Positions 1-64,000 of a DNA stretch of 64,000 nt are shown here, in pieces. Every line of letters starts with the position of its first letter. Within the stretch, counting starts at the first letter, position 1. A model generated the notes under the pieces. The model searched no databases. It worked only from the letters and a program-made list of their open reading frames with translations, and was not told the DNA's origin. The DNA comes from Acidimicrobiia bacterium. Its GTDB lineage: Bacteria; Actinomycetota; Acidimicrobiia; Spongiisociales; UBA11373. The position numbers and the translations under genes were made by a program. The DNA lies in assembly GCA_030584185.1 (NCBI GenBank), contig CP129495.1:1977469-2041468 (forward strand), given 5' to 3'.

Positions 1-1143
<1,143 letters not shown>

Positions 1144-1150
1144 CCAGCCG

Positions 1151-3467
<2,317 letters not shown>

Positions 3468-3500
3468 TGACCGGCATGCCCTCGGGGGATCGAGGTCGGT

Positions 3501-3824
3501 GTGAGCAAGGCCTTCCACCTCGACGTGGTCTCGCCCGAGGCGATCGTGTGGTCCGGAGAAGCCGAGATGCTGACAACCCGGACCACCGAAGGCGAGATCG
3601 GCATCCTGGCCGACCACGAGCCGACCATGGCGGCGCTTGCCACCGGATCGTCCGAGATCCATGCCGCCGGCGGCGGCACCATCACCCTGGCGATCCATGG
3701 CGGGTTCCTCCAGGTGTTTCGCAACGAGGTGACGCTGCTCACCGACCGGGCCGAGATCGCCGAGGGGGATCGAGACCAGGCGCGGGAGCTGGCACGGGCC
3801 CTCGCCGAGGTGGAAGAGGGCTGA
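3501..3824 (+). CDS. atpC: F1F0 ATP synthase subunit epsilon, short form
   Basis: Central-stalk subunit, 107 residues from GTG at 3501. The N-terminal beta-sandwich is intact (FHLDVVSPEAIVWSGEAEML, then GEIGILADHEPTMAAL and ITLAIHGGFLQV). Family members usually have 120-140 residues with a two-helix C-terminal domain that can inhibit ATP hydrolysis; here only about one helix (DRDQARELARALAEVEEG) remains, so the inhibitory hairpin looks truncated. Last gene of the ATP synthase operon. Confidence 0.92.
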   Translation: MSKAFHLDVVSPEAIVWSGEAEMLTTRTTEGEIGILADHEPTMAALATGSSEIHAAGGGTITLAIHGGFLQVFRNEVTLLTDRAEIAEGDRDQARELARALAEVEEG

Positions 3825-3833
3825 CGCCCCCCG

Positions 3834-4265
3834 CTATCCGAACGAGGCGGCGAACTCGTCCAGTTGGCTCCTCAGGCCACCGCCGAGGGCGGAGGCCACC
3901 GGTCCCCAGAACAGCCCGGCGAGGACGCCACGCGACTGGGCGGTGAGAGCCGCCGCCACCGTGGTGCCCCCCGCCTCGGGCTGGATCTCGAGCACCATGA
4001 CGCCACTCATCTCGGCGGACTCGAGGGTGAGGCTCATCCCCCTCAGGGGCCGCGACTCGTCGACGATCGCCGACCCCCGATAGGTCCGGCCGGCCACCAG
4101 AGCGGTCCAGGAGAACGACGCCAGCCCGGAGTCGGTGGTGACCACGTCCGCCATCTCGTCGATCATTCCGAACCCCTGCCAGGTTTCGGCCCGCTGCAGG
4201 GCGTCCCACACGGCGGCGGGGCGGGCGGCGACTTGCACGCGGTGGGAGAAGGTGTCCCGGGGCAT
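3834..4265 (-). CDS. SRPBCC-family protein
   Basis: 143 residues with the START/Bet v1-like helix-grip pattern: an N-terminal strand (FSHRVQVAARPAAVWDALQRAETW) and a long amphipathic C-terminal helix (SALGGGLRSQLDEFAASFG). Such proteins bind hydrophobic ligands; no ligand can be named. Start ATG 4265 is chosen over a longer open frame because TAGCCT lies 8 nt upstream and the domain begins there. It is convergent with atpC. A second SRPBCC gene is at 36185-36619. Confidence 0.75.
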   Translation of the reverse strand: MPRDTFSHRVQVAARPAAVWDALQRAETWQGFGMIDEMADVVTTDSGLASFSWTALVAGRTYRGSAIVDESRPLRGMSLTLESAEMSGVMVLEIQPEAGGTTVAAALTAQSRGVLAGLFWGPVASALGGGLRSQLDEFAASFG

Positions 4266-4273
4266 GAACGGCG

Positions 4274-4279
4274 AGGCTA
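4274..4279 (-). promoter_or_regulatory. -10 element for the SRPBCC gene
   Basis: TAGCCT on the minus strand, 8 nt before ATG 4265; predicts a leaderless or nearly leaderless transcript. Confidence 0.45.
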
Positions 4280-4293
4280 GCCCGTGCCCCGCA

Positions 4294-4764
4294 TCAGCAG
4301 GCGAGCTCCACCGCGATCCCCAGGTTCTCGCTCCGGTCCTCCCACGCAGAGCAGGCCGCTGCCACCGCCCGGGCCAGGGCGTCGACCTCGGTCGAGGTCT
4401 CCAGTGCCGCCACGAAGGCTTCAGGATCGAGGGACTCGGTGTCGGCCAGGAACGCCTCACCTCCGGACACCAGCCGGCGAAGGGCCTCCACCAGCACCAG
4501 GTGCTCCGGCTCCATCTCGGCGGGAGGGCTGAGAGCCTCCAGCGCCTCCGCGGCACGTCTGCGCGCCTCCACCACGGTCGAGATGGCCTCCCGGCCTGGT
4601 GTCGATCCGGCGGGCACGGCGGCGAAGGTGTCGGCGGTCATGGATGCGATCACCTCCTGCACGGCCAGGTCGTAGGTCGCGATCGAGCCGGCATCGGCTC
4701 CGGAATCCCCTCCGCAGGCGGACAGCGAGGCCACGAGCGCCACGGCGAGGAGCGACCTGGTCAG
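4294..4764 (-). CDS. Putative lipoprotein, possible CTG start
   Basis: No family recognised. The mature part is helical and acidic (EALEALSPPAEMEPEHLVLVEA). The first ATG/GTG/TTG is GTG 4743, which would give MALVASLSAC and no positively charged n-region. Reading seven codons further upstream from CTG 4764 gives M-T-R-S-L-L-A-V-A-L-V-A-S-L-S-A-C, a textbook lipoprotein signal with lipobox LSAC. That CTG overlaps the TGA stop of the upstream M23 peptidase gene (4761-4763), so coupled initiation is plausible. With GTG the protein is 149 residues, with CTG 156. Probably an envelope lipoprotein. Confidence 0.65.
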   Translation of the reverse strand: MTRSLLAVALVASLSACGGDSGADAGSIATYDLAVQEVIASMTADTFAAVPAGSTPGREAISTVVEARRRAAEALEALSPPAEMEPEHLVLVEALRRLVSGGEAFLADTESLDPEAFVAALETSTEVDALARAVAAACSAWEDRSENLGIAVELAC

Positions 4765-5906
4765 CCGCTGCAGGCCTTGACGTTGCCCAGGCCGAGGAAG
4801 GTCGCCAGGGCGGCCCGGGTGGCGGGTCCGATCTTTCCGTCGATGTCGAGGCCGCCGTACGCCCTCTGGAAGGCCGCCACCGCAGCCTCCGTCTTCGGCC
4901 CGTACACGCCGTCGGCGGGGCCGGGGTCGTAGCCGGCGAGGGCGAGCAGCTTCTGCATCGACTTGGCGTCCTCTCCGCGGTAGCCGGGTCGGAGGATCCG
5001 GTTGGTGGTGTCCAGCGCCGGGACCACCGGGAGCACCTTGCCGATCCGGTCGATGTGCTGCCTGGTTGTTGGGCCGACCACCCCGTCGGCGGCGATGCCC
5101 CTGGCCTCCTGGAAGGCGCGCAGTGCGGTGATCGTCTTGGATCCGGCCACGCCGTCGATCGGGCCCGGATCGTGCCCGACCGCTGCCAGGAAGGCCTGCA
5201 GCTCGCGAACCTCGACGCCCCTGGTGTCCTGCTTGATGAGGGTGTTGCTCCCGAGGAGGTTGTCCAGGCTGGCGGTCGCCGGCTTGCAGATCGTCGGCGG
5301 GATGCCGGTCGCCGCGGAACGCAAGGATTCGTAGGGGTCGACGAGCACGCCGTCGGGGTCCATGAGCTCGAAGTGGAGGTGGGGCGAGGTGCCTTCAGCG
5401 TTTCCGCTGTCGCCCACCCAGCCGATCACCTGGCCGGCCTGCACCCGAGTGCCCAGGGCGAGGTCGGGGGCTATCCCCCAACCCTGGCCGTCGTCGGTGC
5501 CCGGGGTGTCGTTGTTGAGGTGGATGTACTTGGAGGTCCAGCCGTCGTCGTGGGCGATCCACAGCGTGCAACATCTGCTGTAGCTGTCGATCCAGGCCTG
5601 GTTGGTGCCGCCGTTGTACCGGCCGACCACGCCGTCGGCGACGGCGACCACAGGGGTCATCTTCGGCGACATGATGTCGATCCCGTGGTGGATGCCGGTG
5701 CCCCGCGCCGCCCAGAAGGAGGCGCTGTACCGGTTCTCGCCGCCGACGGGGAACACCATCGGGTAGTCGACCACCTCGCCGTACTCGTGCTGGGGCCCGT
5801 CGAAGGGGGCGGCGTGGTTGGCCTCGGCCGGGGATGCAGGAACCATGGCGAGAGCAGCCGTCAACGCCACGGCGAGTCCGATGCTGGCTGCTCTGCTGGG
5901 GCGCAT
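4761..5906 (-). CDS. Secreted M23 metallopeptidase with two peptidoglycan-binding domains
   Basis: 381 residues. A signal peptide (MRPSRAASIGLAVALTAALA, cleaved near SPAEA) is followed by an M23/LytM fold with zinc ligands in GIHHGIDIM (HxxxD) and PHLHFEL (HxH), then two PG_binding_1 repeats (VRELQAFLAAVGHDPGPIDG and AKSMQKLLALAGYDPGPADG). It probably cuts peptidoglycan cross-links or, if inactive, activates amidases. ATG 5906 is chosen because the signal peptide starts there; a longer frame to 6008 has only a polar, Pro/Arg-rich lead. TAGCGT at 5963-5968 is a possible -10 with a leader of about 50 nt. Confidence 0.9.
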   Translation of the reverse strand: MRPSRAASIGLAVALTAALAMVPASPAEANHAAPFDGPQHEYGEVVDYPMVFPVGGENRYSASFWAARGTGIHHGIDIMSPKMTPVVAVADGVVGRYNGGTNQAWIDSYSRCCTLWIAHDDGWTSKYIHLNNDTPGTDDGQGWGIAPDLALGTRVQAGQVIGWVGDSGNAEGTSPHLHFELMDPDGVLVDPYESLRSAATGIPPTICKPATASLDNLLGSNTLIKQDTRGVEVRELQAFLAAVGHDPGPIDGVAGSKTITALRAFQEARGIAADGVVGPTTRQHIDRIGKVLPVVPALDTTNRILRPGYRGEDAKSMQKLLALAGYDPGPADGVYGPKTEAAVAAFQRAYGGLDIDGKIGPATRAALATFLGLGNVKACSG

Positions 5907-6004
5907 GGTCTCCGGCCTTCTGCGCGGCTTCCCTGGGGGCGAGTCGCCCCGAGGGGATGGCAACGCTAGTCGAAGACGCGAAAAAGCACCATGTGGCGAA
6001 CCGG

Positions 6005-7081
6005 TCATGGCGTGCCGGCGGCGTCGGCGGGCCTGGTCGGCAAGGAGCCGCAGAACCGGCTCACGACGCTCGGATCGGGTGATCCCTCGAGCACCGGGTG
6101 GCTGTCGGAGGCCAGGTAGGCCGGGATCAACCGAGCGGTGATCGAGCCGTCACGCTCCACCACGATCTCGGCGACCGCAGTCACGTCGCGATCCGGGCCT
6201 TGGGCGCTCCACACGAAATTGCCCATCCCCCAGAAGATAGGGCGGTCCTGGAAATACTCGAACGGAAGCAGGCGATGGTGATGGTGGGCGATCACGGCGT
6301 CCGCCCCGGCTTCGATCAGGGTCTCGGCCCGCTCCCTCTCCAGCTCGGTCGGGATTCGCGTCTCGTTGTACTCACCCTGGTGAAGTGAGACCAGCACGAT
6401 GTCCACCTGCTGGTCCAGGGCCGACACCACCTCTCGCATCAGGTCGAAGCGAGCCGGCGCCACGCCCGGATGATCCGGTTCTGCGAACCAGGGGTTGATC
6501 AGCGCCGGCCCGGCGGGGTAGGCGGAGGTGTAGGTGAGCCCGGTCACCCCGGAGAATGCCACCACGGCGATCGTCCAGCCGCCACGTTCGAACACCGCCG
6601 GTTGCGTCGCCTCGGACTGGTCGGCGCCGGCCCCGATCGGGTTGAGCCCCAGTGCCTCCAGGTTTCGTCGCCCTTCGACCAGCTTCTCGAAGCCGAAGTC
6701 CCCGGCATGGTTGTTGGCCATCACGGTGACGTCGATGCCGTACTTCGCCAGGACCGGAAGCGCCGATGTGTCGCAGCGCAGATTGTTCGGCTTGTTGGAC
6801 ATGATGGCGCCGCCGTCCGCCGGGGCGCACTCCAGGTTGGCGATGGTGAGTGCGTCGCGCAGGAAGATGCCCTGCATCCCGGTGAAGGCGATGTCGTGAC
6901 CCATCCGGCGGAAGGTCCCTTCGAAACAATCGCAGAGCAGGATGTCCCCGACGGCGTGGATGACCACCCGCTCGCGCCTCTCGGGCGGCTCCGGAGGCTC
7001 GGGGCTCGCCGCCGCCTGCGAGATCGGTGTCGCCGCCGCCAGGGCGAGGAGCAGGGCGGCGGTGGCTCGACGGGCGGTCAT
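6005..7081 (-). CDS. CapA-family protein (poly-gamma-glutamate synthesis type), secreted
   Basis: 358 residues with an N-terminal signal peptide (MTARRATAALLLALAAATP). Metallophosphatase-like CapA motifs are in order: AVGDILL, ANLECA, MANNHAGDFG, GADAVIAHHHHR and WGMGNFVW. The family is linked to capsule or poly-gamma-glutamate production, but no capB/capC lies nearby, so the substrate is unknown. ATG 7081 is preferred over ATG 7105 because TACCCT sits 8 nt upstream. Divergent from the LmbE-like gene. Confidence 0.85.
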   Translation of the reverse strand: MTARRATAALLLALAAATPISQAAASPEPPEPPERRERVVIHAVGDILLCDCFEGTFRRMGHDIAFTGMQGIFLRDALTIANLECAPADGGAIMSNKPNNLRCDTSALPVLAKYGIDVTVMANNHAGDFGFEKLVEGRRNLEALGLNPIGAGADQSEATQPAVFERGGWTIAVVAFSGVTGLTYTSAYPAGPALINPWFAEPDHPGVAPARFDLMREVVSALDQQVDIVLVSLHQGEYNETRIPTELERERAETLIEAGADAVIAHHHHRLLPFEYFQDRPIFWGMGNFVWSAQGPDRDVTAVAEIVVERDGSITARLIPAYLASDSHPVLEGSPDPSVVSRFCGSLPTRPADAAGTP

Positions 7082-7089
7082 CGGCGGCG

Positions 7090-7095
7090 AGGGTA
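7090..7095 (-). promoter_or_regulatory. -10 element for the CapA-like gene
   Basis: TACCCT on the minus strand, 8 nt before ATG 7081; it lies inside the longer alternative reading frame and so argues for the shorter protein. Confidence 0.45.
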
Positions 7096-7136
7096 CCGGC
7101 GGCATGGTCGGCGGGGATGGTTAGTGTCGCCCCGTC

Positions 7137-7955
7137 ATGGCTGGACTCCTCGCCTTTCACGCCCACCCCGACGACGAGTCGATCTCGATGGGGGGCACCA
7201 TGGCCGAGCTGGCCGGGCGAGGGGTCCCGGTGACGGTGGTCACCGCCACCCGGGGTGAGGCCGGCGAGATCCACGGCGAGCCCGACCCGGAGTCGGTCCG
7301 CCCCCGTCTCGGCGAGATGCGCGAGGCCGAGGAGCGCGCCGCCCTGGCCGTCCTCGGGGTGACGGACATCGAGTTCCTCGGCTACCGCGACTCGGGGATG
7401 ATGGGAACACCCGAGAACTCCCGACGAGACGCCTTCTGGAACGCCGACTTCATGGAGGCCACCGGCCGGCTGGTGCGCCTGATCCGGGATCGTCGACCGA
7501 CCGTGGTCACCGCCTACGACCCGTTCGGTGGATACGGCCATCCCGACCACGTCCAGGTGCACCGCGTTGGCACCGCCGCCTTCTTCGGCGCTCCCGACCG
7601 GGGGCGTTTCCCCGTCTCCGAGTTCGGTGAGCCCTGGGAGCCGGAGACACTGCTGTGGGCCTCCTGGTCGCGCGATCGGATGATCCGGGTGCGGCGGGCG
7701 ATGCAGGCCGACCTCGGCGCCGACGATCCGGGGGAGGAGCCGGCCACCGGGTTCCTGTCCCGGTTCCTCACCCTCCGTCGGGACGTCTCGAGGTTCGCCG
7801 AGACCAAGCATCGCGCGCTTCTGTGTCACTCCACTCAGTTCTCTGCCGAGTCCTGGGTGCGCGGAGCCGCCGCAGACCTCCGTTCCGAGTTCCTCGGGGA
7901 AGAGGTGTTCGTCGGGGTCTGGGCCGCCTCAGGAGATCCGTTCGCCGCCCTCTGA
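7137..7955 (+). CDS. PIG-L / LmbE-family deacetylase (MshB/Mca-like)
   Basis: 272 residues. Zinc-site motifs are AHPDDES near the N-terminus and GHPDHVQVHR near residue 135-145. The family removes acetyl or acyl groups from GlcNAc-type substrates; in actinobacteria the closest roles are mycothiol biosynthesis (MshB) and mycothiol-conjugate amidase (Mca). No other mycothiol gene is in the window, so the exact substrate is open. The start ATG 7137 has TAGTGT 9 nt upstream. Confidence 0.85.
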   Translation: MAGLLAFHAHPDDESISMGGTMAELAGRGVPVTVVTATRGEAGEIHGEPDPESVRPRLGEMREAEERAALAVLGVTDIEFLGYRDSGMMGTPENSRRDAFWNADFMEATGRLVRLIRDRRPTVVTAYDPFGGYGHPDHVQVHRVGTAAFFGAPDRGRFPVSEFGEPWEPETLLWASWSRDRMIRVRRAMQADLGADDPGEEPATGFLSRFLTLRRDVSRFAETKHRALLCHSTQFSAESWVRGAAADLRSEFLGEEVFVGVWAASGDPFAAL

Positions 7956-7980
7956 GCCCTCACAGCGTCGCCGTCGGGCG

Positions 7981-7986
7981 TAGGCT
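7981..7986 (+). promoter_or_regulatory. -10 element for the HisA-like gene
   Basis: TAGGCT, 6 nt before GTG 7993. Confidence 0.4.
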
Positions 7987-7992
7987 CTGCGG

Positions 7993-8730
7993 GTGGACCT
8001 GTACGCCCGCATCAACATCCTCGACGGCCGTGCTGTTCGGCTGCCCCACGGAGACGTCCGCCACGCCATTGCCCTCGACGCCGACCCGGTGGCGCGCGCC
8101 ATGGGCTGGGTGAGCAAGGGAGCCGACCACCTCCACGTGGTCGATCTCGATGCAGCCGCCTATGGGGACTACGAGAACCGGCCGCTGATACGGGACATCA
8201 TCGAGGCGGTGTCGGTCCCGGTTCAGGTGGCAGGCGGGGTCCGATCCGGTTCCGAGGTCGAGAGGCTCCTCGGATACGGCGCCTCGCGGGTGGTGATGGG
8301 CACCGCCGCCATCGAAGACCAGGTCGCGCTGTGGGACCTGTGCCGCGACTACCCGGACCGGATCGCCGTCGGGCTCGACGTCCGGCCCGACGAGGAACTG
8401 GCGATCCGCGGGTGGATGGTCGACAGCGGGGTGTACATGGAGCAGGCCCTGCTGGAACTCTCGTCGGCAGGGGTGGCCGCCTTCTTCGTCTCCGAGGCGG
8501 GGCGCGACGCCCTGGAGGAGCAGTCGAACCTGGGGATCCTTCGCCGGGCCCTGGAACTCGCAGATGAGCCGGTGATCGCCGCCGGGGGCGCCAGGGATCG
8601 TGACGACCTGCGGTCCCTGGTCACCCTTCAGGCCGGAGGCAGGCATCTCTCGGGAATCGTCGTCGGGCGCGAGGTGACCGAGGGGCGGTTCACCATGGCA
8701 GAGGCGATCGAGGTCCTCGGCGGCGCCTAA
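7993..8730 (+). CDS. HisA-like (beta/alpha)8 barrel, probably not an active HisA
   Basis: 245 residues, the length of HisA/PriA. Conserved parts: LDGRAVRL, HLHVVDLDAA, QVAGGVRSGSEVERLLGYGASRVVMGTAA, AVGLDV and the C-terminal phosphate-binding VIAAGGARDRDDLR. The first catalytic acid (Asp in the usual PAIDL/PAVDV) is Asn8 (ARINILDG), while the second, Asp129 in GLDV, is kept. The usual TDI..DGT..GPN segment reads SEAGRDALEEQSN. No other his gene is nearby. Most likely a divergent paralogue of unknown substrate; the stop overlaps that of the convergent membrane gene. Confidence 0.75.
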   Translation: MDLYARINILDGRAVRLPHGDVRHAIALDADPVARAMGWVSKGADHLHVVDLDAAAYGDYENRPLIRDIIEAVSVPVQVAGGVRSGSEVERLLGYGASRVVMGTAAIEDQVALWDLCRDYPDRIAVGLDVRPDEELAIRGWMVDSGVYMEQALLELSSAGVAAFFVSEAGRDALEEQSNLGILRRALELADEPVIAAGGARDRDDLRSLVTLQAGGRHLSGIVVGREVTEGRFTMAEAIEVLGGA

Positions 8731-9386
8731 CCCCGGGGGCGTCCCGCCAGCCGGGCGCCGACCCAGATGAGAACCAGGCCGACCAGCAGAGTCGGGGGGA
8801 GGGCAGCGGCCCCACCGAGACGGGAGGCCACCCCTCCCAGCGCCGGGGTGATCGCACCCAGAGCAAGGAGAGCGTTCCCCGCCACCTGCGTTCCGCCGCC
8901 TCCGCCTCCCAGGCGTTGCCACCCGGATCGTATGGCTCCTCCAGCCAGGTAGGTGACGGCGAACACGTTGAGGAACGGCGTGAAGATGCGCACCCACCCC
9001 CATCCGAGAGACGCTCCGGCCAGATCCCCCGACGGCAGGGGGGCAACCGGGGACATCATCACTGCCAGGGTGCATCCGGCCGCCACCACTCCAACCGTGC
9101 GGACGATCTGGGAGGCGGTCTCGGCCCGGTGGTGCAGGTGCACCGTCCCCAGCGCCAGGATCGCTCCGCCGAGCACGGCGCCTGCGGTGTACCAGATGCG
9201 GAAGGCGGCAGGAGACCACCCGAATCTCTCGACATGAGCGGCGGCGCCGGTTCCCAGGCCGTAGAGGACGACCCCCAGGCCCCACCAGAGGAGGTGACGG
9301 CGACCCGGCGCCTTCGCCCAGCGTCGCATGAGATCGAAGCCGAACCCGGCGGCGAGGAGCGTCGTCATCAGGGACACGGCGAGCAC
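8727..9386 (-). CDS. Multi-pass membrane protein, unknown function
   Basis: About 219 residues from GTG 9386, with six to seven predicted hydrophobic segments (LAVSLMTTLLAAGFGF, LWWGLGVVLYGLGTGAAA, AGAVLGGAILALGTVHL, VGVVAAGCTLAVMM, FTPFLNVFAVTYLAG, LLALGAITPALGGVA, LLVGLVLIWVGARL). No family recognised. The open frame extends to TTG 9446, but that adds only a polar segment; ATG 9368 is a third option. Convergent with the HisA-like gene. Confidence 0.65.
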   Translation of the reverse strand: MLAVSLMTTLLAAGFGFDLMRRWAKAPGRRHLLWWGLGVVLYGLGTGAAAHVERFGWSPAAFRIWYTAGAVLGGAILALGTVHLHHRAETASQIVRTVGVVAAGCTLAVMMSPVAPLPSGDLAGASLGWGWVRIFTPFLNVFAVTYLAGGAIRSGWQRLGGGGGGTQVAGNALLALGAITPALGGVASRLGGAAALPPTLLVGLVLIWVGARLAGRPRG

Positions 9387-9500
9387 CGGCTCAGGATGGC
9401 CGGGTCGTGATCCGACGGCGTGTCGGGCCGGGTTGGGGAGCGACAACCGCTCCGATCACGAATCGGGCGACGGCTGTTTGCAGGCACCGACTCCGATTGC

Positions 9501-9517
9501 CGTCGGCCGAGCCGACG
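9501..9517 (-). terminator. Hairpin downstream of korB
   Basis: Perfect 7-bp stem CGTCGGC / GCCGACG with a 3-nt loop, 7 bases past the korB stop. No T-run follows, so it may terminate weakly or stabilise the 3' end. Confidence 0.4.
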
Positions 9518-9523
9518 AGGGTC

Positions 9524-10531
9524 TCAGCCGACGGTCCAGGTGCCAGCCGAGGCGATGAGCGCCGCCAGATCGCCTGGACCCTTGCGTGCCTGGGCGTCGT
9601 GGATCTGCCCCTGGAGGGTGTCCTCGTAGACGGGTCGCTCCTTGGAGCGGAAGATCCCGACCGGGGTCGGTCCGAACGGGCCATGGCTCAGCCGGCTCAG
9701 GGCGTACGCCGCCGCAGGGTCGTCGGCGTGGGCGTCGTGGACGTGGACGGCATCGATCCCCACCTCGGCCACCTCCACGATCCGTGCCGAACCCCCTTCG
9801 ATCACCACTCCCCGGGAACCGTCGGGTCCGAACACGACCTTCTCACCGTGGGTGAGGTTGATCCGATTCACCTCGCGCTCCTCCCGTCCGGTGAGGGCGG
9901 CAAACGCCTTGTCGTTGAACACGTTGCAGTTCTGGTAGATCTCGACGAACGCCGCCCCGCGATGCTCGTGCGCCGCCGCCAGGATCTCTTGCGTGTGGGG
10001 GCGGTCCATGTCGATGGTGCGGGCCACGAACGAGGCCTCGGCCCCCAGGGCAAGGCTCACCGGGTTGAACGGGTGGTCGATCGACCCCGACGGGCTCGAC
10101 TTGGTCCGCTTCCCCACCTCCGAGGTTGGGGAGTACTGCCCCTTGGTCAGGCCGTAGATCTGGTTGTTGAACAGCAGGATCTTGACGTTGACGTTGCGGC
10201 GGAGGGTGTGGATCAGATGGTTGCCCCCGATCGACATGGCATCGCCGTCACCGCTCACCACCCATACCGAGAGGTCGGGCCGGGCGACGGCCACACCGCT
10301 GGCGATGGCCGGTGCCCGGCCGTGGATGCTGTGCATCCCGTAGGTGTTCATGTAATAGGGGAAGCGTGCGGCACACCCGATGCCGGAGATGAAGACGATG
10401 TCCTCCCGGGCGATTCCGGCCTCGGCCATGAAGTTCTGGACCGAAGCCAGGATCGTGTAGTCGCCGCAGCCGGGACACCACCGCACCTCCTGGTCGGTCT
10501 GGAAGTCCTGCCGGGAGTACTCGACGGTCAT
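9524..10531 (-). CDS. korB: 2-oxoacid:ferredoxin oxidoreductase subunit beta
   Basis: 335 residues. The thiamine-diphosphate site is SGDGDAMSIGGNH followed by LLFNNQIYGLTKGQYSP; Fe-S ligands include RWCPGCGDY. With KorA it converts 2-oxoglutarate (or a related 2-oxoacid) and CoA to the acyl-CoA with reduction of ferredoxin, as in actinobacterial KorAB. The start overlaps korA by 4 bases (10528-10531). Substrate preference cannot be read from the sequence. Confidence 0.93.
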   Translation of the reverse strand: MTVEYSRQDFQTDQEVRWCPGCGDYTILASVQNFMAEAGIAREDIVFISGIGCAARFPYYMNTYGMHSIHGRAPAIASGVAVARPDLSVWVVSGDGDAMSIGGNHLIHTLRRNVNVKILLFNNQIYGLTKGQYSPTSEVGKRTKSSPSGSIDHPFNPVSLALGAEASFVARTIDMDRPHTQEILAAAHEHRGAAFVEIYQNCNVFNDKAFAALTGREEREVNRINLTHGEKVVFGPDGSRGVVIEGGSARIVEVAEVGIDAVHVHDAHADDPAAAYALSRLSHGPFGPTPVGIFRSKERPVYEDTLQGQIHDAQARKGPGDLAALIASAGTWTVG

Positions 10532-12396
10532 TCGGTCATCTCCATCAGCCTTGTCTCGATCTCACTCGCCTTGAACGGCTGGCCCTGGACCTTGGTGAAG
10601 CGCTCGGCATCGACCAGGAACTCGGCCCGGATCAGGCGCCACAGCTGGCCCCGGTTCAGCTCCGGGACCAGTACCCGGTCGTAGGACCCCAGCACCTCGC
10701 CCAGGTTGGCCGGGAACGGGTTGAGATGGCGCAGGTGGACGCGGGCCACCTTCCGTCCCCGGGCGCGCACCCGGTGCACTCCGGCGGCGATCGCCCCGTA
10801 GGACGATCCCCATCCCACCACCAGGACCCGGGCTCCCTCCTCCCCTTCGACCTCGGCGGGCGGGATGTCGGCGGCGATCCCGGCCACCTTGCCCTCACGA
10901 AGCATGGTCATCCGCTCGTGGTTGGCCGGGTTGTAGGAGACGTTCCCGGTGCCGTCCTCCTTCTCCAGGCCGCCCAGGCGGTGCTCCAGCCCGGGTGTCC
11001 CGGGGACGGCCCACGGCCTGGCCAGCGTCGTCTCGTCGCGCAGGAACGGGAGGTACTCCCCGTCGGGGGTGTTGGGTTCGGTGGTGAAGGGCACGGAGAT
11101 GTCGGGGAGCGAGTCGAGGTCGGGAAGCAGCCAGGGCTCGGCACTGGTGCCGATGTAACCGTCCGATAGGAGAATGACCGGGGTCATGAACTTGAGGGCG
11201 ATGCGGGCGGCCTCGATGGCACACTCGAAGGCGTCGGAGGGCTTGGAGACCGCCACGATGGGCAGGGGCGCCTCCCCGTGGCGCCCGTACATCGCCATCA
11301 GCAGGTCCGACTGCTCGGTCTTGGTGGGCAGGCCGGTCGAGGGCCCGCCTCGCTGCACGTCGACGATCACCAGAGGCAGCTCGGTCATCAGGGCCAGGCT
11401 GATGGTCTCGCTCTTGAGTGCGAGGCCCGGACCCGAGGTACCGGTCACCCCCAGGTGACCGGCGAACGCCCCGCCCAGTGCGGCACCGGCGGCTGCGATC
11501 TCGTCCTCTGCCTGGAAGGTGCGGACCCCGAAGTTGCGATGCCGGGAGAGCTCGTGGAGGATCTCCGAAGCCGGGGTGATCGGGTACGAGGCGTAGAAGA
11601 GGGGGAGGCGAGCCGCTTGGGCGGCGGCGACCAGGCCCCACGCCAGCGCCTGGTTGCCGGTCACATTGGTGTAGGTGCCGGCAGGGAGTCGGGCCGGAGG
11701 CACCTGATAGGTGTGCCGGAACATCTCGGTGGTCTCCCCGAGGTTGTATCCGGCTCGAAACGCCATCTCGTTGGCGGCACGCACCTCGGGGCTCTTGGCG
11801 AACTTGTCGGCGATCCAGGTCAGGGTCGGCTCCAAGGGGCGGTGGAACATCCACGCCATGAGCCCGACAGCCAAGAAGTTCTTGGAACGGAGCACCTCGC
11901 GGCCCTTGACGCCGGAGCCTTCGACCGCCTTCTTGGTGAGGTCCTCCATCGGCACCTTGAGCACCCGGTATGCGTCCAGTGAGCCGTCCTCGAGCGGATT
12001 CGAGGTGTAGCCGGCCTTCTCCAGGTTGCGTTCGTCGAAGGCGTCGGTGTTGATCACCAGGATCCCCGCCGGCGCCAGGTCGGCGAGGTTGGCCTTCAAG
12101 GCCGCCGGGTTCATCGCCACCAGTACGTCGGGCTGGTCGCCCGGCGTCAGGATGTCGCGATCGGCGATGTGGACCTGGAACGAGGAGACACCGGGAAGCG
12201 TTCCCGCAGGGGCCCGGATCTCCGCCGGAAAGTTGGGGAAGGTGGAGAGGTCGTTGCCGAAGATCGCCGAGGCGTCGGTGAACCGGGCACCGGCCACCTG
12301 CATGCCGTCGCCGGAGTCTCCGGCGAAGCGGATGGCCACTGCGTGCAGTTCTTCGGTGTCGCGGTCGACGTTCTCTACGGTGGGGGCTTCGGACAT
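10528..12396 (-). CDS. korA: 2-oxoacid:ferredoxin oxidoreductase subunit alpha (gamma-alpha fusion)
   Basis: 622 residues. The N-terminal gamma domain begins at RFAGDSGDGMQVAG; the alpha domain includes YASYPITPASEILHEL, FQAEDEIAAAGAALG, GTSGPGLALK and RGGPSTGLPTKTEQ, and a C-terminal transketolase-like region (RVLVVGWGSSYG). First gene of a two-gene operon with korB. The start ATG 12396 has GAGGAG upstream. Confidence 0.93.
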   Translation of the reverse strand: MSEAPTVENVDRDTEELHAVAIRFAGDSGDGMQVAGARFTDASAIFGNDLSTFPNFPAEIRAPAGTLPGVSSFQVHIADRDILTPGDQPDVLVAMNPAALKANLADLAPAGILVINTDAFDERNLEKAGYTSNPLEDGSLDAYRVLKVPMEDLTKKAVEGSGVKGREVLRSKNFLAVGLMAWMFHRPLEPTLTWIADKFAKSPEVRAANEMAFRAGYNLGETTEMFRHTYQVPPARLPAGTYTNVTGNQALAWGLVAAAQAARLPLFYASYPITPASEILHELSRHRNFGVRTFQAEDEIAAAGAALGGAFAGHLGVTGTSGPGLALKSETISLALMTELPLVIVDVQRGGPSTGLPTKTEQSDLLMAMYGRHGEAPLPIVAVSKPSDAFECAIEAARIALKFMTPVILLSDGYIGTSAEPWLLPDLDSLPDISVPFTTEPNTPDGEYLPFLRDETTLARPWAVPGTPGLEHRLGGLEKEDGTGNVSYNPANHERMTMLREGKVAGIAADIPPAEVEGEEGARVLVVGWGSSYGAIAAGVHRVRARGRKVARVHLRHLNPFPANLGEVLGSYDRVLVPELNRGQLWRLIRAEFLVDAERFTKVQGQPFKASEIETRLMEMTE

Positions 12397-12497
12397 GGTC
12401 CGATCACTCCTCGGAGGGGGTCGCCGGGTGTGCCGGAGAGTGGGCTCGTGTGGAGCCCGGTTCGGCGGTTTCGTCCAGTTGGATCACGGCGTGGGGC

Positions 12498-12503
12498 ATT
12501 GTA
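12498..12503 (-). promoter_or_regulatory. Candidate -10 of the korAB promoter
   Basis: TACAAT on the minus strand about 100 bases before the korA ATG; the -35 region is poor. The 12397-12545 gap holds no other feature I can name. Confidence 0.35.
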
Positions 12504-12545
12504 AGTACATCTGCGACGGGTCCATCCGGCGCGACGATGCCGACT

Positions 12546-13907
12546 CTAGGGTCGGTCGGTTGGCAATTGGCCGCTCTCGGCTCGGACCGGTGGCGAGAAC
12601 CCGACGAGTCCCGCCTCCTCCAGCGCCAGCCCGATCGCCAGCAGTGCCGGCTCCCGGTGGCGCGGTGCGATCAGCTGCACCGACGCCGGCGGCCTGCCCG
12701 GGGCCGCCGTGCCGGCCACGGGCAGGGCCAGGGCGGGAAGGCCGGCCTGGCTGGGCAGGGTGGTGAACCACGAGAACGCCCCTCGGTAGCCCTCCCTCGT
12801 CCCGGCGACCTCGACCTCGTCGACCCCGATCACCTTTCGCCACGCTGCCGTGGTCGGCGTCAGCAGCAGGTCGGTGGAGGCGAAGGCGCCGGCGAAGGCG
12901 TGGCGCAGGCCGGCACGCCATCGGTGTGCCTCGGACACTGCGTCTGCGTCGAAATCGATCACGGCGGCGACGCGGGATCGGACCGATGGGCCGTAGCGTT
13001 CGGGATCCTCTTCGAACCAGCGGCGGTGGACGGCTCCGGCCTCTGCGTAGGTCGCCGGGGGGAGCGCATCCGGGTCGAGCGAAGGGAGGCGCACCACCGT
13101 CACCACGGCGCCGGCGTCCGCCAGGCCGGCGACGAAGGACTCGAAACCGGATTTCAGCCAGGGGTCGAGGGGGCGATCCACCCAGGGATGGGGAACGGCG
13201 ACCCGGAGCCCCTCGAGGGTGGCGGCGCCACCGGTCGCCTCCACCGGTTCTGGCGACGACCAGGGGTCGGCGGGGTGGTGGCCGGCGATGACCGAGAAGG
13301 CGGCGGCGGCGTCGGAGACGGTGCGGGCAATCGGGCCGACCGTGTCCAGAGAGCCGCACAGCGGGAACACACCGGTGAGCGGCACCCGGCCGTGTCCCAC
13401 CTTCAGGCCGACGCAGCCACACAGGGCCGCCGGCACCCGCACCGATCCCCCGGTGTCGGTGCCGATGGCCACCGGCACGATGCCCGCCGCCACAGCCGCC
13501 GCCGAACCGCCGGAGGAACCGCCGGCCGAGAGGGTCGGATCCCAGGGGTTGCGCACCGGGCCGAACCAGGCGTTCTCCGAGGAGAAGCCGAAGGCGAACT
13601 CGTGAAGGTTGTTGCGGCCCATCACCACGGCGCCCGCCGCCTCCAGTCTCTCCACCACGGTCGCCGAGCGGGTCGCCAGGTGCCGGTAGAACGAAGATCC
13701 GGCGGTGGTCGTCCGGCCGGAGTGGTCGATCAGGTCCTTGAGGGCGACGGGCCTGCCGGCGAGCGGCCCGGGACGGTCGTCCTCGTCGATCAGTCGGGCC
13801 CGTTCGAGGGCGTCCTCATCGACCGAGATGAACGCGTTGAGATCGTCGTCGCCGGCGGCTCCCAGGGCCGCCTCGACTGCGGCCCCGGGCTCCCGACCGG
13901 TACTCAT
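12546..13907 (-). CDS. Amidase signature family protein
   Basis: 453 residues. The Ser-cisSer-Lys triad is visible: Lys in PVALKDLID, the glycine-rich [11 protein letters not shown], and the nucleophile region GTDTGGSVRVPAA. It hydrolyses an amide; the family is related to GatA, but a separate true gatA exists at 47961, so this is not the tRNA amidotransferase. Its ATG overlaps the stop of the upstream DUF3048 gene by 4 bases. Natural substrate unknown. Confidence 0.87.
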   Translation of the reverse strand: MSTGREPGAAVEAALGAAGDDDLNAFISVDEDALERARLIDEDDRPGPLAGRPVALKDLIDHSGRTTTAGSSFYRHLATRSATVVERLEAAGAVVMGRNNLHEFAFGFSSENAWFGPVRNPWDPTLSAGGSSGGSAAAVAAGIVPVAIGTDTGGSVRVPAALCGCVGLKVGHGRVPLTGVFPLCGSLDTVGPIARTVSDAAAAFSVIAGHHPADPWSSPEPVEATGGAATLEGLRVAVPHPWVDRPLDPWLKSGFESFVAGLADAGAVVTVVRLPSLDPDALPPATYAEAGAVHRRWFEEDPERYGPSVRSRVAAVIDFDADAVSEAHRWRAGLRHAFAGAFASTDLLLTPTTAAWRKVIGVDEVEVAGTREGYRGAFSWFTTLPSQAGLPALALPVAGTAAPGRPPASVQLIAPRHREPALLAIGLALEEAGLVGFSPPVRAESGQLPTDRP

Positions 13908-15010
13908 GGGCCCGAGATCTCGATCTGGTTTCCCCCGGGGAAGATCGACACCCAGGGCACCCCTGCCGGAACCACGGCCTCCTCGCCGTCGGGGCCGAGG
14001 AGCCGGAACTGATCGGTGATGGCCTCCCGCTCCCAGGTTCCGGTCCAGACTGCTCCGCGCGAGATCACCCAGGCGGTCCCGGTTCCCACGGTGTCGGTGG
14101 CGGGAACCGGAGTGCCGTCGCCTCCGGGCGGCTCGGCGGTGTACTGCCGCCCGGCGAGGATTACCAGCACGTCAACGGTGATCTGGCCCTTCTCCCCGCT
14201 CTCGGTTCGGTACTCGTGCGGGGTCGAACCCATCCAGCGGGTGTACCGGCCACCCTCGTAACGCCAGGTGATCACCGAGTTCTGCGACCAGTGGAGGATC
14301 ACCTCGGTCGCCGTCGCGTCCGGGATCTCCCACTCGTCGACCCGGTAGAGCCACTGCGGGGGGTCGTTGGAGATCGCCCGGGCGTCGGCGGCGGCGCGAA
14401 CCTTGGCGGTGTCGGCGTAGAGGTTGTGGGGTGCCGTCCGGGAGGAGGTGCGGAACAGGCCCGAGGTGCTCTCCCCGAGCAGGCGCACCTTGCGGCTGGC
14501 GGTGAGCGACTGCACCCAGGGCTGCCCGCCGGACATCACCAATACCGACGGGATGGCCGGCATCAGCGTCGAGTCGGTGGGGCGCAGCGATCTCACCGGC
14601 CCCAGGTACTCCGAGTCGTCATCGTGGAAGACGGCGATGAAGCGGGTGAACCCACCCTCCACCAGCAACTCGATGACGGCGTCGGCCTCCTGCAGGCCCG
14701 ACTGGGGCCTGGCCTCGGGGTGGTTGTCGATCTTGAACGAGATCGCCCTCCTGTCGAGCAGGGTCTCCAGCGGCGGGGACAGGCCGTTCACGGGGGACCG
14801 GTAGCCCTCGGGTGGAAGCGTGACCACGTTGCTCGTCGTAGTCGTGGTGGCAGGGACGGTGGTTGTCGTCGTCGAGGTGCTGGTGGTCGATGTGCTCGTG
14901 GTCGTGGAGGGAGGCGCGCTGGTGGTGGTCGAGGTAGAGGGGGCGGCCTCGCCGCCACAGGCGGCGAGCAGGATCATCACGGCGGTCAGGCTGCGGATCG
15001 GGGTGCTCAC
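13904..15010 (-). CDS. DUF3048 (YerB-like) lipoprotein
   Basis: 368 residues from GTG 15010. The lipoprotein signal ends in the lipobox LLAAC; a Ser/Thr-rich linker of about 40 residues follows, then the DUF3048 core (ISFKIDNHPEARPQSGLQEA, EGGFTRFIAVFHDD, GPVRSLRPTD) and its C-terminal half (PHNLYAD and SGEKGQITVDVLVI). Function of the family is not established. The open frame extends to 15523, but TACGCT 7 nt before 15010 and the signal peptide fix the start. The neighbours sodX and the amidase are on the same strand. Confidence 0.85.
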   Translation of the reverse strand: MSTPIRSLTAVMILLAACGGEAAPSTSTTTSAPPSTTTSTSTTSTSTTTTTVPATTTTTSNVVTLPPEGYRSPVNGLSPPLETLLDRRAISFKIDNHPEARPQSGLQEADAVIELLVEGGFTRFIAVFHDDDSEYLGPVRSLRPTDSTLMPAIPSVLVMSGGQPWVQSLTASRKVRLLGESTSGLFRTSSRTAPHNLYADTAKVRAAADARAISNDPPQWLYRVDEWEIPDATATEVILHWSQNSVITWRYEGGRYTRWMGSTPHEYRTESGEKGQITVDVLVILAGRQYTAEPPGGDGTPVPATDTVGTGTAWVISRGAVWTGTWEREAITDQFRLLGPDGEEAVVPAGVPWVSIFPGGNQIEISGP

Positions 15011-15017
15011 CGCCGGG

Positions 15018-15023
15018 AGCGTA
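15018..15023 (-). promoter_or_regulatory. -10 element for the DUF3048 gene
   Basis: TACGCT on the minus strand, 7 nt before GTG 15010. Confidence 0.4.
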
Positions 15024-15066
15024 CCGGTGGAGCCGGGCGTCGGTGTCCGCCGGACCGGGGCGACCC

Positions 15067-15441
15067 TCAGAGCGGCCTCATCGGGAGCGGGCGGTACACC
15101 AGGATCAGCCGCGCCTGCACGGAGTCGGAGGCAATGACCCCGAACAGCCTGCTGTCGACGCTCGCCTCGGGCCGATCCCCGAGGACGGTGAGGCGGTCCC
15201 CGTCGACGGCGGCGACCCGCTTGACCAGGGTGAACCCGGGCCGGTCGGGATGATCGATCGCCACCACGTCGCCCACATTCGGGGATCGGGGTCTCTTCAC
15301 CGCCAGCACCCAGTCTCCAGGTGCCAGGACGGGCAGCATGCTCTCCTCGGCGACCTCGTACCTGGTGAGCCTGAATGACAACGCAGCCAGCACCGCTTCG
15401 AGGATCGCCCGGGCCCTGGATGGCGTCTTGTGGGCCTTCAC
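15067..15441 (-). CDS. sodX: Ni-SOD maturation protease, S26 signal-peptidase type
   Basis: 124 residues. S26 motifs: the catalytic Ser in EESMLPVLAPGDWVL and the Lys in TLVKRVAAVDGDRLTVLGD. It lies back-to-back with sodN, the arrangement and size expected of SodX, which removes the Ni-SOD leader so that His1 and Cys2 can bind nickel. There is no clear export-type transmembrane anchor beyond a weak N-terminal hydrophobic stretch. GTG 15441 is preceded by GGGGGAAGGG. Confidence 0.85.
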   Translation of the reverse strand: MKAHKTPSRARAILEAVLAALSFRLTRYEVAEESMLPVLAPGDWVLAVKRPRSPNVGDVVAIDHPDRPGFTLVKRVAAVDGDRLTVLGDRPEASVDSRLFGVIASDSVQARLILVYRPLPMRPL

Positions 15442-15465
15442 ACCCTTCCCCCCGTGCTGGCGGCG

Positions 15466-15475
15466 AGTGTAGGGT
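15466..15475. promoter_or_regulatory. Overlapping divergent -10 elements, sodX / sodN
   Basis: Minus-strand TACACT (15466-15471) and plus-strand TAGGGT (15470-15475) share two bases in the 62-bp sodX-sodN gap. Binding of RNA polymerase to one would exclude the other, and a nickel- or redox-responsive repressor here could control both. Confidence 0.35.
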
Positions 15476-15503
15476 TGAACCGATCACAGGAGGGAAGGAA
15501 GAG

Positions 15504-15890
15504 ATGCGATTGCTGCGTCCCAAGAAGGTGGCTCACGCCCACTGCGACCTGATGTGCGGGGTGTACGACCCGGCTCAGGCGCGCATCGAGGCGGAGTCGG
15601 TGCGGGCCATCATGCAGAAGTACCAGGACTCCGACGACGAGGTCTTCCGGCAGAGGTGCGTGATCATCAAGGAGCAGCGCGCCGAGCTCGTGAAGCACCA
15701 CCTCTGGGTGCTCTGGACCGACTACTTCAAGCCGCCCCACGTGGAGCAGTTCCCACACCTCCACGACCTCTTCTGGAGAGCCACGAAGAAGGCGGGTGAC
15801 GCCAAGAAGTCGGTCGACCCGGCGGTGGGAGACGAACTGCTGGCGCTGATCGCCGAGATCGCCGACGTCTTCCAGAAGACCAAGAGCTAG
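15504..15890 (+). CDS. sodN: Nickel superoxide dismutase precursor
   Basis: 128 residues. A 12-residue leader (MRLLRPKKVAHA) precedes the nickel hook HCDLMCGVYDPAQARIEAESV, with His1, Cys2 and Cys6 of the mature enzyme intact. The classic hook has Pro at position 5; here it is Met. The four-helix remainder (VFRQRCVIIKEQRAELVKHHLWVLWTDYF and on) is typical. Converts superoxide to oxygen and peroxide after SodX processing. ATG 15504 follows AGGAGGGAAGGA. Confidence 0.96.
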   Translation: MRLLRPKKVAHAHCDLMCGVYDPAQARIEAESVRAIMQKYQDSDDEVFRQRCVIIKEQRAELVKHHLWVLWTDYFKPPHVEQFPHLHDLFWRATKKAGDAKKSVDPAVGDELLALIAEIADVFQKTKS

Positions 15891-15908
15891 CCGTACTCGG
15901 AGCGACCC

Positions 15909-15939
15909 GGAAGGGGGCGGCCCCAGGCCGTCCCCTTCC
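15909..15939. terminator. Bidirectional hairpin between sodN and murJ
   Basis: 13-bp stem with one G-T mismatch (GGAAGGGGGCGGC / GCCGTCCCCTTCC) and a 5-nt loop, between two convergent genes. No T-run. Confidence 0.55.
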
Positions 15940-15944
15940 CCGCG

Positions 15945-17504
15945 TCACCCGACCGGTCCGGGCAGGCGAAGGTCGCGGCGCACCCAGGGAAGCCCGATCG
16001 TGGCGCCCGCCACCACCAGGCCCCCCAGGGTCACCGCCACCAGGTCGGACCAGGCGCCGGCTTCGAGCAGGTCTCCGATCGATGCGGCCAGCCACCAGAC
16101 GGCCAGGCCGGAGAGCCCGGCCGGAACCAGTGCCCGCCCGGCGGTGATCGCCACCGGAAGCGCTTCATGGGGGCCGGTCCGGCGATACCACACGATCGCC
16201 AGTGCCGCCGTGTACAGGGTGATCGCCAGGCTGGAGGCGAGGGCCAGACCCTCGATGCCGAGGGCTCGGTTCAGGACCCAGTAGATGGGCACCGCGGCGA
16301 CGGTGGCGGCGGTGCCGATCAGCACTGGCGCCCACATCTCCTCCCGGGCGTAGAAGCCGCGCGCCAGTATCTGCTGGATCCCCCACATGGGGATGCCGAT
16401 GGCGAAGAACAGCACCGTTCCCGCGGTGGCAGCGGTGTCGGCGGCGTCGAACGAGCCCCGTTCGTACAACAGGCGCACGACGGGTTCGGAGAGCGCCATC
16501 AGGGCCGCCGCCCCCGCCAGGCTGAACACGATCACGTATCTCACCGCGCGGCCGACCGCAGCCGCCATCTCGCGATGGCGGCCCTCGGCGGCCAGCCGGG
16601 CGAGGAACGGATACGCCGCCACCCCGGCGGCCTGGGCGATGACCCCCACCGGCACCAGCATCGCCTGTCTTCCGAACGAGAGCCATGAGATGCCGCCGTC
16701 GGCGTGCAGCGAGCCGAAGGCCCGTCCCAACTGCTCGTCGAGGACGACCAGGGACTGCCCCAACATCAGGGGGATGGCCAGCGTGAAGTACCGGCGGACC
16801 GCCGGGTGCCGCCGCAGGCCGTCGCTCCGCCAGCGCAGGCCCTGGCGCCACGCTCCCCAGACCTGGAGGAGGAAGATCCCGGCGAATGCCCCGGCCAGGG
16901 CACCCCAGGCGAATCCGTCCGCCCCAGGATCCTGGCGTCCCAGAGCCCCGATCAGGCCGCCGGCGATGATCCCCAGGTTGTAGATGATCGGCCCGAGAGT
17001 GGGTATCAGGAACCGCTCCCTGGCGAACTGCCAGGCGGTGAAGAGCTGGCCGAGCACGAAGAACACCTGGGCGGGGAGGACGATCCGGGTGAGGTGAGCC
17101 GCCCTCCCCACCTGCTCCTCGGTGAACCCCGGCTCCACCAGCCGCAGGATGGGCTCGACCAGGGGGAAGGCGAGCACGGCGAGCACGGTGATGCCCAGCG
17201 CGAGTGGCCGGGCCACCGCCCAGAACGCCCGTTGAGCGTCGTCTTCGTCGCCGTGGGCGAAGCGCCGAGTGAGCAGCGGAATCAGGGTGATCGCCATGTA
17301 CGCCCCGGCGAGCAGATAGTTGAGCAGGTCGGGGATGAGGAAGGCGACGAAGTACTCGTCTCCGGCGGTTCCGGCTCCGAGCAGCCCGGCGAACACGACC
17401 TGACGGATCAGGCCGAGTAGGCGCGACACCAACACGCCGCCGGCGACGATGGCGGCGGCGATGCCCATTCGCCGGTAGAGACCGCGTCGGGGCGGTGCTG
17501 TCAT
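15945..17504 (-). CDS. murJ: Lipid II flippase MurJ/MviN
   Basis: 519 residues, MOP-superfamily multi-pass protein with about 14 hydrophobic segments. Conserved N-terminal region VSRLLGLIRQVVFAGLLGAG, then NLGIIAGGLIG and YPFLARLAAEGRHREM, and the Arg-rich cytosolic loops typical of MurJ. Exports lipid-linked peptidoglycan precursor. There are no additional pseudokinase domains, unlike mycobacterial MviN. TAGCGT 7 nt before ATG 17504 supports the start. Confidence 0.9.
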   Translation of the reverse strand: MTAPPRRGLYRRMGIAAAIVAGGVLVSRLLGLIRQVVFAGLLGAGTAGDEYFVAFLIPDLLNYLLAGAYMAITLIPLLTRRFAHGDEDDAQRAFWAVARPLALGITVLAVLAFPLVEPILRLVEPGFTEEQVGRAAHLTRIVLPAQVFFVLGQLFTAWQFARERFLIPTLGPIIYNLGIIAGGLIGALGRQDPGADGFAWGALAGAFAGIFLLQVWGAWRQGLRWRSDGLRRHPAVRRYFTLAIPLMLGQSLVVLDEQLGRAFGSLHADGGISWLSFGRQAMLVPVGVIAQAAGVAAYPFLARLAAEGRHREMAAAVGRAVRYVIVFSLAGAAALMALSEPVVRLLYERGSFDAADTAATAGTVLFFAIGIPMWGIQQILARGFYAREEMWAPVLIGTAATVAAVPIYWVLNRALGIEGLALASSLAITLYTAALAIVWYRRTGPHEALPVAITAGRALVPAGLSGLAVWWLAASIGDLLEAGAWSDLVAVTLGGLVVAGATIGLPWVRRDLRLPGPVG

Positions 17505-17511
17505 CGCTGCG

Positions 17512-17517
17512 ACGCTA
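17512..17517 (-). promoter_or_regulatory. -10 element for murJ
   Basis: TAGCGT on the minus strand, 7 nt before ATG 17504. Confidence 0.4.
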
Positions 17518-17555
17518 GCCCCCGATCGCCGGTCCGGGCGCTGGGTCGGCTTGGA

Positions 17556-18308
17556 TCACTCGGATCCCAGATCCCGGCGCTTCAGCAGCGAACCGGTGGC
17601 GATCGTCGCCACGAAGGCCACGGCGATCGCCTTGGCCACGGCCCCTCCGGCCCCGGGAGTGACGCTCCCCAGGACGTCGTCCAGGATCGATCGGCTCTCC
17701 GGGACGAGGCCGGCGTATGCGCTCAGGCCGATCCGGAACAACGAGACGTTCGCCAGGGATGCTGCGGCGAAGGTGAACCCGCTCTCCCAGATGAAGACGT
17801 AGAGCAGGCCGAGCAGCACCGCCCTTGCGGTCAGGTAGCCGAGGGGCACGAACACGGCGCAGTAGGCCATGGCGGACACGGCGGCCCCCAGCGCCACCGG
17901 GCCCAGCCGCGACCAGTCCCCGCTGCGGGCCCCCACCGCCGCTGCCGCCGCTGCACCTGATGCCGCCACCAGGGCCGCGGCGACCAACCAGGCGGCGAAG
18001 ATCTTGGCGGCGGCGATCGACCACCGAGGGCGGGGGCGCAGGGCGAGGAACGACAGCGTGTCGTCCCGTCGCTCGTCACCCAGGGCCCCTGCTCCGAGGA
18101 TCAGCGAGACGATCGGAACCACCACCAGGAACAGGATGGCGATCGGTGCCTCGTCGAATCGGCGTTCGACGCCATCGGCGGTGAGCCCGCCCGACGACAG
18201 CCACATGACCACCCCCGGCAGCGCCGCCAGGAGGCCGAAGAGCAACAGGCGCTTGCCGCCTGCGAGCTGGCGCATGGTGGTTCGGACCATGGCGAGCCAG
18301 CCCCTCAT
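17556..18308 (-). CDS. ABC transporter permease (ABC-2 type)
   Basis: 250 residues, about six transmembrane segments (LLLFGLLAALPGVVMWL, AILFLVVVPIVSLILGAGAL, KIFAAWLVAAALVAASGAAA, ALGAAVSAMAYCAVFVPLGYL, VLLGLLYVFIWESGFTF). The DERRDDTLSFLALRPRPR loop after TM2 is typical of ABC-2 permeases. ATG 18308 overlaps the stop of the upstream ATPase (18305) by 4 bases, so the pair is translationally coupled. Last gene of the five-gene operon starting at 21618; substrate unknown. Confidence 0.82.
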   Translation of the reverse strand: MRGWLAMVRTTMRQLAGGKRLLLFGLLAALPGVVMWLSSGGLTADGVERRFDEAPIAILFLVVVPIVSLILGAGALGDERRDDTLSFLALRPRPRWSIAAAKIFAAWLVAAALVAASGAAAAAAVGARSGDWSRLGPVALGAAVSAMAYCAVFVPLGYLTARAVLLGLLYVFIWESGFTFAAASLANVSLFRIGLSAYAGLVPESRSILDDVLGSVTPGAGGAVAKAIAVAFVATIATGSLLKRRDLGSE

Positions 18309-19240
18309 CGCCGCCTCACCAGGTAGCGGAACACGCTCTCCAGCGACTCGTCCTCCGGCTCGAATCCGGTGAGCCGGGCACCCTGGGTTCGGGCGAGGCG
18401 CGGCACCAGGGCTCCCAATCGCGCCAGATCGCCGGCCTCCACCCGAAGCCGGCCGCCGGTGATCGCCACCGACTCCACTGCCTCTTCCAGGACCAGTGCC
18501 GCGGCGAGCTCGCGTGGTCGATCGACGTCGATCCGCACCCGATACGGGATGTCGGTCATCGCCCGACGGATGGCGGCCACGTCGCCGGCGGCCGCCAGCC
18601 TTCCGTCGACGATCGCCAGGACCCGGTCGGCCATCCGCTCCACCTCGGCGAGCACATGCGATGAGACGATCACGGTCTTTCCGTGGGCGGCCAGCGCCTG
18701 GAAGGTCTCGATCAGGCGAGCCCGCTGCACCGGGTCGGTCCCGTTCAGGGGCTCGTCGAGGATCAGCACCTGGGGATCGGTCACCAGCGCCGCCGCCACC
18801 TTGGCCCGCTGGCGCATCCCCTTGCTGAACCCCGAGATCGGTCGGTCCGCTGCACCCTGGAGGTCGACCTTCGCGATCGCCTCGTCCACACCGGCCCCGG
18901 GTGCACCGGAAAGGGTCGCCGAGTAGGCGACGAACTGGCGCGCCGTCAAGAATCCGTACACGGCGTCCTCCTCGGGGACCAGGGCGACCCGCCGGTACAC
19001 GAGGTGGTTCACCCGGGGGTCGTGGCCGAGCAGGCGCACCTCGCCGTCGGACGGTCGGAGCAGACCGCACAGAATCCGCAGCAGGGTCGTCTTCCCGGCG
19101 CCGTTGGGCCCGAGGAGCCCGGTGAGGCCGGGCCCGAACGAGCAGGAGAGGTCGGAGACGGCCACCTTGTGGCCGAACCACTTCGACACCGACGACACCT
19201 CGATCGTCGGCTCGGGGGCGAAGGCGGGGCCGGTGGTCAC
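18305..19240 (-). CDS. ABC transporter ATP-binding protein
   Basis: 311 residues from GTG 19240. Walker A GPNGAGKTT, signature SGFSKGMRQR, Walker B VLILDEPLNGTD, H-loop SSHVLAEVE, and a C-terminal extension of about 90 residues as in exporter-type DrrA/CcmA-like ATPases. GTG overlaps the TGA of the upstream permease, and its own stop overlaps the downstream permease start. Probably pairs with 17556-18308. Confidence 0.88.
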   Translation of the reverse strand: MTTGPAFAPEPTIEVSSVSKWFGHKVAVSDLSCSFGPGLTGLLGPNGAGKTTLLRILCGLLRPSDGEVRLLGHDPRVNHLVYRRVALVPEEDAVYGFLTARQFVAYSATLSGAPGAGVDEAIAKVDLQGAADRPISGFSKGMRQRAKVAAALVTDPQVLILDEPLNGTDPVQRARLIETFQALAAHGKTVIVSSHVLAEVERMADRVLAIVDGRLAAAGDVAAIRRAMTDIPYRVRIDVDRPRELAAALVLEEAVESVAITGGRLRVEAGDLARLGALVPRLARTQGARLTGFEPEDESLESVFRYLVRRR

Positions 19241-20106
19241 AGCGCCTTCCGCTGCCGGAAGAGGACCACCAGCCAGCAGGCTGCCGCCAGGGTCGCCATC
19301 ATGACCAGGGAAGCGGCCGGCCCGTATCCGGCCACCTCGGGGAGCCACTCGTTGGTGGAGGCGCCCATCACCCAGTCCTTCACGTAGCCGGGGTGGTGGG
19401 GAAGCGCCAGCAGGCTCAACGACGAGTAGCCGGATTCGGTGAGGGCGGTGGCGGTGGGGACGCTCACCGTGACGACGCCCAGGAAGGCTCCGGCGGCGAT
19501 GGCGGGCCGGCGCGAGACGCTGGCGACGGCGAAGGCCAGCGGCGTGTAGGCGAGGAGGTAGGCCAGGGAGGCGATCGCCGTGGTCAGCAGGACATCGGCC
19601 TCGGCAACCGCGTACGAGGCGAACCCCTCGGCCGACACCCACGCCCGCCCCAAGTAGAGCACCAGGTGGGGCAGCCAGAGGAACGAGAACGCCACCGTGG
19701 CCAGGGCGGCCGCCCGTCCCAGGAGGTAGTCGACGGTGGTCAGCGGGCGCGAGGCGTACACCTGGAGCGTTCCGAAAGAGCGGTCCGGGATGAGCAGCTC
19801 GCCGGCGGCGAGGGCCACGAAGATCAGCGCCATCTGGCCGGTGAGGTCGAAGTACTGAGGGTGGCCGAACAGCACGAGGGCGGCATCGAACTCCCCGACC
19901 ACGACGCCGATCGCCACGAAGAAGAGGGCTGGGAGCAGGGCGCCGCCGATCAGCACCATCGGGAGGAGCTTGCGTCGCGCCCGGCGCCTTATCCCGAGCA
20001 CGCGGCGGATCCCGTCGCGATACAGCGCCCGCCTGGCGCCGCGGCGACCGGTTCGCGGCCCCTCGTGGGGCCGGTAGCCCAGATCGAAGACCACGCCTTC
20101 AGCCAT
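19237..20106 (-). CDS. ABC transporter permease (ABC-2 type)
   Basis: 289 residues from ATG 20106. Hydrophobic segments at LLPMVLIGGALLPALFFVAIGVV, GQMALIFVALAAGELLI, LATVAFSFLWLPHLVLYL, LLTTAIASLAYLLAYTPLAFAV and VMMATLAAACWLVVLF; the RSFGTLQVYASRPLTTVDYL loop matches ABC-2 permeases. Overlaps the upstream ATPase by 8 bases. The substrate cannot be inferred. Confidence 0.82.
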   Translation of the reverse strand: MAEGVVFDLGYRPHEGPRTGRRGARRALYRDGIRRVLGIRRRARRKLLPMVLIGGALLPALFFVAIGVVVGEFDAALVLFGHPQYFDLTGQMALIFVALAAGELLIPDRSFGTLQVYASRPLTTVDYLLGRAAALATVAFSFLWLPHLVLYLGRAWVSAEGFASYAVAEADVLLTTAIASLAYLLAYTPLAFAVASVSRRPAIAAGAFLGVVTVSVPTATALTESGYSSLSLLALPHHPGYVKDWVMGASTNEWLPEVAGYGPAASLVMMATLAAACWLVVLFRQRKAL

Positions 20107-21022
20107 GGGCGCCGCTGCCTTCCACGAGGAAGACGTCCTCGAGGGTGGTGCGGCGAACTCCGAGTCGCTTGATCGAGGCACCGGCCTCCACCACGGCATC
20201 GCGTGCCACCTCGAAGGGGTCCAGGTCTTCGTGGGAGATCACCAGCGACCTGGCCTCCCGCCGGACTTCGGCTCCCAGACGGCGTGCCGCCGCCTCGGTC
20301 GCCTCCGGATCACCGATCACCTCCAGCTCGGCCTCACCGGCTGTGGAGAAATCGGTGAGCGGCCCCGAACGCAGCACCCGGCCTCCGTCGAGCATCACCA
20401 CCCACTCGCAGGTGTGCTCGATGTCGGTGAGCACGTGGGACGAGGTCAGCGAGTTGATCCCGAATCCGGCGAGCCGGGTGATCAGGTCGAGCATCTCCTC
20501 CCGGCCCTCCGGGTCGAGGCCGGCGGTCGGCTCGTCGAGCAGCACCAGCTCCGGATCGTGGACGATCGCCTGGGCCAGCTTGGCCCGCTGCCGCATTCCC
20601 GTTGAGAACTCACCCATGTAGCGGAAACGCTCCTCGTGCAGGCCGACCAGTCCGAGCACGTCGGAGGCGCGTTGCCGGGCGGCCCTGGTGGGGAGCCCGC
20701 CCAGCTCTGCGGCGTAGACCATGAAGTCGGCTGCCGTCTGGTCGTCGGGGAGGCAGTCGCGCTCCGGCATCCAACCCACGCGGCTGCGCACGTCTATGGC
20801 GCCGCCGGCGAGACCGTGGCCCAGCACGCTCACCGCTCCGGCGGCAGGGGTGAGCACCCCCAGGAGCACCTTGAGGAGCGTCGTCTTGCCGGCGCCGTTG
20901 GCGCCCACCAGGCCGATACGGCCGCGGGGCACCTCGAGGTCGATGCCGTCGAGGGCGACGATGTCCCCGTACGAGAAGCGGAGGCCGCTGGTGGCTATGG
21001 CAGCCGGGGAGGTGTCGGTCAT
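20099..21022 (-). CDS. ABC transporter ATP-binding protein
   Basis: 307 residues. Walker A GANGAGKTT, signature STGMRQRAKLA, Walker B LVLLDEPTAGLDPEG, H-loop SSHVLTDIEH; the C-terminal region (VISHEDLDPFEVARDAVVEAG) is of the gliding/multidrug exporter type. Its ATG overlaps the stop of the HTH gene by 4 bases. Probably works with the permease at 19237-20106, giving a two-pair exporter operon. Confidence 0.88.
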   Translation of the reverse strand: MTDTSPAAIATSGLRFSYGDIVALDGIDLEVPRGRIGLVGANGAGKTTLLKVLLGVLTPAAGAVSVLGHGLAGGAIDVRSRVGWMPERDCLPDDQTAADFMVYAAELGGLPTRAARQRASDVLGLVGLHEERFRYMGEFSTGMRQRAKLAQAIVHDPELVLLDEPTAGLDPEGREEMLDLITRLAGFGINSLTSSHVLTDIEHTCEWVVMLDGGRVLRSGPLTDFSTAGEAELEVIGDPEATEAAARRLGAEVRREARSLVISHEDLDPFEVARDAVVEAGASIKRLGVRRTTLEDVFLVEGSGAHG

Positions 21023-21618
21023 CCGCTTCCCCTCAGGCGCCTTCTCAGGCGCTCCCAGGCGCCGGGAGCGGCCGTCGGCGGTGGCTCCGCTACCTGCGGT
21101 GTGGCTGCCCTCTCGGCACGCATCTCGGCGAGACGCTCGCGCAGGAACGCCGCTTCGGTCTCCGCCTTGGCCGCCCGCTCCCTGGCCTCGGCCAGCATCA
21201 GCCCGGCCTCGTGCAGGTTCCCCAGCTGATCCATCATGCGGTCCCAGGCGTCGCGCGGCACCAGCATGGCGGTTCCGTCGGCGGTGGGGCCGGTGGCCTC
21301 TTCCCTGACCGTCTCCTTGCGAGCGCCCTTTGGCGGTGGCGCCGACCTCCTCGGGTTTCTAGACAGGCGATGGGCCACCGACTCCGGGGTCACCATCCAG
21401 CGCGGTCCCGAAGGGCCCGCCTCGGAGACGGCGTCGACGGCACCCTTGCTGGCCCATGAGCGAAGGGTTCCCACCGGGACGCCGAAGCGGTGATGGGCCT
21501 CGCGCAGCGTGATGCGGGCCTCGGTGGGCGAGGGATCCGCGGCAGGGAGGCGCCGGGTGCGGGCAGGCGCCGCCGTGGACCGGCGCTGGGCCCACACGAA
21601 TGCCGGGTCGTCCGCCAT
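21019..21618 (-). CDS. HTH DNA-binding protein with C-terminal coiled coil
   Basis: 199 residues. Residues about 36-85 form an excisionase/MerR-like winged helix (ITLREAHHRFGVPVGTLRSWASKGAVDAV, then GPRWMVTPESVAHRL); residues about 140-180 form an Ala/Glu/Arg coiled coil. First gene of the ABC operon, translationally coupled to the ATPase, and divergent from the microcompartment operon with an 83-bp gap. It may regulate either or both; nothing proves it. ATG 21618 has GGAGAAG upstream. Confidence 0.7.
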   Translation of the reverse strand: MADDPAFVWAQRRSTAAPARTRRLPAADPSPTEARITLREAHHRFGVPVGTLRSWASKGAVDAVSEAGPSGPRWMVTPESVAHRLSRNPRRSAPPPKGARKETVREEATGPTADGTAMLVPRDAWDRMMDQLGNLHEAGLMLAEARERAAKAETEAAFLRERLAEMRAERAATPQVAEPPPTAAPGAWERLRRRLRGSG

Positions 21619-21639
21619 CTTCTCCTTCGTCGAGCAGCG

Positions 21640-21645
21640 AGGTTA
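21640..21645 (-). promoter_or_regulatory. -10 element for the HTH-ABC operon
   Basis: TAACCT on the minus strand, 21 bases before ATG 21618, giving a short leader that contains the ribosome site. Confidence 0.4.
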
Positions 21646-21689
21646 GAGGCGCCGCGTCGGCACCACCGGACCGGCGGCCCGGTTCGTGG

Positions 21690-21695
21690 AATAAT
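21690..21695 (+). promoter_or_regulatory. -10 element of the microcompartment operon
   Basis: AATAAT (5 of 6 matches to TATAAT) 6 nt before GTG 21702, in an otherwise GC-rich gap; predicts a leaderless mRNA. No convincing -35. Confidence 0.5.
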
Positions 21696-21701
21696 CCTCC
21701 C

Positions 21702-22289
21702 GTGCCCCTGCGCCCAGCACCCACCGAGGACGAGGTGAGATCTCTGGTGGAGCGCGTCGTCGCCGGCCTGACCGTCGACTCCCCGCAGGAGGCACCGGAG
21801 GCGATCCCAGGCCCCGCCACGGAAGACGCGGGCGCAATCGCCATCGGCGCCGACCACGGCGGATACCGCCTCAAGGAGCGGATCGCCTTTCGGCTGCGCG
21901 AGGCCGGGCACCAGGTCGTGGATTGCGGAACCGACTCCACCGACCCGGTGGACTACCCCGACATCGCCGTGGCGGTGGCCCGACGGGTCGCGTCGGGGGA
22001 GTGCGGCGTCGGGATCATGATCGACGGCGCCGGCATCGGCTCGGCGATGGCTGCCAACAAGGTTCCCGGGGTGCGGGCGGCGTCGTGCTACGACGTCTCC
22101 TCCGCCCGTAACTCGCGGGAGCACAACCATGCCAACCTGCTCACGCTGGGGGCGGGGCTCATCGGCGAGAACCTGGCGTGGCAGATCGTCGAGGAGTGGC
22201 TGGCGACTCCCTGGGCGGGTGGTCGCCACGCCGCCCGGGTGGCCAAGATCGACGCCCTCGACGCCATCGCCGCGGTGAGGTCGGCATGA
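21702..22289 (+). CDS. rpiB: Microcompartment RpiB-like sugar-phosphate isomerase with targeting peptide
   Basis: 195 residues from GTG 21702. Residues about 8-22 ([16 protein letters not shown]) form an amphipathic helix like BMC encapsulation peptides; a Pro/Ala-rich linker to residue 44 leads into an RpiB/LacAB domain ([54 protein letters not shown]). The usual catalytic Cys of the ICGTGIG motif is Asp108 (IDGAGIG); His141 is kept. The canonical RpiB at 31763 lacks the extension and keeps Cys. Start of a nine-gene BMC operon; likely acts on ribose-5-phosphate or another sugar phosphate in the lumen. Confidence 0.85.
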
Positions 22290-23143
22290 CCGACCGCGAT
22301 GCACTGGTCGAAGCCGTCACCCGCGAGGTGCTGGCGACCATCGCCGGTGGAGCATGGGACGACTGCATGGTCTGCATCGGCGACTGTGTCGCCCACTCGG
22401 CGGACAGCGTGCGCACGGTCTTGGCTGCCGGGGCGTCGCGCATCACGTTCAACGGGGCCGGGGCCGACGTCCCCACCGACCTCGCCGGCTTCATCGACCA
22501 CACCATCCTGAAGCCCGACGCCACCGCAGCCGAGATCGATCGCATGTGCTCAGAGGCCATCGAGTACGGTTTCGCCTCGGTGTGCGTCAACCCGACCTGG
22601 GCCCGGCGGGTGGCCACCAACCTGAAGGGCACCGGCGTGATCACCTGCTGCGTGGTCGGCTTCCCTCTGGGGGCCACCACTCCCGAGATCAAGGCGATGG
22701 AGGCGCGTCGCGCCCTGCGCGACGGTGCTCGAGAGATCGACATGGTGCTCAACGTCGGCGCCCTCAAGTCGGGGGATCTCGACCTGGTGCGAAGGGACAT
22801 AGCCGGGGTCACCGAGGCCTGCCGCGAGGCCGGGGCGGTGTCGAAGGTGATCCTGGAGACGGCCCTGCTCACCGACGAGGAGAAGGTCATCGCATCCCGA
22901 CTGGCCGTCGGCGCCCGGGCCGACTTCGTCAAGACCTCGACGGGGTTCGGGCCGGGTGGTGCCACCGTCTACGACGTGGCCCTGATGCGAGAAGCGGTCG
23001 GACCGGTGGTGGGGGTCAAGGCATCGGGCGGCATCCGCAGCGCCGATGATGCACGGCAGATGATCGCCGCCGGGGCGACCAGGATCGGCGCTTCGGCGGG
23101 AGTGGCAATCGTGACGGGAGGAGCATCCGGTGAGCAGTATTGA
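22286..23143 (+). CDS. deoC: Microcompartment deoxyribose-phosphate aldolase with N-terminal extension
   Basis: 285 residues. Residues 2-20 ([19 protein letters not shown]) resemble a cargo-targeting helix. Residues 24-66 form an extra module with Cys27, Cys30 and Cys34 (CMVCIGDC). The class I aldolase barrel follows: [27 protein letters not shown] with Asp152, Schiff-base Lys216 in VKTSTGFG, and proton-relay Lys245 in GVKASGGIR. Cleaves 2-deoxyribose-5-phosphate to glyceraldehyde-3-phosphate and acetaldehyde. ATG overlaps the rpiB stop (ATGA). Confidence 0.93.
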
Positions 23144-23756
23144 CCTGAGGGGCTACTCGTTCCTCGACAGCCTCCAGCCGCAGTATGCGGCTTTCCTGGG
23201 CACCGTGGCCCAGGGTTTCCTGCCGCTCGCCGGCGATGCCTCCCTCTACGTCGAGATTTCTCCCGGGGTGGAGATCAACCGCCTCACCGACGTGGCACTC
23301 AAGGCCACCGAGGTCCGACCAGGGATGCAGATCGTGGAGCGCTACTTCGGGCTGCTCGAGGTCCACTCGCCCTCGCAGGCAGAGGTCCGGGCGGCGGGCC
23401 AGGCGATCCTCGCCGAGATCGGGGCCGAGGAGTCGGATCGGATCAAGCCGCGGATCGCCTCCAGCCAGATCATCCGCCGCATCGACGACCATCACGCCCA
23501 GCTGATCAACCGCACCCGCCACGGGCAGATGATCATCCCCGGTCAGACCCTGTACCTCCTGGAGATGGAGCCTGCTTCCTACGCCCCGCTGGCGGCCAAC
23601 GAAGCGGAGAAGGCGGCTCGGATCAACGTGCTCGAGGTGCGGTCGTTCGGATCGCTGGGAAGGGTGTACCTGGGCGGGGAGGAGGCGGACATCGACGTCG
23701 GCTGGAGGGCCGCGGTGGCCGCGTTGGAGGAGTTGGAGGGTCGGGAGCTCTCCTGA
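23130..23756 (+). CDS. BMC-T shell protein (tandem-domain trimer)
   Basis: 208 residues from GTG 23130, inside the end of deoC, with a strong GGGAGGAG site. [73 protein letters not shown] and the C-terminal [22 protein letters not shown] match the circularly permuted, double-layer-forming BMC-T group (CsoS1D/CcmP-like and the Haliangium T2/T3 type, from memory). It would form a wide, possibly gated pore for larger metabolites. Confidence 0.87.
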
Positions 23757-23801
23757 TGGAGCGCTCCCGCCTGCGAACACGGAAAGGAAGAGCGAGAACC
23801 G

Positions 23802-24104
23802 ATGGCTGAAGCATTGGGAATGATCGAGTGCCGCGGGTTCGCGGCGATGGTGGAGGCGGCCGACGCCATGGTGAAGGCGGCCAAGGTGGAGCTGGTGTCG
23901 TATGAGAAGACCGGCGGCGGATACGTCACCGCCGTGGTAAGGGGCGACGTCGCCGCGGTCAAGGCGGCGATCGACGCCGGCGTCCGCAGCGCCGAGAAGG
24001 TCGGCGAGGTGGTCTCGACCCATGTCATCGCCCGTCCCCACGCCCTCATCGACATCGTGCTGCCGTTGGGGCGGGGCGACCGCACCGACACGGACGAGGG
24101 TTAG
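23802..24104 (+). CDS. BMC-H shell protein (hexamer)
   Basis: 100 residues, single Pfam00936-type domain: [73 protein letters not shown]. The TGGGY loop should line the pore. This is the only BMC-H in the operon and therefore the main facet tile. It resembles the Haliangium BMC-H closely as I remember it. Preceded by GGAAAGGAAGAG, a good ribosome site consistent with high expression. Confidence 0.95.
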
Positions 24105-24114
24105 GGGGCGGGCC

Positions 24115-24402
24115 GTGCTGTTGGGCCGGGTGACCGGCACCGTGGTCGCCACCCGCAAGGAGCCGACCCTCGACGGGCTCACCTTCCTGGTGGTCGCCCA
24201 CCTGGACGCAGAGGGCAAGGAGACCGGCGGTTCGGTGGTGGCCGCCGATGCCGTCGGAGCCGGTGTCGGGGAGGTCGTCATGTACGCCTCGGGATCGTCG
24301 GCGCGCCAGACGATCGCCACCAAGGACCGCCCCTGCGATGCGGTGATCATGGCGATCGTCGACACGTGGGAGGTGGGCGGCCAAGTGAAGTTCGTGAAGT
24401 GA
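24115..24402 (+). CDS. BMC-P shell vertex protein 1 (EutN/CcmL family)
   Basis: 95 residues from GTG 24115. [20 protein letters not shown], then [21 protein letters not shown] and ASGSSARQT, ending in [11 protein letters not shown], is the standard pentamer-forming EutN/CcmL sequence. Caps the icosahedral vertices. It lies between BMC-H and the aldehyde dehydrogenase, one base before the latter. Confidence 0.94.
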
Positions 24403-24403
24403 G

Positions 24404-25858
24404 ATGAAGCAGTCGTTCTCGGACGACGAGGTTCGGGCGATCATCGCTCGGGTGAGGTCGCGTCTCGGCGGCTCCGCCGAGGCCGCGCCCGAGCGCCCCC
24501 GGATCCCGGTCGACGTGCCCGAGGTCCCGCTGGGCGAGGGCGTGCACGACGGTGTCGACGGGGCAGTGGGGGCGGCGGCTGCGGCCCAGGAGCGGTTTGC
24601 CGCGATGGGCACCGCCATCCGTTCCTCGGTGGTGGCTTCGATCCGCAGTGCCATGATCGAGAACGCCGAGCGCCTGGCCGCCATGGCCCATGAGGAGACC
24701 GGGCTGGGTCGGGTCGCGGACAAGACCCGTAAGAACCTGTTGGTGGCCAACCGGACCCCGGGCCCGGAGGACCTGGAACCGATCATCGAGACCGGCGACG
24801 GCGGGATGATGCTCACCGAGCACGCTCCGTTCGGGGTGATCGGGTCGATCACCCCCACCACCAACCCCACCGCGACCATCATCAACAACTCGATCGCAAT
24901 CCTGAGCGGCGGCAACGCCGTGGTGTTCAACGCCCATCCCAACGCCCGAAGGGTCTCGGCGGAGACGGTGCGGCTGATCAATCGGGCGGTCGTGGCTGCC
25001 GGCGGCCCATCCGACCTGGTGACCGCAGTTGCGGTGCCCACCATCGAGTCGGCCCAGGAGTTGATGCACCATCCCAGGGTCCCCGTCCTGCTGGTGACCG
25101 GCGGACCCGGCGTGGTGCGCGAGGCGCTCAAGACCGACAAGCGGGCGATCACGGCCGGGCCGGGGAACCCACCGGCCGTCGTCGACGAGACCGCCGACGT
25201 GGTGAAGGCGGCCCGGGACATCGTCGCCGGCGCCTCGTTCGACAACAACGTCATCTGCACCGACGAGAAGACCACCATCGCCGTCCGGGCCATCGCCGAC
25301 GACCTGGTGCGGGCCATGGGGCGCGCCGGCGCCCGGGTCCTCCAGGAGCACGAACTGCGCAAGGTGGAGCGGGTCATCTTCGAGACGATGGGCCCGCCGG
25401 GGAAGCCGGGTGTGATCGATCGCTCCTGGGTGGGCAAGGACGCCGCCGCCATCGCCACCGCCGCCGGGATCGAGACCGACGGCGATCCGCGCCTCCTGGT
25501 GGCCGTGGTCCCCAACGATCACAACCTGGTGTGGACCGAGCAGATGATGCCGGTGATGCCGGTGACCGTGGTCTCCGATGTGGAGGCGGCGATCGACCTC
25601 GCCGTGCGGTCGGAGCACAGGTTCCGGCACACGGCCTCGATCCACTCCAACAACGTGGACACCATCACCCGAATGGCGCGCACCATCAACGTGTCGATCT
25701 TCGTGGCCAACGGCCCCAACTACGCCGGGCTGGGCCAGGGGGGTGAAGGCTTCACCTCGTTCTCGATCGCCAGCCCGTCCGGAGACGGGATGACCCGTCC
25801 CCTCACCTTCACCCGGGAGCGCCGCATCGCCGTCGTCGGCGCCCTCAGGATCGTCTGA
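24404..25858 (+). CDS. CoA-acylating aldehyde dehydrogenase, microcompartment type (PduP/EutE-like)
   Basis: 484 residues. An N-terminal helix (SFSDDEVRAIIARVRSRL) and Pro-rich linker match a cargo-targeting peptide. Catalytic domain: APFGVIGSITPTTNPTATIINN, GGNAVVFNAHPNA, VTGGPGVVREAL, AGPGNPPAVVDETAD and the nucleophile Cys285 in FDNNVICTDEK. Oxidises an aldehyde, here probably acetaldehyde from DeoC, with CoA and NAD to acyl-CoA. No phosphotransacylase or alcohol dehydrogenase follows. Confidence 0.93.
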   Translation: MKQSFSDDEVRAIIARVRSRLGGSAEAAPERPRIPVDVPEVPLGEGVHDGVDGAVGAAAAAQERFAAMGTAIRSSVVASIRSAMIENAERLAAMAHEETGLGRVADKTRKNLLVANRTPGPEDLEPIIETGDGGMMLTEHAPFGVIGSITPTTNPTATIINNSIAILSGGNAVVFNAHPNARRVSAETVRLINRAVVAAGGPSDLVTAVAVPTIESAQELMHHPRVPVLLVTGGPGVVREALKTDKRAITAGPGNPPAVVDETADVVKAARDIVAGASFDNNVICTDEKTTIAVRAIADDLVRAMGRAGARVLQEHELRKVERVIFETMGPPGKPGVIDRSWVGKDAAAIATAAGIETDGDPRLLVAVVPNDHNLVWTEQMMPVMPVTVVSDVEAAIDLAVRSEHRFRHTASIHSNNVDTITRMARTINVSIFVANGPNYAGLGQGGEGFTSFSIASPSGDGMTRPLTFTRERRIAVVGALRIV

Positions 25859-25859
25859 A

Positions 25860-26459
25860 GTGCGTCCCGCCCTCGCCCTGCTCGAGTTCTCCTCGGTGGC
25901 TGTGGGGATCGTGGCCGGGGATGCGATGGTGAAACGGGCCCCGGTGGCGGGGATCGTCGCCGGGACGGTTCATCCCGGCGGGTACCTGGTGATGGTGACC
26001 GGAGAGGTGGGTGACGTCGAGGAGGCGGTGATCGGCGGAGTGGCTGCCGGGAGCGATGCCCTCGTCGACCGGGTGTTCCTCCCCGAGGTGCACGCCGCGG
26101 TGACCGCAGCCCTGGGCGGAGGGCGCGGCGCCGTCCGGGGGGAGGCGCTGGGGGTCATCGAGACCGTCACCGTCGCCGCCACGCTGGAGGCTGCGGATGC
26201 CGCCATGAAGCGAGCCGAGGTCTCGCTGCTGGCGGTGCGCCTCGCAGACGGTCTCGGCGGGAAGGCGTACGCCCTGTACTCCGGAAGCCTGCCCGAGGTG
26301 CAGTCGGCGATCGATGCCGGCCTGGCGGCGATCCATCCCGATGTCGTCGTCGGATCGAGCATCGTGCCCAACCTGGCCGGGGAGATGGGTGAGAACGTGT
26401 ACGACGCCCCCCGCTTCGGGGACCGCGCCGGCTGGGGGAGCGGCGATGCAGCTGGCTGA
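25860..26459 (+). CDS. BMC-T shell protein (single-layer trimer type)
   Basis: 199 residues from GTG 25860, one base after the dehydrogenase stop. Two tandem BMC domains in canonical order: ALALLEFSSVAVGIVAGDAMVKRAPV with GGYLVMVTGEVGDVEEAV, then ALGVIETVTVAATLEAADAAMKRAEV with GKAYALYSGSLPEVQSAIDAG. A C-terminal tail of about 30 residues follows. No Cys for an Fe-S cluster. It differs in fold class from the 23130 BMC-T, so the shell has two kinds of trimer. Confidence 0.9.
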   Translation: MRPALALLEFSSVAVGIVAGDAMVKRAPVAGIVAGTVHPGGYLVMVTGEVGDVEEAVIGGVAAGSDALVDRVFLPEVHAAVTAALGGGRGAVRGEALGVIETVTVAATLEAADAAMKRAEVSLLAVRLADGLGGKAYALYSGSLPEVQSAIDAGLAAIHPDVVVGSSIVPNLAGEMGENVYDAPRFGDRAGWGSGDAAG

Positions 26460-26718
26460 GGTGATTGGAACCGTGGTGGCCAGCGTCAAGGCCGACGGGC
26501 TCGAAGGCGTCAGGTTCCTGATCGTGCAGCCGCTGGATCGGGACCTCGTGCCTCGGGGGTTCCCCGTGGTGGCGGCCGATGCGGTGACGATGGCAGGCCC
26601 GGGGGACACCGTGAACGTGGTCGCCAGCCGGGAGGCTGCGCTCGCCCTCCCCGTGCCGTTCGTGCCCGTCGACCACGCCGTGGTCGGCATCGTGGACCAC
26701 GTGGAGCGTGACCGGTGA
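26446..26718 (+). CDS. BMC-P shell vertex protein 2
   Basis: 90 residues from ATG 26446, overlapping the BMC-T end by 14 bases. EutN/CcmL fold: AEVIGTVVASVKADGLEGVRFL, FPVVAADAVTMAGPGDTVNVV, VDHAVVGIVDHVE. It diverges from vertex protein 1, especially around the loop that normally reads ASGSSAR. Confidence 0.88.
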   Translation: MQLAEVIGTVVASVKADGLEGVRFLIVQPLDRDLVPRGFPVVAADAVTMAGPGDTVNVVASREAALALPVPFVPVDHAVVGIVDHVERDR

Positions 26719-26984
26719 GGCTGGGCAGGGTGAGCGGCACCGTGGTGGCGACCATCGGAGTTCCGGCATACGGGTCCCGTCGGCTGCTCATGTGCGACCT
26801 CCTCGATGGCGCCGGCGCTGATACCGGCGACTACCTGGTGTGTGTCGACTCGGTGGGGGCCGGGGCAGGCGAGACGGTGCTCATCCTCGACGAGGGCAAC
26901 GGAGCCCGTCAGGTCCTCGACGCCCCGGACGCCCCGGTGCGGGCGGTGATCGTCGGGATCGTCGACGCCGTGACCATCGACTGA
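26715..26984 (+). CDS. BMC-P shell vertex protein 3
   Basis: 89 residues from GTG 26715 (GTGA overlap with vertex protein 2). LGRVSGTVVATIGVPAYGSRRLL, VCVDSVGAGAGETVLILDEGNGARQV and VIVGIVDAVTI match EutN/CcmL. Last gene of the operon; three BMC-P paralogues in one locus suggest mixed or alternative vertices. Confidence 0.9.
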   Translation: MRLGRVSGTVVATIGVPAYGSRRLLMCDLLDGAGADTGDYLVCVDSVGAGAGETVLILDEGNGARQVLDAPDAPVRAVIVGIVDAVTID

Positions 26985-27007
26985 CCGCTGCAGCACCGAC
27001 CCGGCGG

Positions 27008-27013
27008 TACCCT
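27008..27013 (+). promoter_or_regulatory. -10 element for the 27022 lipoprotein
   Basis: TACCCT, 8 nt before GTG 27022. Confidence 0.4.
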
Positions 27014-27021
27014 GGCGTACC

Positions 27022-27417
27022 GTGCACCGTGCCGTCTCCCTTGCCGCCGTGGTCCTGGCTCTCGCCGCCTGCAGCACCCCGTCGGCACCCATCCCCACGA
27101 CCGCCCCTCCCGGCACTCCGAGTACGGTCACCACGATCGAGGACGACACCTGCGGACTGCTCGCCACCGACACCGCCCGGTATCTGGAGTCGGTGATGGC
27201 GGTCCTCGACCAGACGACGCTCGATGAGGCCAGGGACCGCGAGTCGTGGCCGGAGGGAATGGTGGCCCTGGAACAGATGGGAAAGGATCTCGATCTGCGC
27301 TCGCAGGCGATGCGCTGTGATCGGGCTCGGGTCCAGACGCAGGCCTTCGAAGAGGCCCGTCTCGATCCCCAATCCGAACTGGCACAGTATCTGCTCCACC
27401 TCCTGGGCCAGGAGTAG
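27022..27417 (+). CDS. Small putative lipoprotein
   Basis: 131 residues from GTG 27022. Signal MHRAVSLAAVVLALAAC with lipobox LAAC, a Pro/Thr/Ser linker, then a helical domain with two further Cys (DDTCGLL and MRCDRAR). No family recognised. It lies directly after the microcompartment operon but has its own promoter-like motif, so a link to that operon is not implied. Convergent with pgl. Confidence 0.7.
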   Translation: MHRAVSLAAVVLALAACSTPSAPIPTTAPPGTPSTVTTIEDDTCGLLATDTARYLESVMAVLDQTTLDEARDRESWPEGMVALEQMGKDLDLRSQAMRCDRARVQTQAFEEARLDPQSELAQYLLHLLGQE

Positions 27418-27421
27418 CCGG

Positions 27422-28096
27422 TCAGAGCAGCGCGGCCGCCTCGCGGTCGAGCATCCACACGACGTCCTCGGCGAGCCCGGCGACGACGGCCGCCGGAAGC
27501 GAGCGGTCACCAGAGATCGCCGCCGCCACCGACTCCGCCTTGGCGGATCCGGAGGCGACGAAGATGATCCGGCGGGCGCCTGCCAGGAGCGGTGGCGTGG
27601 CGGTGAGACGCCACCCGCGGCCGGGGACCTCCACGGCGGCGAAGTGCCGCGTCGTCTCGGCGAGCACAGGAGAACCGGGAAACAGCGAAGCCGTGTGGCC
27701 GTCGTCGCCGATCCCGAGCATCACCAGGCCTGGGCGGGGACCACCGTCGCCGGGGAGGATCGTTCGCAGGGTCTGCTCGTAGCGGGAGGCGGCGACCTCG
27801 GGGTCCGGGTCCCACGGAACCTCATGCAGGGTGGCGGGGACGTGGTCGAACAGTGAGCGGAGCGCCATTCCCGCGTTGCTGTCGGGGTGGTCGACGGGGA
27901 CGTGGCGCTCATCGGTCACCCATGCCGTGACCTCCGCCCAGGGCACTCGGGCGCGCCGCAGCCGCTCGTAGGCCCGACGCGGCGTGGATCCACCTGCCAG
28001 GCCGACGTCGGTGCCATCGTGGCGCAGCCAGCGGGCCACGGCGGCGGCGACGCCGGCGGCGAGTGCTTCGGGGGAGGTGAACACCCGCACCCTCAT
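27422..28096 (-). CDS. pgl: 6-phosphogluconolactonase
   Basis: 224 residues. DevB/Pgl family motifs: GLAGGSTPRRAYERL, TDERHVPVDHPDSNAGMA, LVMLGIGDDGHTASLFPGSP and the terminal VVAGLAEDVVWMLD. Hydrolyses 6-phosphogluconolactone in the oxidative pentose phosphate pathway. No zwf or gnd in the window. TACCAT 8 nt before ATG 28096 sets the start. Confidence 0.9.
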   Translation of the reverse strand: MRVRVFTSPEALAAGVAAAVARWLRHDGTDVGLAGGSTPRRAYERLRRARVPWAEVTAWVTDERHVPVDHPDSNAGMALRSLFDHVPATLHEVPWDPDPEVAASRYEQTLRTILPGDGGPRPGLVMLGIGDDGHTASLFPGSPVLAETTRHFAAVEVPGRGWRLTATPPLLAGARRIIFVASGSAKAESVAAAISGDRSLPAAVVAGLAEDVVWMLDREAAALL

Positions 28097-28104
28097 GTGG
28101 GGCG

Positions 28105-28110
28105 ATGGTA
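28105..28110 (-). promoter_or_regulatory. -10 element for pgl
   Basis: TACCAT on the minus strand, 8 nt before ATG 28096. Confidence 0.4.
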
Positions 28111-28138
28111 GGGGGAGCCCCGCTGGCACACTGGTTCC

Positions 28139-28816
28139 ATGACCGCGCGGGAACACTCGCCCCGGCCGTTGCACCAGGGCGTGATGAAACTGGAGTGGGC
28201 GCCGGGAAGGTGTACCACCGTGGAGACCATCGGAAACGGGCCGGGGGTGGTTCTCGCCCATGGCGCAGGCGCCGGCCCGAGGCATCCCTTCATGGTCGGG
28301 CTCGCCGGTCGGCTGGGGGCCGCAGGCTTGCGGGTCTCGGCGTTCGAGTATCCCTATGTTGCCGAGGGGAGGAAGGCGCCCGATCGCCTGGAGACCCTGA
28401 TCGCCTGTCACCGGGCAGTGGCCGCCGCCGCAGCCGACGGGGGCGCCGTGCCGTTCCTCGTGGGCAAGTCGATGGGAGGGAGGGTCGGTTCGCATCTCGA
28501 CCTGGAATCTCCGGGGCGGGTGTTCCTCGGATACCCCCTGGTGGCGCCCGGGAGCGGGAGTCGGCGGGGTCACGAGCATCTCTCCGGGAAGGGCCCGCTG
28601 CTCTTCGTACAGGGCTCGCGTGACCGGCTCGGTCCCCCCGCCCTCATTGCCGAGGTCGTGGAGTCGCTGGCGTTCGCCGAGATGGTGGTGATCGAAGGCG
28701 CCGATCACTCGTTCGCCACGCCTAAGGCCATGGGAATCCGACCGGAGGAGATGCTCGACCGTCTGGCGGCGACAGTCGTGGACTGGATTCGCCGTCAGCC
28801 GGGTGGCGGAACGTAG
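28139..28816 (+). CDS. Alpha/beta hydrolase (KANL3/TEX30-like)
   Basis: 225 residues. Oxyanion region LAHGAGAGPRHPFM, nucleophile Ser in GKSMGGRVGS, acid in FVQGSRDRLGPP and His in EGADHSFATPK. The arrangement matches the dienelactone-hydrolase-like KANL3/TEX30 group. Substrate unknown. The 3' end overlaps that of the convergent sixA gene by 22 bases. Divergent from pgl. Confidence 0.82.
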   Translation: MTAREHSPRPLHQGVMKLEWAPGRCTTVETIGNGPGVVLAHGAGAGPRHPFMVGLAGRLGAAGLRVSAFEYPYVAEGRKAPDRLETLIACHRAVAAAAADGGAVPFLVGKSMGGRVGSHLDLESPGRVFLGYPLVAPGSGSRRGHEHLSGKGPLLFVQGSRDRLGPPALIAEVVESLAFAEMVVIEGADHSFATPKAMGIRPEEMLDRLAATVVDWIRRQPGGGT

Positions 28817-29256
28817 CGGCCCCGCACCACCTTCCCCTTGACGATCTTCAGCACCCAAGCGGCCCCCTTGCGGATGGGCAGCGCCTCCTCGAGGGGTGCA
28901 CCCAGGCCGACGAAGTGGCTCACCAGCTCCGCCAGCTCGTCTCCATGGCTGCACATCAGGACTCCGTCCCAGTCGTCGAGGCGCTTCAGCAGCCTGATCG
29001 GGCGACCGCCCTCTCCCAGATCATCGATCGCCTCCACCTTCACCCCGTTGGCGCGGGCTAGCGGTTCGACGGTCTGCAGGCACCGGGTGTAGGGGCTGCT
29101 CAAGATCCGGCGCGGCCCCAAGGGGCCGATCGTGTTCACGAGATCCCGGGCCTGTCGTAGACCCTCGGCGGAGAGAGGTCGCTCTCGATCGGGGTGGTGG
29201 CTGCCGCGCTCGCCCGCCTGGGCATGGCGCAGCAGGATCAGCCGCCGTCCGCCCAC
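28795..29256 (-). CDS. sixA: SixA-type phosphohistidine phosphatase
   Basis: 153 residues from GTG 29256. Histidine-phosphatase motif ILLRHAQAG, then RILSSPYTRCLQTVEPLA and the second His in MCSHGDELAEL. It begins 19 bases inside the end of the ppk-Nudix gene in another frame. In mycobacteria the Nudix and histidine-phosphatase domains are joined in MutT1 beside ppk; here the phosphatase is split off while the Nudix part is fused to PPK. It may dephosphorylate phosphohistidine proteins or nucleoside diphosphates. Confidence 0.82.
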   Translation of the reverse strand: MGGRRLILLRHAQAGERGSHHPDRERPLSAEGLRQARDLVNTIGPLGPRRILSSPYTRCLQTVEPLARANGVKVEAIDDLGEGGRPIRLLKRLDDWDGVLMCSHGDELAELVSHFVGLGAPLEEALPIRKGAAWVLKIVKGKVVRGRYVPPPG

Positions 29257-31727
29257 GATCTGAGCAGGGCGCGGTCCCTGCCATAGCTGAGTCGCTCCAC
29301 CGCCGCCGACGGTGTCAGCCAGGCGATCTGGTCCACCTCGGGGTTGGGGGCGAACCTGCCTGTCTGGTGCTCCATTGCGAAGTAGTGGACCACCTTCGGG
29401 GCTCCCGAGCGGTCGCGGTACTCGACGATGCCCACCCGGTCGCCCAGGGAGCAGTAGAAGCCGGTCTCTTCTTCCACCTCGCGCATCGCCGCCTCGGCCG
29501 GCGACTCGCCCTCGTCCAGCTTCCCCTTGGGGAACGACCAGTCGTCGTAGCGGGGTCGGTGGACCAGGAGCATCTCGGTGACGCCGCCGACCACCCTGGT
29601 CACCAGGCCGCCTGCCGCGACGACGAGATCGGGGGGGGCTGCCGCCGTGCCGGGGTCGGGCAGGGCTCCCTGGGACCGGGCGGCGGCGAGGTGCTGGAAG
29701 CGCACCTGGGCGTCGAGGCCGATCTCGGTGGCGACCTTCTCCCAGGACTGGTCGGAGAGCTGCCAGGCGAGCCGATCGTCGGCAAGGTAGACCAGGAGCA
29801 TCTCCTCGAGCCGTCGCCGCAGGCGGGGATGGGTGATCGGGACCAGCACCTCGACCCGCCCGCCCAGGTTGCGGGGCATCATGTCGGCCGAGCCGATCAG
29901 GTACTCCGCCGTCTCGCCCCGTCCGAACCGGTACACCCGGGAGTGCTCCAGGTACCGACCCACGATGGAGCGCACCGTGATGTTCTCCGAGAGGCCGGGC
30001 ACGCCGGGACGCAGGCAGCACATGCCGCGCACGATCAGGTCGATCCTGGTCCCGGCCGCCGAGGCGGCGTACAGCTCGTCGATGATCGCCGGGTCCACCA
30101 GGTGATTCAGCTTGATGCAGATCGAGCCCTCTTCCCCGAGGGCTGCCTGGGTCCGGATCCGGGCGGTGACCTCGTTTCGCAGGTGATCGGGGGCCACCAG
30201 CAGACGCCGGAAGCGGCCGGCGTACCCGAACCCGGTGAGCAGGTTGAACAGCTCGGAGAGGTCGGCTCCGATGTCGGGATCCACGGTGAGCAGACCGAGA
30301 TCCTCGTAGAGGCGCGCCGTCTTCGGGTTGTAGTTTCCGGTGCCGATGTGGGAGTACCGGCGCAGCTCGTCGCCCTCGCGTCGTACCACCAGGGCCACCT
30401 TGGCATGGGTCTTCAGACCGGCGACCCCGTACACCACATGGACGCCGGCTTCCTCCAGCATTCGGGCCCAGGCGATGTTGGCCTCCTCGTCGAAACGAGC
30501 CTTCAGCTCGACCAGCACCACCACCTGCTTCCCGGCGCGGGCGGCACCCATCAGGGATTGCACGATCGACTGCTCGCCACCGCGCGCCGGGTCGTCGGCG
30601 GCAGAGGTCCGGTACAGGGTCTGCTTGATCGCCACCACCTGAGGATCGCGGGCGGCGGCTGCGATGAACGCTCCGACCGATGTGCCGAAAGCCTCGTACG
30701 GGAGGTGGACGAGCACGTCGCGTCGCTGCAGGCGGTCGAACAGGGTCTCGCCGGGATCCAGGTGCCCGAGGATCGGCTGGGTCGTCGGGACCCATGATCT
30801 GTGGACCAGGTCGGGGCGCGGGAGGGAGGCGAGCAGCGACAGGCCTGCCATGTCGAGATGGCCATGCTGGGTGTACACCTGGTCGCTGCCGATCCGCATC
30901 TCCTCCATGAGGAGGTCGACCACGGCTTCGGGCATGGTGGTGTCGATCTCGAGCCGGACCAGCCTGCTGAAACGATGGCGGGTCTGGAGGAGCTCTTCGA
31001 TTGCCTCGAGGAGGTCGTCGGCCTCGTCCTCCTCCAATGCCTGCTCGGCACTGCGGGTGACCCGGAACGGGTGGCTGCTCACGATCTCCATGCCGGGAAA
31101 CAGTGCCTCGAGGTGGGCGGCGATGACTTCCTCCACCGGCACGAAACTGGTCGTTCCGGGGACGGCCAGGAACCGCGGCAGCAGGGGCGGAACCTTCACC
31201 CTGGCGAAGCGTTCCCGGGCACCTCTCGGGTCGCCGACTGTCACCGCCAGGTTCAGCGACAGGTTGGAGATGTAGGGGAAGGGATGGGTGGGGTCTACGG
31301 CGAGCGGGGTGAGCATCGGGTAGATCTCTCGCTCGAAGATCGCCTCCAACTGCTTGCGCTCCTCATCGGCCAGGTCGTCCCAGGTGACCATGAGGATCCC
31401 GTGCTCGGCAAGGCCAGGGAGCAACTCGGCTTCGAGCAGCCGGCCCATCCGTTCCCGCAGAGTGATGCACCGGCTGCGGATGGCGTTCAGCTGGTCGGCC
31501 ACGGAGATCTCATCGGGTGCGCCACCGTCGAGGCCAGAGGCCATCTGCTCACGCAGGCCCGCCACCCGCACCTGAAAGAACTCGTCGAGGTTGGAGGCGA
31601 CGATGGCGAGGAATCGAACCCGTTCCAGGATGGGAAGGTTGGGATCCTCGGCGAGCGCCAGCACCCGCTCCTGGAAGTCGAGCAGGGACAGCTCGCGGTT
31701 GGTGTAGCGGGAGGTCGATTCGATCAC
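29238..31727 (-). CDS. ppk: Polyphosphate kinase 1 fused to a C-terminal Nudix hydrolase
   Basis: 829 residues from GTG 31727. Residues 1 to about 690 are PPK1: RELSLLDFQERVLALAED, FLAIVASNLDEFFQVRVAG, the autophosphorylated His in GLKTHAKVALVVRREG, SHIGTGNYNPKTA and the second His region EHSRVYRFG. Residues about 698-829 are a Nudix domain with a complete box, GKLDEGESPAEAAMREVEEETGF. Makes polyphosphate from ATP; the Nudix part probably hydrolyses damaged nucleotides or dinucleoside polyphosphates. TACCAT lies 8 nt before the start. Confidence 0.92.
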   Translation of the reverse strand: MIESTSRYTNRELSLLDFQERVLALAEDPNLPILERVRFLAIVASNLDEFFQVRVAGLREQMASGLDGGAPDEISVADQLNAIRSRCITLRERMGRLLEAELLPGLAEHGILMVTWDDLADEERKQLEAIFEREIYPMLTPLAVDPTHPFPYISNLSLNLAVTVGDPRGARERFARVKVPPLLPRFLAVPGTTSFVPVEEVIAAHLEALFPGMEIVSSHPFRVTRSAEQALEEDEADDLLEAIEELLQTRHRFSRLVRLEIDTTMPEAVVDLLMEEMRIGSDQVYTQHGHLDMAGLSLLASLPRPDLVHRSWVPTTQPILGHLDPGETLFDRLQRRDVLVHLPYEAFGTSVGAFIAAAARDPQVVAIKQTLYRTSAADDPARGGEQSIVQSLMGAARAGKQVVVLVELKARFDEEANIAWARMLEEAGVHVVYGVAGLKTHAKVALVVRREGDELRRYSHIGTGNYNPKTARLYEDLGLLTVDPDIGADLSELFNLLTGFGYAGRFRRLLVAPDHLRNEVTARIRTQAALGEEGSICIKLNHLVDPAIIDELYAASAAGTRIDLIVRGMCCLRPGVPGLSENITVRSIVGRYLEHSRVYRFGRGETAEYLIGSADMMPRNLGGRVEVLVPITHPRLRRRLEEMLLVYLADDRLAWQLSDQSWEKVATEIGLDAQVRFQHLAAARSQGALPDPGTAAAPPDLVVAAGGLVTRVVGGVTEMLLVHRPRYDDWSFPKGKLDEGESPAEAAMREVEEETGFYCSLGDRVGIVEYRDRSGAPKVVHYFAMEHQTGRFAPNPEVDQIAWLTPSAAVERLSYGRDRALLRSWADGG

Positions 31728-31735
31728 TGGTGCCG

Positions 31736-31741
31736 ATGGTA
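31736..31741 (-). promoter_or_regulatory. -10 element for ppk
   Basis: TACCAT on the minus strand, 8 nt before GTG 31727; it lies in the 35-bp gap after rpiB. Confidence 0.45.
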
Positions 31742-31762
31742 TCGGCGGCCGTCGCGGGAAGT

Positions 31763-32209
31763 TCAGCCGTCTCCCTCGAGGGCCTTGATCTTGGCCACCC
31801 GCCTCAGATGGCGCTCCTCGGCAGTGAAGCGGGCCGCCAAGAAGGTGCTGACGATCTCGGCCGCCAGGGCGGGCCCGATCACCCGGGCGCCGATCGCCAG
31901 CAGGTTGGCATCGTCGTGTTCGACGGCCTGGTGTGCGGTGTAGGTGTCGTGGGCCTGGGCAGCCCTGACCCCGCGCACCTTGTTGGCGGCGATGGCGGCA
32001 CCCGCTCCCGAGCCACACACCACGATGCCTCGCTCGACCTTTCCCTGGACCACCGCCCGACCGACGGCGGCGGCGTAGTCCGGGTAGTCGACCGGCTCCT
32101 CGGAGTGGGTTCCCAGGTCGGTGACGGCGTGGCCGGTGGCGGCCATGGCGGCCGCCAGCTCCTCCTTGAGCCGGAACCCGGCGTGGTCCGAGGCGATGGC
32201 GACGCGCAT
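31763..32209 (-). CDS. rpiB: Ribose-5-phosphate isomerase B (housekeeping)
   Basis: 148 residues. IASDHAGFRLKEEL, VDYPDYAAAVG, the catalytic Cys in GIVVCGSGAGAAIAANKVRGVRA, EHDDANLLAIGAR. No targeting extension. It interconverts ribose-5- and ribulose-5-phosphate in the pentose phosphate pathway. Useful as the canonical comparison for the microcompartment RpiB-like protein at 21702. Divergent from murA; TACCCT 9 nt upstream of ATG 32209. Confidence 0.93.
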   Translation of the reverse strand: MRVAIASDHAGFRLKEELAAAMAATGHAVTDLGTHSEEPVDYPDYAAAVGRAVVQGKVERGIVVCGSGAGAAIAANKVRGVRAAQAHDTYTAHQAVEHDDANLLAIGARVIGPALAAEIVSTFLAARFTAEERHLRRVAKIKALEGDG

Positions 32210-32218
32210 TGCGGGTGG

Positions 32219-32224
32219 AGGGTA
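32219..32224 (-). promoter_or_regulatory. -10 element for housekeeping rpiB
   Basis: TACCCT on the minus strand, 9 nt before ATG 32209. Confidence 0.4.
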
Positions 32225-32260
32225 GTGACGGCCGGCGGCGCCGGTCGGACGGGGTGTCCA

Positions 32261-32266
32261 TACAAT
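32261..32266 (+). promoter_or_regulatory. -10 element for murA
   Basis: TACAAT, 6 nt before ATG 32273; the best match to the -10 consensus among the leaderless starts here. Confidence 0.55.
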
Positions 32267-32272
32267 CGCCAC

Positions 32273-33547
32273 ATGGATCGGTTCGTCGTCACCGGTGGTA
32301 CCCCCTTGGAGGGCTCGGTGGCGGTGCTGGGGGCGAAGAACGCAGTGCTCAAACATCTGGTGGCCGCCCTCCTGGCCCCGGGAACCCACCGCATCGAGAA
32401 CATTCCGGCGATCCGCGACGTGGCACTGATGGGGAGCGTCATCGAGCACATCGGGGCCCGGTGCCGTTTCGACGGATCGGCCGTCGAGGTGGAGGTCCCC
32501 GAGGAGCTGCTTCCGGAGGCGCCACTGGAGCTGGTGCGCAGGATGCGGGCATCGATCGTCGTTCTCGGGGCTCTACTCGCTCGCTGTGGCGAGGCCCGGG
32601 TCGCCTTGCCCGGCGGCGACGACTTCGGGTCCCGGCCCATCGACATGCACCTCGGTGGGCTGGAGGCCATGGGTGCCCACTTCGAACTGGTGCACGGCGA
32701 GCTCGTCGGCAGCGCCCCGGAGGGCCTGCGCGGCGCCGAGGTCCACCTCGACTTCCCCTCGGTGGGCGCCACCGAGAACGTGCTGCTCGCCGGGGTGACG
32801 GCCGAAGGAACCACCGTCATCCACAACGCCGCTCGGGAGCCGGAGATCCAGGACCTGGCGGCGTTTCTCGGGCGGATGGGCGCCCGAATCGATGGAGCAG
32901 GTACTTCCACAGTGGTGGTGGAGGGCGTCGGGAGCCTGTCTCCGGCGACACATCGCGCTGTTCCCGACAGGCTGGAGGCAGGCACCTACCTGGTCGGCGC
33001 CGCGATCACGGGGGGTGAGGTGACCGTGGTCGACTGCGTTCCCGAGCACCTGCGGATGGAGCTGCGCAAGCTGGGGGAGGCCGGGTGCGGCATCGAGGTG
33101 GGGGAGGACTGGGTTCGACTCACCGGCCCGTCGCGGCCGATCCCGGTCGATTTCGCCACGCTTCCCTACCCCGGGTTCCACACCGACATGCACCCGCAGA
33201 TGGTGGCGCTCCTGTCCCTGGCTGCCGGCCGCTCGGTGATCACCGAGAACATATACGCCGCGAGGTTCCGCTACGTCGGCGAGCTGAACCGGCTCGGAGC
33301 CAGGGTCAGGCTGGAAGGTCAGCACGTGATAATCGACGGCACCGACGCCCTCTCCGGATGCGAGGTCGACGCCTGCGACATCAGGGCGGGGGCGGCTCTG
33401 GTGCTGGCAGGGCTGGCCGCCGAGGGGGAGACGACGATCACCGAGGTGGGCCACATCGATCGCGGCTACACCGACTTCGACGGGCGGCTTGCCTCGTTGG
33501 GGGCCAAGATCACTCGCCAGACGGTGCTCCCGCCAACACCCACCTAG
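32273..33547 (+). CDS. murA: UDP-N-acetylglucosamine 1-carboxyvinyltransferase
   Basis: 424 residues. First committed step of peptidoglycan synthesis (enolpyruvyl transfer from PEP). Lys22 in LGAKNAVLK, RPIDMHLGGLEAMGA, RLEAGTYLVGAAITGG, PGFHTDMHPQMVALL and RFRYVGELNRLGA are conserved. The Cys of the PGGC loop, target of fosfomycin, is Asp116 (ALPGGDDFGSRP), as in mycobacteria, which predicts intrinsic fosfomycin insensitivity. The TAG stop lies in a TAGAAT -10 for the downstream gene. Confidence 0.95.
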   Translation: MDRFVVTGGTPLEGSVAVLGAKNAVLKHLVAALLAPGTHRIENIPAIRDVALMGSVIEHIGARCRFDGSAVEVEVPEELLPEAPLELVRRMRASIVVLGALLARCGEARVALPGGDDFGSRPIDMHLGGLEAMGAHFELVHGELVGSAPEGLRGAEVHLDFPSVGATENVLLAGVTAEGTTVIHNAAREPEIQDLAAFLGRMGARIDGAGTSTVVVEGVGSLSPATHRAVPDRLEAGTYLVGAAITGGEVTVVDCVPEHLRMELRKLGEAGCGIEVGEDWVRLTGPSRPIPVDFATLPYPGFHTDMHPQMVALLSLAAGRSVITENIYAARFRYVGELNRLGARVRLEGQHVIIDGTDALSGCEVDACDIRAGAALVLAGLAAEGETTITEVGHIDRGYTDFDGRLASLGAKITRQTVLPPTPT

Positions 33548-33550
33548 AAT
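33545..33550 (+). promoter_or_regulatory. -10 element made from the murA stop codon
   Basis: TAGAAT starts with the TAG stop of murA and lies 5 nt before ATG 33556 of a leader mini-ORF. Confidence 0.4.
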
Positions 33551-33555
33551 CGGGA

Positions 33556-33591
33556 ATGATCCCGCCCGCCAATCGTTGGAATCACCGATGA
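33556..33591 (+). CDS. Putative 11-residue leader peptide upstream of the NifU-like gene
   Basis: ATG 33556 to TGA 33589-33591 reads MIPPANRWNHR. The stop overlaps the ATG of the NifU-like gene (ATGA), so translation of the downstream gene may depend on ribosomes finishing this peptide. No Shine-Dalgarno precedes 33588. Coding status is inferred from position and from the similar arrangement at 42098. Confidence 0.4.
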   Translation: MIPPANRWNHR

Positions 33592-33833
33592 GCGAAGACA
33601 TCGCCACCGAGGTCGACCTCGACCTGCTCACCGAGACCCTCGAGTACATCCGCCCGGCACTCCAGGCAGACGGCGGCGACCTGGTGCTGCTCGGGGTCGA
33701 AGACGGCGTGGTGAACCTTCAGCTGGTCGGAGCCTGTGGCGGCTGTCCCATGTCGACGATGACCCTGACCGCCGGGATCGAGCGGATCCTCCTCGACCGG
33801 GTTCCCGGAGTGGTCGAGGTGAACGCAGTCTGA
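33588..33833 (+). CDS. NifU-like Fe-S scaffold domain protein
   Basis: 81 residues, a stand-alone NifU C-terminal domain: LEYIRPALQADGGDLVLLGVEDGVV and the cluster-binding CxxC in GACGGCPMSTMTL, ending in VPGVVEVNAV. Carries or delivers [4Fe-4S] clusters. A cysteine desulfurase gene is at 37854 but not in the same transcription unit. Confidence 0.9.
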   Translation: MSEDIATEVDLDLLTETLEYIRPALQADGGDLVLLGVEDGVVNLQLVGACGGCPMSTMTLTAGIERILLDRVPGVVEVNAV

Positions 33834-33877
33834 GGTTCACCGGAGCCGCCCGCCGATTGCGGGGACGGTGCCACCGG

Positions 33878-33883
33878 TAACCT
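33878..33883 (+). promoter_or_regulatory. -10 element for meaB
   Basis: TAACCT, 6 nt before GTG 33890. Confidence 0.4.
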
Positions 33884-33889
33884 CCCGGC

Positions 33890-34819
33890 GTGATCACCGC
33901 ACCCGAGGCCCTGGTGTCCGCCGTCACCGCAGGTGACCGCCGGGCGCTGGCCCGTCTGATCACCCTGGTCGAAGACGACCTCCCGGGTGCCGCCGAGGCG
34001 TTGAGGGAGGCGTTCACCGCCGCCGCACCCTCCCACCGCATCGGCATCACCGGAGCACCCGGCGCCGGGAAGTCGACGCTCACCGACCGGCTCATCGCCG
34101 CCGCCCGTGACGCCGGCGAGACCGTGGCGGTGCTCGCCGTCGACCCCACCAGCCCGTTCACCGGCGGGGCGGTACTGGGCGATCGGGTGCGGATGCAGGA
34201 TCACGTGCTCGATCGGGGCGTGTTCGTGCGCTCGATGGCGAGCCGCGGCCACCTGGGCGGGCTGGCAGTGGCCGCTCCCAAGGCGCTGCTCGCCATGGAG
34301 GCCGGCGGGTTCTCTCGTCTGATCGTGGAGACCGTCGGCGTGGGTCAGGATGAGGTGGAGGTGGTATCCGCCGCCGACACCGTGGTGGTCGTGGTCACCC
34401 CCGGCTGGGGAGACGGGATCCAGGCCGCCAAGGCGGGGATCCTCGAGATCGGGAACGTGTTCGTCGTCAACAAGGCCGACCGGGAAGGGGCCGCCGAGAC
34501 CGTCGCCGATCTCCGGGCGATGCTCGACATGGGAAGCCATGACGGCTGGGTGCCGCCGGTCCTGGAGACGGTCGCCGTCGAGGACCGCGGAGTGGCCGAG
34601 GTGTGGGAGGCGATCCGGGCCCATCGCACCCACATGGGAGACCCGGGTGTGGCGCGTGCTCGGAGCCGCCGCCGGCTCTGGGAGTTGGAGACTGCCCTGG
34701 TGGGTGAGCTGAGGGAGCGGGCGCGTCGGGCGATGGACCAGGGCTCGCAGCTGGTTGCGGCGGTCGCCGCCGGTGAGACCGACCCGTGGACGGCTGCCGG
34801 GATTCTCGCCGCACGCTGA
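33890..34819 (+). CDS. meaB: MeaB/ArgK-family G3E GTPase (methylmalonyl-CoA mutase chaperone)
   Basis: 309 residues from GTG 33890. P-loop TGAPGAGKST, AVDPTSPFTGGAVLGDRVRM, SMASRGHLGGLA, ETVGVGQDEVEV and NKADREGA are diagnostic. Protects and loads the B12-dependent methylmalonyl-CoA mutase or a relative; no mutase lies in the window. The usual C-terminal dimerisation helix is present (RRRLWELETALVGELRERAR). Confidence 0.92.
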   Translation: MITAPEALVSAVTAGDRRALARLITLVEDDLPGAAEALREAFTAAAPSHRIGITGAPGAGKSTLTDRLIAAARDAGETVAVLAVDPTSPFTGGAVLGDRVRMQDHVLDRGVFVRSMASRGHLGGLAVAAPKALLAMEAGGFSRLIVETVGVGQDEVEVVSAADTVVVVVTPGWGDGIQAAKAGILEIGNVFVVNKADREGAAETVADLRAMLDMGSHDGWVPPVLETVAVEDRGVAEVWEAIRAHRTHMGDPGVARARSRRRLWELETALVGELRERARRAMDQGSQLVAAVAAGETDPWTAAGILAAR

Positions 34820-34823
34820 CGCG

Positions 34824-34855
34824 CTGCGGGCCGGCCCCGGGGGACCGGCCCGCAG
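34824..34855. terminator. Strong hairpin between meaB and the DUF1761 gene
   Basis: 14-bp stem with one mismatch (CTGCGGGCCGGCCC / GGACCGGCCCGCAG) and a 4-nt loop, between convergent genes. No T-run. Confidence 0.6.
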
Positions 34856-34872
34856 ACCACTGACCAACCCGC

Positions 34873-35289
34873 TCAGGCCATCAGGCCCTGGACGTAGCCT
34901 CCGACGGCCACGGCACAGAAGTAGTACCCGAGATCGATGGCATATGCGGTCTTGCTGGCGTTGAGCCAGATCACGCGGGCCATGAGCGCCGGGCCGATGA
35001 GGAAGAGTGTCACCATCAGGGCGGTGACCAGTGAGTGCTCGATGTCGTCGGCGGCGCCCATGTAGGCCACCCCGATCTGGAGCAGGAAGGCCTGCACCAA
35101 GCCGGGGATGTCCTGCTTGAGGTCCATCTTCATGCTGTACTCGGTGCCGTTCGCCTGGGCCCACTTCTTGCCCAGGCCGGGCCCGTAGAAGAGCATGGTG
35201 ATCACGGCCAGCACCACGATGGTGGCGACGACGATCGCCAGCCAGTCGAGGTCACCCAGCGTCTCGAAGAACCCGCTGAAGGTCCTCAC
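34873..35289 (-). CDS. DUF1761-type membrane protein
   Basis: 138 residues from GTG 35289. Four hydrophobic segments; the first, DWLAIVVATIVVLAVITMLFYG, followed by PGLGKKWAQANG, fits the DUF1761 pattern (small four-helix proteins of unknown function). GGGAGG precedes the start. A longer open frame to 36207 has no coding character and overlaps the enoyl-CoA hydratase on the other strand. Confidence 0.75.
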   Translation of the reverse strand: MRTFSGFFETLGDLDWLAIVVATIVVLAVITMLFYGPGLGKKWAQANGTEYSMKMDLKQDIPGLVQAFLLQIGVAYMGAADDIEHSLVTALMVTLFLIGPALMARVIWLNASKTAYAIDLGYYFCAVAVGGYVQGLMA

Positions 35290-35412
35290 GGTCTTGCCTC
35301 CCTTTGGTCGATGGACCGGCAAACTAGCGGCGCCCTCTGGCCGCCGTCGGGGGATCCGGGGGGTTTCTTCTGCGACTCCTACCATCGCCTCCAGTCGCCC
35401 CTGGAGGTACCC

Positions 35413-36183
35413 ATGACCCTGGTTCGTACCGATCGCCACGGTGCGGTCGCCGTGATCACCCTCGACCGCCCGCCGGTGAACGCCCTCGGGGCGGCTCTGA
35501 TCGCCGACTTCGGTGTGGCGGTGGCCGAGGCGGCGGATCCGGAGGTGCGGGCCGTGGTCGTGACGGGATCCCCACACTTCGCCGCCGGGGCCGACATCGC
35601 GGCGTTCAAGACGCTGATGGACGAGGGAGGCAGCGCCGCCGAACTCGGGGAGGACCTGGGGCGGGTCCTCCAGATGCTGGCCGCCCTTCCCAAGCCGGTG
35701 GTGGCGGCGGTCCGCGGCTTCGCCCTGGGCGGTGGCCTCGAGCTGGCCATGGCTTGCGATCTGCGGATGTTCTCCGCCGACGCCCGCGTCGGTCAACCCG
35801 AGATCAAGCTGGGGGTCATTCCCGGGGCCGGAGGGACGCAGAGGCTCCCCAGGCTGATCGGTATCGGTCGGGCACGCGACCTCGTCTACACGGGAAGGAT
35901 GGTCGACGCCGCCGAGGCCAAGGCGATCGGGCTGGCCGATCGCCTCGTCGCCGACGCCGAGTTGGACGATGCCGCCCTGGAATGGGCCACCGAGCTGGCG
36001 TCGGGCGCCACGGCGGCGATCGCCATCGCCAAGGCCGCCATCGACCGGGGATGGGACCTCCCGCTGCTTGATGCTCTCGGGCTCGAGGCGGCAGGCTTCC
36101 GGGAGGCGTTCGGGACCAGCGACGCCGTCGAGGGGGTCACCGCCTTCCTCGACAAGCGCCCACCCAGATTCCAGGGGGTGTGA
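35413..36183 (+). CDS. Enoyl-CoA hydratase/isomerase
   Basis: 256 residues. Crotonase-fold oxyanion-hole segments HFAAGADIAAF and GFALGGGLELAMACD, plus the GQPEIKLGVIPGAGGTQRLPRLIG active-site block with the catalytic Glu positions retained. Hydrates 2-enoyl-CoA in fatty-acid or amino-acid breakdown; chain length unknown. GGAGG lies 5-9 nt before ATG 35413. Confidence 0.92.
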   Translation: MTLVRTDRHGAVAVITLDRPPVNALGAALIADFGVAVAEAADPEVRAVVVTGSPHFAAGADIAAFKTLMDEGGSAAELGEDLGRVLQMLAALPKPVVAAVRGFALGGGLELAMACDLRMFSADARVGQPEIKLGVIPGAGGTQRLPRLIGIGRARDLVYTGRMVDAAEAKAIGLADRLVADAELDDAALEWATELASGATAAIAIAKAAIDRGWDLPLLDALGLEAAGFREAFGTSDAVEGVTAFLDKRPPRFQGV

Positions 36184-36184
36184 G

Positions 36185-36619
36185 TCAGGGCTTGAAGCGG
36201 GCGGCAAGGCGGCGAAGGTTGCGGCGCCAGATGGCGCCGAGGATGGGGCGTGCTGCCCAGGCCCCCACAGGGCCCCCCAGGAACCAGGGGAACCGGATCT
36301 GTTCGGACCAGGTGAAGCGGGTTCCTCCTGCCTCTGCTGCCAGCGTGAACCGACCCGACCCGGTGAACAGGCCCTGATGGTGCACCCCCATCGTCTTCGG
36401 TGGGTCCCAGGCTGTGAACTCCATCACGTCGTTGGTGCGGAAGGGACCGACCCGGGTGGCGACGGCGATCCGGGTGCCCACTCCGGTTCGTGTCTCCCCG
36501 AGGAACTCGATCCCTTCGGCGTCGGCCATCCACTCGGTGTGGCTCTCCAGGCGGGACAGGTCCGCCCAGACCGCCTCGGGCGGGGCGGGGATGAACACGG
36601 AGACGGTGATGCCGGACAT
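36185..36619 (-). CDS. SRPBCC-family protein (polyketide cyclase-like)
   Basis: 144 residues. Helix-grip fold: ITVSVFIPAPPEAVWADLSRLESHTEWM at the N-terminus, GTRFTWSEQIRFPWFLGGPVG in the sheet and a C-terminal helix IWRRNLRRLAARF. Ligand unknown. TAGCGT 6 nt before ATG 36619. Convergent with the enoyl-CoA hydratase with one base between stops; divergent from the hydrolase at 36675. Confidence 0.8.
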   Translation of the reverse strand: MSGITVSVFIPAPPEAVWADLSRLESHTEWMADAEGIEFLGETRTGVGTRIAVATRVGPFRTNDVMEFTAWDPPKTMGVHHQGLFTGSGRFTLAAEAGGTRFTWSEQIRFPWFLGGPVGAWAARPILGAIWRRNLRRLAARFKP

Positions 36620-36625
36620 GGCGCC

Positions 36626-36631
36626 ACGCTA
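36626..36631 (-). promoter_or_regulatory. -10 element for the 36185-36619 SRPBCC gene
   Basis: TAGCGT on the minus strand, 6 nt before ATG 36619. Confidence 0.4.
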
Positions 36632-36659
36632 CCGGTCAACTCCTTCCAAGGGGCGTCGG

Positions 36660-36665
36660 TACCAT
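36660..36665 (+). promoter_or_regulatory. -10 element for the 36675 hydrolase-like gene
   Basis: TACCAT, 9 nt before ATG 36675. The surrounding TCGGTACCATCCC(C)TGCCA is nearly the same as before gatC (47657-47674). Confidence 0.4.
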
Positions 36666-36674
36666 CCCCTGCCA

Positions 36675-37814
36675 ATGGTGACCAAGCGGGCGCGGAGATG
36701 GCTGACCCGAGCGGCGCTGGTCGGCTCGGTCGTGGTGTCGGGGACCCTGGCCGTCTCGGCGTGGTCGCTGGCCGGGTCGATCTCGGAGACGCTCCTGGAG
36801 TTCCCGCCACGATCCACCGCCGTGGAGGTGGTGGCGATCGACGACGACACGGTGACCCTGAGAGCCGCTGCATCCGTCTCTCGTCCCGGTCGGTGGGCGC
36901 TGGTTGGGGAGGATGCCTGGGTCGAGGTCGGTCCGGTCGTGGCCACGGCTGCGGGAACGGTGACCCGGCAGGTCATCGCGGTATCGGGTCGGCCCGGGGG
37001 GACGATGCGGATCGAGGCGGAGGCCTACGGTCCCGATCCGGGCGCCATGGGCATCGAGTTCGACGAGAGGATCGTCGCCGGGAGCGGAGGTGACCACTCG
37101 GTGTGGACCGTCGAAGGAACCGGAACCCTCTGGGTGGTGATGGTCCACGACGGTGACACCGGCCGCACCCAGGCGCTGCGCGCCCTGGAGACCGTCGTCG
37201 GGATGGGCCTGCCGGCGGTGGTGCCGGCGATGCTCGGCGCCGACGGAGCCCCCGAAGGCGGTCGCCCCGGCCTGGGCGCCGCCGAGTGGCGTGACGTCGA
37301 GGCGGCGATCGGCCTCGCCCTCTCGCTCGGAGCCGAGGAGGTTGTGCTCATGGGTTGGGGCACCGGGGCATCGGCGGCGCTGGTCACGGCGCGCCAGTCG
37401 CGTCACGCTCCCCGGGTGGCGGCGCTGGTGCTCGAGGACCCCCTGCTCGACCCGGGATCCATCGCCGAGGCCCGACTGCGAGAGGACAAGGTTCCCGGAT
37501 TCCTCATCGGCTGGTCGAAGGCGGTGGCGGTGTTTCGCTTCGGAATCGACTGGGATCGGCTGGACCACCTGGCGGTCGCCGCAGATCAGACCTTGCCGAC
37601 CCTGTTGATCCACGGATCGGCCAACGATCGACATCCGCCGGCGGCGACCGAGGCGTACGCCGCGGCGGCCCCCGAGGCCGTTGCGTTCGTGGTGCCCGGG
37701 GCGGGGCACGGAGAGGCATGGAACGTCGATCCTGATCGGTATCGAGCAACGCTGGAGGAGTTCCTGGCCAAGGTTGTCGTCGGGAGAGCGCAAGACGATC
37801 CCGAGTCCGACTGA
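36675..37814 (+). CDS. Membrane-anchored alpha/beta hydrolase-like protein lacking the nucleophile
   Basis: 379 residues. One N-terminal transmembrane segment (ALVGSVVVSGTLAVSAWSLAG), a beta-rich region of about 120 residues, then an alpha/beta-hydrolase fold from about residue 155. The acid (LLIHGSANDRHPP) and His (VVPGAGHGEAWN) positions are visible, but the nucleophile elbow GxSxG reads GWGTG, so Ser is Gly. Probably non-catalytic or using another residue. Not in an operon with the cysteine desulfurase, which has its own -10. Confidence 0.75.
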   Translation: MVTKRARRWLTRAALVGSVVVSGTLAVSAWSLAGSISETLLEFPPRSTAVEVVAIDDDTVTLRAAASVSRPGRWALVGEDAWVEVGPVVATAAGTVTRQVIAVSGRPGGTMRIEAEAYGPDPGAMGIEFDERIVAGSGGDHSVWTVEGTGTLWVVMVHDGDTGRTQALRALETVVGMGLPAVVPAMLGADGAPEGGRPGLGAAEWRDVEAAIGLALSLGAEEVVLMGWGTGASAALVTARQSRHAPRVAALVLEDPLLDPGSIAEARLREDKVPGFLIGWSKAVAVFRFGIDWDRLDHLAVAADQTLPTLLIHGSANDRHPPAATEAYAAAAPEAVAFVVPGAGHGEAWNVDPDRYRATLEEFLAKVVVGRAQDDPESD

Positions 37815-37840
37815 GGTCCTCGCAGGGTTGCCGCCACCGG

Positions 37841-37846
37841 CATACT
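37841..37846 (+). promoter_or_regulatory. -10 element for the cysteine desulfurase operon
   Basis: CATACT, 7 nt before GTG 37854. Confidence 0.35.
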
Positions 37847-37853
37847 GGGGCTC

Positions 37854-38980
37854 GTGCCGTATCTGGATCACGCCGCGACCACACCGCTGCGCCCCGAGGC
37901 GGCCGAGGCGATGCGCCCCTGGCTGGGTGGATCCTTCGGCAACCCGTCGGGGGTGCACGCCGTGAGCCGCCGCGCCAAGGCCGCCGTCGAGGACGCCCGG
38001 GAGCGAGCCGCCTCCCTGCTCGGGGCGGCCCATCCCCTCGACATCGTCTTCACCGGTGGCGGGACCGAGTCGGACAACCTGGCCCTGTTGGGGGTGGCCC
38101 TGGCCGGCGGTCGGCGTGGCGGCGTGGTCACCACCGCCGTGGAGCACCCGGCGGTGCTCGAGACGGCCCGATTCCTGGAGACCCTCGGGTGCGCCGTCAC
38201 CACCGTCGGAGTCGATGGGAGCGGCGTGGTCAGTACCGAGGCCCTGCTGGCGGCGATCGAGCCCGGTACGGCCGTGGTGTCGGTGATGACGGCGAACAAC
38301 GAGACCGGCGTGGTGCAGCCGGTGGCGGAGGTGGCCGAATGGCTCGAGGGCACCGGGGTCCTGCTGCACACCGACGCCGCACAGGCGGCGGTGTCGCGCT
38401 CGGTGACCCTTGATGATCTCGGTGCCGACCTGGTGTCGCTGGCGTCCCACAAGCTGGGCGGCCCGCAAGGCGTCGGCTTGCTTGCGCTGCGCCCGGGAAT
38501 CGTCCTGGAGCCGTTGCTCCACGGCGGTGGTCAGGAGTTGGGGAGACGCAGCGGCACCCACAACGTCGCCGGGATACTGGGGCTGGTGTCCGCCATGGAG
38601 GCGGCGTTGTTCGACCGGAAGCGCTTCGTGGCCGAGGTGGGGGAGGGGCGCTCCCGCTTCGAATCGGCGATCCTCGCCGCCGTGCCCGGCGCCAGGGTGA
38701 CCTCCGGTGATGCCGATCGCCTCGTGCAGCACAGCCACCTGCAACTCCCGGGTGCCGATGCCGAGACCCTCCTGGTGCGTCTCGATGGGATGGGGGTATC
38801 GGCCGCTGCGGGCTCGGCATGCCACAGCGGAGCCATCACGCCGTCGCACGTCCTCACCGCCATGGGCCTCTCCCCGGCGGACGCAGCATCCTGCGTTCGG
38901 TTCTCCTTCGGCTGGGACTCGGTCGCCGAGGACGGGGAGGTGGCGGCATCGGCGGTGATCGCAGCCCTGGGGGCGAGCAG

Positions 38981-38984
<4 letters not shown>
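37854..38984 (+). CDS. Cysteine desulfurase (IscS/NifS family)
   Basis: 376 residues from GTG 37854. YLDHAATTPLRPEAAEAM, TGGGTESDNLAL, VMTANNETGVVQPV, the PLP Lys in LASHKLGGPQGVG, and the persulfide Cys in GSACHSGAITPSHVL. Supplies sulfur. It overlaps mnmA by 4 bases (ATGA), which strongly suggests its job is to feed tRNA 2-thiouridylation, although Fe-S assembly is possible as well. Confidence 0.93.
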
Positions 38985-42087
<3,103 letters not shown>

Positions 42088-42097
42088 CGTGGCGCCC

Positions 42098-42145
42098 ATG
42101 CTGTTCAGTTCGCCTGGCGTGAGCGCGTCGTCGCCGCAGGCATGA
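42098..42145 (+). CDS. Putative 15-residue leader peptide upstream of the USP/CBS gene
   Basis: ATG 42098 to TGA 42143-42145 reads MLFSSPGVSASSPQA. The stop overlaps the ATG of the 42142 gene (ATGA). The downstream gene has no Shine-Dalgarno, so coupling to this peptide would explain its translation. The promoter-in-stop-codon layout repeats that of 33556. Confidence 0.4.
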   Translation: MLFSSPGVSASSPQA

Positions 42146-43020
42146 GCCACCGGCTGGCCGGTTTTCCCCGGCGTGTGATGTGGACCCGCGGCGAGGGCTG
42201 CGCCGAACTGGCGACGGCCATCGGACCCGCGGTTCAGGTGGAAGGCGACCTGCGCTCCGCCGTGATCAAGGGTCGGGCCGACCTGTTGGTGGCCCGCAAG
42301 CTCACCTCGTTCGACCTGGTGGGCGTCGCCGTCCCGCACGGATTCTCCGCTCCCGAGGTCGCGGGGGTTGTGGCTGCAGTCGGTGGCGGGCCGCACTCGG
42401 CCCTGGCAGCGGTGGTCGCCGGGAGGCTCGCCGCCTCGCTCGGTGTCACCGGTTCGATCGCCTCCGCATCTGCGTCCAGTGAGGACGACGCCGCCGCCGA
42501 AGGGCTGCTGGCGGAAGTCGGTTCTCTGGTGCCTGAGATGCCCGCCAAGGTGGTACGCGCCGCCAGCGCCCGGCATCTCGTGGATGGCCTCCCCCATGGA
42601 TCCCTGCTGGTGGTGGGTGCCCCGGGCGGCTCCTGGATGCAGCGCCAGTTCTTCGGTCCCGGGCGGCAGTTGGTGGTCCGGGCATCGGCGGGGGCGGTTG
42701 TGGTGCGCAGCGCCCCGGCACGCTGCTTCCACGCCATGGAGGAGGCTTCCCCGTTCGGTCCGGCGATGCCAGTCGCCGAGGCACGGCGGCTGTTGATCGA
42801 CTCGTCGGCTCCGGTGGTCGACGCCGGGGTGCTGGTAGGGATCGTGCGCCGATCTGCACTCATCGATTCAGCCGGGGGGACGGTCGGTGACGTTTCCGAG
42901 GATCCGGTGTTCGTGAGCGATGCCGATCCTCTGGAGGCGGCAGCCGACCTGCTCGGCTTCATCGATCCGGTGCCGGTGGTCGACTCTTCCGGCCGGCTCA
43001 AAGGCGTGGTTCGGGGTTGA
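42142..43020 (+). CDS. Universal-stress-like plus CBS-pair protein
   Basis: 292 residues. The middle (about 60-195) looks like a degenerate USP fold, ending GSLLVVGAPGGSWMQRQFFGPGRQLVV and AGAVVVRSAP. The C-terminal part (about 210-292) resembles a CBS pair (MPVAEARRLLIDSSAPVVDAG, VGIVRRSALIDSAGG, TVGDVSEDPVFVSDADPLEAAADLL, VPVVDSSGRLKGVV). It may sense an adenine nucleotide; no partner is obvious. It overlaps the GNAT gene by 4 bases (TTGA). Confidence 0.7.
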   Translation: MSHRLAGFPRRVMWTRGEGCAELATAIGPAVQVEGDLRSAVIKGRADLLVARKLTSFDLVGVAVPHGFSAPEVAGVVAAVGGGPHSALAAVVAGRLAASLGVTGSIASASASSEDDAAAEGLLAEVGSLVPEMPAKVVRAASARHLVDGLPHGSLLVVGAPGGSWMQRQFFGPGRQLVVRASAGAVVVRSAPARCFHAMEEASPFGPAMPVAEARRLLIDSSAPVVDAGVLVGIVRRSALIDSAGGTVGDVSEDPVFVSDADPLEAAADLLGFIDPVPVVDSSGRLKGVVRG

Positions 43021-43667
43021 GCCTCCTCGGCGAACCGGTGGGGCAATTGCCGCCTTCGGCGCCGGCCCGCTCCGAGATCCGCGGCCGCGGTCTGATACTG
43101 AGGCGGCCCGACCCTGTCGGCGACGTCTCCGACCTGTACTCGGCCACGCACGGTGCCCCGGAGTGTGAGGCGGTGTGGGAGTACATGGGGTACGGCCCCT
43201 GGTCCGACGAGTTTCAGATGGCCGGGTGGATGGCGTCGACGCTGGACTCGGCGGACCCCTTCTGGTGGGTCGTGGAGTCGGAGGGCCATCCGGTGGGGAT
43301 GGCGGCGGTGCTCAACGTGGACCAGATCCACCGGCGAGCCGAGATCGGCCACATCTGGTACGTCCCGTCGGTTCATCGAACGACGGTCAACACCGAGGCG
43401 GCGTACCTGATGATCCGGGAGTGCTTCGAGACGATGGGCTCGCGGCGCGTGGAGTGGAAGTGCGACGCCCTCAACCTTCGGTCCCGGGAGGCGGCACAAC
43501 GCCTCGGTTTCGTGTTCGAAGGCGTGTTCCGGCACCACATGATCGTGAAGGGCCGTAATCGCGACACGGCGTGGTTCGCCATGACCGCCGACGACTGGCG
43601 AGGCGCTCGTCCCATGATCGAGGCCTGGTTGTCGGATCCGAAGCCGGGCGGCCTGCGGGGCGGATGA
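43017..43667 (+). CDS. GNAT acetyltransferase (RimJ/RimL-like)
   Basis: 216 residues from TTG 43017, overlapping the upstream stop. RimL-type GNAT: GRGLILRRPDPVGDVSDLY, WWVVESEGHPVGMAAVLN, AEIGHIWYVPSVHRTTVNTEAAYLMI, and the acetyl-CoA/product region VEWKCDALNLRSREAAQRLGFVFEGVFRHHM. Probably acetylates an amino group on a protein or small molecule. Target unknown. Confidence 0.85.
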   Translation: MSLLGEPVGQLPPSAPARSEIRGRGLILRRPDPVGDVSDLYSATHGAPECEAVWEYMGYGPWSDEFQMAGWMASTLDSADPFWWVVESEGHPVGMAAVLNVDQIHRRAEIGHIWYVPSVHRTTVNTEAAYLMIRECFETMGSRRVEWKCDALNLRSREAAQRLGFVFEGVFRHHMIVKGRNRDTAWFAMTADDWRGARPMIEAWLSDPKPGGLRGG

Positions 43668-43676
43668 CCGATCCGG

Positions 43677-44081
43677 TCAGATCACCCGAAACGACCAGGT
43701 GAACGAGCCCGGGTCTGGCCGGCCCCCCGCAACCCGTTCCCAGGCGACCTCGACGACGTGGTCGCCCGGACCCCACGCTTCCACGATCCCACCCACGGCG
43801 GGCTGCCATCGAAAGGTGCCGGTGGCCTCCACCCACTCCACCTCCGACTCCGGGATCGGGGTGCCGTCGACCACCAGGTCGAGGCGGTAGCCGACCGGGA
43901 GGACCACCACGACCTCGGCCGGACTGACCACCACCGCCCCGGGGACGGGTTGCACCGATACCAGTGGCGGGGGAACCCCTTCGGGATCCCCCTGCGGAGC
44001 GAACGCCCATGCGGCGGCGATCACCGCAGTGGCGGCCGTGGCGAGCAGGGCGAGGGTGAACCGGTGGCGGCGGGCGCTCAT
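43677..44081 (-). CDS. Secreted or anchored Ig-like/CopC-like small protein
   Basis: 134 residues. N-terminal hydrophobic segment (FTLALLATAATAVIAAAWAFA), then a beta-rich domain with PAEVVVVLPVGYRLDLVVDGTPI and GDHVVEVAWERVAGG ending SFTWSFRVI, in the style of CopC/Ig-like extracellular domains. No metal-binding His cluster, so not a copper protein by sequence. TACCAT 6 nt before ATG 44081. Confidence 0.65.
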   Translation of the reverse strand: MSARRHRFTLALLATAATAVIAAAWAFAPQGDPEGVPPPLVSVQPVPGAVVVSPAEVVVVLPVGYRLDLVVDGTPIPESEVEWVEATGTFRWQPAVGGIVEAWGPGDHVVEVAWERVAGGRPDPGSFTWSFRVI

Positions 44082-44087
44082 GCCCCG

Positions 44088-44093
44088 ATGGTA
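44088..44093 (-). promoter_or_regulatory. -10 element for the 43677-44081 gene
   Basis: TACCAT on the minus strand, 6 nt before ATG 44081. Confidence 0.4.
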
Positions 44094-44117
44094 GGAAGGC
44101 CTTGCCCGGTAGCCCGC

Positions 44118-44123
44118 TACCGT
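44118..44123 (+). promoter_or_regulatory. -10 element for the dapCDE operon
   Basis: TACCGT, 8 nt before ATG 44132; supports that start over an in-frame start at 44102. Confidence 0.4.
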
Positions 44124-44131
44124 TCCGGCGG

Positions 44132-45274
44132 ATGCGCCGCAACCCCGTTCTCGACCGTCTCGGTGAGTACCCGATCGCCGAGCTGCAGAGCCTGGCCCGC
44201 AGCATGCGTGCCGCCGGGGAACGGCTCATCGACTTCTCGATAGGCGACCCCAGGGAGCCCACCCCCGAGTTCATTCGGGAGGCGTTGCGCCGGGCGGTTC
44301 CCGAGGCGTCGCAGTACCCGACCGTGGCCGGACTGCCCGAACTGCGCCATGCGGTCTCCGCCTATCTGCGGCGCAGGTTCGGAGTGGATGTCGATCCAGA
44401 GACCCAGGTGGTCCCGGTGTCCGGGGCCAAGGAGGCGATCTTCTCCACCCCGCTCGCCTTCATCGATCGCGCCGCCGGGGAGGCGGGTGCCTTCGCCACC
44501 CCGGGGTACCCGATCCACGAGAGGGGGCTGGTGTTCGCCGGCGCCGATACGGTCGCCATCAGGCTCGCCGGGGACTTCGTGCTGCGGTCCGAGGACGTCC
44601 CTGCCGCCTCCTGGGAACGCCTGCGTCTGCTGTGGACCTGCTCGCCGCACAACCCGACCGGGGCGGTGGCCGCTCTGGAGGATCTCGCCGACCTCTACGG
44701 GGCATGCCGGAAGCACGACACCCTGTTGCTGAGCGACGAGCCCTACACCGACATCTACGAGGGAGAGCCACCCCATTCGGCTCTCGAGGTCGCCGGCCCG
44801 GGTTCGCCCGGTGTCCTCGCCTACCTGTCGTGCTCGAAGCGGTCTGGCATGACCGGGTACCGGTGCGGCGCCGTGGTGGGAGATCCCGAGGCGATAGCCG
44901 CCCTCAAGGCCCTGCGCTCGTCGGTCGGGGTGGCACCGCCCGAGTTCGTCCAGGCGGCCGCCGCCGTGGCCTGGGCCGACGACGACCACGTGGCGGAGCG
45001 CCGCGCCGTCTTCGCCGCCAAGCGAAGGGTGCTGAGAGATCGGCTCGAGCTCGCCGGGATCCGGGTGGCCGGCGCGTCGGCAGGGCTGTACCTGTGGGTC
45101 GAGGTCGAGGACGACACCGCAGCGGCCAAGCGGCTGCTCGCCGAGGGCGTGGTGGTGTCGCCGGGAAGGGTGTTCGGCCCTGGCGGGGAGGGGCACCTGC
45201 GCCTCGCCCTGGTGCCGACCCTGGACGAGTGTGCCGAGGCGGCAGAAGTGGTGGCGAGATGCCTGCAAGCCTGA
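44132..45274 (+). CDS. dapC: N-succinyldiaminopimelate aminotransferase
   Basis: 380 residues, class I/II aminotransferase: FSIGDPREPTPEFI, SQYPTVAGLPELRHAVSAYL, TCSPHNPTGAV, LSDEPYTDIYEG, PLP Lys in SCSKRSGMTGYRCGA, and Arg near the C-terminus in LRLALVPT. The overlap with dapD (16 bases) and the following dapE assign it to the succinylase branch of lysine/diaminopimelate synthesis. Confidence 0.9.
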   Translation: MRRNPVLDRLGEYPIAELQSLARSMRAAGERLIDFSIGDPREPTPEFIREALRRAVPEASQYPTVAGLPELRHAVSAYLRRRFGVDVDPETQVVPVSGAKEAIFSTPLAFIDRAAGEAGAFATPGYPIHERGLVFAGADTVAIRLAGDFVLRSEDVPAASWERLRLLWTCSPHNPTGAVAALEDLADLYGACRKHDTLLLSDEPYTDIYEGEPPHSALEVAGPGSPGVLAYLSCSKRSGMTGYRCGAVVGDPEAIAALKALRSSVGVAPPEFVQAAAAVAWADDDHVAERRAVFAAKRRVLRDRLELAGIRVAGASAGLYLWVEVEDDTAAAKRLLAEGVVVSPGRVFGPGGEGHLRLALVPTLDECAEAAEVVARCLQA

Positions 45275-46062
45275 TCGACGCCGTCTACGAAGACCTGAGC
45301 CGCATCGAGGAGGCCCGTGAGGCGGTGCTGGAGACGATAGACGCCCTCGACCGGGGTGAGATCCGGGTGGCGGAGAAGCGGGACGGGGAATGGGTGGTCA
45401 ACGAGTGGGTGAAGCGGGCGATCCTGCTCTACTTCCGCCTCGCCGGGATGGAGACCTGGCGGGCCGGTCCGCTGGAGTTCCATGACAAGATCCCTCCCAA
45501 GACGGGGCTCGAGGCAGCCGGGGTGCGGGTGGTTCCCCCTGGGACGGTGCGCCGCGGGGCCTTCTGCGAGCCCGGTGTGGTGGTGATGCCGGGGTACGTG
45601 AACATCGGGGCGCGCGTGGGGTCGGGAACCATGGTCGACACCTGGGCCACGGTCGGATCCTGCGCCCAGATCGGCCGGGACGTGCACCTCTCCGGCGGTG
45701 TCGGGATCGGCGGGGTGCTGGAGCCGCCATCGGCCCGTCCGGTGATCGTCGAGGACGGGGCCTTCATCGGGAGCCGCTCCATAGTGGTCGAGGGGGTGAT
45801 CGTCGAGGAGGGCGCGGTCCTGGGGGCCAACACCACGATCACATCGTCGACCCCGATCATCGACGTCACCGGTTCGGAGCCGGTGGAGCACCGGGGGAGG
45901 GTCCCCGCCAACTCGGTGGTCATCCCCGGCACCCGTCCCCGGGAGTTCCCGGCCGGCACCTTTCAGACCCAGTGCGCCCTGATCGTCGGCAAGCGGTCCG
46001 AGTCGACCGATCGCAAGACCACGCTGGAGGCTGCCCTCCGGGACTTCGGGGTCCAGGCGTGA
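45259..46062 (+). CDS. dapD: Tetrahydrodipicolinate N-succinyltransferase (short, proteobacterial type)
   Basis: 267 residues. Left-handed beta-helix hexapeptide enzyme: NEWVKRAILLYFRLAGME, PGYVNIGARVGSGTMVDTWA, TVGSCAQIGRDVHLSGGVG, GGVLEPPSARPVIVEDGAFI, GSRSIVVEGVIVEEGAVLG. It succinylates tetrahydrodipicolinate. It resembles the E. coli-type enzyme (about 274 residues) and not the longer mycobacterial DapD. Confidence 0.94.
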   Translation: MPASLIDAVYEDLSRIEEAREAVLETIDALDRGEIRVAEKRDGEWVVNEWVKRAILLYFRLAGMETWRAGPLEFHDKIPPKTGLEAAGVRVVPPGTVRRGAFCEPGVVVMPGYVNIGARVGSGTMVDTWATVGSCAQIGRDVHLSGGVGIGGVLEPPSARPVIVEDGAFIGSRSIVVEGVIVEEGAVLGANTTITSSTPIIDVTGSEPVEHRGRVPANSVVIPGTRPREFPAGTFQTQCALIVGKRSESTDRKTTLEAALRDFGVQA

Positions 46063-47090
46063 CCCTGGCGGGCGACCTGGCCTGGCTGGTCGACATCCCT
46101 TCACCCACGGGCAACGAGGAGGCCCTCAGAGACGCCCTGGGGGAGCGGCTCGCGGGACGCTCGCCCCGGATGGTGGGGAGCTCCCTGGTGGCGGGAAGGC
46201 GCACCGACAAGCCCCTGATAGTCCTGTACGGGCATCTCGACACCGTTCCCGAACAGGGCAACCTGCCCGCCCGGGTGGAGGGGGGGCGGGTCCACGGCCT
46301 GGGCGCCTCGGACATGAAGGCTGGCCTGGCGGTGATGGTGGCCCTGCTCGAGGATGCGGCTGTCGAGGCGGGCCCCCACGATCTGATGGCGGTGTTCTAC
46401 GACGGTGAGGAGGGCCCCTATGAGGGCAACGGCCTCGAGGCGGTCCTCGATGCGGTCCCCGAGTTGGGCGAGGCGGCCTTGTCGATCGTCATGGAGCCCA
46501 CCGACGGGGAGCTGCAGCTCGGATGTCAGGGGACCATGAACGCCCGGGTGGAGTTTGGCGGCACCGCCGCCCACAGTGCCCGGCCCTGGCTGGGGGTGAA
46601 CGCCATCACGCGGGCGGGGAGGTGGCTGGCGGAGATGGACGGGATCGGCTGGCACGACGTCGAGGTGGCCGGGCTCGTGTTCAAGGAGACCTTCGCCGTG
46701 ACCACCGCTACAGGCGGGATCGCCCGCAACGTGATCCCGGCATCGTTCGAGGTGACGGTGAACCATCGTTTCCCTCCCGACAGGACGCCGGCCGAGGCGG
46801 AGGCGCGGCTACGGGAGATCTGCAGTGCCGCCGACCGGGTCGAGATACTCGACTACGCGCCTGCCGCCCCGATCCCTTCCGGCAACCCCCACCTGGAACG
46901 CCTTCGGGACCTGGTCGGGATCGTGACCGCCAAGACCGCCTGGACCGACGTTGCCCGCCTGGCGGCGCGGGGCTTGGACGCGGTCAACTACGGGCCAGGT
47001 GAGGTGGCACTGGCGCACCGCGCGGACGAGAGCGCTTCCATGGCTGCCATGGAGCGGTGCCTGGCGGTGATGCGGGAGTTCCTGGGGTAG
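46059..47090 (+). CDS. dapE: Succinyl-diaminopimelate desuccinylase
   Basis: 343 residues from GTG 46059, overlapping dapD by 4 bases. M20 peptidase fold: LYGHLDTVPEQGN, GLGASDMKAGLAVMVALL, FYDGEEGPYEGNGLEA with the catalytic Glu pair, MEPTDGELQLGCQGTMNA, and AHSARPWLG in the dimerisation domain. Releases LL-diaminopimelate for peptidoglycan and lysine. The actinobacterial DapE subclass is likely. Confidence 0.93.
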   Translation: MTLAGDLAWLVDIPSPTGNEEALRDALGERLAGRSPRMVGSSLVAGRRTDKPLIVLYGHLDTVPEQGNLPARVEGGRVHGLGASDMKAGLAVMVALLEDAAVEAGPHDLMAVFYDGEEGPYEGNGLEAVLDAVPELGEAALSIVMEPTDGELQLGCQGTMNARVEFGGTAAHSARPWLGVNAITRAGRWLAEMDGIGWHDVEVAGLVFKETFAVTTATGGIARNVIPASFEVTVNHRFPPDRTPAEAEARLREICSAADRVEILDYAPAAPIPSGNPHLERLRDLVGIVTAKTAWTDVARLAARGLDAVNYGPGEVALAHRADESASMAAMERCLAVMREFLG

Positions 47091-47250
47091 GGGTGGGGCC
47101 GAAGGGGGCAAGGGAGCGAGACACGCGCACGCAGGGTTGCCCCCCTCCCGGCTTCGCCGTACTCGCCCCTGCGGGGGTAGGAAATGCGGTGGCCGGTGGG
47201 TCGGGGGGCATGGAGGCGACTGAGGCTGCAACCGATCGCTCCGGCATCGA
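47091..47250. other. Intergenic stretch after dapE with repeat copy
   Basis: No gene seen. It holds GGGGGCAA (47104-47111) facing TTGCCCCC (47137-47144), a possible long-loop hairpin, and an inverted partial copy of the multi-hairpin repeat at 47131-47181. Confidence 0.6.
47131..47181 (-). repeat. Multi-hairpin repeat, partial inverted copy
   Basis: On the minus strand it reads CCCCGCAGGGGCGAGTACGGC then GAAGCCGGGAGGGGGGCA, matching the first half of the pair of repeats at 51574 and 51769 with a few substitutions and a 2-base insertion. Confidence 0.75.
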
Positions 47251-47251
47251 C

Positions 47252-47449
47252 CTACCTGGCGCCCTCCTCGAGCCGTCGGGCCTCGGCTTCGGTGTGCTCC
47301 TGCTTGCGGCGCGTCTCGGCTTCCTCGGACTCCGCCAGGCGCCGCTTCTCGGCCTCGAGGCTCTCCTCGCGCTGCAGCCGTTCGGCTTCCATGCCGGCTT
47401 GTCGACGGTCGGCGTCTTGTGACGCGTCGTCGGTGTGGGCGGTCGTCAT
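47252..47449 (-). CDS. Possible small Glu/Arg-rich coiled-coil protein
   Basis: 65 residues from ATG 47449: MTTAHTDDASQDADRRQAGM, then a continuous heptad-like stretch rich in Glu, Arg and Ala (EAERLQREESLEAEKRRLAE and on). No hydrophobic core for a globular fold and no ribosome site. Frame-wide coding bias is plausible, but low-complexity composition could produce it by chance. Function unknown. Confidence 0.4.
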   Translation of the reverse strand: MTTAHTDDASQDADRRQAGMEAERLQREESLEAEKRRLAESEEAETRRKQEHTEAEARRLEEGAR

Positions 47450-47659
47450 GTACCGAGGGTAGGTGTGGCGTCTGCCGTCGGTGGCGGGTTGCGCCCCGCA
47501 ATCGGATCGGTTGCAGGTGAGGGCATTGGAGAGAAGGTGTCGGCCGCGGTCGCGGGTTCGTTCCCGCCGGCCACCAACAGGTGGTGCGGGACACACTCGT
47601 TTCGGCTTGGTCCCGACTCCGACCTGAAGCGTCTCGCCCTGGCCGCCACCTGCGGTCGG
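47450..47659. other. Intergenic stretch upstream of gatC
   Basis: 210 bases with no supported gene. A small perfect stem TTGCG-CCC-CGCAA lies near 47499-47511. Together with 47091-47449 it makes an unusually long gap for this window. Confidence 0.5.
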
Positions 47660-47665
47660 TACCAT
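47660..47665 (+). promoter_or_regulatory. -10 element for gatCAB
   Basis: TACCAT, 7 nt before ATG 47673; core nearly identical to that at 36660. Confidence 0.45.
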
Positions 47666-47672
47666 CCCTGCC

Positions 47673-47960
47673 ATGCCCGTCGAGATCGACATCGCCAAGG
47701 TGGCCCGCCTCGCCCGGATCGGGTTGAGCCCCGACGACCTGGCCCATCACAGCGAGCAGCTGCAGGTGATCCTGGAGCACGCCGCCCGGGTGCAGGCGCT
47801 TCCCACCGAGGGCGTGGAGCCCACGGCGCATCCGCTCCCGATGGTGAACGCCCTCCGGAGCGACGAGGTCGAGCCGACCCTCGACCGGGACGAGGTGCTC
47901 TCCCAGGCGCCCGACCGGGAGGGGCCCTACTTCCGGGTCCCGCCGTTCCTGGAGGACTGA
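47673..47960 (+). CDS. gatC: Asp/Glu-tRNA amidotransferase subunit C
   Basis: 95 residues. IDIAKVARLARIGLSPDD and the C-terminal YFRVPPFLED are typical GatC. Stabilises GatA and GatB in the complex that converts Glu-tRNA(Gln) and Asp-tRNA(Asn) to the amidated forms. Abuts gatA with no gap. Confidence 0.94.
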   Translation: MPVEIDIAKVARLARIGLSPDDLAHHSEQLQVILEHAARVQALPTEGVEPTAHPLPMVNALRSDEVEPTLDRDEVLSQAPDREGPYFRVPPFLED

Positions 47961-49436
47961 GTGGACCCGGCCGACCTGACCATCGCCGAGGCCGGCACCC
48001 GGTTGCGAGCGGGTGACCTGACGTCCGCCGACCTTCTCCATGCCGTTCGCAGGCGCGCCTCGATGACCGAGGCGGTGCTGCACGCCTACCTGAACATCGA
48101 TCACGACGGGGCGGCCGCAGCGGCGGCAGCGGCCGACGAGGCGCTGCGACGGGGTGACGATCGGGGGCCCCTGCACGGCATCCCCGTCGCCCTCAAGGAC
48201 AACATGGTGACCCGGGGTCTGGAGACCACCTGCTCCTCCCGTATCCTCGCCGGGTATCGCCCTCCCTACGACGCCACGGTCGTAGAGAGGCTCCGGGCCG
48301 CCGGGGCGGTCGTGTTCGGCAAGACCAACCTCGATGAGTTCGCCATGGGGTCCTCGACCGAGAACTCGGCGTACGGGCCGACACGCAACCCTTGGGATCC
48401 GGACCGCGTTCCCGGTGGCTCCAGCGGCGGATCGGCTGCGGCTGTGGCCGTCGGCTCGGCGTTCGCCGCACTCGGGTCGGACACCGGCGGTTCGATCCGG
48501 CAGCCGGCGGCTCTCACCGGCACCGTGGGGATGAAACCCACCTACGGCCTGGTCAGCCGGTACGGACTGATCGCCTTCGCCTCGTCGCTCGACCAGATCG
48601 GTCCGATCACGCGCAGCGTCGACGACAGCGTCACGATGCTCGCCGCCATCGCCGGGCATGACCCGTCGGATGCCACCTCCTACCGGGGCGGATACCCGGA
48701 CTTCGCCTCGTCGATGGGTGATGGCGTCGCCGGCCTGCGCATCGGTGTCATCCGGGAGCTGTCCGGCGAGGGGATCGCCGCCGACGTGTCGGCCGCCTTC
48801 CGGGCGACGGTCGACGCCCTGGTGGCCGCCGGGGCCGAGGTGAGCGAGGTGTCGCTCCCCTCCACCGAGTACGCCCTCAGCGCCTACTACCTGATCGCCC
48901 CCGCAGAGTGCTCCGCCAACCTGGCGCGATTCGACGGGGTGAGGTACGGGCCCCGGCTTCCCGGATCCTCCGTGGAGGAGATGATGGCCGCCACCAGGGC
49001 GGACGGCTTCGGCCCCGAGGTCACCCGTCGCATCCTGCTCGGGACCTACGCACTCAGCGCCGGGTACTACGACGCCTTCTACGGGCAGGCCCAGAAGGTC
49101 CGCACGCTGGTGGTCGAGGACTTCCGCCGCGCCTACGCGGAGGTGGACGTCCTGGTCACCCCCACCAGTCCGACCACGGCGTTCGCCTTGGGGGAGCGGG
49201 CCGACGACCCGCTGGCCATGTACCTGAGCGACATCTGCACGATTCCGAGCAACCTGGCAGGTGATCCGGCGATCTCGCTGCCGTGCGGGCTCGACTCGGC
49301 GGGGCTGCCCATCGGGTTCCAGGTGTTGGCGCCCGCCCTGGGGGAGCCGGTCATGTTCCGCGTGGCCAAGGCGGTCGAGGAACTGGTCGGCTTCTCCGCT
49401 CGGCCAGCCCTGGCCTCCTCGGAGGGGGCGGCATGA
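47961..49436 (+). CDS. gatA: Asp/Glu-tRNA amidotransferase subunit A
   Basis: 491 residues from GTG 47961. Amidase triad: Lys in [26 protein letters not shown], nucleophile region [13 protein letters not shown], then [14 protein letters not shown] and [10 protein letters not shown]. Releases ammonia from glutamine (or asparagine) for GatB. Distinguished from the 12546 amidase by the GatA-specific MKPTYG block and gatCAB context. Confidence 0.96.
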
Positions 49437-50875
49437 CCTGGGAGGCGGTCATCGGGATCGAGACCCACGTCGAGCTGCTCACCCGTTCCAAGATGTTCTG
49501 CGGATGCCCGGCCGACTTCGGCGCCGAGCCCAACACCAACGTGTGTCCGGTCTGCCTCGGGCTCCCCGGTGCCCTCCCTGTCCCCAACGCCGCTGCCATC
49601 GAGTGGACCGCCTCCCTCGGCCTGGCCCTCGAGTGCGAGATCTCGCCTCGTTCGGTGTTCCATCGCAAGAACTACTTCTACGCCGATCTGCCGAAGAACT
49701 ACCAGATCAGCCAGTTCGACCTGCCTCTTTGCATCGGGGGGAGGCTGGAGGTAGACGGGGGGTCCGGGCCGCGAGTGATCGGCATCACCCGGGTGCATCT
49801 CGAAGAGGACACCGGCAAGTCCACCCACACCGGTGCCGGCGGTCGCATCCATGACGCCGAGGGGGCGCTCATCGACTTCAACCGGGCAGGCATCCCACTG
49901 GTGGAGGTGGTCACAGAACCCGACCTGCGCACCCCCGAGGAGGCCCGGGCCTACGGCCAGGCCCTGCGGGCGATCGTGCTCGCTCTCGGCATCTCCGACG
50001 CCCGTCTCGAGGAGGGGTCGATGCGCTTCGATGCCAACGTGTCGCTGCGACGCCCCGGCGCCGACACGCTGGGGGTCAAGGTCGAGGTGAAGAACATGAA
50101 CTCGCTGCGCTCGCTGCAGAGGGCGCTGGCACATGAGATCGCCCGACAGACTGCTTTGCTCGATGCCGGCGAGGTGGTGGCTCAGGAGACCAGGCACTGG
50201 GACGAGGAGGCGGGCCGCACCTCGTCGGGCCGCTCCAAGGAGGAGTCGAGCGACTACCGGTACTTCCAGGAGCCCGATCTGGTGCCCATCGAGATCGATG
50301 CCTCCGAAGTCGCCCGACTGCGCCATGCCCTTCCCGAGCTCCCCGGTGACCAGCAGGGTCGCCTGGTCGAAGCGGGTGTAGACGAGATTGCGGCGAGGAC
50401 GATCGTCGCCGGTGGGCTCGTCGGGTTGCTCGATGCCGCCGTGACAGCCGGGGCGTCGGCGCGCGGTGCCGCCAACTGGCTGGCGGGAGAGGTCACCGCC
50501 CACCTCAACCGGACCGGTGAGGACCCCTCCACGCTGCCTTTGGACGGTTCCGGCCTCGCCGAGTTGGTGGCGATGGTGGAGGGCGGCGAGCTGTCCGCCA
50601 CCGCCGCCAAGGAAGTGCTGAGCGGGGTGCTCGCCGGAGAAGGTGGCCCCCGGTCGGTTGCCGCCGATCGCGACCTGCTCCAGGTGAGCGACGAGGTTTC
50701 GTTGGCCGCCATCGTCGCCGAAATCCTGGCCGACCATCCCGACGAGGCGGCACGCCTCGCTGCCGGGGAGGAGCGGCTCGTCGGATTCCTCGTCGGGCAG
50801 GCGATGCGGCGCAGCGGGGGCCGCGCCGACCCGAAGGTGGTCGACCGCCTCATCCGGGAGAAGACGGGCAGGTGA
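49433..50875 (+). CDS. gatB: Asp/Glu-tRNA amidotransferase subunit B
   Basis: 480 residues. [20 protein letters not shown], four zinc-type Cys (FCGC, VCPVC), [54 protein letters not shown] and a C-terminal YqeY-like tail that contacts tRNA. Overlaps gatA by 4 bases. Presence of the complex predicts that GlnRS and/or AsnRS are absent. Confidence 0.96.
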
Positions 50876-51513
50876 CTCTCCCGGGCGGGGTGGTCTTCGA
50901 CTGCGACGGCGTCCTCGTCGACTCCGAGCCGCACTCGGTCGCAGCCTGGCTCGCCGTCTTGCGGCACCTCGGCCATCCCGCCGGCGCCGCCCAGGTGGAG
51001 CGCTGTACCGGCCTCGGGTTCATACCGACGCGTCGGGCGTTGACCGATCTGGGTCCCCTCCCGCCGCCGGAGGAGTTGTGGCCTGCGCTGCTCGCCGCCC
51101 TCGAGGAGTCGTTCCGGCATCGCCTGGTGGTGTTCGACGACGCCCTGGGCGTGCTCGCAGCCTGCGAGCGATCAGGGGTGCCGGTGGCGGTGGCATCGGC
51201 CAGCCCCCGTGAGCGTCTCGACCTGACACTTGCGGTGGCGGGGCTGAGCGGCCGGTTCCCGGTGTCGGTCGGCGGCGACGAGGTGCCCGAAGGCAAGCCG
51301 GCGCCTGACGTCTACCTGCGCGCTGCCACCCTTCTCGCTGTCGACCCGGAACGATGCGTCGCCGTCGAGGACTCCCCGACGGGGGCGGCTGCAGCGGTGG
51401 CTGCCGGGATGCGGGTCCTTGGCGTGGCGCGGCGGCCGGGCGAGGCGGCGGCGCTGCAACTGGTCGGGGCCGAGGTGGTGGATCGGCTGGACCCGGCGGC
51501 GCTGGGGCTGTAG
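50872..51513 (+). CDS. HAD-superfamily phosphatase (beta-phosphoglucomutase-like)
   Basis: 213 residues from GTG 50872, overlapping gatB by 4 bases. Motif I FDCDGVLVDSEP, motif II VASASPRERL, motif III with GKPAPDVYL, motif IV VEDSPTGAAAA. A cap domain lies between motifs I and II. Sub-family I as in beta-phosphoglucomutase and phosphoglycolate phosphatase; substrate unclear. Confidence 0.88.
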   Translation: MTLPGGVVFDCDGVLVDSEPHSVAAWLAVLRHLGHPAGAAQVERCTGLGFIPTRRALTDLGPLPPPEELWPALLAALEESFRHRLVVFDDALGVLAACERSGVPVAVASASPRERLDLTLAVAGLSGRFPVSVGGDEVPEGKPAPDVYLRAATLLAVDPERCVAVEDSPTGAAAAVAAGMRVLGVARRPGEAAALQLVGAEVVDRLDPAALGL

Positions 51514-51573
51514 GGCGAGGTTCCCTCGCACCCGTTGACGGAGCACCCCGTCGGGCGGAGGGGGGTGGTCCAC

Positions 51574-51688
51574 TCCTCCCCCTGCAGGGGAGTACGGCGA
51601 AGCCGGGTGGGGGGGGCAGACCCTTACAGACCATTGTCGCCTGTTGCCCCCTCCGGCCCTGCGGGCCACCTCCCCCGTCGGGGGAGGG
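51574..51688 (+). repeat. Multi-hairpin repeat, copy A (about 115 bp)
   Basis: Contains the palindrome CCCCTGCAGGGG, the stem CGGC-GAA-GCCG, GGCCC-TGC-GGGCC and CTCCCCC-GTC-GGGGGAG in a row. It differs from copy B by three substitutions and one G in a G-run. Frames through it show no coding bias. Confidence 0.85.
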
Positions 51689-51768
51689 AACGTCGGCGTC
51701 GGCCCTGTGGGCCTCCGCGCTCTTCCCCGAGCAGGGGTGATACCGCGAAGTGCGATCAGCCCGGTCAT

Positions 51769-51883
51769 TCCTCCCCCTGCAGGGGAGTACGGCGAAGCCG
51801 GGTGGGGGGGCAGACCCTGACAGACCTTTGTCGCCTGTTGCCCCCTCCGGCCCTTCGGGCCACCTCCCCCGTCGGGGGAGGGG
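51769..51883 (+). repeat. Multi-hairpin repeat, copy B (about 115 bp)
   Basis: Direct repeat of copy A, 195 bases downstream. The GGCCC-TTC-GGGCC stem differs from copy A only in the loop. It ends just upstream of the SDR gene. The 51514-51929 gap otherwise holds nothing I can name. Confidence 0.85.
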
Positions 51884-51916
51884 AGGCTCCTCGCCGATGC
51901 CGATCGACCGCCCGGA

Positions 51917-51922
51917 TACCAT
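51917..51922 (+). promoter_or_regulatory. -10 element for the SDR gene
   Basis: TACCAT, 7 nt before GTG 51930; supports that start over ATG 51897. Confidence 0.4.
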
Positions 51923-51929
51923 TCCGCCC

Positions 51930-52922
51930 GTGCACTACTTCGTCACCGGAGCCACAGGGTTCGTCGGCGGGTATGTGACCGCCCAGTTGCTCGAGGGCTC
52001 CCACCGGGTGACGGCCTTGGTCGCCGACCGGGAGCAGGCCCGCGAGATCGCTGCCTACGGGGTCGAGCCCCACGTCGGCTCGGTGGTGGACAAGGAGAGC
52101 CTGCGTCCTGCGATCCGACACGTGGAGGGCGTGTTCCACCTCGCCGGACATCGGATCGGGTTCGGCCGCCGTTCCACCGCCGAGGCGGTCAACCTCACCG
52201 GCACCCGCTCCGTGGTGGACCTGGTCCGCGAGCACCGGATACCCCGCCTCGTGGTCACATCCACTCTGGGGATCAACTCGGACACCAGGGGCAAGGTCGT
52301 CGACGAGTCGTACCGGTTCACCGGGAAGCATCTCACCGCCCATGACCGGATCAAGGCGAGGGTGTATCGCGAAGTGCTGCAGCCCGCCATGAGCGGGGGA
52401 GTTCCCCTGGTGGTGCTGCTGCCGGGGGCGGTGTACGGCCCCCGCGACACCAGCCTGATGGCCGACGTCCTGGCTCGCTACCTGGTGGGGCGCGCCTGGT
52501 TCGTCTCGGCCCGGTCCGCCTTCTGCTGGGCGCACGTGGAGGATGTCGCCCAGGCTCACCTGCTGGCGATGCAGTTCGGGCGGGTCGGTGAGTCCTACAT
52601 CGTCGGCGGCGAGCCACGCCGGGTACGCGAGGTCCTGGCCCTGGCCGGAAGCCTGGTGGGCCGCCGGACGCCCCCGATCCCGCTGCCGGCGCCCGTCGTA
52701 TGGCCTGCGGCCGGGGCGGTTCGCCTCGCCTCCGTCTTGATCCCCTGGCTCCGTCCCACCGCCGACCGGCTGCGGGTCGCCACCGGCGTGACCTACCTCG
52801 GAACGGACGCCAAGGCGCGCTCCGAGCTCGGGTTCGCGCCGAGGACCCTCGAAGACGGCCTTCCCGACGCCGTCGAGTGGCTGCTCCGTGACCGTTTCGA
52901 GGCCGAGCCGGCCTCCTGGTAG
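51930..52922 (+). CDS. NAD(P)-dependent epimerase/dehydratase-like (extended SDR)
   Basis: 330 residues from GTG 51930. Nucleotide-binding TGATGFVGGYV at the N-terminus, VFHLAGHR, LVVTSTLG, LLPGAVYGPRD and WAHVEDVAQAHLLA are extended-SDR landmarks. The catalytic Tyr of YxxxK appears to be His138 (AHDRIK), so activity is uncertain. An alternative start ATG 51897 has GGAGG 10 nt upstream and would add 11 residues. Followed by pepN 12 bases later. Confidence 0.8.
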   Translation: MHYFVTGATGFVGGYVTAQLLEGSHRVTALVADREQAREIAAYGVEPHVGSVVDKESLRPAIRHVEGVFHLAGHRIGFGRRSTAEAVNLTGTRSVVDLVREHRIPRLVVTSTLGINSDTRGKVVDESYRFTGKHLTAHDRIKARVYREVLQPAMSGGVPLVVLLPGAVYGPRDTSLMADVLARYLVGRAWFVSARSAFCWAHVEDVAQAHLLAMQFGRVGESYIVGGEPRRVREVLALAGSLVGRRTPPIPLPAPVVWPAAGAVRLASVLIPWLRPTADRLRVATGVTYLGTDAKARSELGFAPRTLEDGLPDAVEWLLRDRFEAEPASW

Positions 52923-52934
52923 AAAGCTCGAACC

Positions 52935-55451
52935 ATGACCACATCAAGAGACCGTCTCGGCCGCGACGAGGCCGCCCGGCGCGCCGAGCAGGTGTCCGGA
53001 GTCCAGTACACCCTGCACATCGATCTCGCCGCCGGCGAGAAGGAGTTCGGCGGCGAGGCCACGATTCAGTTCGACCACTCCGGCGGGGACACCTTCCTGG
53101 AGTGGATGGGCGGGCGCATCGAGTCGTTCGAGGTGAACGGGGCCGAGTCGGACCCGGAGTGGGACGGCCACCGGATCTCCCTTCCCGCCTCCATCCTCGG
53201 GTCGCACAACCGGATCCGTGTCTCCTACCGGCGCCCCTACGACCGGACCGGTGAGGGGCTGCACCACTTCATCGATCCCGAGGACGGACGGGAGTACCTC
53301 TACACCCAGTTGGAGCCGTACTCCGCCCATCGCATCTTCCCCTGCTTCGACCAACCCGACCTCAAGGCCACCTACGACCTGACGGTGACCGCCCCCTCCA
53401 CCTGGGAGGTGACCGGTCCCTCGTCGGAGGTGGAGCGTGAGGATGTCGGAGAAGGGCGTGAACGGCGGCGGTTCGCCACCACCAAACCCTTCAGCACCTA
53501 CCTGATGTCGATCGTCGCCGGAGAGTACGGGTCGATCTCCGCCGGCCAGGCACCGGTGCCGATGCGGCTCCTCACCCGTGCATCTCTCATGCCACACCTG
53601 GAGCGAGACGCCGCGTCGCTGTTCGACACCACCACGCGTGCGATGGAGTACTTCGCCGGTCTGTTCGGCGAGCCTTATCCCTTCGACAAGTACGACCAGG
53701 CGTTCGTCCCCGAGTTCAACTGGGGGGGCATGGAGAACGTGGGCAACGTCACCTACACCGACACCGTGGTGTTCCGTGAGCCGCCCACCGCCGATCGGGT
53801 GCGGCGTCGGGCGGAGTACTTCACCCACGAGCTCGCCCACATGTGGTTCGGGGACCTGGTGACCATGCGCTGGTGGGAGGACATCTGGCTCAACGAGTCG
53901 TTCGCCTCATACGCCGGCTACCTGGCACTCGAAGCGCTGGGCGACCACGAGGTGTGGCAGGACTTCAACTTCCGCATGAAGGCATGGGCGTACCGGGAGG
54001 ATCAGCGCCCCACGACCCATCGCATCGCCGATTCGGTGGCCTCGACCGACGAGGTGTTCCTCAACTTCGACGGCATCACCTACGGCAAGGGGGCTGCGGT
54101 CCTGAAGCAGCTGGTGCGCGCCAGCGGGATCGAAGGCTTTTCGGCGGGCCTGCACACCTACTTTCGCCGTCACCGCTTCGGCAACGCCAACCTCGCCGAC
54201 TTCCTGGCGGCACTGCAGGAGGGCAGCGGCCTCGATCTCGTGGGCTGGGCGGCGCGCTGGCTGAAGACTCCCTCACTCAACACGATCGGGACCACCCTCA
54301 CCTCGACCGGTGACACCATCACCCGCCTCGAACTGATGCAGTCGGCGCCCGACGACCATCCCCACCTGCGGCCGCACCACCTGGACATCGCCCTGGTGTC
54401 GGCATCGGGCGCCGTCACTGCGGTGCCGGGCGTGATCGAGGGGGTCACCGCAGTCGTGCCCGAGGCCGAAGGCCTTCCGGTCCCCGCCTTCGTGTACCCC
54501 AACCTGGGCGACCACGCCTTCGCCAAGGTCGTCCTCGACCCGGGCTCGCTCGAGTTCGTGACGCACGACATGGGCCGGCTCGACGACGCCCTGCTGCGCC
54601 AGCAGGTGTGGGCGTCCCTGTACGAGATGACCCGTGACGCCATCCTTCCCGCTCCCCGATACATGGGCCTCGTGGAGCGCCTCCTCCCGGATGAGCGGTC
54701 GCTCCCGATCGTGGAGATGGTTACGGCAACCCTGCCGACGGTGATCGGCCGCTTCCTCCCCGAGGATGGGATCGAGGAGGCGGCGAGCAGGTTCGTCGCC
54801 ACGGCGCGCGCCGCCGTGGAGTCGGTACCCGAGGGCGACGCCCGCGTGCTGTGGGCGAGGACGCTGGTCGCTGTCGCCGCCTCGGCGCCCGACCTGGTGG
54901 TTGCCGCCGCCCTGGTCGACGCTCCTCCTGAGGGGCTGCTGGTGGATCAGGACATGCGGTGGTCGGTGGCGGTCAAGGCGATCGCCTTCGGCGTCGAGGG
55001 CGCCGACGCCAGGCTCGCCGGAGAACGGGAACGCGACCCGTCAGACCGGGGCGATCGAGCCATGGCCTCAGCCGGATCCTCGCGCCCCGAAGCCGGGGCC
55101 AAGCAGGAGGCGTGGGACCGCATCCACGGCGACGGTCACGGGTCGCTCGCCATGCGCCGCGCCGCCGCCTCCGGGTTCTGGCGCCGCTCCCAGGCGGCGC
55201 TGGTCGAGCCATTCGTCTCGCCGTTCTTCGACGACCTTCCGGATCGGTTCGTCGAGTACGAGGCGGAGGAGGCGAAGGCCTACTTCGCCACCTTCTTCCC
55301 CCGGCACCGCGTCGACGAGGAGCTGAGAGGAAGGATCGCCGCCCTTCTTGCCGGGGCCGAGATCGGGCCCATGCTGCGCCGCATGCTCGTCGAGGAGGAC
55401 GACGACCTCGCCCGAGCACTGCGATGTCGCGCCGCCGCGGCGTCGGAATGA
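52935..55451 (+). CDS. pepN: Aminopeptidase N (M1 family)
   Basis: 838 residues. Substrate-binding GGMENVGNVTYTD (usual GAMEN, here GGMEN), zinc site HELAHMWFGDLV with the second ligand in WLNESFASYAGY 18 residues later, catalytic Tyr in NFDGITYGKGAAVL, and the ERAP1-like C-terminal helical domain. Trims N-terminal residues from peptides. The length is normal for actinobacterial PepN. It overlaps the next gene by 4 bases. Confidence 0.94.
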   Translation: MTTSRDRLGRDEAARRAEQVSGVQYTLHIDLAAGEKEFGGEATIQFDHSGGDTFLEWMGGRIESFEVNGAESDPEWDGHRISLPASILGSHNRIRVSYRRPYDRTGEGLHHFIDPEDGREYLYTQLEPYSAHRIFPCFDQPDLKATYDLTVTAPSTWEVTGPSSEVEREDVGEGRERRRFATTKPFSTYLMSIVAGEYGSISAGQAPVPMRLLTRASLMPHLERDAASLFDTTTRAMEYFAGLFGEPYPFDKYDQAFVPEFNWGGMENVGNVTYTDTVVFREPPTADRVRRRAEYFTHELAHMWFGDLVTMRWWEDIWLNESFASYAGYLALEALGDHEVWQDFNFRMKAWAYREDQRPTTHRIADSVASTDEVFLNFDGITYGKGAAVLKQLVRASGIEGFSAGLHTYFRRHRFGNANLADFLAALQEGSGLDLVGWAARWLKTPSLNTIGTTLTSTGDTITRLELMQSAPDDHPHLRPHHLDIALVSASGAVTAVPGVIEGVTAVVPEAEGLPVPAFVYPNLGDHAFAKVVLDPGSLEFVTHDMGRLDDALLRQQVWASLYEMTRDAILPAPRYMGLVERLLPDERSLPIVEMVTATLPTVIGRFLPEDGIEEAASRFVATARAAVESVPEGDARVLWARTLVAVAASAPDLVVAAALVDAPPEGLLVDQDMRWSVAVKAIAFGVEGADARLAGERERDPSDRGDRAMASAGSSRPEAGAKQEAWDRIHGDGHGSLAMRRAAASGFWRRSQAALVEPFVSPFFDDLPDRFVEYEAEEAKAYFATFFPRHRVDEELRGRIAALLAGAEIGPMLRRMLVEEDDDLARALRCRAAAASE

Positions 55452-56683
55452 GCGCAGGCGGCCCCGCCGGGGACTCCGCGGCGAGGCGATACGCCACCGA
55501 CGGCACGCCCTACATAGTCGCCGGGACGCTGGTCGCCTCCCTGGGAGTGGTGGCGTTCCAGGTGATCGGTGGCAGGTCGTTGGGTCCGGAGGGCTTCGAT
55601 CCGGTCACGGCCCTGCTCACTGTGCACTTCCTGGTGTTCACTGTGCTTCTGCTCCCCGTGGAGCAGTTCGAGGTGCGCCGGGTGACCCTGGGGCTCACCG
55701 GGGGAGGCGTGCTGGTGACGGCGGTCGTGGTCGCCGGCAGCATCGGCGTGGCCACATTCGTCTTGCTGACCCGCCACCGCTACTTCGAAGGCGATGCTTG
55801 GTACGTGGCCATCGCCCTGGTGTCGGTGGTGAGCCACACGGTGATGGCCGTGGGGCGGGGCCGTCTCGCCGGAGCGAGGCGTTTTCGCGCCTATGGCCTG
55901 GTGAGCGGGGCGGTGGCGATGGTTCGCCTGGCGCTCGCCCTGGTGGTGGTGGCGGTGGCGGCAAGCGGACCCGGCTTCGGATGGGCTCTTGCCCTCGCCG
56001 GGTTCGTCACCCTGGCCTGGCGGCCTTTCGGCAGGACCCCGAGGGGTGTCGAGCGGGTGGAGCGGGCCGGTCGGTTTCTCGGCGGCTTCGTACTGGCCGC
56101 CGCCGCTTCCCAGGTGCTGCTCCTCGCCGCGCCGCTGGCGGTCCGACTGCTCGACTCGGAACCCGGCCTGATGTCGGTGGTGTTCGTCACCTTCCAGGTG
56201 TTCCGGGCCCCCATCGTCGTCGTGCAGAACCTTCTGGCCCGGCTGCTGCCGCCGTTCACCACGCTCGCCGCAACCGGGCGCGGCCGCGAGCTGGGCGCCT
56301 GGGCGACCCGGTTCGGCTGGGGTGGTGTCGCCGCTGCAGTACCGGCGGCTGCTCTGTCTGCGCTGTTCGGACCGGCAGTGATCGGCCTGCTCTTCGGGGA
56401 GGGCTTCACCCCATCGGCTGGAGTGGCCGCGGCAGCCGCTGCCGGAATGGTGTTGGCATCGGCGGCGCTCCTCGCCGGACAGGTGCTGGTGGCGGCGGGT
56501 CGTACCGGGGCACTGGCCGCCTCCTGGCTTGCGGGGTTGGTTGTGGCGGCTGCGGCGCTGCCGGCCGTCCGCGGGGGTGCCGACCTGCGGGTCACGATGG
56601 CGTTCGCCCTCGGTGAGGCCGCAGCCCTGGCCGCCACGGTCGTCGCCGCCCGCCGTTCCGACGGCACCGGTGTCGCCGCCTAG
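55448..56683 (+). CDS. Multi-pass membrane protein, polysaccharide/lipid flippase-like
   Basis: 411 residues from ATG 55448 (ATGA overlap with pepN). About 10-12 hydrophobic segments; the sequence TPYIVAGTLVASLGVVAFQVIGG, then RSLGPEGFDPVTALLTVHF, resembles the start of Wzx/MATE-like oligosaccharide exporters, where RxLGPExFG is common. Very rich in Ala, Val and Gly. Substrate unknown; the following LCP gene is convergent and also envelope-related. Confidence 0.72.
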   Translation: MSAGGPAGDSAARRYATDGTPYIVAGTLVASLGVVAFQVIGGRSLGPEGFDPVTALLTVHFLVFTVLLLPVEQFEVRRVTLGLTGGGVLVTAVVVAGSIGVATFVLLTRHRYFEGDAWYVAIALVSVVSHTVMAVGRGRLAGARRFRAYGLVSGAVAMVRLALALVVVAVAASGPGFGWALALAGFVTLAWRPFGRTPRGVERVERAGRFLGGFVLAAAASQVLLLAAPLAVRLLDSEPGLMSVVFVTFQVFRAPIVVVQNLLARLLPPFTTLAATGRGRELGAWATRFGWGGVAAAVPAAALSALFGPAVIGLLFGEGFTPSAGVAAAAAAGMVLASAALLAGQVLVAAGRTGALAASWLAGLVVAAAALPAVRGGADLRVTMAFALGEAAALAATVVAARRSDGTGVAA

Positions 56684-58158
56684 CCGGAGCTCCCGCAGAC
56701 GTCGTCGATCGGCTGCAGGTTGAGCTGCTCGATTGCCTGCAGAGGCGGCAGGGAGAGCGCGGTGTCCACCGTGGCGGCGATGAACTCCCGATCGGGTATC
56801 GGGAACCGGTCGTCGGTCCAGGCGCCTATGTACGACGTCGGGGTGCCGGCGAACTCCGGGGCGTCGGGCATGAACCGGATCGAGACCACCTCTTCGACGT
56901 TCACCTTCTCTAGGAGCCCGATGAAGTCGGGTATGACGCTCACCGGCACGTCGGTGATGACACTGCTCTCGATGGCGGGAACCAGGGTGGGGAATTGGCG
57001 GATGGCGGTCACCGGGTCGGTCTGGGCGGCGATCGCCTCCAGGAGGCACCGTTGCCGGTTCATCCGGTCGAAGTCGTTGGAGCCCTGGCGGGATCGGGTG
57101 TAGTAGAGGGCCATCTCGCCGTCCATGTGGTACTCGCCAGGCTGGAGGTCGATCACCGAGAAGGTTCCGTCGGGGTTGGGGTACTCGGTGTCGTAGATCC
57201 GGGCAGTCACTGTGATGTCCACGCCGCCGATCGCATCGATGATCTCGATGAAGCCTTCCAGGTCGACCAGGGCGAAGTAATGGATGTCGATCCCCAGCAG
57301 GTGTCCCATGATCACCTTCATGCTGTTGCCGCCCGAGTTGGGGCCGCCGAAGAGGTCGGGCCGGACCAGGCCCCATTCGTAGACCTGGTTGGCGAGCAGC
57401 GGGAAGCACCCGTCGCAGGAGTCCCAGGCGTTGGTGGCAGGGTGGTCCGACGGGATCGGTATGTGGGTCAGGTTGCGGGGGATCCCGAGCATCGCCGTCC
57501 ATCCGGTCTCCGGGTCGATGCTGACCACGATCATGGTGTCGGTGCGGATCCCCTCCCGGTCGACGCCGGCATCCCCGCCCATCAGCAGGACGTTCACCCG
57601 GCCCGCCTCGGGGAAGGCATCGGAGAGCGTCGTGGTAGTCACCTGGCTGCTCGTGGTGCCGCCTTCGCCAGCGGTGGTGGATGTCACCTGATCCAGCGGC
57701 ACCTGCCCGGGGTCGGCGGAGAAATCGTGGGTCATCAGGTCGTAGAGGAGCAGGTTGCGCTCACCAACCCAGCCGTGGGGAAGGGCGGTCAGGAACAGGA
57801 GTGCCGCCAGACCCACGGCCATGACACCGCCCGACCGGGATTGCGTCGACGACCGCCGGGCCAACAGGTAGGCATCGACCACCGCCACGGCGCGGAACAC
57901 CAGCAGGAGGGCGTTGGCCACCAGCAGGACCCCCAGCAGGGTCGGGTGCTCGAAGAAGGGGCGCGACAGCGTTATCGCCAACCCGAGGCCGCTGACATAG
58001 AAGATCATCAGGTAGAGGAACGCCGCCGGCACCACGAGACCGATGGTGATCAGCAGGTAGGGGCGCGCCCTCCGCCGTGCCCCGGCGTACCACTGACCCG
58101 CCCCCGGCACCAGGGCGGAGAGCAACGCGGCGAGAAATGGGTTGCTCGGGCGGGGCAT
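56680..58158 (-). CDS. LytR-CpsA-Psr family protein
   Basis: 492 residues from ATG 58158. The N-terminal part has about four transmembrane segments (FLAALLSALVPGAGQWYAG, YLLITIGLVVPAAFLYLMIF, GVLLVANALLLVFRAVAVV, GGVMAVGLAALLFLTALP), then a Thr/Ser linker and the LCP domain: VNVLLMGGDAGVDREGIRTDTMIVVSID, LGIPRNLTHIPIP, IDAIGGVDITV, GEMALYYTRSRQGSNDFDRMNRQR. Transfers glycopolymers from lipid carriers to peptidoglycan. TAACAT 7 nt upstream favours 58158 over 58167. Confidence 0.9.
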   Translation of the reverse strand: MPRPSNPFLAALLSALVPGAGQWYAGARRRARPYLLITIGLVVPAAFLYLMIFYVSGLGLAITLSRPFFEHPTLLGVLLVANALLLVFRAVAVVDAYLLARRSSTQSRSGGVMAVGLAALLFLTALPHGWVGERNLLLYDLMTHDFSADPGQVPLDQVTSTTAGEGGTTSSQVTTTTLSDAFPEAGRVNVLLMGGDAGVDREGIRTDTMIVVSIDPETGWTAMLGIPRNLTHIPIPSDHPATNAWDSCDGCFPLLANQVYEWGLVRPDLFGGPNSGGNSMKVIMGHLLGIDIHYFALVDLEGFIEIIDAIGGVDITVTARIYDTEYPNPDGTFSVIDLQPGEYHMDGEMALYYTRSRQGSNDFDRMNRQRCLLEAIAAQTDPVTAIRQFPTLVPAIESSVITDVPVSVIPDFIGLLEKVNVEEVVSIRFMPDAPEFAGTPTSYIGAWTDDRFPIPDREFIAATVDTALSLPPLQAIEQLNLQPIDDVCGSSG

Positions 58159-58165
58159 CGGCGGC

Positions 58166-58171
58166 ATGTTA
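58166..58171 (-). promoter_or_regulatory. -10 element for the LCP gene
   Basis: TAACAT on the minus strand, 7 nt before ATG 58158; it overlaps the alternative ATG at 58167. Confidence 0.4.
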
Positions 58172-58231
58172 CGGGTGCCCTGCGTTTGGGAGTGACCGCA
58201 CGTTTGGTGTCGCGCCTGGCCGGTGTGGGTC

Positions 58232-58237
58232 TAACCT
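58232..58237 (+). promoter_or_regulatory. -10 element for the 58244-tup operon
   Basis: TAACCT, 6 nt before ATG 58244. Confidence 0.4.
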
Positions 58238-58243
58238 GGCTCC

Positions 58244-58468
58244 ATGCTCCACCTTCTCGCCCAGATCCCGGTGACGATCCCCGAGAACGCCGAAGAGATC
58301 ATCGATCAGGTGAAGGAGAACCCGGTCCTGGCAGCGATCCTGCTCGGCGTCGGCCTCCTCACCGCCTTCGTGTTCGTCTGGGGGATCACCAAGCAGGCGT
58401 TCAAGGCGGCCATCTTCGGTGGCCTGCTCAGCGCCGCCGCCTGGTACTGGTACTTCAACGTGAGATAG
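58244..58468 (+). CDS. Small membrane protein upstream of tupBCA
   Basis: 74 residues. One long or two short hydrophobic segments (NPVLAAILLGVGLLTAFVFVWG and AAIFGGLLSAAAWYWYFNV) after an acidic N-terminus (NAEEIIDQVKEN). No family recognised. It ends three bases before tupB and has the only promoter-like motif of the cluster, so it is co-transcribed with the tungstate transporter genes; whether it belongs to the transporter is unknown. Confidence 0.7.
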   Translation: MLHLLAQIPVTIPENAEEIIDQVKENPVLAAILLGVGLLTAFVFVWGITKQAFKAAIFGGLLSAAAWYWYFNVR

Positions 58469-58471
58469 GCG

Positions 58472-59167
58472 ATGGAGTTCCTCGGGGACGTCCTGCGCGA
58501 CGCCCTGGAGCTCCTCGGGGCCTTCGGGTCGGAGCTGCGTGAGGTCCTCGGCCTCACGATCGTGGTCTCCGGGCTGGCCACCGTCATCGGGGCCGGGATC
58601 GGGATACCGCTCGGCATCGCCCTCGCCGCCGGCAGGTTCCGCGGTCGCACCGGGCTCACCATCCTGGTCAACACCGGCATGGGGATGCCGCCGGTCCTCG
58701 CCGGCCTGGTGCTGCTCCTCCTGCTGTGGAATCAGGGTCCCCTGGGATCATGGGGTCTCCTGTTCACGCCGGCGGCCATGATCGCCGCCCAGTCGATGCT
58801 CGCCATCCCCATCGCCGCCGGGGTCACGGCCGGGGCGGTGCGGTCCCTGCCGCCCGAGGCGCTCGAGCACATCCGGGCCATGCGCCTGCCGCGGGGGCGG
58901 GCGGGGATGGTGCTGGGACGCGAGGCGTGGCCGGGGGTGGCGGCAGCCGTGGCGGCCGCCTTCGGCCGCGTGGTGTCGGAGGTGGGTGCCGTCCTGGTGG
59001 TCGGGGGCAACATCGAGGGCGAGACCAGGGTCCTCACCACGGCGATCGTCCAGGAGGCGCGCCGCGCCGAGTTCGGGGCGGCACTGGCTCTCGGGATCAT
59101 CCTCTTCCTGCTCGCCCTTGCGGTCAACGGAGTGCTCACCTGGCTGCAGCTCCGGGAGGCCCGATGA
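58472..59167 (+). CDS. tupB: Tungstate ABC transporter permease
   Basis: 231 residues, six hydrophobic segments. TIVVSGLATVIGAGIGIPLG, NTGMGMPPVLAGLVLLLLLW, the EAA-type loop EHIRAMRLPRGRAGMVLGREAWPGV and SEVGAVLVVGGNIEGETRVLTTAIV are characteristic of TupB. Overlaps tupC by 4 bases. Confidence 0.9.
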   Translation: MEFLGDVLRDALELLGAFGSELREVLGLTIVVSGLATVIGAGIGIPLGIALAAGRFRGRTGLTILVNTGMGMPPVLAGLVLLLLLWNQGPLGSWGLLFTPAAMIAAQSMLAIPIAAGVTAGAVRSLPPEALEHIRAMRLPRGRAGMVLGREAWPGVAAAVAAAFGRVVSEVGAVLVVGGNIEGETRVLTTAIVQEARRAEFGAALALGIILFLLALAVNGVLTWLQLREAR

Positions 59168-60162
59168 CCGGGATCGCCATCGCAGGCATCGACCTCGATC
59201 TCGGGCCACTGCACCTCGTCATCGACGAGCTCACCGTCGGCTCGGGCGAGACCCTGGTCCTGTTCGGACCCAACGGCGCCGGCAAGACCACGCTGCTGAG
59301 ATGCATCGCCGGGCTGGCTCCCGGTTGCGCCGGGGTGGAGGCGGCGTACCTCCCGCAGCGTCCGTGGGTGCTGCGCGGGCCGGCGCGACGGACACTGCAT
59401 CTGGGATCGGGCCCGGCCGGCATCGAGAGGGCCGAGGCCCTCGCTGCCTCGATGGGCCTCGGTGGGAGGCTCGAAGGGCCAGGACGCGCCCTCTCGGGCG
59501 GGGAACGTCAGCGGCTGGCGCTCGCTGCCGTCCTGGCGAGGTCCGAGCCAGTGGTGCTGCTCGACGAGCCGCTAGGGGCACTCGATGCGGCGGACCGCCC
59601 CTCGGTGGCGGCCATCGTGCGGGATGCGCTGCGGGACAGGTCGGCGGTGGTGGTGACCCACGACCGGGACGAGGCGGTGATGCTCGGCGACGAGATGGCG
59701 GTGCTCATCGGCGGCCGGATCAGGCAGCGGGGGCCGGCCGCCGAGGTGGTGTCGCTGCCCGCCGACGAGGGGGTGGCCGGGGTGCTCGGTGTGGCCAACG
59801 CCGTGGTCGGAGAGGTGGTCGAAGCCGCTCCCGGGCTGGCCGCCGTGGTCGCAGGGTCGGGGGTCCTGGTCTGGGGCCTCGGCGACGCCACCGTCGGTGC
59901 GCCGGGTACCGCCCTGTTCGGGGCCGAGACGGTGACCGTCTTCCGGGGAGGCGACGCCGCCAGCGGATCGGCCCGCAACCACTGGACGGGGCGGGTGGTC
60001 GCCCTCCGCCAGGTGGGGAGGCTGGTCGAGGTGGTGGCCGAAGTCGGGGTGACCGTGGCTGCCCTGCTCACCCCGGGGAGCGTCGAGGCGATGCGCCTGG
60101 AGGTCGGCGAGGTGGTGACACTGTCGGTGAAGGCGACGGCGGTCAGGGTCGTTCCCAGGTGA
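59164..60162 (+). CDS. tupC: Tungstate ABC transporter ATP-binding protein with Mop/TOBE-like domain
   Basis: 332 residues. Walker A FGPNGAGKTT, Q-loop AAYLPQRPWVL, signature LSGGERQRLALA, Walker B VVLLDEPLGALD, H-loop VVTHDRDEA. The C-terminal region (ANAVVGEVVEAAPGLAAVVAG, and ARNHWTGRVVALRQVGRLVE) looks like oxyanion-sensing Mop/TOBE repeats, so uptake may be inhibited by internal oxyanion. Overlaps tupA by 4 bases. Confidence 0.87.
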   Translation: MTGIAIAGIDLDLGPLHLVIDELTVGSGETLVLFGPNGAGKTTLLRCIAGLAPGCAGVEAAYLPQRPWVLRGPARRTLHLGSGPAGIERAEALAASMGLGGRLEGPGRALSGGERQRLALAAVLARSEPVVLLDEPLGALDAADRPSVAAIVRDALRDRSAVVVTHDRDEAVMLGDEMAVLIGGRIRQRGPAAEVVSLPADEGVAGVLGVANAVVGEVVEAAPGLAAVVAGSGVLVWGLGDATVGAPGTALFGAETVTVFRGGDAASGSARNHWTGRVVALRQVGRLVEVVAEVGVTVAALLTPGSVEAMRLEVGEVVTLSVKATAVRVVPR

Positions 60163-60950
60163 GGCGTTCCCTGGGTATCGCCGTCGCCGTTTCGGTGCTG
60201 GCGTTCGGAGTCGCCTCCTGCGGCGCTGCTGAGGAACGCGTCGTGGTGGCTGCGGGCACCACGCTGGTCGACTCCGGGATCCTGGACGATCTCGTCTCCG
60301 CGTACGAGCGGGCGCGGCCTGAGGCGCGGATCTCCGTGGTCGGGGACGCCACTGCCCGGGTACTGGCGCTGGGCCGCAGCGAAACGGCCTCTGTGCTGAT
60401 CACGCATTCGCCTGAAAGTGAGGAGCGGTTCCTCGAGGAGGCGGGCGCCGCCCGATACGAGTTGCTGATGATGAGCCACTTCCTGCTGCTCGGCCCCGCC
60501 GAGGCGGTGACCTCGCTGGCCGGGATGTCGGCGGCCGAGGCGTTCGCCGCCATCGCCGGACAGCGGTTCGTCGCCCGGGCGGATGGCTCGGGCACCTCCG
60601 AGGCCGAGGCCGCCATCTGGAGTGCCGCCGGGATCGATCCATCGGCCGAGACCTGGTACTCGACGACCGGGTTGGGAATGGCGGAGACGCTTCAGGTGGC
60701 CGAAACGCGGGGTGCCTTCGTTCTCGCCGAGGCGGGGGCCTACCTGGAGGCTTCCGGGGTCCTCTCCCTGGTTCCGGCGGCCCTCGCTCCCGGGCCCCTC
60801 CTCGACAACCCGTACCACCTCATCCTCACCGTGGGGGCCCCCCAGGAGGCGACGGCCCTGGTCGAGTGGCTGCTCTCGCCGGAAGGCCGCGACGCACTGC
60901 ACCGCGCTCAGCGGGAGCGGTTCGGCGAGGTCGTGTACCAGGCACCATGA
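60159..60950 (+). CDS. tupA: Tungstate-binding lipoprotein
   Basis: 263 residues from GTG 60159. Lipobox FGVASC in the signal; AAGTTLVDSGILDDLVSAYER matches the TupA TTTSxxDSGLLDxL oxyanion-binding loop, followed by SVLITHSPESEERFLEEAGA, FLLLGPAEAV and ARADGSGTSEAEAAIWSAAGI. Binds tungstate (possibly molybdate) outside the membrane. Last gene of the cluster. Confidence 0.9.
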   Translation: MRRSLGIAVAVSVLAFGVASCGAAEERVVVAAGTTLVDSGILDDLVSAYERARPEARISVVGDATARVLALGRSETASVLITHSPESEERFLEEAGAARYELLMMSHFLLLGPAEAVTSLAGMSAAEAFAAIAGQRFVARADGSGTSEAEAAIWSAAGIDPSAETWYSTTGLGMAETLQVAETRGAFVLAEAGAYLEASGVLSLVPAALAPGPLLDNPYHLILTVGAPQEATALVEWLLSPEGRDALHRAQRERFGEVVYQAP

Positions 60951-60959
60951 TCGCCGACC

Positions 60960-62183
60960 TCAGGCGGAGTCGCTCCGTTGTGCCGCCAGGCGGCGCCCCC
61001 CGGTCACGACCATCAACGGGACCACGGTCAGCGCTGCTCCCACGAAGCACAGCACGGCGTAGCTGCTCGCCGCCAGTACGAACCCCGAGGCCAGGCTGGC
61101 GACGGCGCCACCGACCCACACCACCGAGTCCCCCTGCCCCTGGCGCCGCACCCGCAGAGCCGGCAACAGCCCATCGCTGAGCAGGGCCGATCCGCCCACG
61201 AAGGAGAAGTTCCAGCCGAGCCCGAGGAGGAAGAGGGCCACGGTGAGCACCCCGCTGGCGGCCGGGTCGGCCACCGCCGCCAGCAGGGCCGACACCGCCA
61301 GGATGAGGTGTCCGGTGACGATGACCGGAACCCTCCCCAGGCGGTCGGCGAGGAGCCCGGTGATCGGGGACACGGCGAACATGCCCAGCGTGTGGGCGGA
61401 GATGATCACCCCGACCGTTCCCAGGCCGTGGCCGTGGTCCCGCACATGGATGGGGGTCATCGCCATGATCACCACCATGACCACCTGTCCGATGGCCAGT
61501 GCGGTCAATGCGGTCAGAGCGGCGTGCGACATGGGAACCCGGCCGGTGGTGGACGGCTCCAGGGGATCGCCCCGATCGGCGAAGGTGAGGGGGTCGGGCC
61601 TGAGCAGGACCTGGATGACCGCCATGGCGGCGAGGGCGCCGATCACGGCCAGCAGGAAGCCGCCGGCGAGAGGCTCGATCCCCAGGGCCGTTCCCAGGTC
61701 CTCCGCCGGACCGAGCAGTGAAGGGCCGACCACCGATCCGATGGTGCCTGCCCACACCACGAAGGCGATCGCCGTTCCCCGGCGAGCCGGAGGGTGCACG
61801 TCGGCTGCGGCGTAGCGCCCCAGGTTGTCGGCGCTGGCGCCGAACCCGAACACCGCCATGGCGACGATCAGCACGCAGAACGATCCGATGGCGGTGGCGG
61901 TCGCCGCCCCTGCCCCTCCTAGTGCCATCATCGCGTAGCCGCCTGCGATGCCGGGCCGCCTGCCGTGACGCTCCATCAGCGCCGAGAGGCGGGTGCTCCC
62001 CAGGGCCGAGCCGAGCACCGACACCGCACCGGGGAGCCCGGCCCAGGTCGCCGAGCCGAGCATGTCCTTGGCCACCAGGGTGACGACGGTGATCGCCGCG
62101 ATGTAGCCGGTGCGGCTGATCGCCACGCCTGCGAACAGCGTGGCGGTGAGTCTCCGGGCGACCGGCTTGGGGGCGCCGCTCAT
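60960..62183 (-). CDS. MFS transporter
   Basis: 407 residues, about 12 hydrophobic segments. Motif A-like loops ALMERHGRRPGIAGGYAMMALG and GLLADRLGRVPVIVTGHLILA are present in both halves. Drug or metabolite efflux type; substrate unknown. ATG 62183 overlaps the pgpA stop by 4 bases, so it is co-transcribed with pgpA. Convergent with tupA. Confidence 0.85.
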   Translation of the reverse strand: MSGAPKPVARRLTATLFAGVAISRTGYIAAITVVTLVAKDMLGSATWAGLPGAVSVLGSALGSTRLSALMERHGRRPGIAGGYAMMALGGAGAATATAIGSFCVLIVAMAVFGFGASADNLGRYAAADVHPPARRGTAIAFVVWAGTIGSVVGPSLLGPAEDLGTALGIEPLAGGFLLAVIGALAAMAVIQVLLRPDPLTFADRGDPLEPSTTGRVPMSHAALTALTALAIGQVVMVVIMAMTPIHVRDHGHGLGTVGVIISAHTLGMFAVSPITGLLADRLGRVPVIVTGHLILAVSALLAAVADPAASGVLTVALFLLGLGWNFSFVGGSALLSDGLLPALRVRRQGQGDSVVWVGGAVASLASGFVLAASSYAVLCFVGAALTVVPLMVVTGGRRLAAQRSDSA

Positions 62184-62635
62184 GCCGCCATGGTCAGGGC
62201 CCATCCCACCGCCAGTCCGTACAGTCCGGCCATCAGGTCGTCGGCCGTCACACCCCAGGCGCCGGGGAGCCGTTCGGCGCCTCTCACGCCGGGCAGGACC
62301 TTGAAGATGTCGGCCAGCCGGCCGACCACCAGGGCGACAATCCACGGGAGGCCGCCCAGCCCGATGAGGGCCACCAGCGTCCCAGCGGTCTCGTCGATGG
62401 ACACCCAGCCGGGGTCGGAATGGTCCGAGGCGAACGGGCGCGCCGCCCAGACCGAGAGCACCAGGAGTGCCGCAGCGAGCAGCGCCCCCACCCACCATGC
62501 CGCCTCGATCAGCAGCAGCCCGCCGCCCAGGGCGGCGCCCAGGGCGGCACCGAAGGTGCCCGCCCCGGCGTCGGTGCCCCACAGGCGCCGGGGGATGAGG
62601 CCGAGGCCGAGGGAAGAGGCGAGGAGGCGGCGCAT
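62180..62635 (-). CDS. pgpA: Phosphatidylglycerophosphatase A
   Basis: 151 residues from ATG 62635. PgpA landmarks: GTDAGAGTFGAALGAALG, DPGWVSIDETAGTLVALIGLGG and LPGAWGVTADDLMAGLYG with the acidic pairs needed for Mg. Dephosphorylates phosphatidylglycerophosphate in phospholipid synthesis. The open frame extends to 62713, but TACGCT 7 nt before 62635 and the domain start favour the shorter form. Confidence 0.85.
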   Translation of the reverse strand: MRRLLASSLGLGLIPRRLWGTDAGAGTFGAALGAALGGGLLLIEAAWWVGALLAAALLVLSVWAARPFASDHSDPGWVSIDETAGTLVALIGLGGLPWIVALVVGRLADIFKVLPGVRGAERLPGAWGVTADDLMAGLYGLAVGWALTMAA

Positions 62636-62642
62636 TCGGCGG

Positions 62643-62648
62643 AGCGTA
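62643..62648 (-). promoter_or_regulatory. -10 element for pgpA
   Basis: TACGCT on the minus strand, 7 nt before ATG 62635. Confidence 0.4.
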
Positions 62649-62686
62649 ACGCGGCGATCCCCCGCCGCCGGCCCATGACCACCGGT

Positions 62687-62692
62687 TACCCT
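62687..62692 (+). promoter_or_regulatory. -10 element for the S9 peptidase gene
   Basis: TACCCT, 8 nt before ATG 62701. Confidence 0.4.
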
Positions 62693-62700
62693 CGCCACCC

Positions 62701-64000
62701 ATGGACCCGACATCGCTCGATCGCTTCTTCACGCCCTCGGACCCGCAGATCCATCCCGACGGGGTGCGGGTCGCCTTCGTCGTCTCCCGGATGGACTTCG
62801 ATTCGGACCGCTATGAGCGTCGCATCTGGTTGTGGGATGGGGTCGAGGCCCGTCCCTTCACCCACGGACCCGTGGACTCTCGCCCCCGGTGGTCGCCCGA
62901 CGGATCGTCGCTGGCCTTTCTTCGCTCTTCCGGCGAGCCGGGTGCCACGCCCCAGGTGGCGGTGATGCCAGCCGGAGGGGGGGAGGCCAGGCTGCTCACC
63001 TCTTTCGACGGCGGCGCCGAGGAGGCCGAGTGGTCACCGGACGGCTCGCGCCTGGCAGTGGTGGCCACGACGCTGGTCGACCCCGACCTGGATGGCGACG
63101 AACGCAAGCGCCGACCCCGGCGGGTCGCCGGCCCCAACTACCGTTTCGACAGCATCGGGTGGCTCGCCGATCGCACCCGGAGCATCTTCGTCCAGGACCC
63201 CGACGGCGGGGATCCGGTGCGCCTCACCTCCGGTGCGGGTCGTGACTCCGGTGTCGCCTGGCGTCCCGACGGCGAGGCCGTCGGCTTCCTGAGCGCCCGC
63301 CACCCGAGGGCGTTCATCGATCCCGGCCAGCAGCCCTGGGAGGTGGCGGCGGGCGGAGGGGAGCCCACGGCGCTGGCCGAGGTGGGTGCCTGGTCGGGGA
63401 TCTCCTACGGTCCCGACGGGACCGTCCATCTCATCGGCGATCCCGACCCGTGGGACCAGCCGGGGACCTCTGGGGTCTGGCGCCTGAAGGGCGAGGTCCC
63501 GGAGCGCCTCGCCGCCGACCTCGACCGCAACTTCGCCGTGCCCTCGCCGCCGGTGGCGCCCGGTGGCCCCCAGTGGCTAGCCGATGGTTCGTTCCGATCC
63601 GTGGTTGAGGACCGGGGGACCACCATGGTGGTCGGGGTAGGGCACGACGGAGCCTGGCACAGACTGGCGTCCGGCGACCGCCTGGTCACCGGACTCACCA
63701 CGCGTGCCGACGGCTCGGCGTTCGTGATGACGGTCACCACCCCCACCGACCCGGGGGAGGTCGTCTGGTGGGAGGGCGGCGAGGAGCGCACCATCACGGC
63801 GCTCAACGAGGGGTTTCGGGCGGAGGCCGGCTTGTTGGAGCCGCAACACTTCGTGGTGGAACACGACGGGGTCGAGCTCGACGCCTGGGTGGTGCTTCCC
63901 CCCGGGGAGGAAAAGGTCCCCTTGCTGCTCAACATCCATGGCGGGCCCGCCACCCAGTACGGGTTCGGGTTCTTCGATGAGTTCCAGGTGTATGCCGGCG
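62701..64000 (+). CDS. S9 family (acylaminoacyl/prolyl oligopeptidase-like) peptidase, 3' truncated by window edge
   Basis: 433 residues visible from ATG 62701; the frame is open to the window end. The N-terminal beta-propeller carries repeated WSPDGS-type blades (SRPRWSPDGSSLAFLR, EAEWSPDGSRLAVVA, GVAWRPDGEAVGFL). The hydrolase domain begins near residue 390 (HDGVELDAWVVLPPG) with oxyanion motif LLLNIHGGPATQYG. The catalytic Ser, Asp and His lie beyond the window. Cytosolic peptide hydrolysis is likely; no signal peptide. Confidence 0.9.
   Translation, partial: MDPTSLDRFFTPSDPQIHPDGVRVAFVVSRMDFDSDRYERRIWLWDGVEARPFTHGPVDSRPRWSPDGSSLAFLRSSGEPGATPQVAVMPAGGGEARLLTSFDGGAEEAEWSPDGSRLAVVATTLVDPDLDGDERKRRPRRVAGPNYRFDSIGWLADRTRSIFVQDPDGGDPVRLTSGAGRDSGVAWRPDGEAVGFLSARHPRAFIDPGQQPWEVAAGGGEPTALAEVGAWSGISYGPDGTVHLIGDPDPWDQPGTSGVWRLKGEVPERLAADLDRNFAVPSPPVAPGGPQWLADGSFRSVVEDRGTTMVVGVGHDGAWHRLASGDRLVTGLTTRADGSAFVMTVTTPTDPGEVVWWEGGEERTITALNEGFRAEAGLLEPQHFVVEHDGVELDAWVVLPPGEEKVPLLLNIHGGPATQYGFGFFDEFQVYAG

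Follow-up and report, generated by a model that had tools for sequence, protein, structure and literature searches.

A dispersed two-hairpin repeat with a mirror-image third arm in an Acidimicrobiia genome: a candidate class II purine-motif triplex element

Introduction

What kind of element is a 115-bp non-coding segment that occurs twice at close range, almost unchanged, with one of its few differences confined to a hairpin loop? Such a pair lies in the window analysed here, a stretch of 64,000 nucleotides from an Acidimicrobiia genome (completeness 96.5%) whose source contig is a single sequence of 2,211,559 bases (2.21 Mb). An earlier note on this DNA read the loop change as a sign of selection for structure or of a recently mobile non-coding element, and suggested counting further copies, folding the transcript and looking for an associated RAYT transposase.

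Intrastrand DNA triplexes have to be considered as well. In the purine motif, the third strand runs antiparallel to the purine strand of the duplex and forms G·G-C, A·A-T or T·A-T triads, and the BoxC/PIT/TMECO repeats of E. coli and other bacteria are described as class II intrastrand triplex motifs (PMC4666352). Based on the copies collected from the whole contig, we consider it probable that the repeats form a REP-like intergenic DNA family, the unit of which would encode a putative class II (5'-Y-R-R-3') purine-motif intrastrand triplex.

Results and Discussion

Anatomy of the duplicated element

Read directly from the sequence, the duplication is real: the copies occupy 51574-51688 and 51769-51882, with starts 195 bases apart, and differ by three substitutions (TTACAG/TGACAG, CCATT/CCTTT and CCCTGCGGG/CCCTTCGGG) and by one G in a G-run, as the note had it. 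A repeat search aligns them at 96% over 79 nt and at 98% over 45 nt, and the 20-mer that the note singled out occurs twice in the window with up to three mismatches (0.02 occurrences expected from shuffles). The pair stands between the gene of a HAD-family hydrolase (50872-51513, plus strand, Pfam PF13419) and that of an NAD-dependent epimerase/dehydratase (SDR; 51897-52922, plus strand, Pfam PF01370).

Two different units of 46 nt, termed L and R, make up each full copy as an inverted pair, and its four palindromes are hairpins 1 and 2 of L followed by hairpins 2 and 1 of R on the opposite strand. In copy 1, the L-type unit (51574-51618, plus strand, from sequence reading and profile search) consists of hairpin 1 (CTCCCC at 51576-51581, GGGGAG at 51587-51592), hairpin 2 (CGGC-GAA-GCCG, 51595-51605) and a third arm, GTGGGG, from 51607. 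After a 26-nt spacer (51619-51644) comes the R-type unit (51645-51690, minus strand), which reads CCTCCCCC-GAC-GGGGGAGG in hairpin 1, GGCCC-GCA-GGGCC in hairpin 2 and GGAGGGGG in the third arm (plus-strand coordinates 51647-51654), with 8/8 base triples. Copy 2 repeats this arrangement, with an L-type unit at 51768-51810 (plus strand; hairpin 1 arms at 51771-51776 and 51782-51787) and an R-type unit at 51839-51884 (minus strand), again with 8/8 base triples; on the unit strand, its hairpin 2 loop is GAA in place of GCA (TTC versus TGC on the plus strand), and the stem is intact in both copies. Both L units of the pair have arms of just 6 nt and a T for A in arm 3, and fall outside the 46-nt frame used below. 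The third, inverted copy placed at 47131 does exist, not as a whole element but as a solitary, imperfect L-type unit (47140-47183, minus strand, 6/8 hairpin 1 pairs), about 50 bp past the stop of an M20-family peptidase gene.

Distribution and unit design in the genome

The pair is no simple local duplication, since the 115-mer used as a BLAST query matches 72 segments of the contig at E<=10, and 56 segments remain at E<=1e-3. In the stretches fetched around these matches, a profile search identified 63 units in 29 clusters. All 29 clusters are intergenic (17 between co-directional, 8 between convergent and 4 between divergent genes), as judged with a simple codon-usage gene caller (by which the window is 89.5% coding) and with four BLAST-only sites, near 812, 1252, 1388 and 1803 kb, left out of the count.

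The units share one design: hairpin 1 (8 bp, with the pyrimidine arm 5' and the purine arm 3' in both L and R), a joint of one or two bases, hairpin 2 (4-5 bp) and a third purine arm. Hairpin 2 forms the 14-nt linker between arms 2 and 3, TGGCCCGAAGGGCC or TACGGCGAAGCCGG, and the ungapped 46-nt consensus is TTCCCTCCCCCGNAGGGGGAGGTGGCCCGAAGGGCCGGAGGGGGCA for R and TTCCTCCCCCCGCAGGGGGGAGTACGGCGAAGCCGGGAGGGGGGCA for L. This frame holds 43 of the 63 units (38 distinct); entry required at least 6/8 hairpin 1 pairs and ignored arm 3, hence hairpin 1 pairing is partly built into the set. In most of the other 20, a shortened hairpin 1 accounts for the loss of frame, and many copies thus appear decayed.

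Opposite-strand neighbours up to 150 bp apart always join an L to an R (21/21), both where they face inward (14/14, with gaps of 26-31 or 51-54 bases) and where they face outward (7/7). R units also occur in tandem runs with gaps of 24-27 bases (one pair, at 3, excepted) and a period of about 65-71 bp. One unit, at 1228289, is an L in this neighbour list and an R in the replichore count given below. The largest array comprises nine units (1238094-1238802 of the contig) and is flanked by convergent genes encoding a LigD-type primase-polymerase domain and an ATP-dependent DNA ligase domain, possibly end-joining repair genes.

The third arm mirrors the purine arm of hairpin 1

In both unit types, arm 3 is the mirror image, and not the complement, of the hairpin 1 purine arm (GGAGGGGG mirrors GGGGGAGG in R; GAGGGGGG mirrors GGGGGGAG in L). 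An antiparallel third strand restricted to the triads given above must mirror arm 2, and the three-arm layout is, in its sequence, the one predicted for a class II purine-motif intrastrand triplex. Across the 43 in-frame units, 40 of the 42 A positions in arm 2 face A or T of the mirrored arm 3, and none of the 42 does so when arm 3 is set in parallel register; for distinct units, the counts are 35 of 37 and 0. In the reverse direction (distinct units), 35 of 47 A or T positions of arm 3 lie opposite A in arm 2, and the other 12 lie opposite G.

When arms are exchanged between unit types, the agreement is lost: L arm 2 with R arm 3 matches in 68/442 cases and R arm 2 with L arm 3 in 1/425, compared with 272/289 and 602/650 within types (unit 855159 being counted as L). 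Between L and R, C-G·G gives way to T-A·A at one triple, with the opposite exchange at the next (columns 5/21/38 and 6/20/39), and the paired changes extend over columns 5-21 and 6-20 of hairpin 1 and 25-35, 26-34 and 27-33 of hairpin 2. In the 38 distinct units, 93.7% of the cells of hairpins 1 and 2 are paired and hairpin covariation is 0.414, against 0.165 in shuffles (0/200 as high), although this control overstates the number of independent events, the L/R contrast within the genome being largely one divergence; in a hand-picked set of 22 of these units, two of five covariation measures were not above shuffles (298 and 497 of 500).

Coordinated change of this kind is the evidence that settled RNA structures. 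Taken as a reading of sequences, the three-arm evolutionary evidence for a triplex is unusually direct. A mirror relation is also hard to derive from copying errors: we infer that it is the product neither of slippage, which gives direct copies, nor of hairpin-templated correction, which gives inverted ones. It is extremely unlikely that the relation is a chance or low-complexity artefact in which G-rich arms mirror-match trivially, for although the arms are mostly G and their A/T positions alone are informative, the tests counted A positions alone or took every other placement of the same letters as the comparison.

The G-rich runs might instead suggest a G-quadruplex assembled from arms 2 and 3, with the C arm incidental, and G-rich triplex motifs are indeed reported to be able to switch to quadruplexes (PMC8044849, PMC4666352). 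We regard this reading as very improbable, because nothing in a quadruplex calls for a pyrimidine arm that is complementary or for an interrupting A at its mirror position, because the C arm covaries with arm 2 as well as arm 3, and because the NMR spectrum reported for E. coli TMECO favoured triplex over quadruplex (PMC4666352).

Loops, replication strand and folding as RNA

Triloops of the GNA type cap hairpin 1 in 38 and hairpin 2 in 40 of the 43 in-frame units; the corresponding count for five-bp triloop hairpins in the rest of the window is 8 of 169. The TGC/TTC change between the window copies falls at the N of GNA, and thus the loop-only change fits a GNA-triloop rule. In other genomes, GNA occurs in 143 of 182 distinct triloop linkers, covering 57 stem sequences (the scanned core, whose pattern fixes GNA, was excluded for that reason); 36 linkers have other loop lengths, and 82 of 300 have no 4-bp hairpin. 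GNA and GNNA loops are described as giving extraordinarily stable DNA mini-hairpins, with GCGAAGC melting at 78 C (PMC4686876), and GCGAAGC is present within the L unit.

In this genome, the strand of the R units tends to follow the replichore. With dnaA at 1,357,899 and a GC skew that stays below zero between 220 and 1336 kb and lies above it over most of the remaining contig (a sampled stretch at 1870 kb is negative), the plus strand carries R in 16 of 18 clusters of the left replichore and in 3 of 11 of the right (p 0.0013), a bias that was examined post hoc, after the strand list was at hand. Merging BLAST sites within 1 kb gives 18/19 versus 4/12 (p 0.0005), and thinning the sites to 5, 20 and 50 kb gives p values of 0.003, 0.006 and 0.04; the cluster count includes a contrary cluster at 300406 that falls below the E-value cut of the BLAST-site count. 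In the loci of named genomes, a cruder test by 8-kb GC skew detected no bias (57/103 agree, p 0.32), and 20 stretches from four relatives gave no clear pattern of orientation with replichore.

Could the repeats act as transcribed hairpins, that is, as a terminator, mRNA stabiliser or attenuator? When the transcript is folded, as the note proposed, whole copies do fold strongly as RNA (z -3.36 and -2.89); single units have ordinary z values (-0.14 to -1.49) in base-pair folding, a model that cannot score triplexes and leaves the third arm out of reach. The share of clusters between convergent genes (8/29, against 3/18 window gaps of at least 60 bp) would also suit an RNA element. Nevertheless, we judge this explanation distinctly unlikely: RNA is reported not to support purine-motif triplexes (PMC4666352), the loops are the DNA-stable GNA triloops, and an Rfam search of 45000-54000 at E<=1 returned no relevant match (one unrelated match, below the gathering score). 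Additionally, R lies on the plus strand in all 8 co-directional clusters of the left replichore, 5 with minus-strand and 3 with plus-strand genes, so its strand does not track transcription there. The mirror third arm, which the earlier note overlooked, itself points to single-stranded DNA, rather than the transcript, as the probable place of folding.

Comparison with mobile repeats

The repeats could also be ordinary REP/BIME or MITE-type elements, with hairpins recognised by a trans-acting transposase and a purine third arm that is incidental. Their dispersed, intergenic distribution, the inverted pairs and the tandem R arrays are all in keeping with this, and so is the way in which their presence varies by genus at the junction of the HAD and SDR genes. 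The suggested RAYT association was not supported: Y1_Tnp (PF01797) has no match in this genome even at E<=1, and a search at E<=1e-3 that added 39 relatives was empty as well, although 12 of the relatives match the element by BLAST (a control search found matches in 10 and 5 of 14 named genomes). We rejected a RAYT-associated REP on these empty searches. Pfam places none of 20 proteins encoded at or near clusters (11 of the 29 covered) in a transposase family (two are without a Pfam family), and the flanks of the 63 units, inspected by eye, have no conserved GTAG tag. The covarying mirror arm is, furthermore, not predicted by a transposase-borne element, and we consider the latter rather unlikely. 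A CGTC tag was also considered and rejected, with CGTCATTCC before one L unit and CGTCTTTCC before another at 920 kb but no general tag. As for MITE-type terminal inverted repeats, L and R are inverted and homologous, yet unlike at several positions.

The GTAG- and CGTC-tagged REPs and HH dimers described in PMC3733652 are likewise short palindromic units in inverted dimers, and the CGTC REPs are said there to lack a dedicated transposase, like the repeats studied here. The units of this genome differ from that description in having no conserved GTAG or CGTC tag, and two hairpins plus a third arm per unit.

The gene order GatB-HAD-SDR is kept in six relatives (G001, G002, G003, G005, G008 and G010). 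Inspected by eye, the HAD-SDR junction is free of such a unit in five of them and holds a different unit of similar general design in G001; a profile search at the relatives' HAD-SDR spots found no unit in any. The content of the junction thus changes between genera. The spot after the HAD gene also carries different units of similar design in G009 and G012, whose stretches end before the SDR gene; these triplex-type units in three genera (G001, G009 and G012) suggest that it may be a recurrent landing place. Of the note's two options, conserved structure and a dispersed non-coding repeat are both borne out, while recent mobility is not.

Proposed fold and relation to known triplex motifs

In the triplex reading that we favour, arm 1 would pair with arm 2 to form a hairpin, and arm 3, tethered by the GNA-capped mini-hairpin 2, would fold back antiparallel into the groove of hairpin 1, with G·G-C and A·A-T or T·A-T as putative triads. 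The fold would be transient, arising in single-stranded DNA during replication or repair, and this DNA fold, rather than an RNA, would be the target of selection or of a copying process. Our guess is that the repeats are non-autonomous and that they spread and decay via replication-linked copying and slippage. What they do for the host or for themselves can likewise be put only as inference, a fork or transcription barrier and plasticity being our guesses for a host benefit.

The units have much in common with BoxC/PIT/TMECO as described in PMC4666352: a 5' pyrimidine arm, a purine arm and a reverse-Hoogsteen purine arm, A or T opposite A, an intergenic position, no associated transposase, and inverted hetero-pairs (types A and B in each of the five TMECO pairs, L and R here). 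They do not match the consensus given in that paper, CCCTCNCCC-N3-6-GGGNGAGGG-N3-GGGNGAGGG; their purine arms are GGGGGAGG or GGGGGGAG instead of GGGNGAGGG, their loop 2 is a 14-nt GNA-capped hairpin instead of the 3 nt of TMECO, and the lineages in which they were found here are Actinomycetota and Alphaproteobacteria. The loop 2 limits reported there are 1-6 nt for ITxF and 0-10 nt for Hoyne, so these searches, as described, would miss units with a 14-nt loop 2; limits of 6 or 10 nt would pass over hairpin-bearing elements. The recurrent repeats of Methanomicrobiaceae (PMC8044849), which form a hairpin, antiparallel triplex or quadruplex in vitro, are also intergenic and G-rich with a C-rich arm, but they are archaeal, with a 3' C arm (class I order) and a central loop of 3-5 nt. 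Among the open-licence PMC papers listed by literature searches (subscription papers being outside this scope), we recognised no description of hairpin-capped triplex repeats or of three-arm covariation.

Work on E. coli TMECO is reported to have obtained a stable triplex in vitro but, inside cells, no protection from DMS (PMC4666352). It has long been asked if intrastrand DNA triplexes have any importance beyond the test tube, and the repeats offer a good natural test of this, with tens of units per genome being enough for a comparative survey.

Other lineages

With one genome taken per species, a scan for the R core (29 fixed bases of 30) gave at least 120 matches; those listed are mostly from Caulobacter, together with Phenylobacterium, Reyranella, Rhizobiales and other Alphaproteobacteria, and single MAGs of Actinomycetota, Acidimicrobiaceae and Deltaproteobacteria. 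Named Caulobacter and Phenylobacterium strains among the matches listed would provide laboratory systems. The exact R core also matches 21 viral-contig stretches (L219-L239, from IMG/VR contigs), several of which carry other triplex-type repeat families as well; these contigs may be prophages or mis-assigned host DNA.

Since the R-core scans fix both arms, the mirror relation was counted in other arm types. A mirror arm 3 lies within 34 nt in 68 of 108 hairpins, compared with 16/90 for a same-orientation copy and a mean of 4.4/108 for other placements. These hairpins were chosen blind to arm 3, dropping the scanned arm type, loci fetched by the mirror or control pattern of the phylum scan (L240-L279), purine arms lacking A or containing fewer than 5 G, stems of fewer than 8 perfect pairs and hairpins 40 bases or less from a stretch end; with L240-L279 kept, the counts are 77/118 for mirror and 17/95 for direct copies. 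Arm types seen at least twice are mostly mirror-matched in 9 of 13 cases, and singletons in 4 of 10. Within one hairpin 2 family of Caulobacter-type loci, each of three arm sets has its own mirror match (GGGGGAGG..GGAGGGGG in nine cases, plus one with T for A; GGGAGAGG..GGAGAGGG in four; GGGGGAAG..GAAGGGGG in one) and one case is unmatched. In a group of 17 hairpins from viral contigs, GGGGGAAGA, the test for a 9-nt mirror was negative, although most of those listed show an 8-nt mirror with T. Among the relatives, G005, G020 and G033 have L/R-like pairs of their own, and G020 has, twice, a further hetero-pair of GGGGAAG..GATGGGG with GGGAGGG..GGGTGGG.

It is quite possible, though slightly less likely than not, that hairpin-capped class II triplex repeats constitute a broad, so far unrecognised class of bacterial interspersed repeats, present in Actinomycetota and Alphaproteobacteria, in which the coordinated changes of the three arms reflect a triplex maintained by evolution in single-stranded DNA at replication forks. 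If so, the replichore strand bias of this genome would be a trace of such folding.

In a scan of the phylum, the mirror pattern was found in 9 of 396 genomes and its same-orientation control in 10 of 396 (this genome in both), so that the two differ in copy number only and not in genome number: this genome has 27 mirror and 2 control matches and G041 has 19 and 0, while G005 is high in both (37 and 40) because its arms satisfy both patterns. The 19 class II-type matches of G041, a 1.6-Mb genome of the same phylum, have an AT-rich, hairpin-free linker, CTCCCCCTTTAAGGGGGAGGAATAAAAGGAGGGGG (for example at L245, L251 and L255), and are, by their sequence, a different putative triplex family.
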